Below are positions 1 to 64,000 of a stretch of 64,000 nt of DNA, piece by piece. Source of the stretch: Dermatophilus congolensis (GTDB lineage: Bacteria > Actinomycetota > Actinomycetes > Actinomycetales > Dermatophilaceae); assembly GCA_030538115.1 (NCBI GenBank), contig JAUNUP010000002.1:183508-247507 (forward strand). Direction: 5' to 3'. A program made the position numbers and the translations under genes. The stretch's first letter is position 1; each line of letters begins with the position of its first letter. The notes under the pieces were generated by a model, which was not told where the DNA came from, searched no databases, and was given only the letters and a program-made list of their open reading frames with translations.

Positions 1-896
1 CCGCCCTCGGCGCGGTCACGGCGGCGGCCCGCAGGGTGCTGCCGACAGACCTCATCCCCAGCGTCGGCACCGACCTGCCGGGCGCGGGTGTCTCGCGCCA
101 CGCCCCCTCCCGCTGGGGCCGCGGCGAGGTGGTGCTGTTCGCGAGCTGCCTGAACGAGATGTTCGGCCCCGCAGGCGGAGGCGCAACCAAGGGCCGTGGC
201 GCGCCGTTCGCGTTCGTGGCCCTGTGCGACCGCGCGGGCGTGAAGGTGCAGGTACCGGAGATGGTCGAGGGCCTGTGCTGCGGCACGGTGTGGCGGAGCA
301 AGGGCCTCACCGACGGCCTCGCCGTGATGGCGGAGAAGACGGCGACAACACTGCTGCGGGCCACTCGTGAGGGCGAGGTGCCGGTCGTCACCGACGCGAG
401 CTCCTGCTCCCACGGCCTGCACGAGCTGGCCACCGATCTGGAGAACGCCGGGCTGCGCGACCTGGCGGCGCGATTCCGCAAGGTCGAGATCATCGACTCC
501 GTCGCCTACACCGCCGAGAATCTGTTGCCGCAGCTCACAGTGCGCGCGAAGGTCGGCAGCGCGGTGCTGCACCCGACCTGCTCCGACCGTCATGCCAGCG
601 ACATTCCGCACCTCATCGCGTGTGCCCAGGCCTGCGCCGAGGACGTCGTCGTGCCCGGCGCGGCCGGCTGCTGCGGCTTCGCCGGAGACCGAGGCATGCT
701 GCATCCCGAACTCACGGCCTCCGCGACGAAACCCGAGGCCGCCGAGGTGCGCGAGCGCGAGTACGACGCCTATCTGTCGACGAACCGCACGTGCGAACTG
801 GGCATGTCGAGAGCAACGGGCCACACGTACCGCCACGTCCTGGAACTCCTGGCCGACCTCACTGACGTACCCGACCGCACCGACCTCGCGAGGTGA
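1..896 (+). CDS. D-lactate dehydrogenase-like FAD/(Fe-S) oxidoreductase, C-terminal part
   Basis: The reading frame is open from the left edge (frame starting at base 3), so this is the 3' end of a longer gene. About 297 residues are visible. Two cysteine-rich CCG motifs (LCCGTVW near the start and GCCGFAGD near residue 220) are the hallmark of the heterodisulfide-reductase/GlpC-type Fe-S domain. In actinobacteria that domain closes proteins of roughly 950 residues with an N-terminal FAD_binding_4 domain, usually annotated as FAD-binding D-lactate or 2-hydroxyacid dehydrogenase. These oxidise a 2-hydroxyacid and pass electrons towards quinone. The FAD half lies outside the window, so substrate cannot be judged. 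A lactate permease/lutABC operon lies 13 kb away on the other strand, which fits a lactate-using cell. It ends one base before the convergent TetR gene. Confidence 0.8.
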   Translation, partial: ALGAVTAAARRVLPTDLIPSVGTDLPGAGVSRHAPSRWGRGEVVLFASCLNEMFGPAGGGATKGRGAPFAFVALCDRAGVKVQVPEMVEGLCCGTVWRSKGLTDGLAVMAEKTATTLLRATREGEVPVVTDASSCSHGLHELATDLENAGLRDLAARFRKVEIIDSVAYTAENLLPQLTVRAKVGSAVLHPTCSDRHASDIPHLIACAQACAEDVVVPGAAGCCGFAGDRGMLHPELTASATKPEAAEVREREYDAYLSTNRTCELGMSRATGHTYRHVLELLADLTDVPDRTDLAR

Positions 897-897
897 G

Positions 898-1485
898 TCA
901 GGCGGTCACCCCGGGCGAACCGGCGCGGCGGAGAAACTCGAGCGCTTCGAGCATCACGTCGAGCATCGGGCGCTCCATGCCCTCCTCGTACCAGCCGCGC
1001 AACGCGGCGACGAGGCCCCAGGTCAAGGCAGAACCGACGATCCGCAGTTGGGCCTCGCTCACGGGGCTCCCCGGCCTCGCCGCCTGGGCGACGACGTGAT
1101 CGACCAGGGTGTCGACCTGTAGATAGGTCGCCGCGCGGACCGACGGGACCTCGAACCACAGTCGGGTTCGGCGCTTCACCAACTCGAGGTCGCGTTCGAA
1201 GTGCTCGGGTGTGATTGCCCGCAGCCCCGCCTCAACAGCCGTGAAGAGGTCTGCGCTGCGTAGCAGTTCGGGTGTGAGGAGCGCGAGCAGTTCGTCGTCG
1301 TGCTCGTCGTGGATGACGAGCCCCTCCTTCGTACCGAAGTAGCGGTACACGGTGCTCGGTGACACCTCGGCGGCCTCCGCGACCTGCTCGATCGTCACGG
1401 CATCGAACCCGCGCGCCTCGAACAGATCGATGGCCACCGCCTGCACACGCCGAATCGTGGCCACCCTCTTGCGCTCCCGCAGCAT
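898..1485 (-). CDS. TetR-family transcriptional regulator of the adjacent ABC exporter
   Basis: A protein of 195 residues with an N-terminal TetR helix-turn-helix (ATIRRVQAVAIDLFEARGFD, then VTIEQVAEAAEVSPSTVYRYF) and a C-terminal ligand domain ending in LEFLRRAG. I chose the ATG at 1485 because a strong GGAGG lies 5 nt upstream. The frame stays open to an ATG at 1548, but that start would sit inside the palindromic operator and has no ribosome site. It is divergent from an ABC ATPase/permease pair, with tandem ACAGT/ACTGT palindromes between them. The classic arrangement is a drug- or metabolite-responsive repressor that controls itself and the exporter. The ligand is unknown. Confidence 0.88.
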   Translation of the reverse strand: MLRERKRVATIRRVQAVAIDLFEARGFDAVTIEQVAEAAEVSPSTVYRYFGTKEGLVIHDEHDDELLALLTPELLRSADLFTAVEAGLRAITPEHFERDLELVKRRTRLWFEVPSVRAATYLQVDTLVDHVVAQAARPGSPVSEAQLRIVGSALTWGLVAALRGWYEEGMERPMLDVMLEALEFLRRAGSPGVTA

Positions 1486-1532
1486 CCGCACCTCCTCGCG
1501 ACGGGCCCAGTCTAGATCGCGTCGACACATAG

Positions 1533-1567
1533 TGACAGCGACTGTCATCTTTAGCTACAGTCACTGT
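1533..1567. promoter_or_regulatory. Tandem palindromic operator between tetR and ABC exporter
   Basis: Two inverted repeats lie here: TGACAG-cga-CTGTCA (1533-1547) and ACAGT-c-ACTGT (1557-1567). The half-site ACAGTCACT recurs at 1574-1582 inside the first codons of the ATPase gene. The palindromes abut the ATPase start codon (1569), so a bound TetR dimer would block both divergent promoters. A -10-like TACAGT (1556-1561) lies 7 nt before that ATG with no Shine-Dalgarno, which suggests a leaderless transcript. Binding by the adjacent TetR is inferred. Confidence 0.75.
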
Positions 1568-1568
1568 C

Positions 1569-2300
1569 ATGAGACAGTCACTCTCAGAAATCATCACTGC
1601 GAGCAAGCTCGTCAAGACGTTCGGCGCGGTTCGCGCCCTCGACGAGTTGGACCTGACCGTCACACCCGGTGAAGTGCACGGCTTTCTCGGCCCCAACGGC
1701 GCCGGTAAGTCCACGACGATCCGGGCGATCCTCGGCATGCTCCGCCTCACCGGAGGCGACCTGCGCGTCTTCGGCCTCGACCCCCGGCGTGATGCGGTGG
1801 CGATCCACGACCGGCTCGCCTACGTTCCCGGCGACACGGTGCTGTGGCCCAACCTGACGGGAGGCGAGTGCATCGACCTGCTGCTTCGCTTCCGCCGCCG
1901 CTACGACCCGCGCGTGCGCGACGACCTCGTGGAGCGGTTCGAACTCGACCCGACGAAACGCGCCCGCACGTACTCCAAGGGCAACCGGCAGAAGGTGGCG
2001 CTCATCGCGGCCTTCGCTGCCCGCAGCGAACTGCTGCTGCTCGACGAGCCGACCTCCGGCCTCGACCCGATCATGGCCGCCCGGTTCCAACAGACCGTGC
2101 ACGAGGCCCGCTTCGACGGCGCCACCGTGCTGCTGAGCAGCCACATCATGGAAGAGGTCGAGAACCTCTGCGACCGCGTCACGATCATCTGGCGCGGTCG
2201 CACCGTCGTCACGGAGTCGATCACCGACCTGCGCATGCGCACCGACCCGGGCTCCGGCCTCGGCGACTACTTTCTCAGCCTCTACGAGGTCGCGTCATGA
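1569..2300 (+). CDS. ABC transporter ATP-binding protein (exporter type)
   Basis: A 243-residue nucleotide-binding subunit with Walker [10 protein letters not shown] (about residues 39-47), a degenerate signature ([10 protein letters not shown]), Walker [14 protein letters not shown] and the switch histidine in [11 protein letters not shown]. The spacing and the '[12 protein letters not shown]' stretch match DrrA/CcmA-like drug-export ATPases, not importers. The permease start overlaps its stop by ATGA, so the two are translationally coupled. The divergent TetR operator overlaps the start codon. Substrate is not readable from sequence; a hydrophobic drug or lipid is typical of the class. Confidence 0.92.
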
Positions 2301-3883
2301 ACGGCCCTCTCGCCGGCACCGGCCACCTCATCGCCCTCCACTGGCGTGCCGGCTGGCGCGCGCTCGTGGGCTGGCCTGCGCTGATGACCCTGATAGTCGT
2401 CGCGACCGGCCGCAGCATCACCGCGCTGTACTCCGATGCGGCCGACCGGCTCTCGTACGCGCAGACGGCCGGCCTCTCCCCCGCCGCGGCGGCATTCAAC
2501 GGGCGCGGCTACGACCTGCACACGCTCGGCGGCATCACGTCGGTGGAGGTCGGCTTCATGGCGTTGCTGCTGTTCCCGGTCATCGGCATCCACCTCGCGA
2601 TCCGGTTCACACGCCGCGACGAGGAGTCCGGTCTGGCCGAACTGCTCACCTCCGCCCCCGTGGGTCGACTCGCACCCGTCGTGAGCGCGGCGCTCGCTGT
2701 CGGGGCCGGGCTCGCGCTGTACGCCGGAGCTACCACTGCGGGGCTCGTCGCCATCGGGCTCCCGTGGGAAGGGGCGGTTCTGTACTCGGCCGCATCAGCG
2801 CTGTTCACAGGCGCTTTCGTCGGCGTCGGGCTAGTGACCGCGCAACTGTGCGAGGGCTCACGAACCGCCTATGCGCTATCGCTGTCGTTCTCGCTCGCGA
2901 TGTTCCTTGTGCGGGCGGTCGTCGACGGGCGGAGCATCGACGCCGTGTGGCTCAGCCCGATGGGCTGGCTCGCGGAGGTGCGCCCCTGGGGCGACGACGC
3001 CCAGGCCTGGCCTCTCGCCAGCTTCACACTGGCCGGGCTCGCGTTGCTCGCGGCCTCCGTCGGTGTCGCCACGCGCCGAGATCTGGGTGCCGGGCTCATC
3101 GCCCCGCGGCCGGGCCCGGCCCGCGCCTCCGCCTCGCTCGGTACAGCGTTCGGGCTGGCGTGGCGGCTCACCCGCGGGATGTTCGCCGGGTGGACGACCG
3201 GTCTCGTGGCCTGGGCCGCCGCCCTCGGGATCCTTGCGAGCGAGATGACCGACATCGTCGCGGCGAACCCCGGCATCGCCGAGGCACTGGGCATCGATGC
3301 GCCCGAGCAGCTCGTCACGTCTCTCGCCGCGCTGGTCGGGGGTCTCGGACTGGGTGCGCTCGGCCTCAGCGGAGTGCAGCGGCTCGTCGCCGAGGAGGAC
3401 GCGGGGCGGCTCGGGCTACTCACGTCCACTCCTGTGAGCCGCACACGACTGTGGTCGGCGTGGGCGCTCATGCTCGCCGCGCAGGTCACAGTGGCTGGCC
3501 TGGTCGCGTCGATCACGCTCGGCGCCGCTAGTCGAATCTCCACCGGCAACGAGGCAGCGCTCGCCGACGGCGTGCGCGCGGGGATGACGTACGTGGTGCC
3601 AGTACTTTTTCTCATCGCACTGGCCTTGGCGGGGACAGCGCTCCACCGTCGACTCATCGGCCTCGCATGGGGTCTGCTCGGCTGGGCGGCAGTGGTGGCA
3701 CTCCTGGCTGAACCGCTGGACCTACCGGAATGGGCCCGCCACGCCTCGGTCTTCGACCTGGTGGGCCTCGTGCCGATCGACCCGGTGGAGACGAGCGCGA
3801 TGACGGCTCTCTGCGCGGGAGCGGTCGCGCTCGGCCTGACGGCCCTTACGACGTTCACGAGGCGGGACCTCCGAGCGGGCTGA
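2297..3883 (+). CDS. ABC-2 type exporter permease, double length
   Basis: A membrane protein of 528 residues that overlaps the ATPase stop codon by ATGA. The in-frame region upstream of 2297 is only the shadow of the ATPase gene. It contains about twelve hydrophobic segments in two halves (about 1-250 and 270-528). Each half begins with a cytoplasmic amphipathic stretch carrying R-x-E-x-x-G-x-L-x-x-L-x-x-T/S-P ([16 protein letters not shown] and [17 protein letters not shown]), so it looks like an internally duplicated ABC-2 permease. This architecture is common in actinobacterial 'polyketide antibiotic' exporters. With its ATPase it should form a homodimeric or pseudo-dimeric efflux pump. 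Confidence 0.88.
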
Positions 3884-4063
3884 CGAAGCGCCCGACGCGG
3901 AGGCACTTCCGACCGCGTGATCGAGCGGCTCAGCCAGCGGTCACGAACCGCACCATCCGGCACATTTACGCAGTTCACAGTGCGTCCACTCACGGCGGGT
4001 GGCCGCTCCGGGCACTGAATCGGCACCCCCTCAGGGAGAGACCGACTGGTGCCTCCACCGACT

Positions 4064-4152
4064 ACGTATGTACATTCGAATGCCGGACGTATGGACAATC
4101 ACCATATGATCCCTGGCTATCAAACAAGAACCGATCGTACGTATGATGAGTC
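4064..4152 (+). promoter_or_regulatory. Promoter region of the DUF222-HNH gene, leaderless-type start
   Basis: A -10-like TATGAT (4142-4147) ends 5 nt before the ATG at 4153 and no Shine-Dalgarno is present, so the mRNA probably starts at the A of the start codon. The heptamer ACGTATG occurs three times (4064, 4087, 4139), and a perfect CATTCGAATG palindrome lies around 4073-4082. No good -35 is visible. Regulation is unknown. Confidence 0.5.
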
Positions 4153-5871
4153 ATGACGATCGCGACGGACTCGATGGGCGGCTACGAGGTCGTCGGCTAT
4201 GAGTACGTCGATGGTGTGCGCCGCGAGGTGACGTACAGCGAAGACGAGGCCGATTCGTTCGGTTACGACCGTCCTGTCGATGACGAGTCGCCCATTGCCC
4301 CCTTACCTGCCGTTCCGTCGGTTCGCCTGCTCAACTCACGTACCGGTGCTGACGGCGCGGCCGCGGCGCGGCGCGCACGGCTGGCCGGGGCGAAGTCCGA
4401 ACCGCCCCGCGAACGGCTGGTCGGTACCGACTTCGACGAGCACCAGGCCGAGGTCGTCGCCAAAGTCCGTGAGGTCGCCGGCGTGCTGAACAGAGCACAC
4501 GCTGAACTCGTGGCGCTGACGGCCGACGCCCTCTCAACGGGTGTGTGGTTCGAGGCCGGCATCAAGTCGCCCGCACACTGGCTCACCTTCCGCGCCGGGC
4601 TATCGGCGGGGCGCGCCGCCCAGGTGCTCGAGGTCGCCAAGCGCCACCACGCGTTGACCGCGACGATGGGCGCCTTCACCACAGGCGATCTCTCGATGGA
4701 GCAGGTCGGCGTGATCGCCCGCAACGTTCCCGACCACTACGAGGCCGAAGTCGTCAACCTCGCCACCCACGCCACGGTGCCGCAGCTACAGCGCGCCACC
4801 CGGCACTACACCTGGGCGCCCGCCCCTGACGAGCCTGACGCCGACGCGGCAGCCTCCGACGACGCGACCATTGCCGAGACCGAGGCGAAAGAGACCGACC
4901 CCGACGCGGCCCCACCGAAGCCGCCGGTGAACCCGTTCGACCCCGCCAACGCCGCACCGTCTCTGTCGATGCGGTACACGCCCAATGGACGCTTCGTACT
5001 CCATCTCGACGCCCCCGCCCACCTCGGCGCGCTCGTCGAGTCCGCCGTGCGCGAGGCCAAAGACGCACTCTTCCACGCAATCACGCGCGGTGAGTCGGTT
5101 GCACGCGAAGCCGCCCCGGCCGCACTGACGTTCGCGGCCTTCACGCGTACTCCGACCCACGGCACCGCGCGCTCAACCCCTCCCGGGACGTTGCCTTCCC
5201 TCGCCGACGGGCTCATCGAGGTCGCACGACGCTCCCTCGACACCATCACCGCCGGATCTCGACGCGACAACCACCGCATCTACCTCCACCTCGACCTGCA
5301 CGGCTCTGGAGATACCGGCGAGCACGCGTGGTTCAACGGACACGAGAGCCTCCCCGCCCACCTCGTGCAGCGGCTCACCTGCGACGGCATCATTCAGCCT
5401 CTATGGAAGAGGGAAGGTGTTCCCGTCTCCGTCGGGCGGGCGATGCGCATCGTGCCCGCACGGACTCGCCGGTTGATCCACGACCGTGATCGCGGATGCC
5501 GGTTCCCTGGCTGTGCGTCGACGGCTCATGTCGACATCCACCACATCCAGCACTGGGCCCACGGGGGCCGCACCGACACCCCCGACCTCGTCTCACTGTG
5601 CCCGTTCCACCACGACGGACACCACCGTGGCGAGTTCACGATGCGCGGCAACGCCGACCTTCCCGAGGGCGCCCCCCGAGCCCTACGGTTCTTCACCCAC
5701 GGCGGCTTCCCACTCATGGCCACCCCGCCACCAACACCCGAAGTGGGGAGCCCTGCTGCGAACCCCGACCGGCGCCGATACGAAGGCCCCAGCGGCGACA
5801 CCCTCCACACCCACTGGGTCGACTTCGAGCCCTCGCCCCGACGTCGTCTCCACGCCGTCCCCCGCGACTGA
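4153..5871 (+). CDS. DUF222 domain protein with C-terminal HNH endonuclease motif
   Basis: A 572-residue member of the 13E12-repeat/DUF222 family, which is abundant in actinobacteria. The DUF222 helical region spans about residues 95-220 (VWFEAGIKSPAHWLTFRAGL) and is followed by an acidic, Pro/Ala-rich linker (about 225-265). The C-terminal HNH module (about 435-495) reads DRGCRFPGCASTAHVDIHHI, then HWAHGGRTDTPDLVSLCPFHH. The paired CxxxxC and HH residues bind a zinc and the His catalyses metal-dependent DNA cleavage. The biological role is unsettled: such genes often occur in many copies, sometimes at phage attachment sites. It lies alone, directly upstream of a toxin-antitoxin pair. Confidence 0.9.
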   Translation: MTIATDSMGGYEVVGYEYVDGVRREVTYSEDEADSFGYDRPVDDESPIAPLPAVPSVRLLNSRTGADGAAAARRARLAGAKSEPPRERLVGTDFDEHQAEVVAKVREVAGVLNRAHAELVALTADALSTGVWFEAGIKSPAHWLTFRAGLSAGRAAQVLEVAKRHHALTATMGAFTTGDLSMEQVGVIARNVPDHYEAEVVNLATHATVPQLQRATRHYTWAPAPDEPDADAAASDDATIAETEAKETDPDAAPPKPPVNPFDPANAAPSLSMRYTPNGRFVLHLDAPAHLGALVESAVREAKDALFHAITRGESVAREAAPAALTFAAFTRTPTHGTARSTPPGTLPSLADGLIEVARRSLDTITAGSRRDNHRIYLHLDLHGSGDTGEHAWFNGHESLPAHLVQRLTCDGIIQPLWKREGVPVSVGRAMRIVPARTRRLIHDRDRGCRFPGCASTAHVDIHHIQHWAHGGRTDTPDLVSLCPFHHDGHHRGEFTMRGNADLPEGAPRALRFFTHGGFPLMATPPPTPEVGSPAANPDRRRYEGPSGDTLHTHWVDFEPSPRRRLHAVPRD

Positions 5872-5918
5872 GGCGATGACTCAAGGGCTCTACGCTTGCA
5901 CACTGCTAGCATTTGACC

Positions 5919-6146
5919 ATGACCACTCTGTATGTGAGGGATGTGCCCGTCGAGGTGGCGGAGACATTGAAGGAGCGTGCCGCTGCCGAAGGTAAGTCAC
6001 TCTCGGCCTACGTCGTGGCCGAGTTGAGTGCCATCGCTGCCCGCCCCACGAACGCCCAGGTCGTCGCACGACTTCGAGGGAGGGACCGCTCCGAAGGTCC
6101 GAGCAGCACCGACATCGTCGATGCGCTTCGGATGTCGCGCCGGTGA
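5919..6146 (+). CDS. FitA/VapB-like ribbon-helix-helix antitoxin
   Basis: A 75-residue protein whose N-terminus (TTLYVRDVPVEVAETLKERA, then AAEGKSLSAYVVAELSAIA) is a ribbon-helix-helix DNA-binding fold. The C-terminal tail (RDRSEGPSSTDIVDALRMSRR) should wrap the toxin. The start codon is ATG 5919; a -10-like TAGCAT (5907-5912) ends 6 nt before it, suggesting a leaderless mRNA. It overlaps the downstream PIN-toxin gene by GTGA. Antitoxin and complex normally repress their own promoter. Confidence 0.85.
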   Translation: MTTLYVRDVPVEVAETLKERAAAEGKSLSAYVVAELSAIAARPTNAQVVARLRGRDRSEGPSSTDIVDALRMSRR

Positions 6147-6535
6147 TCGTCATCGACGCCTCGGCCATGGTCGAGGCACTCGTCGGTCGCGATGCGGACG
6201 AGAGCCTGCTCGCGGCGCTCTCCGGCGGGGTGGCTGCTCCCCACATCCTCGATGTCGAGGTCCTCTCGGTGCTCCGCGGCCTCATACTGGGTGGCAAACT
6301 GCGCGAAGGCGACGCGGACGACGCGCGCGCCGATCACTTCGACCTGACGATTCTCAGGTACGACACGGCTCCCCTGGCCGATCGAATCTGGAGCCTGCGC
6401 CACAGCTACACCAGCTACGACGCCGCCTACCTCGCACTGGCGGAGGCTCTGCAGGCCACCTTGCACACGTGTGACCACAAGCTCGACAGCGGTGGCCACG
6501 AGGTCGACGTGCACGTTCATCCACGGTCGCAATGA
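6143..6535 (+). CDS. vapC: VapC-family PIN-domain ribonuclease toxin
   Basis: A 130-residue PIN domain with all acidic residues of the Mg2+ site in place: D5 (VIDASA), E39 (DVEVLSVL), D93 (SYDAAYLALAE) and D111 (TCDHKL). VapC toxins cleave specific tRNAs or rRNA when their antitoxin is degraded. It starts at a GTG overlapping the antitoxin stop, the usual coupled arrangement. The pair is compact and sits next to a DUF222-HNH gene, so this is a small accessory spot. Its RNA target cannot be read from sequence. Confidence 0.9.
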   Translation: MIVIDASAMVEALVGRDADESLLAALSGGVAAPHILDVEVLSVLRGLILGGKLREGDADDARADHFDLTILRYDTAPLADRIWSLRHSYTSYDAAYLALAEALQATLHTCDHKLDSGGHEVDVHVHPRSQ

Positions 6536-6599
6536 GCGAAGTCCACCGTGGCACCGTGGATCGCAATCCCTGCGTCGCTGTTGCGCCGGCGCAGTCCGG

Positions 6600-7697
6600 T
6601 CAGGCGTTAGCGCCTCTTGCTGCCACCGCCCACGTCTGGATGTCGCCGTTTGTGCTGGTCACCGTGAGTGTGTCGACCAGGTTGACCGCGTTGCAGGCGT
6701 GGTTCGGCACTACCCTCACCACCGAGCCCAGCGGCGGCAGTTCGGCTCCGGCCATATCGACCACCGCGTGGTGTTCGGAGAGGATGACGATCCTCGCGTC
6801 CGGGTGGTCGAGCAGACGCCCGTAGCCCGTCGCCCAGGGCGCGCGGTCGGCTCCGAGAATCTTGCTGCCGGAGTCGAGCACCGCCCGACCTCCCGCGTGG
6901 CTGACCACCGTCGCATGCGCGGTGAGGGCGATGTCGTCGGCGGCGCATGCTCCCAGCTCCCACTGCTGGGCGTCGCCGAAAACGTAGACGCCCGGGCGGA
7001 GTTCGTTCAGTGGCGACGCCTCACCGACGGTCGCAGTGAACGCCGCACTCGGAGACGAACCTCCGCTGAACAGCAACGACTCCGTGTCGATCTCCTCGGC
7101 CTCCAGTGCCGCCTTCGCGACAGCTAGCGCCTGTGCCTCGTCGACGGCCGCGCCGAAACGGCCCTCTCCTGGTGCGTACGAGTGCCCCGGGAACGTGAAG
7201 ACGCCCGCGAACCCGACTCCCGCGTCCTCGGCTTCGTAGGCGATGTCTGCGACCTTGGCCGGCGAGACGCCGCTGCGATGGTGGCCACTGTCGATCTCCA
7301 CGAGGACCTGTACCTTCGCACCCAGTCCCTGGGCCCGGGCGACATTCGCGACGCCCGCCTCGGCATCGACCCCGAGCAGGATCGACCGCCCGCCTATCCG
7401 CTGCGAGAGACGAACCAGCCGCTCGGCCTTCGCTTCGTCGAGCCACAGCGGGTACGCGATGAACACGTCGTCGAATCCGGTCTCGGCGAACACCTCGCCC
7501 TCACCGATGGTCGCCACGGTGATCCCCTGCGCACCTGCCTCGACCTGCATGCGCGCGATCTCGACGCACTTGTGCGTCTTCACGTGCGGCCGCAGCGCCA
7601 CGCCCGCGTCACGGGCCAGCGCCGCCATTCGGTCGATGTTCCCCTGCAGTCTCTCCAGGTCGACAGCGAGGTACGGAGTGGGCGCGAGCGGGGTCAT
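6600..7697 (-). CDS. PLP-dependent D-threonine aldolase / D-serine dehydratase-like enzyme
   Basis: A 365-residue fold-III PLP enzyme. The alanine-racemase-like TIM barrel begins PYLAVDLERLQGNIDRMAAL and carries the PLP lysine in RPHVKTHKC (about residue 45). The C-terminal DSD1/D-TA domain ends with LSEHHAVV and PNHACNAVNL, whose His and Cys bind the divalent metal in D-threonine aldolases and eukaryotic-type D-serine dehydratases. It would split D-3-hydroxy amino acids to glycine plus an aldehyde, or deaminate D-serine; sequence alone does not separate the two. ATG 7697 was chosen over the in-frame start at 7739 because the family motif starts at once and a -10-like TAGTTT (complement of 7705-7710) lies 7 nt upstream. 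Confidence 0.88.
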   Translation of the reverse strand: MTPLAPTPYLAVDLERLQGNIDRMAALARDAGVALRPHVKTHKCVEIARMQVEAGAQGITVATIGEGEVFAETGFDDVFIAYPLWLDEAKAERLVRLSQRIGGRSILLGVDAEAGVANVARAQGLGAKVQVLVEIDSGHHRSGVSPAKVADIAYEAEDAGVGFAGVFTFPGHSYAPGEGRFGAAVDEAQALAVAKAALEAEEIDTESLLFSGGSSPSAAFTATVGEASPLNELRPGVYVFGDAQQWELGACAADDIALTAHATVVSHAGGRAVLDSGSKILGADRAPWATGYGRLLDHPDARIVILSEHHAVVDMAGAELPPLGSVVRVVPNHACNAVNLVDTLTVTSTNGDIQTWAVAARGANA

Positions 7698-7760
7698 GCA
7701 CGCGAAACTACCGCAGAGCCTGGCCGGTCGAGTGAGCACGTCGTCTCACCCGACCGGCAC

Positions 7761-7884
7761 GGGTGCAGCGACACATGTTCTCGCTCATCTCGCCTTGCCC
7801 CGCCAGTGCCGCTGCACGGGGGCAAGGACGGGCCCCGAACCCAGTGCCATCAGTGCCGCTGCACGGAGCGACGTACCGTGCAGC
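7761..7884. repeat. Dispersed palindrome element, copy A, plus a 9-bp-stem hairpin
   Basis: Left arm GTGCAGCGACAC (7762-7773) and right arm GTGCCGCTGCAC (7806-7817) are inverted and pair at 11 of 12 positions. They enclose a body sharing ACATGTTCTCGC and ATCTC with copies near 57.8 and 63.8 kb. A second right-arm copy (7853-7864) overlaps a hairpin of 9-bp arms GCTGCACGG (7858-7866) and CCGTGCAGC (7876-7884). The element fills the gap between prpE and the PLP-enzyme gene; nothing here looks coding. Confidence 0.75.
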
Positions 7885-7890
7885 ATCGGT

Positions 7891-7914
7891 GCCGCATCAC
7901 CTATGCGATGTGGC
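7891..7914 (-). terminator. Hairpin after prpE
   Basis: GCCGCATC (7891-7898) and GATGTGGC (7907-7914) pair over 8 bp, with one G-T wobble and an 8-nt loop, 12 nt past the prpE stop. There is no T-tract, so it may only stabilise the 3' end. Confidence 0.45.
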
Positions 7915-7926
7915 GGCTCGAAACGG

Positions 7927-9828
<1,902 letters not shown>

Positions 9829-9983
9829 GCGAACTATCTTTGCTCAGTCGGGTACTCGTTGAGTGAGTTAGACCACGTCGGCATGGCGCGAGGGCGTCAT
9901 CGCGGAGGCCGCTCGGTGCCATTCGCCCTGGAACGAGACCAACCGACACGAACTTCGTTCGAGGACACTCTAACTCGCTCCTG

Positions 9984-10043
9984 TTTCATTTACACTGAAA
10001 AAGTCGTATAAAACAAGGGTCACCCGATTACAAGGAGACCCGG
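9984..10043 (+). promoter_or_regulatory. AT-rich promoter and ribosome site of norZ
   Basis: This is a conspicuously AT-rich patch in a GC-rich genome. A -10-like TATAAA (10007-10012) has a weak TTTCAT (9984-9989) 17 nt upstream as a possible -35. AAGGAGA (10032-10038) lies 5 nt before the ATG. The overlap of A/T-rich half sites would suit an NO-responsive repressor or activator, but I recognise no specific NsrR or DNR box. Confidence 0.5.
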
Positions 10044-12554
10044 ATGTCCACCTCATTACAGCCGGGCGATCGATCGCCCCGGCGCCCATCCCCCGATCCG
10101 ACAGCCCGCGGCGGGCTGCTCACCGAAGACGACTACGCGAAAGCCGTCGGCGCCCGCTTCAGAAAATGGTGGGCCGCGCTGCTGGTCGTCGTGTTCGGCT
10201 CATTCGCCGCGTTGCTCTGGATGGGCCTGCTCATCGCGCAGGAGAAGCCGCCCGTACCGCAGCAGGTCGTGACGACCTCCGGCCGGGTGCTGATGACCGG
10301 CGAGCAGATCGTCGAAGGCCAGAAGATCTGGCAGTCCATCGGCGGCCAGCAAGTCGGATCCATCTGGGGCCACGGCGCCTACGTCGCCCCCGACTGGACC
10401 GCCGACCTGCTGCACAAAGACCTGACCTGGATGCTCGACCGCTGGGCAGGTGACGAGGGAGCGGCGTCGTTCGATGCGCTCTCGCCCGAGCGCCAGGGTG
10501 CTCTCCAGGCACGTCTCAAGGAGGCCGTGCGTACCAACACGTACGACGAGGCCACCGACACGATCACGATCAGCGAAGAGCGTGCGCTCGCCTACGAGGC
10601 CAACGTCACCCACTACACGCAGCTCTTCCGTGACGGCCACGAGCCGTACGCCATCCAGGCCGGAGCCGTGAAGGACCCCGAGGCCGCACGCACGATGGTC
10701 GACTTCTTCTGGTGGACCGCGTGGGCCGCCTCCACCGACCGACCCGACGACCCCGGCACCACGTACACGCAGAACTGGCCGCACGAAGACCTCATCGACA
10801 ACGTGCCGACGACGCCGCACGTGTTGTGGAGCATCATCAGCTTCGTGCTGCTGCTCTTCGGCATCGCGGCCCTGGCCTGGTACCAGACCAAGCACGACGC
10901 CGAAGACCTCGAGCACACCGCGGTGCCGACCAGCGACCCGCTTCTCGGCTACAAGTCGACACCGTCGCAGAGGGCCACGCTCAAGTACTTCTTCGTGGTC
11001 GGCGCGCTGTTCGTGTTGCAGATCGCGATGGGCATCATCCTCGCCCACTACGCGGTCGAGGGCGGCGGACTGTACGGCATCCCGATCGACGAATGGCTGC
11101 CGTACCCCGTGGCCCGCATGTGGCACACGCAGCTCGCCATCTTCTGGATTGCGACCGCCTGGCTGGCCACCGGCCTCTACGTCTCGCCCGCGGTGGGCGG
11201 CGCGGAGCCCAAGTTCCAGCGGCTCGGCGTGAACGTGCTGTTCGGCGCACTGATCCTCGTGGTCGTCGGCTCGCTGGCCGGCCAGTGGCTCAGCGTGCGC
11301 GGCGACCTCGGCTACGGCACCACCCTGTCGTTCTGGGTCGGCACCACCGGCTGGGAGTACATCGACCTCGCCCGCCTGTGGCAGATCGCCCTGTTCGTCG
11401 GACTGTTCCTGTGGTTCTTCCTCATGTGGCGCGGCATGGCTCCGGCGATGCGCCGCCGCATGCACGACCGGCACGCCGACCAGGGTGGTCACTCTGTCGA
11501 TCACGACCACGACGACGACAGCCCTGAAGGCCGCCTCGGCGGCAACCGCACGCTCGTCATCATGCTGCTCGCGAGCTGCCTGGCCATCGCCGGCTTCTTC
11601 GGAGCCTCGTTCGGCGCGAACCACGGCAACCACCTCTCGATCGCCGAGTACTGGCGCTGGTGGGTCGTGCACCTGTGGGTGGAGGGCTTCTTCGAGGTCT
11701 TCGCCACCGTCGTCATCGCGTTCTTGTTCAGCCGCCTCGGCCTCGTGCGCCCCTCCAGCGCGGCCCTGGCCACCCTGAGCGCGACCGCGATCTTCCTACT
11801 CGGCGGCATCATCGGCACGGGCCACCACCTGTACTTCTCGGGTGCCCCCAACGCCGTCACCGCCCTGTCGGCCACGTTCTCCGCTCTGGAGGTCGTGCCG
11901 CTGGCCCTCATGGGCTTCGAGGCGCTGCGTCACCTGCGGATTCTTCGAGTGCGCAAGTGGGTGGCCGGGTACAAGTGGGCGATCTACTTCTTCGTCTCCG
12001 TGTCGTTCTGGAACATGCTCGGAGCCGGAGTCTTCGGATTCCTCATCAACCCGCCGATCTCGCTGTACTACGTGCAGGGCCTCAACCTCACGCCGCTGCA
12101 CGGACACACGGCCCTGTTCGGCGTGTACGGCATGCTCGGCATCGGGCTCATGCTCTTCTGCGTGCGCAGCCTCATGCCGGGACGCGAGTGGAACGAGGCG
12201 CCGATCAAGTGGGGCTTCTGGCTGCTCAACATCGGCCTCGCTGCGATGTCGTTCCTCAGCCTCCTGCCGGTCGGGCTCATGCAGGCGCAGGCCTCGATCT
12301 CCGAGGGTTACTGGTACGCGCGCAGCTCGGAGTTCCTCGACACCGGCCTCATGGACGTGCTGCGGTGGATGCGGGTGCCCGGAGACACGATCTTCGCGAT
12401 CGGCGCGCTGGCAATCGGCGTGTTCATGGTCGGCCTGCTCACGGGGCACTCGCTCCGTAAGGACGGCGGCACCGTGACCGCCGGCGAGCTGGTCACCGAC
12501 GAAGACCGCGCCGCGGACGAGGCGCGCGAGTCCGCAGACGCCCGAGAGGTCTGA
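10044..12554 (+). CDS. norZ: Quinol-dependent nitric oxide reductase (qNor)
   Basis: An 836-residue single-subunit NO reductase of the haem-copper oxidase superfamily, reducing 2 NO to N2O with electrons from (mena)quinol. After a first membrane helix (about 35-60) comes the periplasmic domain typical of qNor (SGRVLMTGEQIVEGQKIWQS). It resembles the NorC cytochrome but lacks a CxxCH haem site. The NorB-like core of 12 helices follows, with HTQLAIFWIA, the GGIIGTGHHLYFSGAP segment carrying metal-ligand histidines, and LHGHTALFGVYG. A His/Asp-rich cytoplasmic loop (HDRHADQGGHSVDHDHDDD, about residues 475-493) is unusual. With no nitrite or nitrate reductase nearby, NO detoxification is more likely than full denitrification. 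Confidence 0.95.
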   Translation: MSTSLQPGDRSPRRPSPDPTARGGLLTEDDYAKAVGARFRKWWAALLVVVFGSFAALLWMGLLIAQEKPPVPQQVVTTSGRVLMTGEQIVEGQKIWQSIGGQQVGSIWGHGAYVAPDWTADLLHKDLTWMLDRWAGDEGAASFDALSPERQGALQARLKEAVRTNTYDEATDTITISEERALAYEANVTHYTQLFRDGHEPYAIQAGAVKDPEAARTMVDFFWWTAWAASTDRPDDPGTTYTQNWPHEDLIDNVPTTPHVLWSIISFVLLLFGIAALAWYQTKHDAEDLEHTAVPTSDPLLGYKSTPSQRATLKYFFVVGALFVLQIAMGIILAHYAVEGGGLYGIPIDEWLPYPVARMWHTQLAIFWIATAWLATGLYVSPAVGGAEPKFQRLGVNVLFGALILVVVGSLAGQWLSVRGDLGYGTTLSFWVGTTGWEYIDLARLWQIALFVGLFLWFFLMWRGMAPAMRRRMHDRHADQGGHSVDHDHDDDSPEGRLGGNRTLVIMLLASCLAIAGFFGASFGANHGNHLSIAEYWRWWVVHLWVEGFFEVFATVVIAFLFSRLGLVRPSSAALATLSATAIFLLGGIIGTGHHLYFSGAPNAVTALSATFSALEVVPLALMGFEALRHLRILRVRKWVAGYKWAIYFFVSVSFWNMLGAGVFGFLINPPISLYYVQGLNLTPLHGHTALFGVYGMLGIGLMLFCVRSLMPGREWNEAPIKWGFWLLNIGLAAMSFLSLLPVGLMQAQASISEGYWYARSSEFLDTGLMDVLRWMRVPGDTIFAIGALAIGVFMVGLLTGHSLRKDGGTVTAGELVTDEDRAADEARESADAREV

Positions 12555-12585
12555 CCTCGCGCGTTCGCCCGGTAGCGCCCACGAG

Positions 12586-12615
12586 CGCCCGGTAGGTCGC
12601 TCCGCCTACCGGGCG
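12586..12615. terminator. Bidirectional terminator between norZ and thioesterase gene
   Basis: Perfect 11-bp arms CGCCCGGTAGG (12586-12596) and CCTACCGGGCG (12605-12615) with an 8-nt loop lie between converging genes. The right arm includes the stop codon of the minus-strand thioesterase gene. Confidence 0.7.
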
Positions 12616-13028
12616 ACCTGCTGCCCGAACGACTCCGGCGGAGTGGTGGGCCGCTTGGTCGTGGTGTCGAGGAACACGACTCCGGTCTTGGCGACGGCCA
12701 CCACGGCACCGTCGGCGGGGCGGGTCACGCGGTAGACGATGTCGCCGCCGTATCGGTTCTCGTCGGTCACGCCGACCTCGAAGACCAACTCGTCCTGCCG
12801 AAACGACTCGGCCTTGTAGACCACGGCCAGGTCGCCGACGATGATCGCCGGGTTGCTGTGCTCGTCGATGCCGAGCGTCGCGAGGTACTCGAACCGCGCG
12901 TGCCCGAGCAGCGACACCAGGCGGTCGAAGCCCAGGTGAGAGCCGTGGTTGATGTCCCCGGTGCGCACAGTCATCGACGTCGTGAACGTGAAGACCTGTT
13001 CGGGGTATTCGAGAGTGATCCGAGCCAT
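12606..13028 (-). CDS. Hotdog-fold acyl-CoA thioesterase
   Basis: A 140-residue protein of the 4-hydroxybenzoyl-CoA thioesterase/YbgC-like group. The characteristic segment is TSMTVRTGDINHGSHLGFDRLVSLLGHARFEYL, where the Asp (about residue 24) and the following H/N-rich turn form the catalytic entrance of the hotdog fold. It is expected to hydrolyse an acyl-CoA in the cytoplasm; chain preference is unknown. The gene is alone, with a -10-like TAGAAA about 7 nt before the ATG and no Shine-Dalgarno. It converges on norZ, sharing a terminator hairpin. Confidence 0.82.
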   Translation of the reverse strand: MARITLEYPEQVFTFTTSMTVRTGDINHGSHLGFDRLVSLLGHARFEYLATLGIDEHSNPAIIVGDLAVVYKAESFRQDELVFEVGVTDENRYGGDIVYRVTRPADGAVVAVAKTGVVFLDTTTKRPTTPPESFGQQVAR

Positions 13029-13153
13029 GGGTGAGTTTCTACCAGCCCTTCACGGTCGGATGACGGCGGACCTCACGCCCGAACGTCACGCCATGTGTTC
13101 ACGGGTTGCTCCGCGACCAGGGCTTTCGCGGCGAACGCGCATACTTTGCATGT

Positions 13154-13189
13154 GGTTCTGGCGTGGACGCGGGGCGCACGCCCAGAACC
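13154..13189 (+). other. Hairpin in the leader of the small secreted-protein gene
   Basis: GGTTCTGGCGTG (13154-13165) pairs with CACGCCCAGAACC (13177-13189), leaving one bulged C. It lies about 55 nt before the start codon, downstream of a -10-like CATACT (13140-13145). Role unknown. Confidence 0.4.
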
Positions 13190-13242
13190 GACCGGAACCT
13201 GCGGCGCTCACGGCGCGTGTCACCACCGGGAAGGGGAGAGCG

Positions 13243-13779
13243 ATGACGAGAAACGCGTACACCGCAGTGTCGGGTGTGCTCGCGGCCGGGCTGTTGGCTG
13301 CCGCATCGGCGATGGCACCCGGCGACATCGCGACGGCGCCACCCGCAGCCCCGTCGGGATCCACGACCGCGACGCCCGCCAAGGCGCTGCGGATGGCCGA
13401 TATCGCCGAACGCACGTGGGTACTCACGGGAATGACCGACATCGCGAACCGCCCGATGACATGGAACGGCCAGCCGCCCATCCGCTTGCGCATCGAGGCA
13501 GACAGCACCCTGGCCGTCGACAGCGCGACCCCTCTCCTCGCCCGAGTCATGATCGAAGACTTCGCGGGCGACCAGACCCTCTTGGCGCGTGAACTCGGCT
13601 CCATCTCGGCCGCAGCATGCGTCGTACCGACCCCGACCGATAACCGCATCTCCAACGCCTGCATCGCTGCGACGACGCTGAACGCCATCATCGGTAGCCG
13701 CCCGCGCCTGCACCTCGTCGGCGGCGAATTCACGCTCGCCGCCGACGACACCACCGCCACCTTCACCCCCGAACGCTGA
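13243..13779 (+). CDS. Small exported protein, possibly META/HslJ-like
   Basis: A 178-residue protein with a signal peptide (MTRNAYTAVSGVLAAGLLAA, cleavage near residues 26-30) followed by a Pro/Ala/Thr-rich spacer. The mature part begins ERTWVLTGMTDIANRPMTW and ends GGEFTLAADDTTATFTPE. The opening W-x-L-T and the closing beta-strand pattern are weakly reminiscent of META/HslJ domains, but I would not assign it firmly. Two cysteines (in ACVV and NACIA) could form a disulfide after export. ATG 13243 is preferred because AAGGGGAGAG precedes it and the signal peptide starts there; the upstream in-frame extension is not protein-like. It converges on lutC. Confidence 0.65.
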   Translation: MTRNAYTAVSGVLAAGLLAAASAMAPGDIATAPPAAPSGSTTATPAKALRMADIAERTWVLTGMTDIANRPMTWNGQPPIRLRIEADSTLAVDSATPLLARVMIEDFAGDQTLLARELGSISAAACVVPTPTDNRISNACIAATTLNAIIGSRPRLHLVGGEFTLAADDTTATFTPER

Positions 13780-13783
13780 GGCG

Positions 13784-14497
13784 CTACTCCGCGAGGATCA
13801 CGTACAGGGTTCTCGGGCCGTGCACTCCCTCCACGCGGCTGAGTTCGATGTCGCTCGTCGCGCTGCCGCCGCTGAGCCACGTGATCGGGCGTTCCGTGCG
13901 CAGCGCGTCGGCCGTGCGGGCCACCGCCTCCGGGATGTCGCTGACCACCTGGTCGGCGCGCACGACGCAGACGTGGATGTCGGGCAGCAGCGTCAGTGCG
14001 CGTCGCCCCTGGTCGGGGCCGTGGTCGAGCATGATCGTTCCCGACTCCGCCGCGCCCACCGTTGCCGCCGTGACGACCGCATGCGTGTCGTTGAGGGTCA
14101 CCTGGGGCAGCGGCGGGGCGTCCACGCGGACCTCGATGCCGGCCGCGTCGACTCCCCCGCGCCACTCCGCCTCCAGGCCCGCGGGCACGACGACGTTGCG
14201 AGCGCCCGTCACCCGCAGGGCCTCGGTGATCGCCGCCGCCGTCTCGGAGGCGGGGCAGCGCACGACCGTGGCCTTGTAGTCCTCGACCCGCTCCACGAAG
14301 CGGCCGAGCACGTCGTCCATCGTCGTGGGCTGGTGGTACCGCCACGCGTTCGGGGTGTCGACCTCGGGCGACACGTCGCGCGGCACGTCGGCGAGCGCCG
14401 ACCGAATCCGGCCGAGGATCGCATCTTTCGCCGAACCGCCTGAACCGCCAGTACCGCCTGCCGCGGGCATCCGCATGGTTCCGCCTGGCTGCACCAT
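13784..14497 (-). CDS. lutC: Lactate utilisation protein C (LUD domain)
   Basis: A 237-residue LUD/YkgG-family subunit, the third gene of the lldP-lutABC operon. The N-terminus is glycine-rich, then KDAILGRIRSALADVP begins the family fold; the conserved core includes TAATVGAAESGTIMLDHGPD and LLPDIHVCVV. LutABC together oxidise L-lactate to pyruvate in bacteria without a classical LldD. LutC has no Fe-S cysteines and its exact job in the complex is undefined. The start ATG overlaps the lutB stop (TGATG). The much longer open frame upstream is a shadow of lutB. Confidence 0.92.
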   Translation of the reverse strand: MVQPGGTMRMPAAGGTGGSGGSAKDAILGRIRSALADVPRDVSPEVDTPNAWRYHQPTTMDDVLGRFVERVEDYKATVVRCPASETAAAITEALRVTGARNVVVPAGLEAEWRGGVDAAGIEVRVDAPPLPQVTLNDTHAVVTAATVGAAESGTIMLDHGPDQGRRALTLLPDIHVCVVRADQVVSDIPEAVARTADALRTERPITWLSGGSATSDIELSRVEGVHGPRTLYVILAE

Positions 14498-16098
14498 CAC
14501 TCCTCCCCTCCGCGTTCGCGCTTCCACCACGAACGGAACGACTCGGTCGGCGGGATCGGGACGTCCCGCGCATTGGTCCACTTGCTCAGCGGGTACGGCA
14601 GCGGGCCGATGTGGTCGGCGCGCCCGAGCACCTTGCCGCCCAGCCCGCTGGCCTTGGTGGCGGCGGCCCAGCGGCGCGAGTCCGCCATCATCCACGACGC
14701 CGACGCCATGAGCGCAGGCTCGGTGTGCATCCGGAACGGCAGGCCCTTCTTCGCCGAGACCTTCTGGCTCGCCTCGGTCTTCTTCGTCTCCACGACCTTG
14801 TTTCGCATGTAGACGAGCAGATCCGGTATGGGGATCCGCACCGGGCACACGTCGAAGCACGCGCCGCACAGCGTGGAGGCGAACGGCAGCGACTTGTCCA
14901 CGGCCGAGGCCGTGCCGCGCAGCTGCGGGGTGAGGATCGAGCCGATCGGGCCCGGGTACACCGAGCCGTAGGCGTGCCCGCCGACCTTCTCGTACACGGG
15001 GCACACGTTGAGGCAGGCCGTGCAGCGGATGCATCGCAGCGCCGCCCGGCCCTGCTGATCGGCGAGCACGTTGGTGCGGCCGTTGTCGATGAGCACCACG
15101 TGGGTCTTTGTGGGGCCGTCGCCCTCGCTGGGCCCGGTCCAGAAGCTCGTGTACGGGTTCATCCGCTCGGCGGTGCTGGAGCGGGGCAGGAGCTGTAGGA
15201 AGACCTCGAGGTCGTCCACGGTCGGCAGCACCTTCTCGATGCCCACCACCGAGATGAGGGTCTCGGGCAGGGTGAGGCACATGCGGCCGTTGCCCTCCGA
15301 CTCCACGACGACGAGCGTGCCCGTCTCGGCGACAGCGAAGTTCGCCCCCGAGATCGCGACCTTGGCGCGCAAGAACTTCTCGCGCAGGTGCAGCCGCGCC
15401 GCCCCAGCCAGGTGCGCGGGCTCGGAGTCGAGATCGGCGGGCGGCGGCTTGCCGTAGGTCGCCATCTCGTCGAGGAAGATCTCGCGAACCTCGCTCCGGT
15501 TGCGGTGGATCGCGGGTACGAGGAAGTGGCTGGGGCGGTCGTGGCCGAGCTGCACGATGAGTTCGGCGAGGTCGGTCTCCCAGGCGGCGATACCCGCGGC
15601 CTCGAGGGCCTCGTTCATGTCGATCTCCTGGGTGGCCATCGACTTGACCTTGACCACCTCGGGCAGCGGCTCGGGCTCCCCCGCGTCGGCTGCCTCGCCC
15701 TCGGCCTCCGCGAGGGCATCGCGCACGAGGCCGACGATGATGCGGTTCGCCTCCTCCGCATCGCGGGCCCAATGCACGACCGAGCCTGCGCGCGTGAGGG
15801 ATTCCTCCAACTGCAGCAGGTATGTGTCGAGGTGGCGCAGCGTGCGGTTCTTGATCGCCTCGCCCGCGAGCCGCATCTGCTCCCAGTTGTCGAGCTCTTC
15901 CACGACGCGCTCCCGCTTGGTGCGGATCGCGGTCATCGCGTGGTGCAGGTTGCCGCGCTGCACCGGCTTGGCGAGCTGCTCCTTCGCCGCGGTCGGGAAG
16001 GCCGGGGAGTCGATGAGCTCACCCGGAGGCGGAGCGGGGGTGAGACGGCCGTCGGCGTCGCGGCGCAACTGCGGCATGCCCAGGTCGGTGACACTCAT
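14497..16098 (-). CDS. lutB: Lactate utilisation iron-sulfur protein B
   Basis: A 533-residue LutB/YkgF protein. The N-terminal two thirds are a LUD domain (GANFAVAETGTLVVVESEGN; TERMNPYTSFWTGPSEGDGP). The C-terminus holds two ferredoxin-type clusters, CIRCTACLNVCPVYEKVGG and CGACFDVCPVRIP, for [4Fe-4S] centres that pass electrons from lactate oxidation. The family is normally about 470-490 residues; the extra length is an acidic insertion near residues 138-150 (EAEGEAADAGEPEPL). It overlaps lutA by ATGA and lutC by TGATG, so all three are co-translated. Confidence 0.95.
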   Translation of the reverse strand: MSVTDLGMPQLRRDADGRLTPAPPPGELIDSPAFPTAAKEQLAKPVQRGNLHHAMTAIRTKRERVVEELDNWEQMRLAGEAIKNRTLRHLDTYLLQLEESLTRAGSVVHWARDAEEANRIIVGLVRDALAEAEGEAADAGEPEPLPEVVKVKSMATQEIDMNEALEAAGIAAWETDLAELIVQLGHDRPSHFLVPAIHRNRSEVREIFLDEMATYGKPPPADLDSEPAHLAGAARLHLREKFLRAKVAISGANFAVAETGTLVVVESEGNGRMCLTLPETLISVVGIEKVLPTVDDLEVFLQLLPRSSTAERMNPYTSFWTGPSEGDGPTKTHVVLIDNGRTNVLADQQGRAALRCIRCTACLNVCPVYEKVGGHAYGSVYPGPIGSILTPQLRGTASAVDKSLPFASTLCGACFDVCPVRIPIPDLLVYMRNKVVETKKTEASQKVSAKKGLPFRMHTEPALMASASWMMADSRRWAAATKASGLGGKVLGRADHIGPLPYPLSKWTNARDVPIPPTESFRSWWKRERGGEE

Positions 16099-16925
16099 CG
16101 CGCTCCTCCTACGAACGTGGCCGGTACGCCCTGCGGTTCAGCGGCCGAGTGGTCGCGTTCCGTGGAGGCGAGGATCTCGGCGAGGTGGATCGGCTTGATG
16201 CCGGTCTTCATGCGGTTGAGCACGCCGGAGATGTTGAGCAGGCACAGGTTGTCGCCGGTCACGAGGTATTCGGCGCCTGTGTCGGCGACGTGGCGGGCCT
16301 TGTCGGAGGCCATCGCCACCGAGATGTCGGGGTTCTTCAGCGCGAACGTGCCACCAAAGCCGCAGCAGCGTTCGGCGTCAACGAGCGTCTCGACGGTGAT
16401 GCCCTTGACGGCCTGCAGGAGCCGCATCGGCCGGTCGCCGACCTTGGCGACGCGCAGCGAGTGGCAGGTCGGGTGGTAGGTGACCTTGTGCGGGAAGTAC
16501 GCCCCGACATCCACGGTGCCGAGCACGTCGACGAGAAACTCCGTGATGTCGTACGTGCGGGAGGCGACCGACTCGGCCTCCCGCTTGAGGCCCGCGTCAC
16601 CAGCGTGGTCGGCGAGCATCGGGTGCTGGTGTCGCACGGCTCCGACGCACGAGCCGGACGGGCCGACGATGTAGTCGTACTCACCGAACGCATCGACGTA
16701 ATTGCGCACCAGCGGCACGGACTCGTCGAAATAGCCGGTGTTGGTGAACGCCTGGCCACAGCAGGTCTGCTTGGTCGGAAACACGACCCGGCAGCCGAGC
16801 CGCTCGAGCAGCAGCGTCACTGCCTTGGGCGTGCCGGGGAACATCGCGTCGTTTGCGCAGGTGGCGAACAGTGCGACGGTGATGCCCGCACCTGGCTTCA
16901 TTGGGGCATTCGCCTCGACGGTCAT
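16095..16925 (-). CDS. lutA: Lactate utilisation (Fe-S) protein A, CCG domain
   Basis: A 276-residue LutA/YkgE protein made of two CCG (DUF224) repeats. The cysteine motifs are QTCCGQAF and RCCGFGGTF, each with upstream partner cysteines (FATCAND, CHSLRV), which ligate Fe-S clusters as in GlpC and heterodisulfide reductase. It works with LutB and LutC to oxidise L-lactate to pyruvate at the membrane side of the cytoplasm. ATG 16925 is preferred over the in-frame 16952 because GAAGGAG lies 5 nt before it. The permease gene ends 28 bp upstream, so one operon is likely. Confidence 0.94.
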   Translation of the reverse strand: MTVEANAPMKPGAGITVALFATCANDAMFPGTPKAVTLLLERLGCRVVFPTKQTCCGQAFTNTGYFDESVPLVRNYVDAFGEYDYIVGPSGSCVGAVRHQHPMLADHAGDAGLKREAESVASRTYDITEFLVDVLGTVDVGAYFPHKVTYHPTCHSLRVAKVGDRPMRLLQAVKGITVETLVDAERCCGFGGTFALKNPDISVAMASDKARHVADTGAEYLVTGDNLCLLNISGVLNRMKTGIKPIHLAEILASTERDHSAAEPQGVPATFVGGAR

Positions 16926-16953
16926 CTGAACTCCTTCGTCGAATCCGATCACA

Positions 16954-18654
16954 TCACGGGAGCAGGAACGAGAGCACGGTGGACTGCAGGCCGACCAGCA
17001 GGCAGAGCACGATGAGCATGCCGATGCTCCAGCCGATCACCTTGCGGAAGATGTCGGATTCGCGTCCGATGAGGCCGACCGCGGTGGCGGCGATCGTGAG
17101 GTTCTGCGGGCTGATCATCTTGCCGACCACGCCACCGGAGGTGTTCGCGGCCACGAGCAGCGTCGGGTCGATGCCCGCCTGCTGGCCGGCGGTCTGCTGC
17201 AGCGTGGCGAAAAGGGCGTTGGCGCTCGTGTCGGAGCCGGTCACCGCGGTGCCGAGCCAGCCGAGCACCGGCGAGAAGAAGGCGAACGCGGCACCTGTGC
17301 CCGCGATCCATGTGCCGATCGCGACGGTCTGGCCCGAGAGGTTCATCACGTACGCCAGCGCGAGCACCGAGCCGATGGTGAGGAACGTGAACTTCAGCTT
17401 CTTGACGGTGGCGGTGAACTCGCCCACGGCGTCCTTGACCGAGACCTTGTAGACGATCGCCACGATGATGCCGGTGAACAGGAGCAGCGTGCCGGGCGAG
17501 CTGAGCCACTGGAAGTTGTAGATCGTGCTGGAGACGGGCTGTCCCGCGGCGTTGAGCACCTGCCCGTGCAGGCCCGGCCACTGGATCTTCAGGTCGGTGC
17601 TCGCGAGGAACGAGCTCAGCGGGGCGAACAGCTTGGCGAGCGAGAAGATCGCGATGACCAGGATGTACGGGAACAGCGCCATCCAGATGCGACCGCCGGT
17701 GATGCGCTCGCGGATGTCGGTGACCTCGGGAAGGGTCAGGCCGAACTTACTCGACTCCTTCTCGCGCTCGGCGGCCATGCGCTCGAGGGCGTCTTCACGG
17801 CCGACGGGTTGCCAGAAGCGCAGCACGATCACGCCGACGGCGAGGCCGACCAGCGAGGCGATGATGTCGGTCAGCTCGACCGAGATGTACGTGGCGCTGA
17901 TCCACTGGGCGACGGCGAAAGCAAGACCGATGGGCAGGGCCACGGGCCAGGTCTGCTTGAGACCGCGTTTGCCGTCGGCCATCAGCACGAGCAGGAGCGG
18001 CACGAAGGCTGCGAGGAACGGCGTCTGGTGGCCGACGTAGGCACCGATGAGGTGGTAGTCGATGCCGGTCAGGTTGCCGGCGGTGATGATCGGGATCGCA
18101 ATGGCGCCGAACGCGACCGGCGCGGTGTTGGCGAGCAGCACGACGATCGCCGCGCGCAGGGCCGAGAAGCCGACCGCCATGAGCATGACGCCGGTGATGG
18201 CGACGGGTGCACCGAAGCCGGCGAGCGCCTCCAGCAGACCACCGAAGCAGAACGCGATGAGGATCGCCTGCACGCGCGGGTCGTCGGAGATCAGGTTGAA
18301 GGTCTGGCGCAGGTCTTCGAACCTGCCGCTGACCACGGTGATCTGGTAGAGCCAGATGGCGGTGAGCACGATCCAGGTGATCGGGAAGATGCCGAACACC
18401 GCGCCCTCGGTCGCCGAGAGCAGCGCGAGGGTGGCGGGCATCTTGAACGCCAGGACAGCCACGAGGATGGCCACGGCCAGACCCGACAGGCCGGCCCAGT
18501 GCGCCTTCCACCGCAGACCACCGAGGGTGATGAACACGGTGAGCAGCGGCAACGTGGCGATGAGGGCCGAGAACATGAGGCTGCCCCCGACGGGGCTGGT
18601 CTCAGGAGTGAAGGCGGCGGGCGCCGCGAGGGGTGAGAGCGCGAGCAAGGTCAC
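16954..18654 (-). CDS. lldP: L-lactate permease
   Basis: A 566-residue LctP-family symporter with about 13-14 hydrophobic helices. Family stretches include FCFGGLLEALAGFGAPVAIT near residue 145 and the C-terminal NTSGGVVGKMISPQNLTIAA. It imports L-lactate (and probably glycolate or D-lactate) with protons. I chose the GTG at 18654 because AGGAG lies 6 nt upstream; an in-frame GTG at 18669 has no ribosome site. It is first in the operon lldP-lutA-lutB-lutC and divergent from a FadR/LldR-type regulator, with a TGGTC-N-GACCA operator between them. Confidence 0.94.
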   Translation of the reverse strand: MTLLALSPLAAPAAFTPETSPVGGSLMFSALIATLPLLTVFITLGGLRWKAHWAGLSGLAVAILVAVLAFKMPATLALLSATEGAVFGIFPITWIVLTAIWLYQITVVSGRFEDLRQTFNLISDDPRVQAILIAFCFGGLLEALAGFGAPVAITGVMLMAVGFSALRAAIVVLLANTAPVAFGAIAIPIITAGNLTGIDYHLIGAYVGHQTPFLAAFVPLLLVLMADGKRGLKQTWPVALPIGLAFAVAQWISATYISVELTDIIASLVGLAVGVIVLRFWQPVGREDALERMAAEREKESSKFGLTLPEVTDIRERITGGRIWMALFPYILVIAIFSLAKLFAPLSSFLASTDLKIQWPGLHGQVLNAAGQPVSSTIYNFQWLSSPGTLLLFTGIIVAIVYKVSVKDAVGEFTATVKKLKFTFLTIGSVLALAYVMNLSGQTVAIGTWIAGTGAAFAFFSPVLGWLGTAVTGSDTSANALFATLQQTAGQQAGIDPTLLVAANTSGGVVGKMISPQNLTIAATAVGLIGRESDIFRKVIGWSIGMLIVLCLLVGLQSTVLSFLLP

Positions 18655-18772
18655 GGGAGTCTCCTGCACTTCTTTGTCGCAGGGGCGGAAACGGGCTGGG
18701 GTGGGGACGCCCTTGTGGAGCGCGCCCCGACGACGGCCACCGGAACGGGAACCTATCGGCCCATCCGTTCGT

Positions 18773-18783
18773 TGGTCTGACCA
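18773..18783. promoter_or_regulatory. FadR/LldR-type operator TGGTCTGACCA
   Basis: A perfect inverted repeat TGGTC-T-GACCA lies in the 230-bp divergent region between lldP and the FCD-type regulator gene. TGGT-N(3)-ACCA cores are the established recognition pattern of FadR-subfamily regulators (FadR, LldR, PdhR). The placement suggests autoregulation and lactate-responsive control of the lut operon. Confidence 0.7.
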
Positions 18784-18883
18784 TTAAGAGGACTGTACGT
18801 GCGAGATGGCAGCCGCGCAAGCAGTTCGATATGCGACCCTGAAGGCGGCACGCTGCCGGCGCCACCCGAGGAGGAGAGTCGAC

Positions 18884-19663
18884 ATGGTCCCGCCCCAAGG
18901 CTCGAACAGTGCGGCCTGGCGCCCAGTCACCAAGGCGCGCGCGTACGAGCTGGTCGTCGACCGCATCGAGGAGCAGATCCTCTCGGGGGCCCTGCGCGTC
19001 GGAGACCGGCTACCCGCCGAACGTGACCTGGCCTCGATGCTCGAGGTCAGCCGCGCGGCCGTGCGCGAGGCGATCCGCACGCTTGAGGCTCAAGGAGTGG
19101 TGCGCGCCGGCGTCGGAGTGGGCCCTGACGGGGGCACGTTCGTGTCGAGCATGCCGAGCGAGGCCATGACCCGCCTGCTGCGCCTGCACGTGGCGCTGAC
19201 GAATTTCACGATGCCCGACGTCATCGAGGCCCGGGTCATGCTCGAACGCCACAGTGCCCGCCTGGCCGCGACCCAGGCGACGCCCGAGGACATCGCGGCC
19301 CTGCGCGCAGTGCTCGACGCGATGGCCGACCCCTCGACCTCCCGCGAAGACTTCAACGACCTCGACACGCGCTTTCACGTGCTCATCGCCGAGGCGGGCC
19401 GCAACCGGCTCATCGCCGACATGACGACGGCGATCCGGGAGTCGATGCGCACCCCGATCCTGCGCTCGTTCCGTGCCACCGACTCGTGGGACGGCCTCAC
19501 GGAGGGCCTCAACCACGGGCACGAAGCGATCTTCGCCGCCATCGAGACCCGCGACGCGAAGGCCGCCGCCGACGCGGTCGAGCAACACATCCGCTACGCC
19601 TACGACCAACTCCGCTACCGCAAGGAAAACCCCGACCCGCAACGCCACGACACAGCAAGCTGA
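18884..19663 (+). CDS. FadR-type GntR regulator of lactate utilisation
   Basis: A 259-residue regulator with an N-terminal winged helix (TKARAYELVVDRIEEQILSG ... LPAERDLASMLEVSRAAVRE) and a C-terminal FCD effector domain (about 95-235). FCD metal/ligand residues are visible: the D of DLDTRFH (about 151-157) and histidines in LNHGHEAIFAAIE and VEQHIRYAY. It is divergent from the lactate permease/lutABC operon, so it is very probably an LldR/LutR-like repressor released by lactate. ATG 18884 is chosen because GAGGAGGAGAG precedes it; an in-frame ATG at 18806 would add a non-conserved basic leader. Confidence 0.88.
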   Translation: MVPPQGSNSAAWRPVTKARAYELVVDRIEEQILSGALRVGDRLPAERDLASMLEVSRAAVREAIRTLEAQGVVRAGVGVGPDGGTFVSSMPSEAMTRLLRLHVALTNFTMPDVIEARVMLERHSARLAATQATPEDIAALRAVLDAMADPSTSREDFNDLDTRFHVLIAEAGRNRLIADMTTAIRESMRTPILRSFRATDSWDGLTEGLNHGHEAIFAAIETRDAKAAADAVEQHIRYAYDQLRYRKENPDPQRHDTAS

Positions 19664-19701
19664 GCCGCGTTGCGGGGGTGACAAGGCGCCGGGTCGCCTC
19701 T

Positions 19702-21201
19702 TCAGTCGTCGGCGGGAGGGCGGCGCATGAGGAGGGCGCCGATGATCGCGCCCGCGCCCAGCACGGCGGCGGTCGCGACACCGGCGCCGACTCCCTGCGC
19801 GAGCGCGCTGGAGGCGGGCGTGCCGCTGGCCACGAGCGCGGTCTGACGTGCCGACATCACCGTGATGACCAGCGCCGTTCCCGCTGCGGCCGCCACCTGC
19901 TGCAGCGTGCTGAGCAGCGCGGAGCCGTGGCCGTACAGCTTCTGCGGCAGCACGCCGAGGCCGCCGGTGAACGTGGGCGTGAACACCAGCGCGAGTGCGA
20001 AACTCACGATGACGTGCAGTACGAGGAAGACGGGCCACGGCGCCCACGTGCTGCCGAACGCCATGAGGGCGAGGCCGACGACGAACATGACGGTGCCCGG
20101 GATGACCAGCGGGCGCGGCCCGAGGCGGTCGTAAAGGCTGCCCACCGTCGGACCCATCAGACCCATGAGCAGCGCACCCGGCATGAGCACGAGACCCGCC
20201 TGCAGCGCGGTGAGGCCGAGATTGCTCTGCAGGTGAATCGGCAGCACGATCACGCCACCCATGAGGGCCATGAACGACAGCGAGGTGATGCTGATCGCGA
20301 TGACGTAAGGGCGGTGACGCAGCACGGCGAGGTTCAGCAGCGGCGTCTTGTCGCGACGACGCAGCGACCCCTGGCGCCACGCGAAGACCGCGGCGGCCAC
20401 GGCTCCGACCACGAGGGTCGGGATCGGCGGCAGAGTGGCGTGCTGATCGCCTCCGATGCTCGACAGGCCGTAGACCACGCCACCGAAACCGACCGCTGTC
20501 AACACGACAGAGAGGATGTCGAGAGAGCCTTCGCTGTCGCCCGGCTCGTGGTCGAAGAGCCGGTACCCGAGCACGAGAACGAGCACCGCCACGGGCAGCA
20601 CGAGTCCGAAAAGCCAACGCCACGAGGCGAACGCGAGCACGATTCCGGAGATCGCCGGGCCGAGAGCCGGAGCCACCGAGATCGCCATCGACACGTTACC
20701 CATCACCCGGCCCCGCTCGTTCTTGGGCACGAGCGACAGCACGGTGGACATGAGCAGCGGCATCATGATGGCCGTACCGCAGGCCTGCACGACGCGACCG
20801 AACAGCAGCACCCCGAAGGCCGGCGCCAGCGCGCAGATGAGCGTGCCCACCGTGAACGAGCCGATCGCCATGAGATACGAGGTGCGCCGACCCACGCGGG
20901 CGAGGAGCCAACCGGTCGTCGGGATGACCACGGCCATCGTCAACATGAACCCGGTCGAGAGCCACTGCGCCTCGCGGGCGGTCACCGAGAACACACGCAT
21001 GAGCTGCGGGATCGCGTTGGTCATGATCGTCTCGTTGAGGATCACGACGAAGGCAGCCACCGTCAGCACGCGCAGGGTCACGCGGTTGCGGGAAGCGGTC
21101 GCGGCGTCGACGACGGTCGGCGTCGTGGAGGCAGCGGGCGCGTCGGATGCGGGCACGTCAGGATTCACGGGATTCTTCCGGGGAGGTGAGGGTCGGCTCA
21201 T
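19702..21201 (-). CDS. DHA2-family (EmrB/QacA) multidrug MFS exporter
   Basis: A 499-residue transporter with 14 predicted helices. DHA2 signatures are visible: LNETIMTNAIPQLMRVF in helix 1 (motif D1), the A-loop LARVGRRTSYL, and motif C in helix 5 (SVAPALGPAISGIVLAFASW). These drug/proton antiporters commonly expel cationic or amphipathic compounds. Here the helix-1 segment reads 'NETI' where many family members have 'D/LDxTI', still within family variation. It converges on the lactate regulator gene and is divergent from an APH-fold kinase gene; no dedicated regulator is adjacent. Confidence 0.9.
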   Translation of the reverse strand: MSRPSPPRKNPVNPDVPASDAPAASTTPTVVDAATASRNRVTLRVLTVAAFVVILNETIMTNAIPQLMRVFSVTAREAQWLSTGFMLTMAVVIPTTGWLLARVGRRTSYLMAIGSFTVGTLICALAPAFGVLLFGRVVQACGTAIMMPLLMSTVLSLVPKNERGRVMGNVSMAISVAPALGPAISGIVLAFASWRWLFGLVLPVAVLVLVLGYRLFDHEPGDSEGSLDILSVVLTAVGFGGVVYGLSSIGGDQHATLPPIPTLVVGAVAAAVFAWRQGSLRRRDKTPLLNLAVLRHRPYVIAISITSLSFMALMGGVIVLPIHLQSNLGLTALQAGLVLMPGALLMGLMGPTVGSLYDRLGPRPLVIPGTVMFVVGLALMAFGSTWAPWPVFLVLHVIVSFALALVFTPTFTGGLGVLPQKLYGHGSALLSTLQQVAAAAGTALVITVMSARQTALVASGTPASSALAQGVGAGVATAAVLGAGAIIGALLMRRPPADD

Positions 21202-21289
21202 CCAGGGTAGAGACGCGCATCACATCCCGTCGAACCGCTATGGCGCAACGATTGCTCACGCACGGACACCGCTGTGTGAGGGTGTCCTC

Positions 21290-22324
21290 ATGGACAGCAC
21301 GACCCCGCAGAGAGTGTCGCCTGACGCGATCCGTGAGGCCGCGTCTCTCGGCGCCTTCGACTGGGAGCCCGGTGCCGTGTCGGAACGGCTGGGCGAGGTC
21401 ACCTCCGTCGGGCTCGGACAGACCTACGAGGCGTGGAAGCTCACCCTCCGCGACGCCGATCCGGTGGCGCTGCGGGTCGTACACCGTCCGATCGAGACGC
21501 TGCCGCGACCGATGCGGCACGAGTTCGCCGCGCTGCGGCTGGTGCCCGAGGGCATCGGGCCACGCGGGCTTCTCATGGACGACACCTCCGACAACCCACT
21601 CGGGCGCCCCTGGATCCTCGCCACATTCGCCCCCGGTGCCGAGAAGCCCGTCGCCGAGTGGACCGACGACGACCTCACGAACAACGCACGACAATTGGCG
21701 AGGTTGCACGAGCCATCGGTGGTCGTGCGGGGCTCGCCCGACTCCCCGGGGCTGTGGTCACTCGACATCGAGGAGGAATTCTCGACGGGGTGGCAGTGGT
21801 GGCACGACCACCACCCCGAGATCACGGCGCGACCGCGATTCCGTGCCCTGCGGCGCCGGGTGGCGACGTTTCTCGAGCGGCGGGCCGGCGAGTTCACGCA
21901 CCTCGACACGTTCGCGCTCATCCACGGTGACCTCGTGGCCACAAACGTCGTCTTCGACGAGGTCGGCACGCCCCGGTACATCGACTGGGAATGGTCCGAA
22001 TACGAGGATGCGGCAAAGGATCTCGCGCTCATCGGCGGAAGGGTGCACGGCGGGCCGTGGTACGTGCCGATGACGCAGGCCCAGGTCGAGGCTTTCGTCG
22101 GCGAGTACGCCTCCGCGCGGGAGGAGATCACCGGCACTCGCCCCGACGTCACCGCGCTCCTGCGCCGCCGAGACGCCTGGGAAGCGCACGAACGCCTCCA
22201 GACGGCGATGCACAACGCGATGAAGGCAGCCGCCCCAGGCACCCCGGACCGAGCCATGTACGCGGACGCGGTCGACACCGTGCTCGCGACGCTCGCACAG
22301 CGCCTCGACGCGGACGAGCGCTGA
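21290..22324 (+). CDS. APH/choline-kinase-fold phosphotransferase
   Basis: A 344-residue protein with the aminoglycoside-phosphotransferase fold. The catalytic loop is LIHGDLVATNVVFDE (about residues 209-223) and the Mg2+-binding segment YIDWEWSEYEDAAKDLALIG follows at about 229. The N-terminal lobe carries PVALRVVHRP where the ATP-contact Lys is usual. Such proteins phosphorylate small hydroxyl compounds (aminoglycosides, macrolides, choline, homoserine); a resistance function cannot be claimed from sequence. The start ATG 21290 has a weak GAGGG upstream. It stops 3 bp before the convergent rlmN gene. Confidence 0.8.
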   Translation: MDSTTPQRVSPDAIREAASLGAFDWEPGAVSERLGEVTSVGLGQTYEAWKLTLRDADPVALRVVHRPIETLPRPMRHEFAALRLVPEGIGPRGLLMDDTSDNPLGRPWILATFAPGAEKPVAEWTDDDLTNNARQLARLHEPSVVVRGSPDSPGLWSLDIEEEFSTGWQWWHDHHPEITARPRFRALRRRVATFLERRAGEFTHLDTFALIHGDLVATNVVFDEVGTPRYIDWEWSEYEDAAKDLALIGGRVHGGPWYVPMTQAQVEAFVGEYASAREEITGTRPDVTALLRRRDAWEAHERLQTAMHNAMKAAAPGTPDRAMYADAVDTVLATLAQRLDADER

Positions 22325-22327
22325 CCC

Positions 22328-23599
22328 TCACGCCGTCGCGGCTGCGAGTTGTCCGCAGGCGCCGTCGATGTCGCTGCCTCTCGTGTCGCGCACCGTTGTC
22401 TGGATCCCGGCCGCGCGGAGGCGTTCGACGAACTGTTGTTCCACACCCTGTCTCGACGCGGTCCACTTCGAGCCCGGAGTGGGGTTGAGCGGGATCGGGT
22501 TCACGTGTACCCATCCCCGGCCGCGCTTGTTCAGCTCCTTGCCGAGCAGGTCTGCGCGCCAGGCCTGGTCGTTGATGTCGCGGATGAGGGCGTACTCGAT
22601 CGACACGCGGCGTTTGGTCGCGTCGAAGTATCGGCGGGCGGCGTCGAGCGCCTCACCGACCTTGTAGCGGTTGTTGATCGGCACGAGCTCGTCGCGCAGT
22701 TCGTCGTCGGGGGCGTGCAGGCTCAGCGCCAATGTCACCGGAATCCCCTCGTCCGCCAGCCGATCGATACCGGGCACGAGCCCGACCGTCGACATCGTGA
22801 TGCCGCGAGCGCTCATCCCGAACCCGTCGGGCGCGGGGTCGACCAGCCGCCGGATCGCGGCGATCGCCCGCTTATAGTTGACGAGCGCCTCCCCCATCCC
22901 CATGAACACGACATTGCTGACGCGCAGCGGCGAGTCACCGGAAACAGCAGACGCGCCGTCGTCGGTGTCATCGCCGGTCTCACCACCCAGTTCGGCCCCC
23001 GACTCCACATCCGCAGCGGCAGCGACCCGCCCGTCACGCAGCATCACAGCCCCGAGCCGAACCTGCTCCACGATCTCCGCCGTCGAGAGGTTTCGGGTGA
23101 ACCCCTCCTGTCCGGTGGCGCAGAACGGACAGTTCATGCCGCAGCCCGCCTGGCTGGAGATGCACATGGTGACGCGTTTCGGGTACCGCATGAGCACGCT
23201 CTCCACGAGAGCCCCGTCGTGCAGCCGCCACACCGACTTGATGGTGCGGCCTCCGTCGGCGACGAGGTCGCGCACGGAGGTGAGCAGCGGCGGCAACAAC
23301 GCCTCGACCAGTTCGCCGCGCGAGGCCTTGGGCAGGTCGCTCATCGCCTCGGCGTCGGTCGTGACATGCGAGAAGTAGTGCGTGGAGAGCTGCTTCGCAC
23401 GAAACGCGGGCTGCCCCAACGCCTTCACGGCCTCCTGCCGCCCGGCCATGTCGAGGTCGGCGAGGTGAGTCGGCGGCATCGGGTTACCAGGAGCCGAGAA
23501 CGTCACCTGCCCGGGACCAGGCCGGCGACGCTGCAGGGTCACGGGAACCGCGGGAGTAGGTGAGCCGGCGGAACGGGGAGACTTGGGAGGAGTTGCCAT
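22328..23599 (-). CDS. rlmN: Dual-specificity 23S rRNA/tRNA adenine-C2 methyltransferase RlmN
   Basis: A 423-residue radical-SAM enzyme that methylates A2503 of 23S rRNA and A37 of some tRNAs. The 4Fe-4S site is CGMNCPFC in [20 protein letters not shown], and the second catalytic cysteine lies in the C-terminal [17 protein letters not shown] replaces the usual GMGEPLxNY. An insertion of about 35 acidic residues ([20 protein letters not shown]) sits between the cluster region and that motif; the family usually has only a few residues there. It is the last gene of the ffh-to-rlmN housekeeping chain but is separated from cdsA by the LacI/ABC block. Confidence 0.94.
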
Positions 23600-23734
23600 A
23601 GCGCCCCCAGTCTCGCAGGCAACCACCGCGCATCCCACCCGGCGAGGCGAGGCGCTGCATCCGCTCGCCCTCAGGTGTTCGCTCGCGCTTCTTCTCCGGG
23701 TTCCTCGCGTTCATGTCCACCCACAAGAGTTCGC

Positions 23735-23752
23735 GGGGAGAGCGCTCTCCCC
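23735..23752. promoter_or_regulatory. LacI-type operator GGGGAGAGCGCTCTCCCC
   Basis: A perfect 18-bp palindrome centred on GAGCGCTC lies 41 bp before the solute-binding-protein start. The central CG with symmetric half-sites is the known recognition pattern of LacI-family regulators (for example TGNGAGCGCTCNCA in actinobacteria). The LacI gene at the end of the same cluster is the obvious partner. Confidence 0.8.
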
Positions 23753-23793
23753 AGCTGGAGCGCCCCACACACCTCACCTCACAGGAGTCAGAC

Positions 23794-24864
23794 ATGCGCA
23801 GGTCCCTCATCGCTGCCGCCGCCCTCACCTCCACAGCTCTCCTCGCAGCGTGCGGCGGGGGTTCACCCTCGACGGGCGCCTCCGGCGACGCCGCCGCGAG
23901 TGGCGCGGCCGGTCAGCTCGTCGTCTACACGAACTCCGGCTCCGACGGTCGCGACGCGTGGCTCACCGACAAGGCCAAGGCCGCGGGCTTCGACATCCAG
24001 GTCGTACAGGCCGGTGGCGGAGACACGAAGAACAAGCTGATCAACGAGGTCAACAACCCCGTCGCCGACGTGGCGTACGGACTCAACAACTTCTACTTCG
24101 AGCAGGTCGTCAAGGCAGGTGCGATCGAGCCGTACAACCCGTCTTGGGCCGACAAGGTCGACCTCGAGATGGGTGACGCGACCGGCGCGGGCAACTACTG
24201 GCCGATCGTGCAGCAGGGCATCGTGCTCGTCTACAACCCGGCGGGCAAGGCCGGCGTGCCGAACGACTGGCCCGACCTGTGGACCAAGTCGGAGTGGAAG
24301 GAGCGCTACGAGACGCCCGCCTCCGTCACGGGTGCCACCACGCAGCTCGTGCTCTCGGGCATCCTCACCCGCTACACCGACCCGAACGGCGAGATGGGCA
24401 TCTCCGCCGACGGGTGGAAGGCCGTCGAGCAGTTCTTCGCCAACGGCAACCCCGCCGAGAAGGACGTCGACATGTTCAAGCGCCTCGCCGACGGCACGGT
24501 CGACGCGGGTCAGATGTTCACCTCCGGCATTCCCGGCCGCGAGGAGCAGTACAAGATCAAGGTCGCGCAGGCCACCCCCGAGGTGGGTGTGCCGTACGCC
24601 ATCGAGCAGGTTGCACTCGTCAAGGGCTCCAAGAACAAGGAGCAGGCGCAGAAGTTCATCGACTGGTTCGGCGCTGCCGAGCTGCAGTCGGAGTGGAGCA
24701 AGCAGTTCACGACGATGCCCGCCAACAAGGACGCGATCGCGAACGCCGACCCCGCCGTCGTCAAGCTGCACGAGGGCCTCAAGCAGCAGAACATCGACTG
24801 GGCGTTCGTCGGCGAGAACATCGACGGCTGGGTCGAGAAGATCACCCTGGAATACCTGGGCTGA
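23794..24864 (+). CDS. ABC importer solute-binding lipoprotein (AfuA/FbpA class)
   Basis: A 356-residue lipoprotein with signal MRRSLIAAAALTSTALLAAC (lipobox LAAC, Cys20) and a mature part starting QLVVYTNSGSDGRDAWLTDK. The fold is a type 2 periplasmic-binding protein of the Fe3+/hexose-phosphate/2-aminoethylphosphonate class. The iron-binding tandem tyrosines of true FbpA are not evident at the C-terminus. The neighbouring glycerophosphodiester-phosphodiesterase-like enzyme favours a phosphorylated organic ligand over iron. ATG 23794 has AGGAG 7 nt upstream. It is first in the operon with ATPase, fused permease and phosphodiesterase, behind a LacI-type operator. Confidence 0.85.
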   Translation: MRRSLIAAAALTSTALLAACGGGSPSTGASGDAAASGAAGQLVVYTNSGSDGRDAWLTDKAKAAGFDIQVVQAGGGDTKNKLINEVNNPVADVAYGLNNFYFEQVVKAGAIEPYNPSWADKVDLEMGDATGAGNYWPIVQQGIVLVYNPAGKAGVPNDWPDLWTKSEWKERYETPASVTGATTQLVLSGILTRYTDPNGEMGISADGWKAVEQFFANGNPAEKDVDMFKRLADGTVDAGQMFTSGIPGREEQYKIKVAQATPEVGVPYAIEQVALVKGSKNKEQAQKFIDWFGAAELQSEWSKQFTTMPANKDAIANADPAVVKLHEGLKQQNIDWAFVGENIDGWVEKITLEYLG

Positions 24865-24869
24865 GCGTC

Positions 24870-25898
24870 GTGATCCGATTCGACAACGTCACCGTCACGT
24901 TCGGCGACTTCGTCGCGATTCCGGGGCTCGACCTGCGGATCGAGCAGGGTGAGTTCTTCACCCTGCTCGGCCCGTCGGGGTGCGGCAAGACCACCGCGCT
25001 GCGGACTCTCGCCGGGTTCAACATCCCCGCCTCGGGCAAGCTCTTCATCGAGGATCGCGACGTCACCACGATGCCGCCCGACAAGCGCGGCATCGGCATG
25101 GTTTTTCAGAACTACGCCCTGTTCCCGTCGATGAACGTGCGCGACAACATCGCGTTCGGCCTGACGGTCAAGCGATCCGGCCCTGATGTGCGGGCCAAGG
25201 TCGACGACATCGCGGCCCGTGTCGGACTCACCCCCGAGCAGCTCGTCAAGCCCGTCTCTGCCCTCTCGGGTGGGCAGCAGCAGCGGGTCGCCATCGCCCG
25301 CGCGCTCGTGCTCAAACCCCGCATCCTGCTGCTCGACGAGCCCCTGTCGAACCTCGACGCCAAGCTGCGAGGCTCACTGCGCCTCGAACTCAAGGCGCTT
25401 CAGCGCGAATTCGGCATCACCACGGTCTACGTCACGCACGACCAGGAGGAGGCGTTGACGATGAGCGACCGCATCGCCGTGTTCAACCTCGGCCGGGTCG
25501 AGCAGGTCGGCACTCCGCCCGAGATCTACGACGCCTCCGCCACGGAGTTCGTCAGCGAGTTCATCGGAGAGCGTTCGAAGCTCTCCCCCGAGCTCGTCGC
25601 GGCGCTCAACGGCGCCGGGGCCCGCCTCGACCCGTCGCTGAACAGCTACGTCCGGATCGAGAAAGTCGGTTTCCACCAGGGCATCGACGGCGTGGTTCCC
25701 GCCGCCGGGGTCGTGCGGTCGATGAGCTACCACGGCCTCCACACCGAGTACGTGGTCGACGTGCTCGGCAGCCACATCAAGGTGCTGATGAAGGAGGACG
25801 GGCGCGTGCGGCCGGCCATCGGCGACGAGATCACTCTCTACATCCACCCCGGGCACATCATGCAGTACCGGCCCGACGAGGCAAGGGCCGCGTCGTGA
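24870..25898 (+). CDS. ABC importer ATPase (MalK/FbpC/PotA type)
   Basis: A 342-residue ATPase with Walker A GPSGCGKTT (about 35-43), the Q-loop FQNYALFP, signature LSGGQQQRVAIARAL, Walker B ILLLDEPLSNLD and the switch His in VTHDQEEALTMSD. The C-terminal regulatory OB-like region (about 240-342) is the TOBE/MalK type. It starts at GTG 24870, 5 bp after the binding-protein stop, and its own stop overlaps the permease start by GTGA. It energises uptake of the ligand held by the upstream lipoprotein. Confidence 0.93.
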   Translation: MIRFDNVTVTFGDFVAIPGLDLRIEQGEFFTLLGPSGCGKTTALRTLAGFNIPASGKLFIEDRDVTTMPPDKRGIGMVFQNYALFPSMNVRDNIAFGLTVKRSGPDVRAKVDDIAARVGLTPEQLVKPVSALSGGQQQRVAIARALVLKPRILLLDEPLSNLDAKLRGSLRLELKALQREFGITTVYVTHDQEEALTMSDRIAVFNLGRVEQVGTPPEIYDASATEFVSEFIGERSKLSPELVAALNGAGARLDPSLNSYVRIEKVGFHQGIDGVVPAAGVVRSMSYHGLHTEYVVDVLGSHIKVLMKEDGRVRPAIGDEITLYIHPGHIMQYRPDEARAAS

Positions 25899-27772
25899 AG
25901 GCCGGATCAGCCCGGGCGATGTTCCGGTCGCCGTTCGTCATCGTGCTGTGGGCCGTGGTGACGTGGTTCATCGTCACGTTTCTCATCGTCCCGAACGTGA
26001 GCCTGCTCATCGAGACCTTCGGCAATACCGGGCAGCGTTCGGCACTCGACAAGCTCGCCTCCTCAGCGGCGGCCCGGCGATCTCTCGTGAACTCGTTTCT
26101 GCTCGCGGTGCTGCTCACGATCACCGTGAACATCGTCGGCGTCTTCATCGTGCTGGTCACACGGTTCTACAAAGTCAAGGGGTCGCGGTATCTCTGGGCG
26201 GCCTACGCCACGACGTTCCTCTACGGAGGCGTCGTGCTCGTTTCGGGGTACAAGGCCATCTACGGCGAGGGCGGAATTCTCGAGGGAATGGTCGCGAGCA
26301 TCATCCCGGGATTCAGCCAAGAATGGTTCACCGGGCTCGCCGCGGTGCTGTTCGTCATGACGTTCTCGTGTACGACGAACCATCTGCTCTTTCTCACCTC
26401 CGCGGTCGACAACCTCGACCAACAGGCGCTCGAGGCGGCCGAGCTGATGGGCTCGAGCCAGTGGCACACACTGTGGCGGGTCGTGATCCCGCAACTCAAA
26501 CCCACGCTCTTCGCGACGACGATCCTCACGTTTCTCACCGGACTGAGCGCACTGTCGGCGCCGCAACTCATCGGCGGGCGTCAATTCCAGACGATCTCGC
26601 CGATGATCCTCACGTTCGCGCGCTCGGCGACCTCACGCGATATCGCGGCCCTGCTCGCGCTCATCCTCGGTGTGGCGACGCTCATCATGCTGGCGCTGAT
26701 GAACCGTCTGGAGAAGTCGGGCACGTATTTCTCGGTGGCGCGCGTGACCACTCCGCTGAAGAAACAGCGCATCACCAACCCGGTCGGGAATGCGGTCGTC
26801 CACGCCGTTGCCTATGTGCTCGGGGCGATCTACCTCTTTCCGGTACTCGTGATCGTGGCGATGTCGTTCGTGCGCCCGGCCGATCTAGCCAATGGCACGT
26901 TCGGGATCGGATCGTTCACGGTCGAGAACTACGTGCGAGTCCTCGGGCGGGCCGATTCGCTGCAGCCCTTCCTCGTCTCGGTCGCATACGGCGCGGCCAC
27001 GGCGATCATCGTCACGGTGGGGCTCATCTTCATCGCCCGTTACCTGCAGCGCTACGACAACTGGGTCACGCGGCTCACCGAATACCTGCTGCACATCCCG
27101 TGGGTTCTGCCCTCGACGATGATCGCGCTCGGCATCCTGCTCACCTTCGACGTATCCACGCCGTTGCTCTTCGGGCAGGTGCTCACCGGCACCGTGTACG
27201 CGCTGTTGGCCTGCTACATCATCGGCAAGATCCCGTTCACGCTGCGCATGTTCAAGGCGGCGTTCGCGGGCGTCAACACCTCGATGGAGGAGGCCGCGGC
27301 GCTCATGGGCGCAGGCACCCTCGCCGTGTTCCGGCGCATCCTGTTGCCCGCCGTTCTGCCGGTCGCCGCAGCCGTCACGGTGCTCAACTTCAACTCGCTG
27401 CTCGACGACTACGACTCGGCCGTCTTCCTCGCCACACCGAGGCAGCAGCCGCTCGGCGTCGTCATCGCGGCCAACACGCAGTCGGAGATCAACCTCGACG
27501 CCGCCTCCAACACTTTCGTCTACACGGTGGTGCTCATGGTGATCACCGGCCTGACCATGTGGCTCGTCTACGGCCGGCTTCTCGCCAGCCCGGAGGCGCG
27601 CGCGGGTGGCGGCGGCAAACGAGCCAAGCACGGTAAGCGTCTCGCCAGGGAGGCCCTCGCCGCCACCACGGCCGCGTCCGGTGCCTCGTCGGCGCCCGCG
27701 CCCGCCGCTGCAGCGGCTACGCCCCCACTCCCGACATCCACCCCCGACCCGACCCTCAAGGACCAGTCATGA
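25895..27772 (+). CDS. ABC importer permease with two fused MetI-like domains
   Basis: A 625-residue membrane protein containing two binding-protein-dependent permease domains. The ATPase-contact EAA loops are EAAELMGSSQWHTLWRVVIP (about residue 180) and MEEAAALMGAGTLAVFRRIL (about residue 465). The fused two-domain layout is that of FbpB/AfuB/ThiP-type systems, so one polypeptide forms the whole channel. The last 60 residues are an Ala/Pro/Lys-rich cytoplasmic tail of low complexity, probably dispensable. It overlaps the ATPase gene (GTGA) and the downstream phosphodiesterase gene (ATGA), showing tight operon coupling. Confidence 0.92.
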   Translation: MKAGSARAMFRSPFVIVLWAVVTWFIVTFLIVPNVSLLIETFGNTGQRSALDKLASSAAARRSLVNSFLLAVLLTITVNIVGVFIVLVTRFYKVKGSRYLWAAYATTFLYGGVVLVSGYKAIYGEGGILEGMVASIIPGFSQEWFTGLAAVLFVMTFSCTTNHLLFLTSAVDNLDQQALEAAELMGSSQWHTLWRVVIPQLKPTLFATTILTFLTGLSALSAPQLIGGRQFQTISPMILTFARSATSRDIAALLALILGVATLIMLALMNRLEKSGTYFSVARVTTPLKKQRITNPVGNAVVHAVAYVLGAIYLFPVLVIVAMSFVRPADLANGTFGIGSFTVENYVRVLGRADSLQPFLVSVAYGAATAIIVTVGLIFIARYLQRYDNWVTRLTEYLLHIPWVLPSTMIALGILLTFDVSTPLLFGQVLTGTVYALLACYIIGKIPFTLRMFKAAFAGVNTSMEEAAALMGAGTLAVFRRILLPAVLPVAAAVTVLNFNSLLDDYDSAVFLATPRQQPLGVVIAANTQSEINLDAASNTFVYTVVLMVITGLTMWLVYGRLLASPEARAGGGGKRAKHGKRLAREALAATTAASGASSAPAPAAAAATPPLPTSTPDPTLKDQS

Positions 27773-28680
27773 TCCAGTACGGCCAGCCGCAGTACGCGGA
27801 GACGAACGCGATGCTCAACGCAGCGCTCACCCGATGCCGGCCGCTCATCATGGTGCACCGCGGCACACATGCCGGCCTCGTGGTGCAGAACACCGACGCA
27901 GCCGTGCGCGCCGCAGTAACCTCGGGCGCCGACATCATCGAGATCGACCTGGCCCGCTCCACCGACGGGGAGTTCTACGTCTTCCACGACGGCTACGAAC
28001 TCGACCTGCTCGGCCACCGCGCCAACCTCACCACCCTGCCTGCGGCGCAGATCGACGCGATGCCGTACTACCGCTCGCATGGGGTGACCAAGCCCGCGCA
28101 CGTCGAGCGGGCAGCGGCCCTGTTCGAGACGCACCGCGGGCGCACGCTGTTCAACGTCGACCGGTCGTGGTTCTGGTGGCCCGAACTGTTCGGGCTGCTC
28201 GACCAGCTCGACATCGCCGGTCAGATCGTGCTCAAGTGCAACGCCGTCGACGACCTCGTCGCCCACCTCGTCGCGCACCCGGTGAAGTACCCCTTCACCC
28301 CGATGGTGTTCACGATGGAGGAGGCGCTGCGGTATGTCGGCGAACCCGAGCTCAACCTCGTCGGGCTCGAGCTCATCGCGCACGGCCCGGACAGTCCGTT
28401 CCTCGACCCCGCCAACCTCGCCGAGCTGCGCTCCCACGGATTGCACCTCATGGCGAACGCCGAGGTCATCAAGCAAGACACCGCCCTGTTCAACCGGTAC
28501 GACGACGAGGTCGCGATCTTCGACAACCCCGACGCGGGATGGGGGCCGCTCTTCGACCTCGACATGGACATCATCCAGACCGACTGGCCCTGGCTGCTGC
28601 GCGACTACCGCTCCGTTCGGGCCGAGCGCGCCGCTCAAGCCGATCAGGGCGCTCAGGACTCGGCTGCCGAGGCCCGCTGA
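27769..28680 (+). CDS. Glycerophosphodiester phosphodiesterase-like enzyme (GDPD family)
   Basis: A 303-residue protein with the GDPD TIM-barrel hallmarks. LIMVHRGTHAG (about 26-36) supplies the catalytic His/Arg, EIDLARSTDGEFYVFHD (about 59-75) supplies E and D metal ligands and the second catalytic His, and the barrel ends with IIQTDWPWLL. Family members split glycerophosphodiesters into glycerol-3-phosphate and an alcohol with Ca2+ or Mg2+. No signal peptide is visible, so it acts inside the cell, fitting a substrate imported by the preceding ABC genes. It overlaps the permease stop by ATGA. Divergent GDPD members can act on other phosphate esters. Confidence 0.85.
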   Translation: MIQYGQPQYAETNAMLNAALTRCRPLIMVHRGTHAGLVVQNTDAAVRAAVTSGADIIEIDLARSTDGEFYVFHDGYELDLLGHRANLTTLPAAQIDAMPYYRSHGVTKPAHVERAAALFETHRGRTLFNVDRSWFWWPELFGLLDQLDIAGQIVLKCNAVDDLVAHLVAHPVKYPFTPMVFTMEEALRYVGEPELNLVGLELIAHGPDSPFLDPANLAELRSHGLHLMANAEVIKQDTALFNRYDDEVAIFDNPDAGWGPLFDLDMDIIQTDWPWLLRDYRSVRAERAAQADQGAQDSAAEAR

Positions 28681-28745
28681 GCGCGATCCGCGCCACGTTC
28701 TCTGGAGTGGGGTGGCCGGGCGTGCGGATGCGTCAAGATGAATCC

Positions 28746-29813
28746 GTGCCCCGCCGCCCCACTCGCCCCACCCTCGAAGACGTGGCGGCAGAGGCCGGCG
28801 TTTCGCGCGCATCCGCCTCCCGCGCCCTGCGGGGCGACGGCAAGGTGACGCCGGAGACGGTGGCCCGCGTGCAGCTCGCGGCGGCTCACCTCGGCTACAT
28901 CCCCGACATGGGGGCGAAGGCGCTGGCCAGCGGGGGCAGCAGCATCATCGGGCTACTCAGCCGCGACCCGGCCAATCCCGCTCACGGGCTGCTCTACAGC
29001 CGCCTCCAGGTCGAGGCGAGGGGCGCGGGAGTGCTGCTCATGGGGCTCACGGTCGCCACCGACGATGCGCCGGCCACGCAGATGGCGGCGCTGCACCAGC
29101 TCATCGGACTTCGTCCGGCAGGCGTCATCGTCGCCACCGCAGGGGTCGCGAGCGAGCACCTGCAACGGTTCGCGCCCAGGCTCCCGATGATCCGCGTGGC
29201 CAGGCACGAACCCGACACGCGGCTGCACAACATCGCTTACGACGAGGCGCTCAACGGCCGCCTCATCGCCGAGCGGGTCGCCGACGCAGGCCACCACGAC
29301 GTGTGCGTCATCGGGCGCACCGACGCGGTCTCCCCCGCGGAGGCCGTGCGGACACAATGGATGCAGGCCACCCTCGAACAGCGCGGATGCCGGGTGCGGC
29401 GCATCGACCTCGTGGAGAGCGCGACGACGTCCGGGTCGCCCCACCACTCGCCTGGCGGAGCACCGACCGTCGCAATCTCGGCCTTCCCGGATGTGGTCGT
29501 CGACCTCGTCGTTTCCGGCGAGGTGACGTGCCTCATGTGCGCGAGCGACTACCTCGCGCTCACGGTGCTGCGGCAGTTGCGGCAGCGGGGTCTCCGAGTG
29601 CCCGACGACGTGTCGGTCACCGGCGTCGACGGGGTGCTGCCCGGGCTCGACCTCATCGGCCTCGACACCGTCGAACTCCCGGTCGGTGATCTGGCCGCGC
29701 GCACGATCTCGACCATGGTCCAACTGACCGCAGGCGATCAATCTCCCGAGCCCACACGCATCGCCCTACCTGGGGTGCTGCGACGGGGCAGCACGGTGTC
29801 CGAGGTGCGCTGA
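28746..29813 (+). CDS. LacI-family regulator of the ABC/GDPD operon
   Basis: A protein of about 355 residues that begins with the typical PRRPTRPTLEDVAAEAGVSR, then ASASRALRGDGKVTPETVARV, a LacI helix-turn-helix plus hinge helix. A periplasmic-binding-like effector domain follows (IIGLLSRDPANPAHGLLYSR to FPDVVVDLVVSGEVTCLMCA). The effector is probably a product or substrate of the transporter/phosphodiesterase. GTG 28746 is chosen because a -10-like CAAGAT (28734-28739) ends 6 nt before it and the fold starts immediately; an in-frame ATG at 28728 is the alternative. It should bind the GAGCGCTC palindrome at 23735-23752 upstream of the operon. Confidence 0.85.
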   Translation: MPRRPTRPTLEDVAAEAGVSRASASRALRGDGKVTPETVARVQLAAAHLGYIPDMGAKALASGGSSIIGLLSRDPANPAHGLLYSRLQVEARGAGVLLMGLTVATDDAPATQMAALHQLIGLRPAGVIVATAGVASEHLQRFAPRLPMIRVARHEPDTRLHNIAYDEALNGRLIAERVADAGHHDVCVIGRTDAVSPAEAVRTQWMQATLEQRGCRVRRIDLVESATTSGSPHHSPGGAPTVAISAFPDVVVDLVVSGEVTCLMCASDYLALTVLRQLRQRGLRVPDDVSVTGVDGVLPGLDLIGLDTVELPVGDLAARTISTMVQLTAGDQSPEPTRIALPGVLRRGSTVSEVR

Positions 29814-29902
29814 ACGAGCATCGGCACGTACGCACACGCGGCTCTCAGACTGTGTGGGTAGGCTCACTCGAACGTGACACCTGTCACGGGAACGGGGGCG
29901 AG

Positions 29903-30652
29903 ATGTTCAGTGGGTGGCGTCACCTGTTCCGCCGAGGTCGCGACGCAGATCCGCGCAAGGCGAGTTCAGCGAACCCCGAGTCGGCGCAGAACACGGATGC
30001 CGAGAACGAAGCCCTCACCGAGGAGGCGCTACTCGCCTCTCTGCGGCTGCAACTCGCCGACGTCGACCAAGTGCCTGTGCTGAGTAACCTCACGTACGTC
30101 CGGGCCTTCGCACCCGGTCTTGTCGAGATTCTCGCCGTGTGCCTGCCCGGCGCCGTTGTCGCGCCTCCCGCAGGCGAGCTCTCGAAGCTCGGCACTCCCC
30201 CTGAGCTCGTGGCGCGCGGCCGGGCGCAACTCGCGGATGTGCTTGGTGAGATCGGCGACACCATCGAGGTGCGGCAGTTCACCTCCGACGACGGCCTGAC
30301 CTTCACGGGACTGCTGGGTGAGTCGCTCTCGGTGGCGAGCCTCGCGATCCTTCTCCCCCAGGTCGTGCGGCTGCTGCACCGTGACGAGAGCACCGAGAAG
30401 GGCGTCTTCTTCGCGGTGCCGAACGCACACCATCTGGTGCTGCGTGTCGTCGACGGCATGGAGTCGCTCATGGCGGTCGGCCCGATGTCGGTGTTCGCCC
30501 GCAACGGCTACGAAGACGCCGCCTCCACCAGTCCGCACGTGTACTGGGCGCACGGCCCGGGCCTGAGCGAGCACACGCCGCTCACCACCCACGACTCCGA
30601 CCACATCGCGATCCACGTACCGAGCGACCTTTCGACCCTCCTGGAAACCTGA
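29903..30652 (+). CDS. Uncharacterised cytoplasmic protein
   Basis: A 249-residue protein I do not recognise. The N-terminus is basic (MFSGWRHLFRRGRDADPRK), then a polar acidic stretch, then an alternating alpha/beta body (VLSNLTYVRAFAPGLVEILA; LVLRVVDGMESLMAVGPMSV) that ends in hydrophilic turns. No signal peptide or transmembrane helix is apparent, and no catalytic motif. A -10-like TAGGCT (29859-29864) lies upstream and GGGGGCGAG precedes the ATG. It converges on cdsA with 3 bp between stops, at the edge of the LacI/ABC block. Confidence 0.65.
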   Translation: MFSGWRHLFRRGRDADPRKASSANPESAQNTDAENEALTEEALLASLRLQLADVDQVPVLSNLTYVRAFAPGLVEILAVCLPGAVVAPPAGELSKLGTPPELVARGRAQLADVLGEIGDTIEVRQFTSDDGLTFTGLLGESLSVASLAILLPQVVRLLHRDESTEKGVFFAVPNAHHLVLRVVDGMESLMAVGPMSVFARNGYEDAASTSPHVYWAHGPGLSEHTPLTTHDSDHIAIHVPSDLSTLLET

Positions 30653-30655
30653 GCG

Positions 30656-31492
30656 TCACGCACCCAGCAACAGGGTGAACGCGATCCAGGAGGCGGGGGC
30701 GCAGACGAGCAGCGAGTCCATGCGGTCCATGAGGCCGCCGTGGCCCGGCAGCATCGTGCCGAAGTCTTTGATACCCAGGTCGCGCTTGAGCATCGACTCG
30801 GTGAGATCGCCCAACGTCGCCAGCGCGGCCAAGAGCATCCCGGTGACGGCTCCGACCCACCAGGCGGCGTCGAGCATGAGCATCACGCTGATCGAACCGA
30901 CGACAGCGCACGTCACGACAGAGCCGGCGAACCCCTCCCACGACTTGTTCGGACTCACCGACGGCGACATCGGGTGCTTACCCATCGTCACTCCCGCCGC
31001 GTAGCCGCCGATGTCGCTGAACACCGTGATCAGCACGAATGCGATCACGCGGTACCGCCCGTCGGGCTGCGCGAGAAGCAACGCCGAGAACCCGGCGAGA
31101 AACGGCGCGTAGGCCAGCATGAACACACCGCTGCCCATGTCCCGGATCGCGGTGCGCGGCGCCCCGGACAGCGCCCTCCACACCACCACCGCGAGCACCG
31201 ACAGCCCGAACGTCACGACGAGCGCCGCCGGACCTCCGAAATACGCAGCCGGGCACATCACCGCCGCAGCGAGCACCACGGGGACGATCGGAACCGAGTG
31301 ACCGCCCTCCACGAACCCCCGCCGCAACTCGGTGACGGCGATCACTGCCGCGGGAGTCACCAGCAGCAGCCACCCCCAGGGCGCGACGAAGATGCACCCG
31401 AGGGCCACCAGGCCCATGAGTACACCGACACCGATGGCCGCCGGGAGGTTGCGCCCGGCCTTGCGCTTCTTCTCCGCGGGCGGGGCGCTCAC
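30656..31492 (-). CDS. cdsA: Phosphatidate cytidylyltransferase
   Basis: A 278-residue membrane enzyme making CDP-diacylglycerol from phosphatidic acid and CTP, the branch point to phosphatidylglycerol, cardiolipin and phosphatidylinositol. About eight hydrophobic helices are visible. The C-terminal family signature reads SPNKSWEGFAGSVV, then LGDLTESMLKRDLGIKDFG and MLPGHGGLMDRMDSLL, carrying the Asp residues for the metal and CTP. It follows frr by 2 bp in the conserved rpsB-tsf-pyrH-frr-cdsA order. Confidence 0.95.
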   Translation of the reverse strand: MSAPPAEKKRKAGRNLPAAIGVGVLMGLVALGCIFVAPWGWLLLVTPAAVIAVTELRRGFVEGGHSVPIVPVVLAAAVMCPAAYFGGPAALVVTFGLSVLAVVVWRALSGAPRTAIRDMGSGVFMLAYAPFLAGFSALLLAQPDGRYRVIAFVLITVFSDIGGYAAGVTMGKHPMSPSVSPNKSWEGFAGSVVTCAVVGSISVMLMLDAAWWVGAVTGMLLAALATLGDLTESMLKRDLGIKDFGTMLPGHGGLMDRMDSLLVCAPASWIAFTLLLGA

Positions 31493-31494
31493 GC

Positions 31495-32052
31495 TCAGAC
31501 CTCGATCAGTTCGGCCTCTTTGCCCTTCAGCAGTTCGTCGACACGGTCGACGTGCTTGCGGGTCATCGCCTCGAGTTCTTTCTCGGTGCGGTTGCCTTCG
31601 TCTTCGCCGATCTCGCCGTCTTTGACGGCCTTGTCGATGGCGTCCTTGGCGTGGCGGCGGATGTTGCGGATCGAGATCTTCGCATCTTCGCCCTTGCGGT
31701 GCGCGAGCTTGATGTACTCCTTGCGCCGCTCCTGCGTGAGGGCGGGCAGGATGCAGCGGATCGTCACACCGTCGTTGCTCGGGTTGATACCGAAATCGGA
31801 GTCGCGTAGCGACTTCTCGATCGCGGTCATCGCGCCCTTGTCATACGGCGTGATGAGCACGGTTCGAGCCTCCGGCGACTGGAAGGAGGCGAGCTGCTGC
31901 AACGGCGTCGGGGCGCCGTAGTAGTCGACGAGCAGCTTGTTGAACATGCCCGGCGCCACGCGGCCCGTACGGATCGAGGCGAAGTCCTCCTTGGCGACCT
32001 CGAGGGCCTTCTCCATCTTCTCTTCGGCCTCGAACATGGTCTCGTCCAACAT
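31495..32052 (-). CDS. frr: Ribosome recycling factor
   Basis: A 185-residue protein, exactly the usual length. It starts LDETMFEAEEKMEKALEVAK, carries SIRTGRVAPGMFNKLLVDYYG and RKEYIKLAHRKGEDAKISIR, and ends LLKGKEAELIEV. It splits post-termination ribosomes with EF-G. The ATG at 32052 has AAGGGG 6 nt upstream; the longer in-frame start at 32091 is rejected on family length. It lies between pyrH and cdsA. Confidence 0.97.
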   Translation of the reverse strand: MLDETMFEAEEKMEKALEVAKEDFASIRTGRVAPGMFNKLLVDYYGAPTPLQQLASFQSPEARTVLITPYDKGAMTAIEKSLRDSDFGINPSNDGVTIRCILPALTQERRKEYIKLAHRKGEDAKISIRNIRRHAKDAIDKAVKDGEIGEDEGNRTEKELEAMTRKHVDRVDELLKGKEAELIEV

Positions 32053-32144
32053 CGCGGACCCCTTCACCTCAGGCACCGGCAAGCCCGGCACGGCACATGC
32101 TGTTACTGCTACTGCCCCTCATCCTTGCAGACCGGGGCCGATGA

Positions 32145-32864
32145 TCAATCGCTGTAGACCTCAGTGCCGATCAGTTCGCCGCGCAGCGCCTTCGTGATCG
32201 ACCCCTCGCCCTGCATCGCGAACACGACCATCGGCAGCTTGTTGTCGCGGCAGAGGCTGAACGCGGCGGCGTCGACGACCTTGAGGCCGTCCTTGAGTGC
32301 GTCGGTGTAGCTCACGCGGTCGAGCTTGCGGGCGGAGGCATCGGTGCGCGGGTCAGCCGTGTAGACACCGTCGACACCGTTCTTGCTCATCAGCACCGCA
32401 TCGCTGGCCGTTTCGAGGGCGCGCTGCGCCGCCACCGTGTCGGTCGAGAAGAACGGCATGCCGGCACCGGCGCCGAAGATGACGACGCGGCCCTTCTCCA
32501 GGTGACGGATCGCCTTGCGCGGGATGTACGGCTCGGCGACCTGGCCCATCGTGATCGCGGTCTGCACGCGGGTCTCGACGCCCTCCTTCTCCAAGAAGTC
32601 TTGGAGGGCGAGGCAGTTCATCACCGTGCCGAGCATGCCCATGTAGTCGGCGCGGGTGCGCTCCATGCCGCGCTCCTGCATCTGGGCGCCGCGGAAGAAA
32701 TTGCCGCCACCGACGACGATCGCGACCTCGACGCCGTCTTTGACGGCCTCGGCGATCTGCTTGGCGATACCCCGCACGACGTCGGGGTCGACGCCGATCG
32801 TCCCGCCTCCGAAAGCCTCACCAGAGAGCTTGAGCAGGACTCGCTTGTAGGCACGGTTGGACAC
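32145..32864 (-). CDS. pyrH: UMP kinase
   Basis: A 239-residue bacterial UMP kinase of the amino-acid-kinase family, converting UMP to UDP. Motifs: [14 protein letters not shown] (P-loop-like start), [29 protein letters not shown] and [22 protein letters not shown] 32864 is the likely start, since the family sequence begins there and GGGAG lies upstream; an open extension to 32930 is not conserved. A strong terminator lies between tsf and pyrH, so pyrH probably has its own promoter or relies on read-through. Confidence 0.96.
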
Positions 32865-32937
32865 GGATGTACTCCCAAACGTCGATCGAGGTGCGGTCGC
32901 CCCATCCTTCCATGCGCTGCGTGCACACACCTAAACG

Positions 32938-32993
32938 CGCGAAACCCGGAGTCTCAGCCCCCCTGGTAGGGGCCGGAAACTCCGGGTTTCGCG
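32938..32993 (-). terminator. Terminator downstream of tsf
   Basis: Perfect 15-bp arms CGCGAAACCCGGAGT (32938-32952) and ACTCCGGGTTTCGCG (32979-32993) lie 17 nt past the tsf stop. The loop contains a smaller CCCC/GGGG stem. In the tsf direction it is followed by GCGTTTAGG, a weak U-tract. The hairpin splits tsf from pyrH. Confidence 0.75.
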
Positions 32994-33010
32994 TTGTTCA
33001 GCGCGAAGGG

Positions 33011-33838
33011 TCAGGCGCCCACGCGGAAGCGGGCGAAGCTCTGCGCCTCGACGCCGGCCTCGGCGAGCACGGCCTTGACCAGCTTCTTCTGGTCCTTGGC
33101 GTACTTCTGGTCGAGGAGCACGTTCTCGGCGAAGAAGCCGTTGACGCGGCCTTCGACGATCTTCGGGAGGGCGGCCTCGGGCTTGCCCTCCTCACGCGCG
33201 GTCTCCTCGGCGAGACGACGCTCGGTGGCGACCGTCTCCTCGTCGATCTCGTCGCGGGTCAGCGCGGTCGGCGAGAAGGCCGCGACGTGCATCGCGACGT
33301 CGCGAGCCACGGCCGCGTCGGAGCCGGAGTAGGCGAACAGCACGCCGATCTGCGGGGGCAGGTCGGGGCTGGTCTTGTGCAGGTAGGCCAGCACGTTCTC
33401 GCCCTCGATGCGGGCCACGCGACGGACCTCCATCTTCTCGCCCGTGGCGGCAGCCGTGTTGTCGATGAGCGACTGCACGGTCTCACCGTTCGCGTCAGCC
33501 GCCATGAGGGCCTCGACGTCGGTGGCGCCGGAGGCGACCGCAGCGGCGAGCACGGTGTCGGCCAGTGCGATGAACTTGTCACCCTTGGCGACGAAGTCGG
33601 TCTCGCAGTTGACCTCGACCATCGTGCCGACGTTGCCGTCGACCTGGGCAGCGACGAGGCCGTTGGAGGCCGAGCGGCCCTCACGCTTCGTGATGCCCTT
33701 GAGGCCCTTGACGCGCAGGAGCTCTGCCGCCTTCACCTTGTCGCCGTCGGCCTCGTCGAGGGCCTTCTTGACATCGAGCATGCCCGCGCCGGTCTGCTCG
33801 CGGACTTCCTTGATGTCGGCCGTCGTGTAGTTAGCCAT
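33011..33838 (-). CDS. tsf: Translation elongation factor Ts
   Basis: A 275-residue EF-Ts, the guanine-nucleotide exchange factor for EF-Tu. The N-terminal UBA-like domain ANYTTADIKEVREQTGAGML-DVKKALDEADGD is followed by the signature GLVAAQVDGNVGTMVEVNCETDFVAK and the dimerisation core. It follows rpsB on the same strand with a 99-bp spacer containing a strong hairpin. Length and content are standard. Confidence 0.97.
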   Translation of the reverse strand: MANYTTADIKEVREQTGAGMLDVKKALDEADGDKVKAAELLRVKGLKGITKREGRSASNGLVAAQVDGNVGTMVEVNCETDFVAKGDKFIALADTVLAAAVASGATDVEALMAADANGETVQSLIDNTAAATGEKMEVRRVARIEGENVLAYLHKTSPDLPPQIGVLFAYSGSDAAVARDVAMHVAAFSPTALTRDEIDEETVATERRLAEETAREEGKPEAALPKIVEGRVNGFFAENVLLDQKYAKDQKKLVKAVLAEAGVEAQSFARFRVGA

Positions 33839-33864
33839 GGATTAGCCACACTCTCTTTCGTGAC

Positions 33865-33900
33865 GACGCTCGTGGGCGATGAACCTCGCCCACGAGCGTC
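33865..33900 (-). terminator. Hairpin between rpsB and tsf
   Basis: Perfect 15-bp arms GACGCTCGTGGGCGA (33865-33879) and TCGCCCACGAGCGTC (33886-33900) with a 6-nt loop. There is no U-tract, so it may be a processing or attenuation site that tunes tsf relative to rpsB, not a full stop. Confidence 0.6.
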
Positions 33901-33937
33901 TGAGTTGTCAAAGATCTGTGATGTCTAGGTCAGTCCG

Positions 33938-34840
33938 TCAGGACTGGGTGCCGGCCTCGTCAGCGGCCTCGGGGGCCTCGGTGACCTCGGCCTCGGCCGG
34001 AGCCGGAGCGGCGGCTTCCTGCGCGGGGGCCTCAGCAGCCGGAGCCTCAGCGGCAGGCGCCTCGGCGGCGAGGAGCTCGCGCTCCCACTCGGCCAGCGGC
34101 TCGGCCGCAGCGCCACCGTCGACGGCGTCGGTGCCGCCACCGGCACCCTGGCTGCGGGTCATGAGACCGTCGGCGACGGCGTCGGCGACCACGCGGGTCA
34201 GCAGCGTGACGGAGCGGATCGCGTCGTCGTTGCCGGGGATCTTGTAGTCGACCTCGTCGGGGTCGCAGTTGGTGTCGAGGATCGCGACGACCGGGATGTT
34301 GAGCTTGCGGGCCTCGGTGACGGCCAGGTGCTCCTTCTTGGTGTCGACGATCCACACGGCCGAGGGAACCTTGGCCATGTCGCGGATACCGCCGAGGGTG
34401 CGCTCGAGCTTCTCCATCTCGCGGTGGAGAACGAGCAGCTCCTTCTTGGTGCGGCCCGAACCGGCGACGTCGTCGTAGTCGATGCCCTCGAGCTCCTTGA
34501 GGCGCTCGAGACGCTTGTGCACCGTGTTGAAGTTGGTGAGCATGCCGCCCAGCCAGCGGTGGTTCACGTACGGCATGCCGACGCGGGTCGCCTGCTCGGC
34601 GATGGCCTCCTGGGCCTGCTTCTTCGTGCCGACGAACATCACGGAGCCGCCGTGCGCGACGGTCTGCTTGATGAAGTCGTATGCGTCGTTGATGTACGTC
34701 AGCGACTGCTGCAGGTCGATGATGTAGATGCCGTTGCGCTCGGTCATGATGAAGCGCTTCATCTTGGGGTTCCAGCGACGGGTCTGGTGCCCGAAGTGGA
34801 CGCCGCTCTCCAGGAGCTGGCGCATGGTGACGACGGCCAT
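33938..34840 (-). CDS. rpsB: 30S ribosomal protein S2
   Basis: A 300-residue S2. The core is [39 protein letters not shown] and [20 protein letters not shown], then [20 protein letters not shown]. The last 55 residues are an Ala/Glu/Pro repeat tail ([20 protein letters not shown]) of the kind seen in high-GC actinobacteria. The 268-bp region upstream is divergent from an aminotransferase gene and should hold the rpsB promoter; I could not identify an S2 autoregulatory structure in it. Confidence 0.97.
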
Positions 34841-35108
34841 GCCGTGGTCTCCTTCTCTCGTTCCAGTTATTCACGCACAGTGCGGGATTGCGCTGGGCAT
34901 GCCTGGCGTCACGAGCAGCCGCCACCGTTGGTGAACGGACTGACGGCGACCACTCCCCGAATACTCCTGCACGGAGCTGCTCGGGCCGGTGACGCGCGAA
35001 TTCCCCTGTTCGCGAGGCACATGTTCGGCCACACGACAGAGGTGGCTCCAGTCTACGCGCCCAAGACCGCTCGGCCGAATCGGCGACGGTCGGCCATAGT
35101 CTGGCGCG

Positions 35109-36281
35109 ATGAGCGATCCCCTCGTCGAACGCATGCGGCCGTTCGGCTCCACGATCTTCGGGCGAATCAGCGGCCTCGCCGCCCAAGTGGGGGCCGTCAA
35201 CCTCGGCCAGGGCTTCCCTGACGAAGACGGGCCGCGCGAGGTGCTCGAGGCCGCCTCCGCAGCGCTGTTCGACGGGCGCAACCAGTACCCGCCCCCGAAC
35301 GGAACCCCGCTCCTCCGGGAGGCGATCGCGCGCCACCGCGGCACCCACTTCGGCATCGAGGTCGACCCGGCCGACGTGCTGGTGACGCACGGCGCCACCG
35401 AGGGCATCGCCTCGTGCCTGCTCGGCCTGTGCGAAGCGGGCGACGAGGTGGTGACGTTCGAGCCGTACTTCGATTCGTACGCCGCGATCATCGCCTTGGC
35501 CGGAGCTACGCGGCGCACGAGCGTGCTGCGCTTTCCCGACTACGCGGTCGACGAGGCCTCACTACGCGCCGCGTTCGGACCGCGGACGCGCGCGATTCTA
35601 CTCAACTCCCCACACAACCCGACCGGCAAGGTGTTCACGCGTGAGGAGCTCGAGCTGATCCGCGACCTCGCAGTCGAGTACGACGCGTGGATCATCACCG
35701 ACGAGGTCTACGAACACCTCGTCTTCGACGGCGCCACGCACATCCCGATCGCGTCGCTGCCCGGAGCCGCCGAGCGCACCCTCTCCATCGGATCGGCGGG
35801 CAAGACGTTTTCGGTGACCGGTTGGAAGGTCGGCTGGGTCACCGGCCCGGCCGAGGGCGTCGCAGCAGCGGCTGCGGTCAAGCAGTTCCTCACCTACGCG
35901 GGCGGAGCACCGTTTCAGCCCGCCGTGGCCACGGGGCTCGATCTGCCCGGCGAGTACTTCGCGCACGTGGCGCGCGCCTTGCAGGCCAAGCGCGACTTGT
36001 TCGTCGGCGCGCTCCGCTTGGTCGACATCCCGCTATCGGAGCCGCAGGGCACGTTCTTCGTCACGGCAGACCTCGCTCCACTCGGCGTCACCGATGCGGC
36101 GGCCTTCTGCTTCGAGATGCCCGAACGGTTCGGCCTGGCCGCGATCCCCGTATCGGTCTTCCACGACGATCCGGAGGTCGCCCGCAGCATCGTCAGGTTC
36201 GCCTTCTGTAAGCGCAACGAGACGCTCTTCGAGGGCGTGACCAGGCTGGATGCGATGGTGAACACGCTGCGGACCACGTGA
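35109..36281 (+). CDS. Class I/II PLP aminotransferase (kynurenine/DapC-like)
   Basis: A 390-residue fold-I aminotransferase with NLGQGFPDEDGP at the N-terminus, LNSPHNPTGKVFTREELE (Asn contacting PLP), ITDEVYEHLVFD (Asp), and the PLP lysine in SIGSAGKTFSVTGWKVGW. This subgroup includes kynurenine-oxoglutarate, glutamine-pyruvate and actinobacterial N-succinyldiaminopimelate (DapC) aminotransferases; sequence cannot pick one. A -10-like CATAGT (35095-35100) lies 8 nt before the ATG with no Shine-Dalgarno. It converges on the aromatic-degradation operon through a strong terminator. Confidence 0.85.
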   Translation: MSDPLVERMRPFGSTIFGRISGLAAQVGAVNLGQGFPDEDGPREVLEAASAALFDGRNQYPPPNGTPLLREAIARHRGTHFGIEVDPADVLVTHGATEGIASCLLGLCEAGDEVVTFEPYFDSYAAIIALAGATRRTSVLRFPDYAVDEASLRAAFGPRTRAILLNSPHNPTGKVFTREELELIRDLAVEYDAWIITDEVYEHLVFDGATHIPIASLPGAAERTLSIGSAGKTFSVTGWKVGWVTGPAEGVAAAAAVKQFLTYAGGAPFQPAVATGLDLPGEYFAHVARALQAKRDLFVGALRLVDIPLSEPQGTFFVTADLAPLGVTDAAAFCFEMPERFGLAAIPVSVFHDDPEVARSIVRFAFCKRNETLFEGVTRLDAMVNTLRTT

Positions 36282-36344
36282 AGGTCGGATCGCAGCGCGT
36301 AGCACCAGGGCCGGTGTCGAGGATGCGCCGGAACGGAAGCACAG

Positions 36345-36378
36345 GGAAGCGGGGACTTGAACACAAGTCCCCGCTTCC
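36345..36378. terminator. Bidirectional terminator between aminotransferase and hydrolase
   Basis: Perfect 14-bp arms GGAAGCGGGGACTT (36345-36358) and AAGTCCCCGCTTCC (36365-36378) with a 6-nt loop sit between converging stop codons. Confidence 0.8.
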
Positions 36379-36415
36379 ACGTTCGCCCGGTGGCCATCGG
36401 CCATGCGGCGGTGTG

Positions 36416-37270
36416 TCAGTGATTCCGGACGAAGTCGATCACCAGACGGTTGAACTCATCCGCATGTTCGAGCTGTGCCCAATGTCCACACCGGTTGATG
36501 ATGTGCGCCCGGGAATCCGGAATGTTCGCGGCCAGGAACAGGGTGGACTCGAACGAGACCACCCGGTCGTCGCGGCCGTGAATGAGCAGAGCAGGCGCCG
36601 TGATCTCCGAGAGGCGCGACAGATCGACCCACGTGGGAATGGGCGCCCGAGGTCCTGCCTTCGCGATGTTGGCCACGTGCTGGGGCCTTTTCTCGATGGC
36701 TTCGGAGCGCTGCGCACTCAGCTCGGGAGTCGCAAACCTCTTGCGGTCGTAGACCATGATTTCGACGAGCCGCTGCATGCCTTCCGGGGAGTAGTTCTCG
36801 TACCCCTGATACATGATCTTCAACCCCTCGGAGGGGCCGCCGCCCGCTCCGAAGATGAACGGTCTCATCTGCGTCGGTGGCCCCATGGTGATGAGGTGTG
36901 AAACGCGCTCGGGACGCTCGACCGCCATGCGGATCGATGTATGACCGCCCATCGAATTGCCGACGAACGCCGCCTTTTCGATACCCAGCGCGTCGAGGAA
37001 CTGCGTGACGGCATCCAGAGGTTCGTAGTGGGCGAAATCGGGCACCTCCTGGGAGCCTCCCCAGCCGGGCAGGTCGATGGCGAAGGTTCGGAATCCCGCG
37101 TCTGCGAGCGCACCGATGTTCGGGTTGTAGTTGCTCCATCCGGTGGCGCCGGGCCCGCCACCGTGGATCAGGAGGATCGGGTACCCGTCGCTCGGTCCGG
37201 CCTCGTTGTAGTGGATCTTCCAGTCGGGGGTTTCGATGTCACGGGCCACATCGGCTTCGGTGATGTTCAT
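36416..37270 (-). CDS. Meta-cleavage product C-C hydrolase (MhpC/HsaD/BphD-like)
   Basis: A 284-residue alpha/beta hydrolase that would cut the ring-opened product of the upstream dioxygenase. The start is DWKIHYNEAGPSDGYPILLI with oxyanion loop HGGGPGATGWSNY. The nucleophile is Ser in VGNSMGGHTS (about 110-119), the acid Asp is in LLIHGRDDRVVSFE, and the His is in NRCGHWAQLEHADEFN. The HGGGPGA and GNSMGG combination is diagnostic of the MhpC/BphD/HsaD group. The ATG at 37270 overlaps the stop of the dioxygenase gene (ATGA); GGAGG lies 9 nt upstream. It is last of a three-gene operon. Confidence 0.9.
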   Translation of the reverse strand: MNITEADVARDIETPDWKIHYNEAGPSDGYPILLIHGGGPGATGWSNYNPNIGALADAGFRTFAIDLPGWGGSQEVPDFAHYEPLDAVTQFLDALGIEKAAFVGNSMGGHTSIRMAVERPERVSHLITMGPPTQMRPFIFGAGGGPSEGLKIMYQGYENYSPEGMQRLVEIMVYDRKRFATPELSAQRSEAIEKRPQHVANIAKAGPRAPIPTWVDLSRLSEITAPALLIHGRDDRVVSFESTLFLAANIPDSRAHIINRCGHWAQLEHADEFNRLVIDFVRNH

Positions 37271-38211
37271 GACGCAGGTCCTCCATGGGTGACGGCGGTA
37301 GGGGTTGCTCGGGCCAACAGTTCGGCCTCGTGAGCAGGCGGATGGTGTCCCCAGGAGTGCAGGCGATCCAGCGTCCGCACCTGCCGCGATTCGTCGTCGA
37401 CGAGCAGACCGCCCCAGCCGTATTCGACGGCGAATCCGGAGGGGGTGCTGACGTAGAAGCTGAACATGTGGTCGTTCGGGTGCATCCCCAATGTCATTTC
37501 GAGGGGTTGATGTGCGCTCAGGCAGCGGTCGTACGCAGCACCGACATCTCGGATGTCGTCGACCTCCAGCATGAAGTGGTGTGTGCGCTTCGTGTGCGGC
37601 AGGTCGCCGAATGCGACGGAATGATGCCTGCCGTTGCATCGCAAGAAGATCAGGTCGGCGACGATTCCAGGTGCCACCTCTTCGAGGATGATGTCGCTGA
37701 TCTTGAAGCCCAGCAGGTCGACATAGAACGCCAGGTAGTCATCACGACTCACCCCTCTCGTCAGCAGCACGTGGTGGCCGGCACCGCCTTGTCCCGTGAC
37801 GAAACCTCCGACGAGGTGGGCGGAGGCGAACTCGGTCGCCGCAGAAGCGATCCCGGTGACGAGCTCAACGCGATTCCCCAGAGGATCCGTCACGATGACG
37901 GCCCGGTCGACCTGTCGTCGAGCGAGCAGGTCCGGTGAGCCCTCCTCGTATTCGAGGCCGGTTCCACGAATCCGATCGATCAGTTCGTCGAGCGACGCAT
38001 TGTCTTTCACCGCATAGCCGCTGGCCACGAGATCGTCGGAGAGGCCCTTTTCGATCATCCACCGGTAGGCCCGATCATCGGAACGCAAGGTCAGCAAGTC
38101 GTCGGTCTTCTGCCCGAGTTGCATACCCAGCAGTTCGACCCCGAAGTTCTCCCAGGCGGCCAGATCGCTCGCCTCATAGACGACGTAGGCCAGTTCTTCG
38201 ACACGGCTCAT
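37267..38211 (-). CDS. Extradiol ring-cleavage dioxygenase (BphC/HsaC type I)
   Basis: A 314-residue vicinal-oxygen-chelate protein with two tandem modules. Fe(II) ligands appear as His in GAGHHVLLTRG (about 145), His in TKRTHHFMLEV (about 209) and Glu in GFAVEYGWGG (about 260), matching the 2-His-1-carboxylate triad of BphC and HsaC. It should open a catechol between C1 of the substituted carbon and the adjacent hydroxyl (meta cleavage). It is the middle gene of the operon, overlapping both neighbours by ATGA. The catechol substrate is unknown; steroid HsaC, biphenyl and phenylpropanoid enzymes all share this scaffold. Confidence 0.9.
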   Translation of the reverse strand: MSRVEELAYVVYEASDLAAWENFGVELLGMQLGQKTDDLLTLRSDDRAYRWMIEKGLSDDLVASGYAVKDNASLDELIDRIRGTGLEYEEGSPDLLARRQVDRAVIVTDPLGNRVELVTGIASAATEFASAHLVGGFVTGQGGAGHHVLLTRGVSRDDYLAFYVDLLGFKISDIILEEVAPGIVADLIFLRCNGRHHSVAFGDLPHTKRTHHFMLEVDDIRDVGAAYDRCLSAHQPLEMTLGMHPNDHMFSFYVSTPSGFAVEYGWGGLLVDDESRQVRTLDRLHSWGHHPPAHEAELLARATPTAVTHGGPAS

Positions 38212-39785
38212 GCTGCGTTTCCTCCGGTAGAGATGGTGGGGACTGCGAGCCCGGACGTGTTCGCGGCTGCCACGAACTTGTCGGGACGTACGGCGACGAC
38301 TTCGACGCCGTAGCGTTCGAGAAACGGGATCAGGACGCCACGAAGGTCGACCAGGTCACTGCGGTCGCTGGTAAAGCTCGTCGAAGGCCGGACGGCGATG
38401 TATCTGGCGCCGAGGGCATCCCACTGCGCCTTCTCCTCCTGAGTGAGGACGGTGGCCGGATCGACGTCGGCACCGAGCAACGTGAAGTTGTCACCGAGGT
38501 GGGCATCGAGTCGATCCAGGTGGCCCAGCGCGCTGCCCATGATCGGTTGCGGCAGCATGCGGCCGACGATGCTCGCATCGCCCGGAGTACCGCGGAGCCA
38601 GCCGTCCTCCAATACGGGCGGTGCAGTCAACGGCGGCTCGAACGGCGTCACCGTGTTCTCCGGGATTTGATTCATCGCCTTCACCTCTTCGGGCGTGGCC
38701 TCCTGCTTGATGACGCGCCCCAGAGCGACAGCGAGGTTCGTGTAGAACGCGACGTTGGGCCTGCGCTCCACTTCGTAGGTGTTCAACCAGGAGTCGTCGA
38801 ACTCGCCCCGCAATACGCGGGCCATCTTCCAGCCGAGGTTGTATGCGTCACGCATGCCCGACTGCATGCCCGCCCCTGCCCACGGGGGCATGAGGTGTGC
38901 CGCATCACCCGCCAGGAAAACGCGGCCGCTACGCCAAGCCGTGGCGGTGCGCACATGGTGGCGGTAGAAGGCGTACTGGTGGATCTCGACGTCATCGGTA
39001 CTCACCCCCATGGCTTCCAACAAGGGCCACACCTCGGCCGCCGTGGGGAAATCCGCTTCGGTTTCACCGGGCTTCAGCGGGATCTCCCAGCGGTGATTGC
39101 CCGCTGACAGCGCGATGTCCACCACGGGTCGCTCGCGATCGCTCCAGAACGTGAGGAAGTCGCGGTCGGGCCACCACCGCTTCACCCGACAGTCGATGAC
39201 GATCCACAGCGTGGGAACCGTGTCGCCGTCCATCGGGATGCCGAGGGCCTTGCGCGTCGCGCTCGATCCACCGTCGGCGGCGATCGCGTACTTCGCCCGG
39301 GTCGTGCTCACCTCGCCCGTCTCGCGGTTCTTGGAGGTGATCGTGACGCCGGAGTCGTCTTGTTCGACCCCGATGACTTCCTGCCCGTAGTTCACCTCGA
39401 GGGCAGGCAGCTCTTCGGCGCACCTGCGCAGCTCGGCCTCCATGCTGGGTTGGTAGATGTTGTAGAAGCGCGAGTTACCGTCGGGCGGCCCGAGGCTCGA
39501 GGGCGGATGCTCGATCCGCATGATCTCGTTGCCGTCGTACGTCACCCAGCGAAGCGCTCGCTGCGGCTCGATGACCCGGTCGACCCTGTCGCCGATGCCG
39601 AGGTCTTGAAAGATGCGCATGGTCCAGTCGTTGACTGTCACGGCGCGGGCGCGCGAGTAGATGTCTGCTTCGCGCTCGAGCGCCACCACGGACGCCCCCT
39701 TGCTTGCGAGAGTCAGGGCCGCCACGACCCCGGTCGGGCCGTATCCGATGACCGCGACGTCTCTGGCGCGTTCTGGTTGGTTCAC
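38208..39785 (-). CDS. FAD-dependent aromatic hydroxylase (MhpA-like)
   Basis: A 525-residue class A flavoprotein monooxygenase. It has the GxGxxG dinucleotide site VIGYGPTGVVAALTLASKGA with acidic ELEREAD partner (about 14-45), a DG motif (AIADGGSSATRKALGIP, about 165-180) and the FAD/ribityl motif FLAGDAAHLMPPWAGAGMQS (about 290). A thioredoxin-like C-terminus lacks catalytic cysteines, as in MhpA and PheA. It would hydroxylate a phenolic acid to the catechol used by the following dioxygenase, with NAD(P)H and O2. It is first in the operon, directly behind a TetR-type palindrome. Confidence 0.9.
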   Translation of the reverse strand: MNQPERARDVAVIGYGPTGVVAALTLASKGASVVALEREADIYSRARAVTVNDWTMRIFQDLGIGDRVDRVIEPQRALRWVTYDGNEIMRIEHPPSSLGPPDGNSRFYNIYQPSMEAELRRCAEELPALEVNYGQEVIGVEQDDSGVTITSKNRETGEVSTTRAKYAIAADGGSSATRKALGIPMDGDTVPTLWIVIDCRVKRWWPDRDFLTFWSDRERPVVDIALSAGNHRWEIPLKPGETEADFPTAAEVWPLLEAMGVSTDDVEIHQYAFYRHHVRTATAWRSGRVFLAGDAAHLMPPWAGAGMQSGMRDAYNLGWKMARVLRGEFDDSWLNTYEVERRPNVAFYTNLAVALGRVIKQEATPEEVKAMNQIPENTVTPFEPPLTAPPVLEDGWLRGTPGDASIVGRMLPQPIMGSALGHLDRLDAHLGDNFTLLGADVDPATVLTQEEKAQWDALGARYIAVRPSTSFTSDRSDLVDLRGVLIPFLERYGVEVVAVRPDKFVAAANTSGLAVPTISTGGNAA

Positions 39786-39808
39786 CAGTCCCCCTCGGGA
39801 AGTTTTGT

Positions 39809-39822
39809 ACCGAACGGTCGGT
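39809..39822. promoter_or_regulatory. TetR-type operator ACCGAACGGTCGGT
   Basis: Inverted repeat ACCGA-ACGG-TCGGT lies 24 bp before the hydroxylase start codon and about 100 bp before the divergent TetR gene. ACCG...CGGT palindromes of this size are typical TetR-family boxes. It should couple hydroxylase/dioxygenase/hydrolase expression to an aromatic effector. Confidence 0.75.
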
Positions 39823-39923
39823 TTGTTGTGGAGTGACCAGAGTCACAGAGACGCCGGGAGCTGTCAATGGGTCATGGACGCGCATGTGCCCGCGAGGGCA
39901 GGGCGGCTCCGTATCGTGGGGCC

Positions 39924-40598
39924 GTGGAGGTCAACAGGTCGAACAACCAACGGGGGCTGCGGTCGAGGCGGGAAATCCTCGAAGTGGCAACCCGGGTCAT
40001 GTCGGAGCGCGGCTACGGGGCGACCTCGATGTCCACGCTGTCCAAAGAGTCCGGCCTGCCGAAGAGCTCGATCTATCACCACTTCGCATCGAAGGGCGAA
40101 CTGCTGTCGGCGGTGATGGAAGACGGCGCCAAGTCGTTCTTCGGGCACATGCGCGAGGCGCAGGCCGAACCCCCCGCAGACCTCTCGCCGAAAGAACTGC
40201 TCGGCTGGTTTCTGCAGCAAACGGGTGAGATCTTCCTGGTGCAACCCGAATTCTTGCGGCTGCACCTCCTGCTGCTCATGAGCGCCGAGGCCGACGACAC
40301 GCAGGTCGGCGCCATCATCGAACGGGTTCGACGCGAGGGCCGCCTCCACATGCGGTGGATGATCTCGACATCTTTCGCGGCCCACGGCGCCGAGGTGGCT
40401 CAGGCCGTCGGAGAAGCACTCGAGTACTTCGCCATCGCCGGGTTCGACGGTGCCTTCGTCGCCTGGCAGGCCGAGCCCGACCGCTCCATTCGCGACCAGA
40501 TGTCACAGCTGACGATCGCGCTCGCAGCACTGGCAGACGCCGTGATCGCCGAGCGGGAGTCGGGTACCGCCGAGATGCACCCCGAGGCCCCGCTGTAA
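39924..40598 (+). CDS. TetR-family regulator of the aromatic operon
   Basis: A 224-residue regulator: the N-terminal HTH is GLRSRREILEVATRVMSERG, YGATSMSTLSKESGLPKSSI, YHHFASKGELL, and a helical effector domain follows to about residue 215. It is divergent from the hydroxylase-dioxygenase-hydrolase operon with an ACCGA/TCGGT palindrome between them, so it is probably the local repressor. I chose GTG 39924 because -10-like TATCGT (39912-39917) ends 6 nt before it; an in-frame ATG at 39867 would precede that promoter and is unlikely. Confidence 0.85.
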   Translation: MEVNRSNNQRGLRSRREILEVATRVMSERGYGATSMSTLSKESGLPKSSIYHHFASKGELLSAVMEDGAKSFFGHMREAQAEPPADLSPKELLGWFLQQTGEIFLVQPEFLRLHLLLLMSAEADDTQVGAIIERVRREGRLHMRWMISTSFAAHGAEVAQAVGEALEYFAIAGFDGAFVAWQAEPDRSIRDQMSQLTIALAALADAVIAERESGTAEMHPEAPL

Positions 40599-40714
40599 CA
40601 GTTCCGTAAAGCGAGTTATCGGACACTAACCGTTTCGCGCGTCGAACCCTTACCATCGACAGAACCGCACCGCCAAGCGGCGAGCAGACTCGACTTGGAT
40701 CCCGAGGAGAAGCC

Positions 40715-41572
40715 ATGCCCGCACCTGTACGGAACGACGTCGTGCTTACGGCGATGCGACGACTACGCACGACCACGGCGCTGCCAGTGATCTTCTCCGC
40801 CGAAGTCAGCGGCGAGACGGCCGAACTCAACCGCTTCATCGGCACGACGACCGATGCGATGACGAACCTCTCCGTCACCAAGGGACGTGGCCTAGGCGGG
40901 CACGTCATGGCTTCGGGGCACCTGGCCACCGTGCGCGACTACCGCGACTGCGAGGTCATCACCCGCGACTACCAGGAGGCGGTTCAGCGCGAGGGACTGC
41001 GCGCCATCATCTCGGCACCGGTCACGGTCGCGGGGGCCACCCGGGTCATCCTCTACGGGTCGGCTCGCGTCGCCTCCCATGTCGGTGATCAGGTCTCCAA
41101 GTCCTTCGTCTCGATCGCTGCCGAACTCGCGGCCGCGATCCAGGCCCGTGACGAGACACAGCGCTTGCTGCGAACGGGCGAACAGGCTGTCGCCGAGAAG
41201 AGCCACGGCCTCGAGGCCGTCGACCGCGAGCAGTTGCGTGTGCTTCACGGCGAACTGCGGGCGATCGCGGCCGAACTGGCCGACCCGGGAGTCCGAAAGC
41301 GCCTCCTGGCGGCCACCTCCGCGCTGGCGGGAGTGGTACACAGCCCCGGCGAGCCTGTGCGCCCCGTTGGGCCGGAGTGTTCCCTCTCCGCGCGTGAGAT
41401 CGACGTGCTCGCGCAGGTGGCGCTCGGCCTTTCCAACGCCGAGGTCGCGACGCGCCTGACGCTCTCCCCCGAGACGATCAAGGCGTACCTGCGCAACATC
41501 GCCGCCAAGCTCGGTACGCGCTCCCGCATGGAATCCGTGATGCGAGCCCGCCTCCTGGGCGTCCTGCCGTAG
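40715..41572 (+). CDS. GAF-LuxR transcriptional regulator
   Basis: A 285-residue protein with a GAF-like sensor (about 10-140; GRGLGGHVMASGHLATVRDY, then LRAIISAPVTVAGATRVILYG), a helical linker and a C-terminal LuxR HTH (about 220-280; LSAREIDVLAQVALGLSNAEVA, TRLTLSPETIKAYLRNIAAKLG). There is no receiver domain. Actinobacterial proteins of this layout often sit next to aromatic or short-chain catabolic genes and sense a CoA-ester or aromatic ligand. GAGGAGAAG precedes the ATG. It lies between the aromatic-operon TetR gene and an MHS permease, in the same direction as the permease. Confidence 0.82.
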   Translation: MPAPVRNDVVLTAMRRLRTTTALPVIFSAEVSGETAELNRFIGTTTDAMTNLSVTKGRGLGGHVMASGHLATVRDYRDCEVITRDYQEAVQREGLRAIISAPVTVAGATRVILYGSARVASHVGDQVSKSFVSIAAELAAAIQARDETQRLLRTGEQAVAEKSHGLEAVDREQLRVLHGELRAIAAELADPGVRKRLLAATSALAGVVHSPGEPVRPVGPECSLSAREIDVLAQVALGLSNAEVATRLTLSPETIKAYLRNIAAKLGTRSRMESVMRARLLGVLP

Positions 41573-41640
41573 CCCCTTCACCTGCGAGTACCCACTTTCG
41601 GGGGTATTGCGTTGTGAGATGAACCACTTACTGTCGTCAC

Positions 41641-41663
41641 AACCGGTTTCGGTTAGCCGAAAC
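41641..41663 (+). promoter_or_regulatory. Overlapping inverted repeats upstream of the MHS permease
   Basis: AACCG-gttt-CGGTT (41641-41654) overlaps GTTTCGG-ttag-CCGAAAC (41646-41663). Both lie 54-76 bp before the GTG start of the permease, and are candidates for the site of the adjacent GAF-LuxR protein. Confidence 0.5.
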
Positions 41664-41716
41664 TAACTTGCCTCGATTCCACCTCACGCTCGAGGCCGCC
41701 TCATCAGGAGACGCAT

Positions 41717-43126
41717 GTGACGACCCAGTCCTCAAGCACGACCGCCACCGAAAAGCCGACGTCCCTGAAGAGGGTCGCCGCTGCGGCCTCGCTTGGTACG
41801 ACGATCGAGTTCTACGACTTCTTCATCTACGGCACCGCTGCCGCCCTCGTGTTTCCGACGATCTTCTTCTCCAAGGCCGATCCGGCGACCGCCACGCTCG
41901 CGTCGTTCGCCACGTTCGCGGTCGCGTTCTTCGCGCGCCCTGTCGGTGCCATCGTGTTCGGCCACTACGGCGACCGCATCGGCCGCAAGCGCACCCTTGT
42001 ATGGACGCTGCTCATCATGGGTATCGCCACCGTGCTCATCGGCCTCCTGCCGGGCTACTCCTCCGGCGCCTTCGGGTTCTTCCCCAACGGCATCGGCATC
42101 TGGGCACCGATCCTGCTCGTGCTCATGCGGTTCTTCCAGGGCTTCGCCGTCGGAGGCGAATGGGCCGGCGCCACGCTGCTCACCGCCGAGTACGCCCCCA
42201 AGGGCAAGCGCGGCATGATGGCGATGTGGCCGCAGCTCGGCCCTGCCTTCGCCTTCCTGCTCTCCTCCGGCACCTTCCTCATCTTCACCATCGCCGCAGG
42301 CGCCGACGCCGGCCCCGAAAGCGCCTTCATGCAGTACGGCTGGCGAATCCCGTTCATCCTCTCCACCCTGCTCGTGCTGGTCGGCCTCTGGATCCGCCTC
42401 AAGGTCGACGAGACCCCCGTGTTCAAGGAGGGAGAGCGCCGCCTCGGCCAGGACCCGGAGAAGAAGCTGCCGTTCCTCGACGCCATGCGCGAGCAGTGGA
42501 AGGAGATCCTCATCGCCGGTGGCGCTCTGGCCTCCCTCTTCTCCCTCTTCTACATGGGCACGTCGTTCTTCACGAGCTACGCCACGAACACCTCGTACGG
42601 CCTCGGCCACTCCCGTGCCTTCGTCCTCTCGATGGGCATGATCGGAGCCGTGTTGTTCGGTCTGTCGATTGCGGCCTCGGCCATGTGGTCGGACAAGATC
42701 GGTCGCCGCAAGGTGATCATGGTCTCGTGCACGCTGGCCGTGATCTGGGCGCTCGCCGTGTTCCCGATCATGCAGATCGGCACCCAGTGGGCGTTCGCGA
42801 TCGGCCTGTGGGTCACTCTCATCATCTTCGGCATCGCCTACGGCCCGGCCGGAGCCGCGCTGCCCGAGCTGTTCCAGGCGCGCTACCGCTACACGGGCGC
42901 AGGCCTCGGCTACAACCTCGCCGGCATCTTCGGCGGCGCGATCCCGCCGCTGTTCGCTGCCGGCTGGGTGGCACAGGGCAATGTCATGTACGTCGGCATG
43001 CTGCTCGCCGGGCTGTCGGCCATCTCGGTGCTGTGCACCTACTTCATGGTCGAGTCGCGTGACGTCGACATGGGCCAGGAGGGTCTCATCCCGAGCAAGA
43101 TCCGCGCTGCGACTGACGTGCTCTAA
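41717..43126 (+). CDS. MHS-family (metabolite:H+ symporter) MFS transporter
   Basis: A 469-residue, 12-helix transporter. The helix-1 motif AAAASLGTTIEFYDFFIYGT and loop FGHYGDRIGRKRTLVWTLL with FFQGFAVGGEWAGATLLTAE are signatures of the MHS group (ShiA, KgtP, ProP relatives) that carries shikimate, 2-oxoglutarate, aromatic acids or betaines. Beside a ring-cleavage operon an aromatic or phenylpropanoid acid is the most economical guess. The GTG start has AGGAGA 6 nt upstream. The gene ends at a strong T-tailed terminator. Confidence 0.9.
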   Translation: MTTQSSSTTATEKPTSLKRVAAAASLGTTIEFYDFFIYGTAAALVFPTIFFSKADPATATLASFATFAVAFFARPVGAIVFGHYGDRIGRKRTLVWTLLIMGIATVLIGLLPGYSSGAFGFFPNGIGIWAPILLVLMRFFQGFAVGGEWAGATLLTAEYAPKGKRGMMAMWPQLGPAFAFLLSSGTFLIFTIAAGADAGPESAFMQYGWRIPFILSTLLVLVGLWIRLKVDETPVFKEGERRLGQDPEKKLPFLDAMREQWKEILIAGGALASLFSLFYMGTSFFTSYATNTSYGLGHSRAFVLSMGMIGAVLFGLSIAASAMWSDKIGRRKVIMVSCTLAVIWALAVFPIMQIGTQWAFAIGLWVTLIIFGIAYGPAGAALPELFQARYRYTGAGLGYNLAGIFGGAIPPLFAAGWVAQGNVMYVGMLLAGLSAISVLCTYFMVESRDVDMGQEGLIPSKIRAATDVL

Positions 43127-43150
43127 GGCCACCGCCTCCCGCTCACTGAC

Positions 43151-43196
43151 GCCCGCCCCCTCCTGCCGATCGGCCGGAGGGGGCGGGCTTCGTTTT
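43151..43196 (+). terminator. Intrinsic terminator after the MHS permease
   Basis: Perfect 13-bp arms GCCCGCCCCCTCC (43151-43163) and GGAGGGGGCGGGC (43176-43188), with a 12-nt loop, then TTCGTTTT. This is the best textbook terminator in the window. Confidence 0.9.
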
Positions 43197-43282
43197 CCAC
43201 AACCTCGCACCGGCCCCGTTTCTGTCCACAGGCGTGCTGCGCGCCCCTCGCCTTGCCGCGGTCAGCGGCGCACGATCGGCTC

Positions 43283-43924
43283 GTGAGCATCGATCCGGGC
43301 ACTGCGGCACTTCTCGCGCTTCTCTTCATCTTTCCGCCCGCCGGGGCCGCGACCACTTCGGGGGCGGCCGCGGCAACCGGCGCTCGAGCGGTGGGCGGCG
43401 CAGTAGTGAAGGAGGTCGCGAAGAAAGCGGGCGGCAGTGCCGTCGCCCGAGGGGGCGCCGCTGGGCGAGGGTCGAAAGCACTCGATGCCGTCGACGACCT
43501 CACCGCGATCATGCCGGGCAAGTGGCGTGCTCCTCTGCGCGGAAACCTCGACCTGGCACGTCGATTCGAGAAGCCACCGCAGAACTGGAATCCCGGGCAT
43601 CGCGGTGTCGACCTGCGCACCGATGCCTCCGGCGTCGTGCTCGCCGCCAACAACGGCCGCGTCGTCTTCGCAGGCAAGGTCGGTGGCAAGTCGACGGTCA
43701 GCATCCTGCATCCCGGCGGCGTGAAGACGACCTATGAGCCGGTGATCCCGTCCGTGACAAAGGGCGATTCGGTGCGCTCGGGGCAGGTCATCGGGCGCAT
43801 CGGCGGCACCGGCGGGCACTGCTCCCCCGGCGCGTGCCTGCATTGGGGCGCGATCAGACTCGGCGAATACATCGATCCGCTCACGCTGCTCGGCGGCACG
43901 ATCCGGTTGTTGCCGTTGCAGTGA
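43283..43924 (+). CDS. Exported M23-family (LytM-type) peptidase
   Basis: A 213-residue protein with an N-terminal hydrophobic signal/anchor (TAALLALLFIFPPAGAA, about 7-23), an Ala/Gly-rich linker, then a compact LytM domain. Zn ligands are His106 and Asp110 in GHRGVDLRTD and the C-terminal His187 in CLHWGAIR, with His179 in GGHCSPG; these fit the family HxxxD and HxH pattern. It likely trims or remodels peptidoglycan. GTG 43283 is chosen because -10-like CACGAT (43271-43276) ends 6 nt before it, without Shine-Dalgarno. It converges on xerC, the position this gene commonly has next to the rpsB region in actinobacteria. Confidence 0.85.
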   Translation: MSIDPGTAALLALLFIFPPAGAATTSGAAAATGARAVGGAVVKEVAKKAGGSAVARGGAAGRGSKALDAVDDLTAIMPGKWRAPLRGNLDLARRFEKPPQNWNPGHRGVDLRTDASGVVLAANNGRVVFAGKVGGKSTVSILHPGGVKTTYEPVIPSVTKGDSVRSGQVIGRIGGTGGHCSPGACLHWGAIRLGEYIDPLTLLGGTIRLLPLQ

Positions 43925-43945
43925 GCCCCTGAGCCAGTCGATCTG

Positions 43946-44938
43946 TCAGGCCCGCGGGTGCGCCTGCTCGAAGGCGTCTCTCAGGCGCTTGGCCGAGACG
44001 TGCGTGTAGATCTGCGTGGTCGACAGCGTCGAGTGCCCGAGCAGTTCCTGCACGTCACGCAGGTCGGCTCCCCCGTCGAGCAGGTGTGTCGCCGCCGAGT
44101 GGCGGAGGGCGTGCGGCGCGATGTCGGGCACCGCGGCCGCGTGGGCTGCCGCGTGCACGGCCTCCCGGATCTGACGCTGGCCCAAGCGGCCGCCGCGGAC
44201 TCCGAGGAAAAGCGCTGGGCCGCTGCGCTCGGTGGCCAGACGTCTTCGGGCGACCGACCAGGCCCGCAGCGCGTCGCGTGCGGGGACGCCGAACGGCACG
44301 ATCCGCTCCTTGTCGCCCTTGCCCACGACGCGGGCGGTGCGCTCGGCGAGGTCGACATCGTCGATGTCGAGGGAGGCGAGTTCGCCGACCCGCAGACCTG
44401 TCGCGTAGAGGAGTTCGAGCAGGGCGAGGTCTCGCAGCCGGACCGCTTGATCGGTCTCGTCTGCCTCGTCGGTGCCGCCAGTGCCGTCGGTGGAGGTGCG
44501 GGCCCTGTCGAGAAGGTCGGCGGCCTGGCGCTGCTTGAGCACCGTCGGCAGGTGCCCCGACTTCTTCGGGGTCGCGAGGCGTAGCGTCGGGTCGGTTTCG
44601 ATGAGCCCGGATCGCTTGGCCCAGCGGAAGAACGCCCGCACCGAGGCCGTGTGCCTCGCGAGCGTCGACCTCGCGGCTCCCGCCTCTGCCGTGACGCCCA
44701 GCCAGTCACGCAGATCGGCGAGGTCGACCTGCGCGATGGCTAGGTGGCCGCGGGTTGCCGCGTGGGTGAGCGCCGCGACGACATCCGTGACGTAGGCGCG
44801 AATCGTGTGCTCGGATTTCGGGCGCGCTTGCTCGACGCGCAGGTATGTCTCGAACGCCCGCAGCGCCCGCGCGCTCTCCTCCGGCAGGTCCACGCCTCCA
44901 CGGTGACCGTGGTGACCCGAATCGGCAACATGCGACAC
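43946..44938 (-). CDS. xerC: Tyrosine recombinase XerC
   Basis: A 330-residue integrase/recombinase with the full catalytic set: Arg183 (ATGLRVGEL), Lys207 (GKGDKERIV), His276 and Arg279 (HALRHSA), His302 (LLGHSTL) and Tyr311 (IYTHVS). With XerD it resolves chromosome dimers at dif. An acidic low-complexity insertion (STDGTGGTDEADETDQAVRL, about 150-170) precedes the first Arg, making it longer than the usual 300. It starts at GTG 44938, 8 bp after dprA, in the dprA-xerC order of actinobacteria. A phage-type integrase is unlikely in this context. Confidence 0.93.
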   Translation of the reverse strand: MSHVADSGHHGHRGGVDLPEESARALRAFETYLRVEQARPKSEHTIRAYVTDVVAALTHAATRGHLAIAQVDLADLRDWLGVTAEAGAARSTLARHTASVRAFFRWAKRSGLIETDPTLRLATPKKSGHLPTVLKQRQAADLLDRARTSTDGTGGTDEADETDQAVRLRDLALLELLYATGLRVGELASLDIDDVDLAERTARVVGKGDKERIVPFGVPARDALRAWSVARRRLATERSGPALFLGVRGGRLGQRQIREAVHAAAHAAAVPDIAPHALRHSAATHLLDGGADLRDVQELLGHSTLSTTQIYTHVSAKRLRDAFEQAHPRA

Positions 44939-44946
44939 GCTGCCGG

Positions 44947-46149
44947 TCAGTTGCCGCGTTTCCTCGGGGGTGTCCGCCAGCCGGTGTCGGTTTGTACCGC
45001 CAGGCCCAGGGCCTCCAGGCGGCCCAGGGCTGCCGTCGTGCCTCGCAGCGGGGTTCCGACCACCGTCGCGATGCTCGTCACCGAGCGTGCGCGGCTGGAC
45101 AGGGTGTCGAGTACGCGGGCGTCGTCCGAAGAGAGCTCGTCTCTGGGCCGGCGCGGCGCCCGCCGCGCCGGAGCCATCGATTCCCCCACGGGTGAGAGCA
45201 GTTCGGCCACCTCGTCGTGGTCGGTGACGAGCTGGGCCATCCCCGAGCGGATGATCTCGTGACAGCCGGCCGAGGTACTGGAGTTGACGCGCCCTGGCAC
45301 CGCCATGACGACGCGGTGGTATTTCGCCGCGTAGCCCGCCGTGTTCTTCGACCCCGAGCGGATGCCCGCCTCCACGACGACCGTCCCCTGCGTCATGGTG
45401 GCGATGAGTCGGTTACGCTGCAGGAATCTGCTCTTCAAGGCTGAACAGCCGGGAGCGGTCTCCGTGACCACTACGCCGCGCGCGGCGATGGTGGCGATGA
45501 GGTCCGCGTGCGCCGTCGGGTATGGCTTGTCGATGCCGCAGGCGAGCACCGCCACCGTCAACCCCTCCGCTGCGAGCGCGCCGCGATGGGCCGCCGCGTC
45601 GATGCCGAAGGCCGCGCCGCTGACCACCGTGAACCCGTGCCCGGCCAATCCCCAGCCGAGATCGTTCGCAACGTTGATTCCGTAATCGCTGCAGGCACGA
45701 GCACCAACGACGGCAACCGAGCGCGCGCTGAGCGCGGCGAGATCATGTGGGCCACGCACCCAGAGCGCGTACGGCGGCAGGTCGAGGTCGTCCAGGCCCG
45801 GCGGCCATTCGGCATCGCCCGGTATGAGAATCCGAGCGCGGTACCGGTCGGCGATCTCGAGGTCTCGGGGCACGTCGAGCATGGCCAGCCGAGGGTGGAA
45901 CTGCCCGACCACGCTCTCCGACCTGTCGGCGAGCGCCGCCAGCGCCCCCACGGGACCGAACTGTCCGACAAGCGTGCGCGCCCAGTGGTTGTCGGGTTCT
46001 ACGAGCCGTGTCCAGGCCGCGCGCGCGTACCGTTCGAGGTCACGATCGTCATCGCCGCTGTGAGGTAGGCGATCGAACCGCACCACGGATGCGGCCAGCC
46101 CCGCGTAGTCGTCTGGCACCGGCACCAGGGCCTCCATCTGCGTGGTCAT
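44947..46149 (-). CDS. dprA: DNA-processing protein DprA/Smf
   Basis: A 400-residue protein with a Rossmann-like DNA_processg_A domain: ARSVAVVGARACSDYGINVA, then SGAAFGIDAAAHRGALAAEG and FLQRNRLIATMTQGTVVVEA. The C-terminal winged helix (about 335-395) is DprA domain III. It loads RecA on incoming single strands during transformation; it is retained in many species not known to be competent. The ATG overlaps the comM stop by ATGA. The long open frame upstream of 46149 is a shadow of comM. Confidence 0.94.
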   Translation of the reverse strand: MTTQMEALVPVPDDYAGLAASVVRFDRLPHSGDDDRDLERYARAAWTRLVEPDNHWARTLVGQFGPVGALAALADRSESVVGQFHPRLAMLDVPRDLEIADRYRARILIPGDAEWPPGLDDLDLPPYALWVRGPHDLAALSARSVAVVGARACSDYGINVANDLGWGLAGHGFTVVSGAAFGIDAAAHRGALAAEGLTVAVLACGIDKPYPTAHADLIATIAARGVVVTETAPGCSALKSRFLQRNRLIATMTQGTVVVEAGIRSGSKNTAGYAAKYHRVVMAVPGRVNSSTSAGCHEIIRSGMAQLVTDHDEVAELLSPVGESMAPARRAPRRPRDELSSDDARVLDTLSSRARSVTSIATVVGTPLRGTTAALGRLEALGLAVQTDTGWRTPPRKRGN

Positions 46150-47702
46150 GCCGCCATCCCCGCTCGTGTTCGCAGTGTGAACGCGAGGCCGACATCGTCG
46201 GGCCCAGGTGTCCCGGTTCCGGCGAGATCGGCTGCGCTCCAGGCCAACCGCAGAACTCTGTCGTAGCCGCGCAGCGTGAGCGTGCCTCGGTCCAGCGCGC
46301 GGTCGATGACGGAGGTTGTCTCCGACGGCAACCGAAACCGGCCGTGTCGCAGACGCGGCCCGGGAACGTGGCTGTTGAGCCGCCAGGGCGTGTCGCGGAG
46401 ACGGTCGGCCTGCACCGCGCGGGCCTCGCGCACCCGTGCGGCGACGACGGACGACGCCTCTCCGCGTGGGAGGGCCAGCGCGGCGCGCGAGACACGGTCG
46501 ACCTGAAGCTGCACGTCGATGCGGTCGAGCAGCGGCCCCGCCAGACGCCCCAGGTAGTCCCTCTTGGCCTTGGCCGCGCACCGGCAGTCGGCGCCCTTGC
46601 CGTGCGAGTTTCCGCACGGGCACGGGTTGGCGGCGAGAACGAGCTGGAACCGGGCCGGAAACGTGGCCGACCCTCGGGCTCGGGCGACGACGATGCTTCC
46701 GGATTCGAGGGGTTGTCGAAGCGCCTGCAGCACCCCGGGTTTGAACTCGGGCGCTTCGTCGAGAAAGAGCACGCCGTTGTGTGCGAGCGTGATGAGTCCG
46801 GGGCGCACGCCTCCCGTGGCCTGCCCGGAGCCGCCGACGAGTGCCGGAGCCGACGCTCCGTGATGCGGCGCGACGAACGGCGGCACCCGGATCAACGCCC
46901 CCGTCTGCAGCTCTGAGAGCACGCTGTGCACGACCGTCGCCTCGAGCGCCTCCTCGTGGGTGAGCCTCGGCAGCAGCCCGGGCAGGCACTCGGCCAGCAT
47001 CGTCTTGCCCGCGCCGGGCGGACCGAGCATGAACAGGTGATGCCCACCGGCGGCGGCGATCTCGAGCGCCAGCCGGGCCTCCTCCTGCCCCGCCACGTCG
47101 GCGAGGTCTCGCCGCGGTGCGGGCACGATTTCGGCATCCGGCGGGCTCATCTCGACGGCCCAGGGCGCGAGCGACTCGTTCTTCCGCATCGCGGTGTGCA
47201 GCGCGGCGGCCTCCGCGAGCGAAGCGACCGCGAACACCTCGGCCCCCGCCACCAGCGACGCCTCGGCCGCGCAGGCCAACGGCACCACGACCCGCGGACG
47301 CCCGGAGGCGACCGCCCCCAGCACCCGCGCAAGAACTCCGGGCACGGGCCGCAGCGACCCGTCGAGCCCCAGCTCCCCTATGTGCACCATGCGATGCATC
47401 GCACCACCGGCGACGTCTCCGCGGGCAACGAGCACTGCGAGCGCGATGGCCAGGTCGAATCCGGCTCCGGTCTTGGGCTGCGACGCGGGCGAGAGGTTCA
47501 CGACGACCTTGCATTCGAGCCGGTCGAAGCCCGAATGGACGACGGCCGACTTCACGCGTTCGGCGGCCTGGCGGCAGGCCGCATCGGGTAGCCCGCCCAT
47601 GAGAAAGCCGGGTAGGCCAGTGGCCACGTCGGCCTCGACCTCCACGACCTCGCCGTCGATTCCGACCAATCCGACCCCGCAGGTGCGCCCCAGCACGTTC
47701 AC
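46146..47702 (-). CDS. comM: ComM/YifB-like AAA+ ATPase (Mg-chelatase-like)
   Basis: A 518-residue protein: an N-terminal ChlI/Lon-like domain (GLVGIDGEVVEVEADVATGL, GLPDAACRQAAERVKSAV), a AAA+ core with Walker A MLGPPGAGKTM (about 223-233) and Walker B GVLFLDEAPEF, and a Cys cluster NPCPCGNSHGKGADCRC. ComM is a hexameric branch-migration helicase used in transformation. It is coupled to yraN upstream and dprA downstream by 4-bp overlaps; this trio is conserved in actinobacteria. Confidence 0.94.
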   Translation of the reverse strand: MNVLGRTCGVGLVGIDGEVVEVEADVATGLPGFLMGGLPDAACRQAAERVKSAVVHSGFDRLECKVVVNLSPASQPKTGAGFDLAIALAVLVARGDVAGGAMHRMVHIGELGLDGSLRPVPGVLARVLGAVASGRPRVVVPLACAAEASLVAGAEVFAVASLAEAAALHTAMRKNESLAPWAVEMSPPDAEIVPAPRRDLADVAGQEEARLALEIAAAGGHHLFMLGPPGAGKTMLAECLPGLLPRLTHEEALEATVVHSVLSELQTGALIRVPPFVAPHHGASAPALVGGSGQATGGVRPGLITLAHNGVLFLDEAPEFKPGVLQALRQPLESGSIVVARARGSATFPARFQLVLAANPCPCGNSHGKGADCRCAAKAKRDYLGRLAGPLLDRIDVQLQVDRVSRAALALPRGEASSVVAARVREARAVQADRLRDTPWRLNSHVPGPRLRHGRFRLPSETTSVIDRALDRGTLTLRGYDRVLRLAWSAADLAGTGTPGPDDVGLAFTLRTRAGMAA

Positions 47703-48073
47703 GAGACACCCCGCAGATGTTCGACCGTCGGAGGCCGACCTTCGAGCAGCCGCACCGCGACCACGTCGATCCGCACACCCCGCACCCAGCCGAGAGCCTC
47801 GCGATGGGCGTCGATCCAGACTCCCGTGAGCCGCCGCAGCCGCGCCAGTTTCGCGGGCACCACCGCCTCGTGCGGAGCCCCGAATCGCACGCTCCGCCGA
47901 GTCTTCACCTCGACCACGACCAGCGTGGCTCCATCGCGGGCGACGATGTCGATCTCTCCGTACCTGCTCGTCCAGTTGCGGTCGAGCACCGCCATACCCG
48001 ACGCCGTGAGCATCTCGCTCGCCGCCTGTTCACCGAACGCCCCGAGCGCCTTGCGCGCCGTTGTGTGGGCCAT
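47699..48073 (-). CDS. UPF0102 (YraN) endonuclease-like protein
   Basis: A 124-residue protein of the YraN family with a PD-(D/E)XK-like core: GEQAASEML, YGEIDIVARDGATLVVVEVKTR where D, E and K form the predicted nuclease site. The cellular role is not established. ATG 48073 starts the family sequence; an in-frame ATG at 48112 is less likely. It overlaps comM by 4 bp. Confidence 0.92.
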   Translation of the reverse strand: MAHTTARKALGAFGEQAASEMLTASGMAVLDRNWTSRYGEIDIVARDGATLVVVEVKTRRSVRFGAPHEAVVPAKLARLRRLTGVWIDAHREALGWVRGVRIDVVAVRLLEGRPPTVEHLRGVS

Positions 48074-48152
48074 CGACACCACCTCCGACGAGCAGCATCG
48101 GGCACTTGGCACCTCCGCCGCTGGGCCTGCGAGCCCGGCTGTGGATAAAGAA

Positions 48153-48193
48153 CGGCCCGGTGCGGGGTCGTGGATAACCCCGGCACCGGGCCG
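48153..48193 (-). terminator. Terminator hairpin after the DUF2469 gene
   Basis: 11-bp arms CGGCCCGGTGC (48153-48163) and GCACCGGGCCG (48183-48193) with an inner GGGGT/ACCCC extension lie 15 bp past the DUF2469 stop, separating it from yraN. Confidence 0.75.
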
Positions 48194-48208
48194 TCGAACA
48201 CCTGACGA

Positions 48209-48529
48209 TCAGGCGGTGAACCCGTCGTCGGCGAGTTCGAGGTCGTTCTTCGCCAGCTCTTCGATGTTCACGTCTTTGAACGTCACGACCCGCACGTTCT
48301 TGACGAAGCGGGCCGGTCGGTACACGTCCCAGACCCAGGCGTCGGACATGCTCACGTCGAAATACACCTCGCCTCCGTCGCTGCGCACCTTCACGTCGAC
48401 GGAATTGCACAGGTAGAACCGCCGCTCGGTTTCGACGACGTGGGAGAACAGTCCGACCACGTCGCGGTACTCCCGGTAGAGCTGCAGCTCCATGTCCGTC
48501 TCGTACTTCTCCAGGTCTTCAGCGCTCAT
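48209..48529 (-). CDS. DUF2469 family protein
   Basis: A 106-residue protein that is highly conserved in actinobacteria and of unknown function. It begins SAEDLEKYETDMELQLYREY, then RDVVGLFSHVVETERRFYLC, and carries DAWVWDVYRPARFVKNVRVV. No membrane segment or catalytic motif is apparent. The start at 48529 is preceded by GGAGGGG. It sits between rnhB (34 bp upstream) and yraN in the conserved lepB-rnhB-DUF2469-yraN order, so it is probably co-transcribed with rnhB. Confidence 0.94.
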   Translation of the reverse strand: MSAEDLEKYETDMELQLYREYRDVVGLFSHVVETERRFYLCNSVDVKVRSDGGEVYFDVSMSDAWVWDVYRPARFVKNVRVVTFKDVNIEELAKNDLELADDGFTA

Positions 48530-48563
48530 GCGCGGTGCCCCTCCTCGACTCGCAATCGACCCA

Positions 48564-49316
48564 TCATCGCCCATCCGCCGCGGCCGCGTCGTAAGCGACC
48601 GGGGCGAGCCCCAGGTTCCAGGAGCGACGATGTTGCTCACACGGCCCCAACCGCAGCAGAGCCTCCCGGTGCGCGGGGGCCGCGTAGCCCTTGTTGATCG
48701 CCCACCCGTAGTCGGGGTTCTCGGCGTGCCGCTGCACCATCATCGCGTCGCGCTCGACCTTGGCCAGCACGCTCGCGGCCGCGATCGACGAGCACGTCAT
48801 GTCGCCCTTGATGAGCGTGACCACCGGCGGTACCGGCTCCAACGGAGGCGGGGGCCGACGCCCGCCCTCCACCGCGGGACCCGGCTCGTCGAGGGGCAGG
48901 TCGGCGAACAGGCCCATGCGAGAAGGGTCGGCGAGCCAGTCGTGGTTGCCGTCGAGCACGACGATGTCAGGGGTGAGGCCGGCCATCGCGAGAGCCCGGC
49001 GCCCCGCGAGCCGCAGCCCGGTCATGATGCCGTACGCGTCGATCTCGTCGGGCTCCGCGTGACCGACACCCCATCCGACTCCCCAGCGCCGCAGCGGCGC
49101 CACGAGCGCCTCACGGGCATGCGGCGTGAGTAGCTTCGAGTCCCGCAATCCCACGGGTGCCGAACGGGTTTCGGCGCAGACGACGACCACGCCCACACTC
49201 ACCGGCCCGGCGAGCGCGCCACGGCCGACCTCGTCCATGCCCGCCACGAGTGTGCACCCGGCACGCAGATGCGAACGCTCCACCCGTAGCGACGGAGCAG
49301 AAGTACGCCCGCGCAT
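48564..49316 (-). CDS. rnhB: Ribonuclease HII
   Basis: A 250-residue RNase HII, removing ribonucleotides from DNA. Catalytic acidic motifs: [16 protein letters not shown] (Asp-Glu), [10 protein letters not shown] (Asp) and [21 protein letters not shown] (Asp). Between the last two lies a proline-rich insertion ([20 protein letters not shown], about 155-175) that many orthologues lack. The ATG overlaps the lepB stop (TGATG). Confidence 0.95.
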
Positions 49317-50197
49317 CAGCGCGACACGGTGCCGATGGTCGCCTTCGGTCCCGGCAGGCCCGACATGACCGGGACACCCGCGCCGGTCTCCGTCGCCGCC
49401 ATCGCTCCGGCCACGGCCGGCGGCACGTTCGCGAAAGCGTCACCGCCACCGTTGAGCCACGTGGCCCGGTTGAGCGGCCAGATCACCGCGAACGAGCGCC
49501 CCACGACTCCGGAGAGAGGGATCGACCCCTCGGTGCCGTTGTTACCGGGAGCGTCGTGGAAGCGGGAGTCGCTGGAGTGGTCGCGGTTGTCGCCCATCAC
49601 CCAGAGGCCGTCGTCGGGCACCGTGATGTCGAAGGTGCGGCTGCTCGGCGGGGCCCCTGGAAAGAGGTAGGGCTCGTCGATGGGGGTGCCGTTGACCGTG
49701 AGGCGCCCGTCGGCGGTGCAGCAGGTGACCTTGTCGCCCGGCAATCCGATGACACGTTTGATGAGGTGGTTGCCTTCGTCCTCCGGCAGCACACCCACCC
49801 AGGTGAGCACTTTCGACAGGCCCGAGCTCTCGGGCAGCGTGTGGTCGAGGGGCAGCCAGCCGCCCGGATCCTCGAACACGACGATGTCGCCGCGCTCGAT
49901 CTCGAACGGCGAGGGCGACAACTTCGACACGACGACCCGGTCGTCTTTGACGAGGGTGTTCATCATCGACCCGGAGGGGATGTAGAACGATTGCAGCAGC
50001 CAGGTCTTCACCACGAACGAGATGACCAGCGCGAACACGACGATGATGACCAGCTCACGCACGAACGCCCACAGCGCACGCATGAACCCGCCGCCGGGCT
50101 GCCCCTCTCCGTTACCGGAGGCCGTGGCCTGCCCCGTCGCGTCGCTGCCGCCGGTGCCACCCTGTGGCTCGTTGGGCGGCGTTGCCGAGCTGCTCAT
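49316..50197 (-). CDS. lepB: Signal peptidase I
   Basis: A 293-residue type I leader peptidase. The Gly/Ser-rich cytoplasmic N-terminus (1-37) is followed by one transmembrane helix (about 48-64). Box [11 protein letters not shown] has nucleophile Ser77; box [12 protein letters not shown] has the general-base Lys147; box E is [12 protein letters not shown]. It cleaves Sec/Tat signal peptides outside the membrane. It follows rplS and overlaps rnhB. Confidence 0.96.
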
Positions 50198-50281
50198 CGT
50201 CGATCTGTCCCCGATCCAGCACCCTTGGGCGCCCTAGCTCCTGGCACGGTACCGCGCGTCGCTGTGCGACGCCGGTGTGCC

Positions 50282-50346
50282 GCGTCGACAAGCAGGGGCC
50301 GTGTCCGCCTCATGAGAGACGGGCAACGGCCCCTTGATGTCGACGC
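50282..50346 (-). terminator. Two-tier hairpin after rplS
   Basis: Outer 8-bp arms GCGTCGAC/GTCGACGC (50282-50289, 50339-50346) enclose inner 8-bp arms GGGGCCGT/ACGGCCCC (50295-50302, 50326-50333). It lies 26 bp past the rplS stop, between rplS and lepB. Confidence 0.65.
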
Positions 50347-50371
50347 ATCGTGAGTCGGTGCGAGTCGCGTA

Positions 50372-50713
50372 TCAGCGCTTCTCGCGGATCTTCGCGGCCT
50401 TACCGCGCAGGTTGCGCAGGTAGTAGAGCTTGGCGCGGCGCACGTCACCGCGGGTGACGACCTCGATCTTCTCGACGACCGGGGAGTGCACGGGGAAGGT
50501 GCGCTCGACACCCACACCGAAGCTCAGCTTGCGGACGGTGTACGTCTCGCCGACGCCCTTGCCGTGGCGGCGGATGACGACGCCCTGGAACACCTGCACA
50601 CGGGTGCGGTTACCTTCGATGACCTTCACGTGCACCTTGACGGTGTCACCGGCACGGAACTCCGGAACGTCGTCGCGGAGGCTTGCGGCATCGACCATGT
50701 CGAGCTTCTGCAT
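50372..50713 (-). CDS. rplS: 50S ribosomal protein L19
   Basis: A 113-residue L19 at the 30S-50S interface. It reads [40 protein letters not shown] and [20 protein letters not shown], ending [19 protein letters not shown]. Standard length. A 200-bp spacer to trmD upstream probably contains its promoter. Confidence 0.97.
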
Positions 50714-50913
50714 GATGCTTCGCTTCCTTGCCGCGCCACAGGTCGCGACCGTTGTTTCGTTCGATGGTGCGCTCGCTCGGCCTCATGCACCGTGCCGGGC
50801 GGGGTTGCCGCTGGGCAGATCCGGTGTCACTCCCCCTGTGGCGGGGGCCGCATGCGCGCGAGACGCAAGAGTTCAGTTTGCCAGACAGGCACGGCAGCGA
50901 CGAAATCCGTTGC

Positions 50914-52170
50914 TCAACGGAGGCGCTTGGCCATGTACACCACGTCGTGCCCCTCGAGCTGCGGGCCGGTGCTCGGCCGGAAGCCTGCCTTGCGATAGAT
51001 CTTCTGGTTGCGGGTGCTGTTGCCGCCCGTGACGAGCCAGGCCCGCTGCGCCTCTGCCGGCGCTTGGGCCAGCACGAACTCCAGGATCGCGCGCCCGATC
51101 CCCTTGCCCTCGAGGTCGGGGGCGACCATGAGACGCCCCACCTCCCACGTGCTCGGATCACTGTCACCCGGGCCCGCGACGAGACGGGCGCGCCCGGAGG
51201 CGACCAGCCTGCGTGACTCGGGTTCGCGCACCACCCACGTGTGCCAGACCGCCATGTCGGCGCGCAGCTCGTCGATCGTCTCCATGAGCGGCGGGATGTA
51301 GAGGTCATCGTTGAGCCACGCTTCGTTGAGCCAACAGGCCCGCTTCATCGTGAAGAGCTCGGGCACGTCAGCGGCCGTGGCCACCTCGGGCGCGGGCAGA
51401 TCGGTGCCGGTCAACAGGGCCGCGCGTGCAAGCAGGTCGGGCCGCCTCAGTGCTGTGCGCTGGAGACGCTGCTGGTGCCGCCATTCGGCGATCGCGCCGT
51501 GGTCGCCGGAGAGGAGAACCGGCGGCACCGTGCGCCCGCGCCACTCGGGCGGCTTGGTGTAGACGGGGTATTCGAGCAGCCCGTCTTCGTGCGACTCTTC
51601 GACCAGCGACTCCGCGTTGCCGACGACACCGGGCAGGAGGCGGCCGATCGCCTCGACCATCGCGAGCACAGCGACTTCGCCGCCGTTGAGCACGTAGTCG
51701 CCGAGCGAGACGATGTCGACGCGGCCACCCGCGGCCTCGAACGCCTCACGTGCGTAGTCGTAGACCCGCTCGTCGATGCCCTCGTACCGGCCGCATGCGA
51801 ACACGAGGTTCGATTCGGTGGCCAGTTCGTGCGCGAGCGCCTGGGTGAACGGCACGCCTCCCGGCCCGGGCACGATGAGCATCGGACGTGGCCGGCGGGC
51901 GTCTCCAGATTCTTGGGCATCCCGCGGCTCACCTGCGGCGATGTCGGCGAGCACCGCGTCGAGAGCGTCACCCCACGTGGTCGGGATCATCACCATGCCG
52001 GCTCCCCCGCCGTAAGGAGTGTCGTCGACGGTGCGATGCCGGTCGGTGGCGAAATCGCGGAGGTTCCAGGCGCGCACGTCGAGAAGCCCGTCGCGGCGGG
52101 CCTTGCCGATGAGCGACAGGTCGAGCGGAGCCAGGTACTCCGGAAAGATCGAGACGACGTCGATACGCAT
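50914..52170 (-). CDS. trmD: tRNA (guanine37-N1)-methyltransferase fused to a C-terminal GNAT domain
   Basis: A single 418-residue frame. Residues 1 to about 245 are Trm[34 protein letters not shown], and the SAM-binding trefoil knot [14 protein letters not shown] ... [20 protein letters not shown], then [20 protein letters not shown]. Residues about 270-418 are a GNAT acetyltransferase-like domain with acetyl-CoA loop [18 protein letters not shown] (about 346-363) and [16 protein letters not shown]. TrmD methylates G37 of tRNAs reading CNN codons and is essential. A normal TrmD ends near residue 240, so the extra 175 residues are a genuine fusion within one uninterrupted frame. The GNAT substrate is unknown. 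rimM ends 2 bp upstream. Confidence 0.93.
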
Positions 52171-52172
52171 GG

Positions 52173-52709
52173 CTACCCCCCCGCCAGGTCGAGCAAGCCG
52201 GCGGGCGGGTCGATGAGCACCCGCCCGGCCTCGGGGTCGACCTCCGGCACGATCGCCTCCACGAACGGCACGAGCGCCTCCTGCCCGGAGGCGAGTCGCA
52301 CCACGAGCAGGTCCTGCGCCGGGCGGCTGAGCAGCCCCGCGACCTCCCCGACAGTCTCACCGGAGACGGTCACGACGGTCAGTCCGAGCAGTTCGTCCTC
52401 GTACCAGCCCTCTTCGGACTCGTCGCTGTCGTTCGTGGACGCCTCGCCCTCGTCGAGCACATCGACGAATAGCTTGGTGCCGCGCAGCGCCTCGGCTGCG
52501 GTGCGATCGCCCGCCTCCTCGAAACCGAGCAGCGTGATGCCCTTGTGTACTCGCATCGACCGCAGCGTCAGCGGCCCCGCGGAGGTGGGCTCGCAAGCGA
52601 ACCGCTCGCCGACGACGAACCGCTCGTCGGGACTGTCGGTGTGCACCTGCACTGTGACCTCGCCCTTCAGGCCGTGCGGTCGGCCGATTCTGGCCACGAG
52701 TACCTGCAT
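52173..52709 (-). CDS. rimM: 16S rRNA processing protein RimM
   Basis: A 178-residue 30S maturation factor that binds S19. The N-terminal barrel reads [20 protein letters not shown], and the C-terminal PRC-barrel reads [20 protein letters not shown] and [23 protein letters not shown] 52709 has GGGGAG upstream; in-frame sequence before it overlaps a palindrome and is non-coding. An acidic insertion ([14 protein letters not shown]) lies between the two domains. Confidence 0.95.
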
Positions 52710-52737
52710 GAGCTCCCCTGCTCTATCGGTGGTGACG

Positions 52738-52771
52738 CACGAAGGGCACCCGATATCGGGTGCCCTTCGTG
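52738..52771. terminator. Perfect 34-bp palindrome between khpA and rimM
   Basis: CACGAAGGGCACCCGAT (52738-52754) is followed at once by its exact reverse complement (52755-52771), so the palindrome has no spacer. As RNA it gives a long stem with a tiny loop. It could terminate or attenuate the rpsP-khpA transcript before rimM, or bind a protein. Confidence 0.65.
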
Positions 52772-52803
52772 TCTTATCAGATCTGCGAGGTGCTCGAAGA
52801 AGA

Positions 52804-53046
52804 TCAGTGCTCGCGGTCGGTGTCGACGATGTCGACCCGCACCTGCCGACCTCCGGCAAGCGCACCGATCACGGTACGCAGGGCGCTGGCCGTGCGACCG
52901 GAGCGACCGATCACGCGACCTAGGTCGTCGGGGTGGACTCGAACCTCGAGCACGTCGCCACGGCGGTGTCCGCGCCGACGAACGACCACGTCTTCGTCGT
53001 GTTCGACGATGCCGCGGACGAGGTGCTCAAGGGCCTCCTCCAGCAC
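52804..53046 (-). CDS. khpA: KH-domain RNA-binding protein KhpA
   Basis: An 80-residue single KH-domain protein (former UPF0109). It reads LEEALEHLVRGIVEHDEDVV and VLEVRVHPDDLGRVIGRSGR, where the GxxG loop GRSG contacts RNA, then TASALRTVIGALAGGRQVRV. KhpA/KhpB control cell-wall and division genes in Gram-positives. It starts at GTG 53046, 2 bp after rpsP, so they are translated together. Confidence 0.95.
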   Translation of the reverse strand: MLEEALEHLVRGIVEHDEDVVVRRRGHRRGDVLEVRVHPDDLGRVIGRSGRTASALRTVIGALAGGRQVRVDIVDTDREH

Positions 53047-53048
53047 GA

Positions 53049-53546
53049 TCAGGCCTCGGCCTTCTGCTCTTCCGCCGCTGCTTCAGCGGGGGCCTCGGCG
53101 GCCTCCTCGGCAGGAGCCTCCGCCGCCTCTTCGGCCGGCTTCTCGGCCTTGGGCTCTGCCTTCTTCTTCGGAGTCGGGTTCTTGGCGTACTCGTCGTCGG
53201 CCTTGCCGGCCGCGGCGAGAGCCGCCTCGTAGAGCTCCTTCTTGCTGGGCTTCGCGGGGGCGACCTTGAGGGTGCCCTCGGCACCGGCCTCACCCTTGAA
53301 CTTGGCCCAGTCACCGGTGACCTTGAGCAGAGCCTCGACCTGCTCGGTCGGCTTGGCGCCGACACCCAGCCAGTACTGCACGCGCTCGGAGTCGATCTCG
53401 ATCACCGAGGGCTCACGCGTGGGGTGGTAGATGCCGATCTCCTCGATCGCACGGCCATCGCGCTTGGTGCGCGAGTCCATGATCACGACGCGGTAGAACG
53501 GAGCACGGATCTTGCCCATGCGCTTCAGACGAATCTTGACGGCCAC
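53049..53546 (-). CDS. rpsP: 30S ribosomal protein S16
   Basis: A 165-residue S16. The core (1 to about 90) is [40 protein letters not shown] and [20 protein letters not shown]. The C-terminus (about 115-165) is a long Ala/Glu/Pro/Lys tail ([20 protein letters not shown]), typical of high-GC actinobacteria and similar in style to the S2 tail here. It starts the rpsP-khpA-rimM-trmD run. Confidence 0.97.
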
Positions 53547-53775
53547 GTTGGTGGTGTCTCCTTGTTCAATTACGAGCGTGGCGAGACCGCGCAGGAGTGC
53601 ACGGGGTATCAGCGCTCAGGGGTAGGCGCGTCACGACCGCTCGCACGCCTCGGTGTTACCGGATCCGGCAACACAGGCACACGAACACGCCGCTCGACGC
53701 GGGTACAAGGGTCAATTGTGCCAGACGCGAAGGGGTGCTCTGAACACGCGGGCACCGCTGCCCTCTGCGGGGCCC

Positions 53776-54285
53776 TCAGAAGTCTCCCGCCGAGCTACGC
53801 AGGCGCGTTAGCAGGTCGATGAGTTGCTGCAGTTCGTCGGCTTCGAGAGCAGGGCTGCCGAAGACTTCGTCGTTGAGCACCGCCGTCGCCCGGGTGGCGA
53901 TGTCGCGCCCCTCCGGCGTGAGCGAGACGAGAATCGCGCGGCGGTCGTCGGGGTGCGGTTGGCGCCGCACGAGACCGGCCGCCTCCAGACGGTCGACGGC
54001 GTTGGTGACGCTGGTCGGGTGCACCTGCAAGCGCGAGCCGATCGTCTTCATCGGCAGCTTGCCGCTCGAAGAGAACATCAGCAGCATCAGCACCTCGTAG
54101 CGCGCGAACGTGACGCCGAAGGGTTTGAGCCGCGACTCGACCTCCGCGAGGGCGAGCTGTTGGGCGCGCATGAGGGAGGTGATCGCGGCCATGCCGGTCG
54201 CGGCCTCGCCCCAGCCGTTCTCGACCCACTTGCGGCGGGCTTCAGCGATGGGGTCGAACCCGATCGAGGTGGGGGCTGCTGTCAT
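53776..54285 (-). CDS. MarR-family regulator divergent from icmF
   Basis: A 169-residue winged-helix regulator: ARRKWVENGWGEAATGMAAI, LKPFGVTFARYEVLMLLMFS, recognition helix region MKTIGSRLQVHPTSVTNAVD, and the wing RRQPHPDDRRAILVSLTPEG. ATG 54285 is chosen because -10-like TATGAT (complement of 54293-54298) lies 7 nt upstream with no Shine-Dalgarno. The recognisable MarR sequence starts soon after. It faces icmF across 139 bp containing palindromes, so it probably regulates the mutase in response to an acyl-CoA or organic acid. Confidence 0.87.
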   Translation of the reverse strand: MTAAPTSIGFDPIAEARRKWVENGWGEAATGMAAITSLMRAQQLALAEVESRLKPFGVTFARYEVLMLLMFSSSGKLPMKTIGSRLQVHPTSVTNAVDRLEAAGLVRRQPHPDDRRAILVSLTPEGRDIATRATAVLNDEVFGSPALEADELQQLIDLLTRLRSSAGDF

Positions 54286-54302
54286 GTCGACCATCATAAG
54301 CA

Positions 54303-54340
54303 TTGACGTCAAATAGTTGGATGTCCTACTTTCTAAGTAG
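54303..54340. promoter_or_regulatory. MarR-type operators between marR gene and icmF
   Basis: A perfect palindrome TTGACGTCAA (54303-54312) and an inverted repeat CTACTT-tct-AAGTAG (54326-54340) lie between the divergent starts. A GTTGG (54316-54320) / CCAAC (54341-54345) pair flanks the second. The A/T-rich symmetric arms match the style of MarR sites. Confidence 0.65.
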
Positions 54341-54424
54341 CCAACGATGTATTCGGCGGCTGCCGCACGCGTTTTCGCCTGCGAGCCAGCGCCATCCGCT
54401 CTACCGAGTCCCCCAGGAGGGCCC

Positions 54425-57400
54425 GTGACCGCGACCGAGACCACCCCCACCGATCAGGCAGCTCCGACCGCCAACCACGTGCGGATCGTCACTGCGGCAA
54501 GCCTGTTCGACGGACACGACGCCTCGATCAACATCATGCGGCGGATCATGCAGGCCCAGGGCTGCGAGGTGATCCACCTCGGGCACAACCGCTCGGTCGC
54601 CGAGGTGCTGCGCGCCGCGATCCAGGAGGACGTGCACGGCATCGCCGTCAGCTCGTACCAGGGCGGGCACGTCGAGTACTTCAAGTACCTCGTGGATGAG
54701 CTCAAGGCCAACGGAGTGGGCCACGTCAAGGTCGTCGGTGGCGGCGGCGGCGTCATCGTGCCCGACGAGATCGCCGACCTGCGTAACTCGGGCGTGACGA
54801 TCTTCTCCCCCGAAGACGGGCAGCGCCTCGGCCTGGCCGGGATGATCGGGCAGGTCGTCGACTCCTGCGACTCCGACCTATGGGAGCTCGGCGCACCTGC
54901 CCTCGACGACGTGCTGGCCGGCGACGAGGCCGCTGTGGCGCGGGCGATCACCGGCGCTGAGCTGGGGCTGCTCGACCCCGACCTGCACGCGGGCATCATG
55001 GCGGCTGCCTCGCGCTCGAACGCGCCCGTGCTCGGCATCACCGGCACCGGCGGCTCCGGCAAGTCCAGCCTCACCGACGAGCTCGTACGCCGCCTGCGCC
55101 TCGACCAGTCAGATCGGCTGCGCGTGGCCGTGCTCGCCGTCGACCCTACCCGCAGCCGCACCAAGGGCGCGCTGCTCGGCGACCGCATCCGCATGTCGTC
55201 GCTCGACAGCGACCGCGTCTTCTTCCGCTCGCTGGCCACCCGCGGCCACGACCAGGTGCCCGACCACCTCACCGACGTCATCGAGGTCGTCAAGGCCGCC
55301 GGGTTCGACCTGATCATCCTCGAGACCCCCGGCATCGGACAGGGCGACGGCGCCGTCACCCAGTACTCCGACGTGTCGCTGTACGTGATGACCCCCGAGT
55401 TCGGGGCGAGCAGCCAGCTCGAGAAGATCGACATGCTCGACCTCGCCGACGTGGTCGCGATCAACAAGTTCGAGCGCCGCGGAGCCGAAGACGCACTGCG
55501 CGACGTGGGCCGCCAGATGGTGCGCAACCGCGAGGCGTTCGGTTCGGGCCCCGAGGACATGCCGGTCTTCGGCACCTCCGCCGCCACGTTCAACGACGAC
55601 GGCGTCACCGCGCTCTACCAGGAGCTCCGCCGCCTGCTCGGCGAGAAGGGCATGCCCGTCGGCGAGTGCGAACTGCCCGAGGTGCACACCCGCAAGTCGA
55701 CCAAGATCGCCACGGTCGTGCCCGCCACCCGCGTGCGCTACCTCGCCGAGATCAGCGAGACCGTGCGCGGCTACCACGCCGACACCCGCGACTACGCCGC
55801 CAAGGCCGTGCGGGCGCAGCGCCTCGACGCGGTGCGCGGCGAGCTGGCCGAGATCGGCGCCTCGACCTCCGATGTGGAGGGGCTGCTCGCCAAGGCCCGC
55901 AACGACCTGCCCGGCGAGGTGCACGACCTGCTGGAGCGGTGGCCGTCGGTGGTCGAGTCGTACTCCGGTGACGTGCAGGTCGTGAAGGTGCGCGACCGTG
56001 AGCTGCGCACGCAGCTCACCCGTAAGTCGCTGTCGGGCAACGTGATCCCGCGCGTGGCCCTGCCCCGCTACACCGACCACGGCGAGCTCGTCAGCTTCTT
56101 GCGCCGCGAGAACCTGCCCGGCTACTTCCCGTTCACTGCGGGCGTGTTCCCGTTCAAGCGCGAGGGCGAAGACCCGGCACGCATGTTCGCCGGCGAAGGC
56201 GACCCGTTCCGCACGAACCGCCGGTTCAAGATGCTCTCCGCCGACGGCGAGGCCACCCGCCTCTCCACTGCGTTCGACTCCGTGACGCTGTACGGCCGCG
56301 ACCCCGACCCGCGCCCCGACGTGTACGGCAAGGTCGGCACCTCCGGCGTCTCGGTGGCGACGCTCGACGACATGAAGGCGCTGTACGACGGGTTCGACCT
56401 GGTCAGCCCCACGACCTCCGTGTCGATGACGATCAACGGCCCCGCGCCGACGATCCTCGCGTTCTTCCTCAACACCGCCATCGACCAGCAGCTCGACGCG
56501 TTCCGCGAGCGCGAGGGCCGTGCACCGAACGCCGAGGAGGCGGCCGGGCTGCGCGCCCACGCCCTCGCCAACGTGCGCGGCACCGTGCAGGCCGACATCC
56601 TCAAGGAGGACCAGGGTCAGAACACGTGCATCTTCTCCACGGAGTTCTCGCTGCGGATGATGGGCGACATCCAGCAGTGGTTCATCGACAACTTGGTGCG
56701 CAACTTCTACTCGGTCTCGATCTCCGGGTACCACATCGCGGAGGCCGGGGCGAACCCCATCAGCCAGCTCGCGTTCACCCTGGCGAACGGGTTCACGTAC
56801 GTCGAGAGCTACCTCGCGCGCGGCATGCACATCGACGACTTCGCGCCCAACCTGTCGTTCTTCTTCAGCAACGGCATGGACCCGGAGTACTCGGTGCTCG
56901 GCCGCGTGGCCCGACGCATCTGGGCCGTGGCGATGCGCGACAAGTACGGCGCCGCCGAGCGTTCGCAGAAGCTCAAGTACCACGTGCAGACCTCGGGCCG
57001 CAGCCTGCACGCGCAGGAGATGGACTTCAACGACATCCGCACGACCCTGCAGGCGCTCATCGCGATCTACGACAACGCCAACTCCCTGCACACCAACGCA
57101 TACGACGAGGCCATCACGACCCCGACGGAGGAGTCGGTGCGGCGGGCGCTCGCGATCCAGCTCATCATCAACCGCGAGTGGGGCATGGCGATGAACGAGA
57201 ACCCCAACCAGGGCTCGTTCCTCATCGACGAGCTGACCGACCTGGTCGAAGAGGCCGTGCTCGTCGAGTTCGACCGCATCACCGAGCGCGGCGGCGTGCT
57301 CGGCGCGATGGAAACGGGCTACCAGCGAGGCCGGATCCAGGACGAGTCGATGCTCTACGAACACCGCAAGCACGACGGGTCGCTGCCGATCATCGGCGTG

Positions 57401-57676
57401 AACACCTTCCGCAACCCGAAGGCCGACGGCGAGCCGGTCACGGTCGAATTGGCGCGCGCGACGGAGGCGGAGAAGGAAAGCCAGCTGAGCCGAGTGCGCG
57501 CGTTCAAGGCGGCGAACGAGAGCGCGGCTGAGGAAGCCCTGGCGAACCTGAAGGCAGCCGCGATAGCGGGAGACAACGTCTTCGAGGTGTTGATGGACGC
57601 GGCCCGCGTCTGCTCCCTGCAGCAGGTCACGGAGGCGTTCTTCGAAGTAGGAGGCCAGTACCGCAGAAACGTGTGA
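54425..57676 (+). CDS. icmF: Fused isobutyryl-CoA mutase (B12 domain, MeaI GTPase, mutase barrel)
   Basis: A 1083-residue IcmF. It has an N-terminal adenosylcobalamin-binding domain with base-off motif SLFDGHDASINI (His31) and GGGGGVIVPDEI. A G-protein chaperone domain follows, with P-loop GTGGSGKSSL (about residue 206) and switch region LETPGIGQGDGAV. The C-terminal mutase TIM barrel (about 530-1083) includes RDPDPRPDVYGKVGTSGVSV, DILKEDQGQNTCIFSTEFSL and HVQTSGRSLHAQEMDFNDIR. Order and length match IcmF, which interconverts isobutyryl-CoA and n-butyryl-CoA (some also pivalyl-CoA), not methylmalonyl-CoA mutase. GTG 54425 is chosen because AGGAGG lies 4 nt upstream. The divergent MarR probably controls it. 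Confidence 0.94.
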   Translation: MTATETTPTDQAAPTANHVRIVTAASLFDGHDASINIMRRIMQAQGCEVIHLGHNRSVAEVLRAAIQEDVHGIAVSSYQGGHVEYFKYLVDELKANGVGHVKVVGGGGGVIVPDEIADLRNSGVTIFSPEDGQRLGLAGMIGQVVDSCDSDLWELGAPALDDVLAGDEAAVARAITGAELGLLDPDLHAGIMAAASRSNAPVLGITGTGGSGKSSLTDELVRRLRLDQSDRLRVAVLAVDPTRSRTKGALLGDRIRMSSLDSDRVFFRSLATRGHDQVPDHLTDVIEVVKAAGFDLIILETPGIGQGDGAVTQYSDVSLYVMTPEFGASSQLEKIDMLDLADVVAINKFERRGAEDALRDVGRQMVRNREAFGSGPEDMPVFGTSAATFNDDGVTALYQELRRLLGEKGMPVGECELPEVHTRKSTKIATVVPATRVRYLAEISETVRGYHADTRDYAAKAVRAQRLDAVRGELAEIGASTSDVEGLLAKARNDLPGEVHDLLERWPSVVESYSGDVQVVKVRDRELRTQLTRKSLSGNVIPRVALPRYTDHGELVSFLRRENLPGYFPFTAGVFPFKREGEDPARMFAGEGDPFRTNRRFKMLSADGEATRLSTAFDSVTLYGRDPDPRPDVYGKVGTSGVSVATLDDMKALYDGFDLVSPTTSVSMTINGPAPTILAFFLNTAIDQQLDAFREREGRAPNAEEAAGLRAHALANVRGTVQADILKEDQGQNTCIFSTEFSLRMMGDIQQWFIDNLVRNFYSVSISGYHIAEAGANPISQLAFTLANGFTYVESYLARGMHIDDFAPNLSFFFSNGMDPEYSVLGRVARRIWAVAMRDKYGAAERSQKLKYHVQTSGRSLHAQEMDFNDIRTTLQALIAIYDNANSLHTNAYDEAITTPTEESVRRALAIQLIINREWGMAMNENPNQGSFLIDELTDLVEEAVLVEFDRITERGGVLGAMETGYQRGRIQDESMLYEHRKHDGSLPIIGVNTFRNPKADGEPVTVELARATEAEKESQLSRVRAFKAANESAAEEALANLKAAAIAGDNVFEVLMDAARVCSLQQVTEAFFEVGGQYRRNV

Positions 57677-57682
57677 GCTGCG

Positions 57683-57714
57683 AGAGCCCGCGTGCCACGG
57701 CACTTCCGGGCTCT
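57683..57714 (+). terminator. Terminator-like hairpin after icmF enclosing a core palindrome
   Basis: Arms AGAGCCCG (57683-57690) and CGGGCTCT (57707-57714) enclose GTGCCACGGCAC (57692-57703). The stem starts 7 nt past the icmF stop, so the core palindrome of the dispersed repeat family forms its apical part. Confidence 0.65.
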
Positions 57715-57729
57715 GGTGACAAGAAGGAC

Positions 57730-57776
57730 TTCATGTGCCGTGGCACCCCAACCGGTGGGGTGCCACGGCACATGAA
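57730..57776. repeat. 21-bp-arm perfect inverted repeat built on the core palindrome
   Basis: Positions 57730-57750 are exactly reverse-complementary to 57756-57776, leaving a 5-nt loop ACCGG. Each arm contains the core GTGCCGTGGCAC / GTGCCACGGCAC and an ATG/CAT shoulder. It lies in the convergent gap between icmF and the GNAT gene, with no U-tract. Confidence 0.85.
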
Positions 57777-57802
57777 CGTCTTCGAGGTCACGTCATCACA
57801 TC

Positions 57803-57929
57803 GGTGCCGCGGCACATGTTCTCCGCCCCCGCCCCTCCCAGCACGAGTGCCAGGGCACGGTAGGGACCACTCCGTCCCATGGCACAGGTGCAGAAAGGCG
57901 CCGTGATGCTGTGACATGTGCCATGGGAC
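57803..57929. repeat. Dispersed palindrome element, copy B, plus a 13-bp-arm inverted repeat
   Basis: Copy B (57803-57860) has left core GTGCCGCGGCAC, body start ACATGTTCTC and right core GTGCCAGGGCAC, aligned in length with the 63.8-kb copy. Beyond it GTCCCATGGCACA (57874-57886) and TGTGCCATGGGAC (57917-57929) are a perfect 13-bp inverted repeat. The whole gap 57677-57960 holds only these structures. Confidence 0.75.
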
Positions 57930-57960
57930 CCCCAACGAAAGGGCGACATGCCACACGGAC

Positions 57961-58947
57961 TCAGCTCGGGGCTGTCGCTCCTGCTGCTACCGCGTCCAGG
58001 GCCACGCGCACCGCGCCTTCCTCATCGCGCACCGCAGTGACCGGCCAGAAGCGGGCACCTCTCGTCTCGACTCCGTGCGACGCGGCCTGCGCCAGGACTC
58101 GCGCGATGTCGGCCGCCGGTCGGGAGGTGAGCACCACCGCTCCCGACACCGCGTCTTCGATGCGGAGCGCGAGTTCGTGCGCCCCGGCCTCCGTGACGTG
58201 ACCTGCGGGTTCGAGGTCGCGGACGAGCGGGACCCCGAGCTCCAGGGCCAACCTCCGACCGCGGGCGACCAGTTCGTGCACCGGCGCCCCCACCGCCACC
58301 GCCTCGGAGGCGAGCAGCACCACCAGCGGCCGCGTCACCTGACCCCGGCGCGACACGGCCTGGTACGGCGCGGCGGGCCACTCCTCGCGGGTCACGCCGT
58401 AGACGACGTGGTCGCGCCACGCCTCCACTGCGTCGGCGTCCCCCAGCCACAGGTACCGGGGCCAGGCCCCGCGTCGTGTGAACCCGAGCCGCCGCAACAC
58501 CCCCGCGGAGGCGGTATTGCCCGGCTGCACGCACGCCTCGAGCCGGTGCAGCCCGAGCCCGTGCGGCGACGGGGAGAACGCGAGTTGCACCACGAGCCTC
58601 AGCCCTTCGGTGAACAGCCCTTCACCCGCATACGGGTCGTAGCTGTCGTACCCGAGGGTCGCGGAGAGTGCCCTCCCCCGCTGGATCCCCGTGACGTTCA
58701 CCTTGCCGACGATGTCGTGCGCCCCCTCCGGGTGCAGGGCGCGGATGAGAAACGTGCGGTGCCGGTCGGATTGGTTGCGCAGGTGATGTCCGAGGTCTTT
58801 GGGGTCGACGGGATTCCACGGCTTGAGCCGCTCCCGAGACCCTTCGACGGCCAGCGCGTACGGCGCGAGGTCGTCGGTCGTCGGTGTGTGTACGCGAACC
58901 CGCTCGCCGATGCGCTCCCAGCCCGCCTCAGGCGACAACGAGACCAT
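57961..58947 (-). CDS. RimJ/RimL-type GNAT acetyltransferase with extra C-terminal domain
   Basis: A 328-residue protein. Residues about 15-190 are a RimJ/RimL-like GNAT fold (RERLKPWNPVDPKDLGHHLR; acetyl-CoA region LFTEGLRLVVQLAF; RLEACVQPGNTASAGVLRRL; GFTRRGAW). Residues about 200-328 form an additional alpha/beta region (RPLVVLLASEAVAVGAPVHE; PVTAVRDEEGAVRVALDAVA) that I do not recognise. The target amine is unknown. The ATG at 58947 lies inside the end of the amidohydrolase gene (20-bp overlap on the same strand), so translation is probably coupled. No Shine-Dalgarno is evident. Confidence 0.75.
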   Translation of the reverse strand: MVSLSPEAGWERIGERVRVHTPTTDDLAPYALAVEGSRERLKPWNPVDPKDLGHHLRNQSDRHRTFLIRALHPEGAHDIVGKVNVTGIQRGRALSATLGYDSYDPYAGEGLFTEGLRLVVQLAFSPSPHGLGLHRLEACVQPGNTASAGVLRRLGFTRRGAWPRYLWLGDADAVEAWRDHVVYGVTREEWPAAPYQAVSRRGQVTRPLVVLLASEAVAVGAPVHELVARGRRLALELGVPLVRDLEPAGHVTEAGAHELALRIEDAVSGAVVLTSRPAADIARVLAQAASHGVETRGARFWPVTAVRDEEGAVRVALDAVAAGATAPS

Positions 58948-60013
58948 TGAGCACGATGTTCGAGGGTGTGGCCAGCAGCGACAGGTCATCGAACGGGTTG
59001 CCGCTCGCGACAACGAGATCCGCAGGCGCGCCTTCTTCAATCCCCGGTCGGCGCAGCCACTCCCGAGCCCGCCACGTCGCAGCCGAGATCGCCTCGACCG
59101 TAGTCATGCCCGCCTTGGTCAACTCGGCCATCTCCTCGGCGACGAGCCCGTGCGGGATGACGCCGCCGGCGTCGGTACCCACGAAGATCGGCACGCCGGC
59201 GTCGTGGGCTGCGCCGATGGTGTTGTAGCGGCGTTCGTACAGGTCACGCATGTGGGCGGCGTAGCCGGGGAACTTGGCCTCGCCCGCCTCCGCGATGTTC
59301 GGAAACGTGAGGATGTTGACGAGCGTGGGCACGATCGCGATGCCCTTGGCGGCGAAGACCTCGACGGTCTCCTCGGTGAGCCCGGTGGCGTGCTCGATGC
59401 AGTCGGTGCCCGCCTCCGCGAAGTCTGCGAGCGACTGTTCACCGAAGCAGTGGGCGGTGACTCGTGCCCCCTCTTCGTGCGCCGCGGCGATGGCGGCGGT
59501 GAGCGCCTCCACGGGCCAGCACGGAGCGAGATCGCCCACGTCACGGTGGATCCAGTCGCCGACGAGCTTCACCCATCCGTCTCCGCGGCGCGCCTCGTGA
59601 CGCACGTACTCGACGAGGTCTTCGGGCTCGATCTCGTGCCCGTAGTTGCGGATGTACCGCTTCGTGCGCGCGATGTGGCGGCCGGCTCTGATGATCTCGG
59701 GCATGTCGTCACGCTCTTGCAAGAACCGCGTGTCGAGCGCGGATCCGGCGTCGCGGATGAGCAGGGTGCCGGCGTCACGGTCGGTCGTCGCCTGCGCGAT
59801 CGCTTCCTCGGCCTCAATGGCTCCGCCGGGCCCCATGCCGACGTGACAGTGCGCATCGACGAACCCGGGCAGCGCGTACCCCTGCACCGTCTGTACATCC
59901 CCGGAGGTGGGTGGCGTGAACGTGAACCGCCCCCCGACGACCCAGACCTCAGGCCGGATGTCGTCAGCCGAGACGAACACCTGCCCCTTCACGTGCAACA
60001 CGGGCGCGCTCAT
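58928..60013 (-). CDS. Imidazolonepropionase-like metal-dependent amidohydrolase
   Basis: A 361-residue cytoplasmic amidohydrolase. The metal site is readable: HxH in GFVDAHCHVGMG (about 68-79), a likely carboxylated Lys in DGWVKLVGDWIH, His in ARVTAHCFGEQ and in CIEHATGL, and Asp in FVGTDAGGVIPH. The small beta domain from both termini (SAPVLHVKGQVFVS and NPFDDLSLLATPSNIVLNGL) is typical. Related proteins hydrolyse cyclic amides, Xaa-Pro/Arg dipeptides or ochratoxin-like amides; no specific substrate can be named. ATG 60013 begins the family sequence. It is followed by the overlapping GNAT gene. Confidence 0.85.
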   Translation of the reverse strand: MSAPVLHVKGQVFVSADDIRPEVWVVGGRFTFTPPTSGDVQTVQGYALPGFVDAHCHVGMGPGGAIEAEEAIAQATTDRDAGTLLIRDAGSALDTRFLQERDDMPEIIRAGRHIARTKRYIRNYGHEIEPEDLVEYVRHEARRGDGWVKLVGDWIHRDVGDLAPCWPVEALTAAIAAAHEEGARVTAHCFGEQSLADFAEAGTDCIEHATGLTEETVEVFAAKGIAIVPTLVNILTFPNIAEAGEAKFPGYAAHMRDLYERRYNTIGAAHDAGVPIFVGTDAGGVIPHGLVAEEMAELTKAGMTTVEAISAATWRAREWLRRPGIEEGAPADLVVASGNPFDDLSLLATPSNIVLNGLVVA

Positions 60014-60257
60014 ACAACCCGAGCGTAGCGGCAGAGTCGTCACGGATGACTCCAGGGCCTCCGCCACGATTGCTAACGCGGACCTGTGGATAGCCGAGAT
60101 TCAGGCAATGAGGTCACAGCAGCGCTCTAGCGTTACGGTGCCGCATCGTTCACCTGTCTGCGTTCACGCTTGTGGAGATGACGAAACCCCGGCGATGTGG
60201 CTGTGAGCCAGGGATCGTTCCGGGGTCTTCGCCATTCACCGTAGTGCAGGAGCGGAC

Positions 60258-60914
60258 ATGAAATCAACGCCGATCGACTACGTGAGATTGCGAGAACTCC
60301 TTTCTGCGGAACGCCTGGGGTCATACCTGCGGGCAACCGACGATGATCTCGTGCGGACTTTCGCGCTGTACGAGTGGAACATCGATGCCTCCGCGGCGGC
60401 GTTGTCGCTCACCGCGATCGTAGAGGTGGTCGTGCGAAATGCCCTCGACACGCAGATGCAGGCCTGGGCGGGCCGTCGAAGCGGTGGCGACTGGATGGAC
60501 ATGGCGCCGCTTGACGACCGCGGCCAAGCCGATATTCGCAAGGCAAGGGCCAGGGCATCGCGAGGGGGCCGACAGGCTACTCACGGACACGTGGTGGCGG
60601 AATTGAGCCTGGGTTTCTGGCGCTACCTCGTCAGCCGCCGCTATTACACGTCACTCTGGGTTCCCGGTCTTCGATACGCATTCCCAGGCATGGCCGGGCA
60701 GGCAGAGCAACAGAGGCGCTCGATCGAGAGCGACCTGCAGCAGCTACTCTTTCTCCGGAATCGGGCGGCACACCACGAGCCCATCCACCGACGCGACCTC
60801 GATGCAGACCTCGCCCGCGCCATCGAACTACTCGGCTGCGTGGATCCGACAGCCGCGGCCTGGGCGAGCAACCGCGAGATGCTGTCGGTCGTCATCGCTC
60901 GGCGGCCGACCTAG
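60258..60914 (+). CDS. Abi-like HEPN-domain protein (possible abortive-infection RNase)
   Basis: A 218-residue all-helical protein of the Abi_2/AbiD-F type. The family start DYVRLRELLSAERLGSYLRA is followed by YEWNIDASAAALSLTAIVEV, VVRNALDTQM and SLGFWRYLVS. The C-terminus has FLRNRAAHHEPIHRRDLDAD, where Arg167-x4-His172 is the HEPN ribonuclease motif. Such proteins halt translation or cut RNA when phage infects; no test in this host is implied. AGGAG lies 5 nt before the ATG. It is on the opposite strand to its neighbours, and its stop overlaps the stop of an orphan antitoxin gene by 4 bp. Confidence 0.75.
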   Translation: MKSTPIDYVRLRELLSAERLGSYLRATDDDLVRTFALYEWNIDASAAALSLTAIVEVVVRNALDTQMQAWAGRRSGGDWMDMAPLDDRGQADIRKARARASRGGRQATHGHVVAELSLGFWRYLVSRRYYTSLWVPGLRYAFPGMAGQAEQQRRSIESDLQQLLFLRNRAAHHEPIHRRDLDADLARAIELLGCVDPTAAAWASNREMLSVVIARRPT

Positions 60915-61177
60915 AAGGAGCGCTGACGGGAAGCGACGTGGAACTCTGCCACCGTCGCGGGCTCATCTTCGGGGATCTCAAGGTCGAGTCGACCGTACTC
61001 CCGCCCGGCGTTCATCAACTGCTCGATCCACGTCCGGTCTGCCCTGCCGGAAGCAGTCAGCGCGTCGACGAGGATCGCGCGCGCCTCGGCCTCCATCGAC
61101 GTGCCCCGAGCTGCAGCGCGCAGACGCAAGCGCTGCTCCGTGGCCTCCGGAAGGTTGAGGATCGTGATCTCAGGCAT
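60911..61177 (-). CDS. FitA-like antitoxin without a cognate PIN toxin
   Basis: An 88-residue protein whose N-terminus PEITILNLPEATEQRLRLRA, AARGTSMEAEARAILVDAL is the FitA/StbC-type ribbon-helix-helix antitoxin pattern. The tail TWIEQLMNAGREYGRLDLEI would bind a toxin. In the usual arrangement a PIN toxin gene follows immediately, but here the next downstream sequence is the opposite-strand Abi-like gene. It is either an orphan remnant or works with something else. Its start ATG is at 61177. Confidence 0.8.
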   Translation of the reverse strand: MPEITILNLPEATEQRLRLRAAARGTSMEAEARAILVDALTASGRADRTWIEQLMNAGREYGRLDLEIPEDEPATVAEFHVASRQRSF

Positions 61178-61337
61178 GGAGCAATGATGTCAATGCAACA
61201 GCCAAGTGTCGTCCATGGATCGGGCTGCCGGCGCGACGGCTTCCGGCTCGACGCTTGTCCGCCACTTGGCCGCGCTGCGTACTTGTCCGTGTCGTCTTCC
61301 GGTTGCGGGGCTTGCCCTCTGTGAGCAGGGTGGATTC

Positions 61338-61775
61338 ATGACCTTCGGCAACGAAACCCCCAGCATCGACACCGGCGGCGGCCTTGAGAACGTCGACGGC
61401 CCTGGCATCGACGACGTCGAGGCCGGCACGGCAGAGGCCGAGCGCGAGGTCCGCATCGACTCCGAGGAAGGTGACGACCTTCCGGTGACCCCGCCGGAGA
61501 TGCAACCGCGCACTGGCGCATCTCTGGCGTCCGACGACTTCCCCGCCCCGGAGTCGATCGAACAGCGAATCATGCAGGAGGAGCCCGACCCCGACTCCGC
61601 CTACGGCGCGCCCGACGACGAAGGCGGTTTGGAGGCCGAGGCACGCTCCGGCGGTGACGACCCCGACGCGATCCCCGCCGACCAGGATTTCGTCGGCGGC
61701 GGCGAGAACACGAACCTCGTCTTCGACGGCCCGGCCGAGGAAGCAGCGATGAGGCTCACCGAGCCGGAAGTCTGA
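61338..61775 (+). CDS. DUF5709-like acidic protein
   Basis: A 145-residue, strongly acidic protein (many D, E and G, few K). The middle segment ESIEQRIMQEEPDPDSAYGA, then PDDEGGLEAEARSGGDD, and the end FDGPAEEAAMRLTEPE match the pattern of the actinobacterial DUF5709 family, whose role is unknown. No signal peptide, membrane segment or catalytic motif is seen. ATG 61338 has GCAGGGTGG upstream. A G/C-rich imperfect hairpin (CCTTCGGC ... GCCGAAAGG, about 61839-61859) follows at 65 bp and may end the transcript. Confidence 0.75.
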   Translation: MTFGNETPSIDTGGGLENVDGPGIDDVEAGTAEAEREVRIDSEEGDDLPVTPPEMQPRTGASLASDDFPAPESIEQRIMQEEPDPDSAYGAPDDEGGLEAEARSGGDDPDAIPADQDFVGGGENTNLVFDGPAEEAAMRLTEPEV

Positions 61776-61785
61776 TCCGACGAAG

Positions 61786-61968
61786 AGGCGCGGTCGCGGG
61801 AGTCAATCTCCCCAGGCGGCCACACAGACCCGAGGGCGCCTTCGGCCCCCGCCGAAAGGGCTCCTCGTCTGCGGTTAGGCGCGGTCGCGGGTGTCGGCTC
61901 CCACCGATCGTGTGGCGCGGCGCTGGGGCTGGTAGCCGAGTGTCCGCGATAAGAGCGTGCCGCGGCAC
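61786..61968. repeat. Short repeats between the DUF5709 gene and ffh
   Basis: AGGCGCGGTCGCGGG occurs twice in direct orientation (61786-61800, 61877-61891). The perfect core palindrome GTGCCGCGGCAC of the dispersed repeat family lies at 61957-61968, 14 bp past the ffh stop on the minus strand. No gene is visible in this 206-bp gap. Confidence 0.6.
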
Positions 61969-61981
61969 AGTCCCCCGGCGC

Positions 61982-63655
61982 CTACTTGAGGAAGTCTCCG
62001 AAGTTTTTCGGGAGTTTGTTCGGGTCGAAGTCCTTCATGAGGTCTTCCGCGCTCGGCTGGCCCTTGCCGCCGAAGGCTCCGCCCAGGCCGCCCTTGGGCT
62101 TCGTGCCCTCGTCGCCGGATGCTCCGCCTCCGAAGGCCGCCTCGATGGCTGCCTGACGGGCAGCCTCGCGCTTCGCGGCCAGGTCCTTCTCCTGCTGCGC
62201 GCGCTTCGCCGGGTTGCCCGACTTGCCCTTGATCGGCTTCTGCTTCTTCTTCGCAGCCGCTGCCCCACCTCCGGGCATACCCGGCATTCCCGGCATCCCG
62301 GGCATTCCGCCGCGGCGGATCTGGCGCATCATCTTCTGCGCCTGACCGAACCGCTCCAGCAGCCCGTTGACCTCGGAGACCGTGACGCCCGAACCCTTCG
62401 CGATACGCGCGCGGCGCGAGCCGTTGATCTGCTTCGGGTGGTTGCGCTCGAACGGGGTCATCGAGCGGACCATCGCCTCGACCCGGTCGAACTCCCGCTC
62501 GTCGAGGTTGTCGAGCTGGTCGCGCATCTGGTTCATGCCGGGCATCATCCCGAGCAGGCTCTTGAGCGAGCCCATCTTGCGGATGCCGGCCATCTGCTGC
62601 AGGAAGTCGTCGAACGTGAAGTCTTCGTCTTCGACGAACTTGCGCGCCATCTCGTTGGTCTGGCGCTCGTCGAAGGCCCGCTGCGCCTGCTCGATGAGCG
62701 TGAGCACGTCACCCATGTCGAGGATGCGCGAGGCCATGCGGTCGGGGTGGAAGACCTCGAAGTCCTTCACCTGCTCGCCGGTGGAGGCGAACATGATCGG
62801 GCGGCCCGTGAGGTACCGGATCGACAGGGCTGCACCACCGCGGGCGTCACCGTCGAGCTTGGTGAGCACGACACCGGTGTAGTCGACACCCTCGAGGAAC
62901 GCCTGCGCGGTCTCGACGGCGGCCTGACCGATCATCGCGTCGACGACGAACAGCACCTCGTCGGGGTTCACCGCGTCGCGGATGTCGCGGGCCTGCTGCA
63001 TCAGCTCGGTGTCGATGGCGAGACGGCCGGCGGTGTCGACGATGACGACGTCGCGCTGGTCACGCTGCGCCTGCTCGACACCCTGCCGGGCCACGACCAC
63101 GGGGTCACCGTATCCGCGTGTACCCGTACCGAATTCGACGGCCGCGTCGTACCCGGCCACGTTGCCCCGCTCGGGAGCGAACACGGGCACGCCCGCCCGC
63201 TCACCGACAACCTCGAGCTGCGTCACCGCGTTCGGGCGCTGGAGGTCGGCCGCCACGAGCATCGGCGTGTGCCCCTGCTGCTTGAGCCAGTACGCGAGCT
63301 TGCCCGCGAGGGTCGTCTTACCCGAACCCTGCAGACCCGCGAGCATGATCACCGTCGGAGGGCGCTTGGCGAATTCGATCGTGCGGGTCTCGCCGCCGAG
63401 GATGCCGATGAGCTCGTCGTGCACGATCTGCACGACCTGCTGCCCCGGGTTGAGCGCCTGGTTCACCTCCACCGCGAGCGCCCGCTCCCGAACGGAGCTG
63501 GTGAACGCACGCACGACGGGCAGGGCCACGTCGGCGTCGAGCAGCGCGATGCGGATGTCGCGGATGGTGGAGTTGACGTCCTTCTCGGACACGCGCCCAC
63601 GCCCGCGCAGGTTCTTGAACGTGTCGGTCAAGCGATCCGAGAGTGAGTTGAACAC
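61982..63655 (-). CDS. ffh: Signal recognition particle protein Ffh
   Basis: A 557-residue SRP54 GTPase. The N/G domains start FNSLSDRLTDTFKNLRGRGR and contain P-loop LAGLQGSGKTTLAGKLA (about 101-117), DTAGRLAID and TKLDGDARGGAAL. The methionine-rich M domain (about 320-440; MAGIRKMGSLKSLLGMMPGM) binds signal sequences and 4.5S RNA. The Gly/Pro/Met repeat (GGMPGMPGMPGMPGGG) and a Lys/Ala tail after about residue 450 lengthen it beyond the usual 450-520. It delivers nascent membrane proteins to FtsY. It opens the minus-strand backbone chain. The DNA upstream is full of palindromic repeats. Confidence 0.96.
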   Translation of the reverse strand: MFNSLSDRLTDTFKNLRGRGRVSEKDVNSTIRDIRIALLDADVALPVVRAFTSSVRERALAVEVNQALNPGQQVVQIVHDELIGILGGETRTIEFAKRPPTVIMLAGLQGSGKTTLAGKLAYWLKQQGHTPMLVAADLQRPNAVTQLEVVGERAGVPVFAPERGNVAGYDAAVEFGTGTRGYGDPVVVARQGVEQAQRDQRDVVIVDTAGRLAIDTELMQQARDIRDAVNPDEVLFVVDAMIGQAAVETAQAFLEGVDYTGVVLTKLDGDARGGAALSIRYLTGRPIMFASTGEQVKDFEVFHPDRMASRILDMGDVLTLIEQAQRAFDERQTNEMARKFVEDEDFTFDDFLQQMAGIRKMGSLKSLLGMMPGMNQMRDQLDNLDEREFDRVEAMVRSMTPFERNHPKQINGSRRARIAKGSGVTVSEVNGLLERFGQAQKMMRQIRRGGMPGMPGMPGMPGGGAAAAKKKQKPIKGKSGNPAKRAQQEKDLAAKREAARQAAIEAAFGGGASGDEGTKPKGGLGGAFGGKGQPSAEDLMKDFDPNKLPKNFGDFLK

Positions 63656-64000
63656 CGGACCAGGCTACTCGACCCGCGCAAAGCCGCCGAAACCGTCAAC
63701 GGGAGACACGGAGCCTGCCCGACGCACCCGTGCCGCGGCACTGCTGCTGGAAGGTGACGCGTGGGAGGTCATATGCCACGGCACCTTCATCCGGGGTGGT
63801 GCCGTGGCACATGTTCTCGCGCATCTCACCTCCCAGCAGCAGTGCCACGGCACGGAGCTGGGGTCGGGTCTGCGGACGCCCTTCCCCGCGCCTCTGAAGC
63901 AGAAGTGCCACGGCACGAGAAGGCGGGCCCCGCCTTCGGCAGGCTCGGAGCCTGCCCGACGCACCCGTGCCGCGGCACTGCTGCTGGAAGGTGACGCGTG
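63656..64000. repeat. Repeat array upstream of ffh (copies C', C and start of a 237-bp repeat)
   Basis: No gene is visible here. Core palindromes lie at 63730-63741, 63773-63784 (first base diverged), 63799-63810, 63842-63853, 63905-63916 and 63967-63978. Unit C (63798-63855) and unit C' (63728-63785, minus orientation) are inverted copies of the same 58-bp element sharing CAGCAGCAGTGCC and CACCT. Bases 63709-63763 are repeated exactly at 63946-64000, so a 237-bp period repeat begins and continues beyond the window. Confidence 0.85.

What the first reader, a model, noticed from the sequence alone, without database searches (positions are those of the whole stretch)
63656..64000. Dispersed 58-bp palindrome-bounded element, dense array upstream of ffh
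Element C (63798-63855) is bounded by GTGCCGTGGCAC and GTGCCACGGCAC, which are reverse complements of each other. C' (63728-63785) is the same element in the opposite orientation, back to back. Homologous units occur at 7761-7819 and 57803-57860 with the same length (58-59 bp) and shared ACATGTTCTC body start. Between copies A and C the arms changed in a compensatory way: pair 5 is A-T in A and C-G in C; pair 7 is C-G in A and T-A in C. This suggests selection for a folded or symmetric structure. It resembles REP/BIME families in role and placement but I know no described family with this core.
Basis: seen in the sequence. Interest (0 to 1): 0.85.

Follow-up and report, generated by a model that had tools for sequence, protein, structure and literature searches.

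The report
Hairpin-paired intergenic repeat in an actinobacterium
Between genes in the DNA of an unnamed actinobacterium lies a repeat of about 58 bases whose two ends are complementary to each other and which, in back-to-back pairs, is predicted to fold into very long hairpins; searches of related genomes did not find it, and it likely works like the scattered hairpin repeats (REP/BIME) described mainly from other bacterial groups.

Summary
Three intergenic clusters carry one family: seven units of 12-bp arm, 31-32-nt spacer, 12-bp arm, arms near GTGCCRYGGCAC, spacer starting ATG. GTGCCGCGGCAC and GTGCCACGGCAC are the window's two most over-represented 12-mers; GTGCC-NN-GGCAC occurs 11 times against 0.32 expected. 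A model trained on two clusters recognises the third. Arm-to-arm pairing covaries; self-pairing of each arm does not. Head-to-head pairs are predicted to fold into very stable hairpins. Exact pairs: 0 of 186 family genomes and 1 of 396 order-level genomes, unrelated; nothing convincing in 800 kb of two close genomes. It works like a REP/BIME family but is not filed as one: no GTAG or CGTC tag adjoining as those families require, and the REP transposase family was found in 0 of 23 and 4 of 186 relatives. It is not a typical MITE: no target duplication. Most likely a lineage-specific REP-like hairpin family, predicted to shape transcript ends. The source genome is not held, so copy number and any transposase could not be tested.

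The parts
63799..63853 (+). unit C (U5): 12-bp arm, 31-nt spacer, 12-bp arm; arms 12/12 complementary
63730..63784 (-). unit C' (U4), head to head with C; arms 10/12 complementary
63728..63855 (.). C'/C dimer; predicted to fold as one hairpin, -101.6 (+) and -106.2 (-) kcal/mol, z -12.9 and -13.4
63905..63916 (.). single palindrome GTGCCACGGCAC in the array
63946..64000 (.). second copy, 237 bp on, of 63709-63763 (55 of 55 identical), cut by the window end; holds GTGCCGCGGCAC at 63967-63978
57692..57746 (-). unit U1; arms 12/12
57760..57815 (+). unit U2, head to head with U1; arms 11/12; shares arm 57804-57815 with the next unit
57719..57787 (.). U1/U2 head-to-head junction hairpin, -49.8 and -49.7 kcal/mol, between convergent genes; flagged terminator-like on the - strand
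57804..57858 (+). unit B (U2b); arms 10/12
57874..57929 (-). unit U3; arms 12/12, with C-G for G-C at pair 3
7763..7817 (+). unit A (U9); arms 11/12
7853..7864 (.). extra near-palindrome GTGCCGCTGCAC beside unit A, in a hairpin 3' of the acetyl-CoA synthetase gene that folds no better than shuffles (z 0.01)
61912..61968 (.). possible decayed unit 3' of ffh (14.7 bits, E 0.094, not significant); ends in GTGCCGCGGCAC
61982..63655 (-). ffh (SRP54) gene, whose 5' side faces the C cluster

Best explanation
This is a dispersed intergenic repeat of about 58 bp whose two 12-bp ends are complementary to each other across a 31-32-nt spacer, and it likely acts as a REP/BIME-like hairpin element that ends or protects transcripts between genes. 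Shown: three clusters, a fixed 12-31/32-12 architecture, arm-to-arm covariation, head-to-head dimers complementary over up to 58 positions, intergenic placement (one cluster between convergent genes), no find in the related genomes searched. Inferred: that the hairpins form in RNA and terminate transcription or block 3' exonucleases; that the family spread within this one lineage as a non-autonomous repeat. The enzyme that spread it is unknown.
For: Top two over-represented 12-mers of the window, and top palindromic half-site of those with at least 5 sites, 11 against 0.32. Held-out recognition of 7 of 7 units above all 2,977,312 background positions of 110 loci. Arm pairing: 95.2% of cells paired (2 of 500 shuffles as high), 4 pairs changed on both sides (8 of 500), covariation score reached by 1 of 500, while self-pairing of each arm is at shuffle level; true arm partners match better than permuted ones (60 of 5040 permutations as good; 8 of 720 without the unit that shares an arm). 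Hairpins: z -12.9 and -13.4 for C'/C, -8.7 and -9.2 for U1/U2, -5.5 and -2.8 for C alone, -4.0 for U3 (one strand folded). Cluster B lies between the end of the mutase gene (+) and of the acetyltransferase reading frame (-); A lies 3' of the acetyl-CoA synthetase gene; C lies 5' of ffh. Lineage restriction: 0 of 186, 1 unrelated of 396.
Against: Only three clusters in 64 kb, and no genome to count in. The number of further pair types is not above shuffles (87 of 500), and the structure was read from these same seven sequences. Unit A alone does not fold better than shuffles (z -0.48 and -1.36). Terminator role: in 56000-64000 the scan flagged, of this family, only the U1/U2 hairpin (two rows); it takes loops of 3-8 nt only, and its 5 hits are near the 3.2 expected. 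Of 6 mismatches in the seven arm pairs, 5 are A.C on the + strand, so G.U on the - strand, and 1 is G.G, a hint of RNA-level pairing; but in the long C'/C hairpin such mismatches split 4 to 3, so RNA versus DNA is open. Inverted 12-mer pairs as such are not enriched in the window.
Confidence: 0.6

Rival explanations
1. [quoted passage not shown]
For: Fixed length, inverted ends, scattered intergenic copies.
Against: No flanking direct repeat of 3 bp or more at any of 7 units, 2-bp matches at 2 of 7; units occur in head-to-head dimers and two share an arm, unlike single insertions.
Confidence: 0.2
2. A REPIN mobilised by a REP-associated tyrosine transposase (RAYT) of the source genome.
For: Doublet palindromes that pair into one hairpin resemble REPIN anatomy (REPIN anatomy recalled and from a search listing).
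Against: Y1_Tnp found in 0 of the 23 genomes first tested and 4 of 186 family genomes; no GTAG on the 5' side of any of 7 units.
Confidence: 0.1
3. An array of operator sites: each 12-bp palindrome binds a dimeric DNA-binding or chromosome-organising protein.
For: Each arm is itself nearly palindromic, apparently solitary copies exist (61957, 63905), and start-to-start spacings of 43-44 recur.
Against: Self-palindromy is what breaks in units A and U3 while arm-to-arm pairing is kept at 11 and 12 of 12; spacers share ATG and other positions.
Confidence: 0.12
4. Ordinary gene-end hairpins (terminators) that look alike through local duplication and quasi-palindrome correction, not a dispersed family.
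For: Palindromes of other sequence lie in the same intergenic spaces (63918-63957, 7724-7757); a segment is duplicated 237 bp on; inverted pairs are common in such GC-rich DNA.
Against: Homologous spacers and the same architecture at places 6 and 50 kb apart.
Confidence: 0.15

Closest known systems
REP / BIME (GTAG super-family; PMC3733652 passages, PMC2817692 search listing)
   Same: Short intergenic palindromes, alternating orientation, head-to-head dimers with hairpin potential.
   Different: The unit is two 12-bp near-palindromes joined by a 31-32-nt spacer; no 5' GTAG tag. A passage of PMC3733652 names Proteobacteria, Cyanobacteria and Chloroflexi for GTAG repeats, and the word Actinobacteria does not occur in its main text.
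CGTC-tagged palindromic repeats (PMC3733652, passages)
   Same: Palindromic repeats reported without a dedicated transposase, often as dimers.
   Different: No CGTC directly at the ends of the 7 units; one lies 5 nt away from an arm of C'. The paper names five phyla, Actinobacteria not among them.
REPIN (PMC3116915, search listing only)
   Same: Two palindromes in inverted order forming one hairpin.
   Different: No Y1 transposase in 23 relatives first tested, 4 of 186 in the family.
Stem-loop sequence families of Mycobacterium and Corynebacterium, MIRU (PMC2267715, passages)
   Same: Stem-loop repeat clusters are already counted in actinobacteria (table row seen).
   Different: Their sequences were not compared here.
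MITE
   Same: Inverted ends, dispersed, no protein assigned.
   Different: No target duplication, dimers and a shared arm.

Membership tests
REP/BIME (GTAG) | GTAG-type tag at the 5' foot of the hairpin | tested here: not met
   12-nt flanks of 7 units: GTAG near 1 of 7 (57860-57863), on its 3' side.
REP/BIME (GTAG) | High copy number, more than 100 per genome (abstract of PMC2817692, listing) | not testable with these tools
   No whole genome held for the window.
REP/BIME (GTAG) | Intergenic, alternating orientation | tested here: met
   Clusters A, B and C lie outside the Pfam-supported reading frames; orders -,+,+,- in B and -,+ in C; cluster A has a single full unit.
REPIN/RAYT | A Y1 (RAYT) transposase in the genome | tested here: inconclusive
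   Only relatives could be searched: 0 of 23, 4 of 186.
CGTC repeats | CGTC at one end | tested here: not met
   None directly adjoining the 7 units; in the 12-nt flanks one CGTC, 5 nt from the 3' arm of C'.
MITE | Terminal inverted repeats | tested here: met
   Arms 10-12 of 12 complementary in 7 of 7 units.
MITE | Target-site duplication | tested here: not met
   0 of 7 units with 3 bp or more; 2 of 7 with 2 bp.
CRISPR | Near-identical repeats of 21 bp or more with unrelated spacers (recalled) | tested here: not met
   12-bp varying arms, and spacers that align with each other.
Known RNA family | Match to an Rfam model | tested here: not met
   0 matches in the window at gathering threshold.

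The most novel reading that the evidence does not exclude
A new class of bacterial interspersed hairpin repeat in Actinobacteria: a doublet in which two near-palindromic ends are kept complementary to each other rather than to themselves, amplified within one lineage by a mechanism that does not use a RAYT.
Probability: 0.3. Interest if true: 0.6.

Novelty: new variant of a known kind. Interest (0 to 1): 0.42.

Why it matters
Interspersed palindromes of the REP type are best described outside Actinobacteria and are tied to RAYT transposases. A lineage-restricted family in a group where that transposase family is rare (4 of 186 genomes) would ask what else can spread and keep hairpin repeats, and would give natural hairpin signals for testing transcript ends in GC-rich bacteria.

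Tried and rejected
Self-palindrome as the conserved feature: at shuffle level. A loose search of relatives' loci for arm families: the window's 6 is matched or exceeded by 3 other loci; of the ones printed I read only L045 further, a real palindromic tandem array; the others look like coding GC-rich words and were not checked one by one. Related elements with other arms in 400 kb each of G028 and G043: of the over-represented 12-mers I inspected one per genome; neither shows this architecture. Covariance-model search of 11 genomes: 0 of 11, but the tool scored only 150 of 2835-4941 first-look candidates in each, so it says little. GTGCCNNGGCACNTG in 186 genomes: 134 have a match, with counts that by eye are no larger than those of the reversed-pattern control. 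The exact pair patterns would, read against the window, detect 4 of its 7 units (not U3, C' or A), so diverged copies can be missed. The 80 ffh loci: single GTGCCNNGGCAC sites in 5 of 80, none with two; longest inverted repeats 5' of ffh in 48 of the 80 loci were of other sequence or short (two of them without an upstream gene found); the genes 5' of ffh in the four loci looked at (L001, L002, L003, L008) differ or have no Pfam match. A rough gene caller missed known genes and its intergenic fraction is not used. Papers: the listings of searches showed no such family described in this group, one search returned nothing, and the two 12-mers occur in no held paper; PMC3733652, PMC2267715 and PMC6006769 were seen as passages, the others as search listings only.

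Full report
What is there. The window (68% GC) comes from an actinobacterium near Agilicoccus, Kineosphaera, Mobilicoccus, Piscicoccus and Austwickia: these give the best named matches of its Ffh (75-79% in the best segment); that they belong to the Dermatophilaceae is recalled. Among 186 held family genomes the closest by Ffh are two unnamed 2.6-Mb genomes (G027, G028) at 86%, the rest 82% or below (listed rows). No whole genome is held for the window itself.

The repeat. Seven units have a 12-bp arm, a 31- or 32-nt spacer and a second 12-bp arm: 7763-7817, 57692-57746, 57760-57815, 57804-57858, 57874-57929, 63730-63784 and 63799-63853; five of the seven have at most one arm mismatch, the other two have two. 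In a common orientation all seven spacers begin with ATG, and 20 of 56 columns are invariant. A count of all 12-mers puts GTGCCGCGGCAC (4 sites, 8 when both strands are counted, 0.09 expected) and GTGCCACGGCAC (6 sites in either orientation, 0.05 expected) first and second in the window, and the half-site GTGCC first among 5-2-5 palindromes with at least 5 sites, 11 against 0.32. A position model trained on two clusters scores every unit of the third above all 2,977,312 positions (both strands) of 110 loci from other genomes, 7 of 7; the weakest, 57874-57929, does so narrowly (21.5 against 19.7 there and 20.6 elsewhere on the + strand of the window). Inverted 12-mer pairs in general are not enriched in the window, and loosely similar arm families as large as 6 to 9 turn up in 3 other loci: what is special is the one sequence and architecture, not inverted pairs as such.

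Structure. The arms of the seven units complement each other at 10 to 12 of 12 positions (12, 10, 11, 10, 12, 11, 12). In the alignment four pairs show changes on both sides, 95.2% of cells pair, and the covariation score is reached by 1 of 500 shuffles; the number of further pair types is not exceptional (87 of 500). Pairing of each arm with itself is at shuffle level. Two units make the point: 57874-57929 has C-G where the others have G-C at pair 3, and 7763-7817 has A-T where the others have C-G at pair 5; both break the arm's own palindrome and keep the pairing between arms there. Limits: seven sequences, two sharing an arm, and a structure read from these same sequences. C and C' together are predicted to fold as one hairpin in either strand (-101.6 and -106.2 kcal/mol; 0 of 200 shuffles as stable), and the U1/U2 junction at -49.8 and -49.7. 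C alone and U3 fold better than shuffles; unit A alone does not.

Placement. Cluster B fills the space between a mutase gene ending at 57676 (+) and an acetyltransferase reading frame ending at 57961 (-): a convergent gap. Cluster A lies between the end of an acetyl-CoA synthetase gene (7927, -) and the start of a serine-dehydratase-like reading frame (7739, -). Cluster C lies 5' of ffh (61982-63655, -); the next gene is beyond the window. The C cluster continues: 63709-63763 recurs unchanged at 63946-64000.

Distribution. Exact pairs were found in 0 of 186 family genomes and 1 of 396 order-level genomes, that one reading as an unrelated tandem repeat; the two sets overlap, and the patterns fit only 4 of the 7 window units. 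The covariance model finds nothing convincing in 800 kb of G028 and G043 (4 matches at E up to 1, best 19.5 bits, E 0.055; in the window it lists 6 of the 7 units that it was built from, at 61-74 bits). No match in the phage and plasmid collections for 63660-64000, in viral contigs for two patterns, or in Rfam.

What it works like, and membership. It looks like a REP/BIME-type hairpin family in anatomy and place. It lacks the GTAG tag on the 5' side and a CGTC at its ends, and the Y1 transposase family was found in 0 of the 23 genomes first tested and in 4 of 186. It has MITE-like ends but no target duplication. So it is described as REP-like and not filed as a member. The function proposed, hairpins at transcript ends, is inferred from place and predicted folding; the terminator scan supports it weakly (5 hits against 3.2 expected, two of them the U1/U2 hairpin). 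The means of spread is unknown.

Noticed in passing
window 63918-63957: Two tight palindromes of other sequence (GAAGGCGGGCCCCGCCTTC and GGCAGGCTCGGAGCCTGCC) inside the same intergenic array; the left half of the second is missing at the upstream copy near 63709.
   Followed up: partly
window 32938-32993: Strong inverted repeat below a minus-strand reading frame that ends at 33011; 32925-33015 folds at -57.8 kcal/mol on the minus strand; unrelated sequence, likely a terminator.
   Followed up: partly
window 7724-7757: Hairpin GCCGGTCG...CGACCGGC directly beside unit A.
   Followed up: partly
L045 5270-5545: Tandem array of about 50-bp units around CCCCGCACGTGCGGG in a MAG labelled Intrasporangiaceae: another palindromic repeat in a relative, of different sequence.
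   Followed up: partly
window 54347-57676: One 1109-aa reading frame joins B12-binding, MeaB and mutase domains (IcmF-like, name recalled); in 20 related genomes matches cover it in separate pieces, the best at 41% identity.
   Followed up: partly
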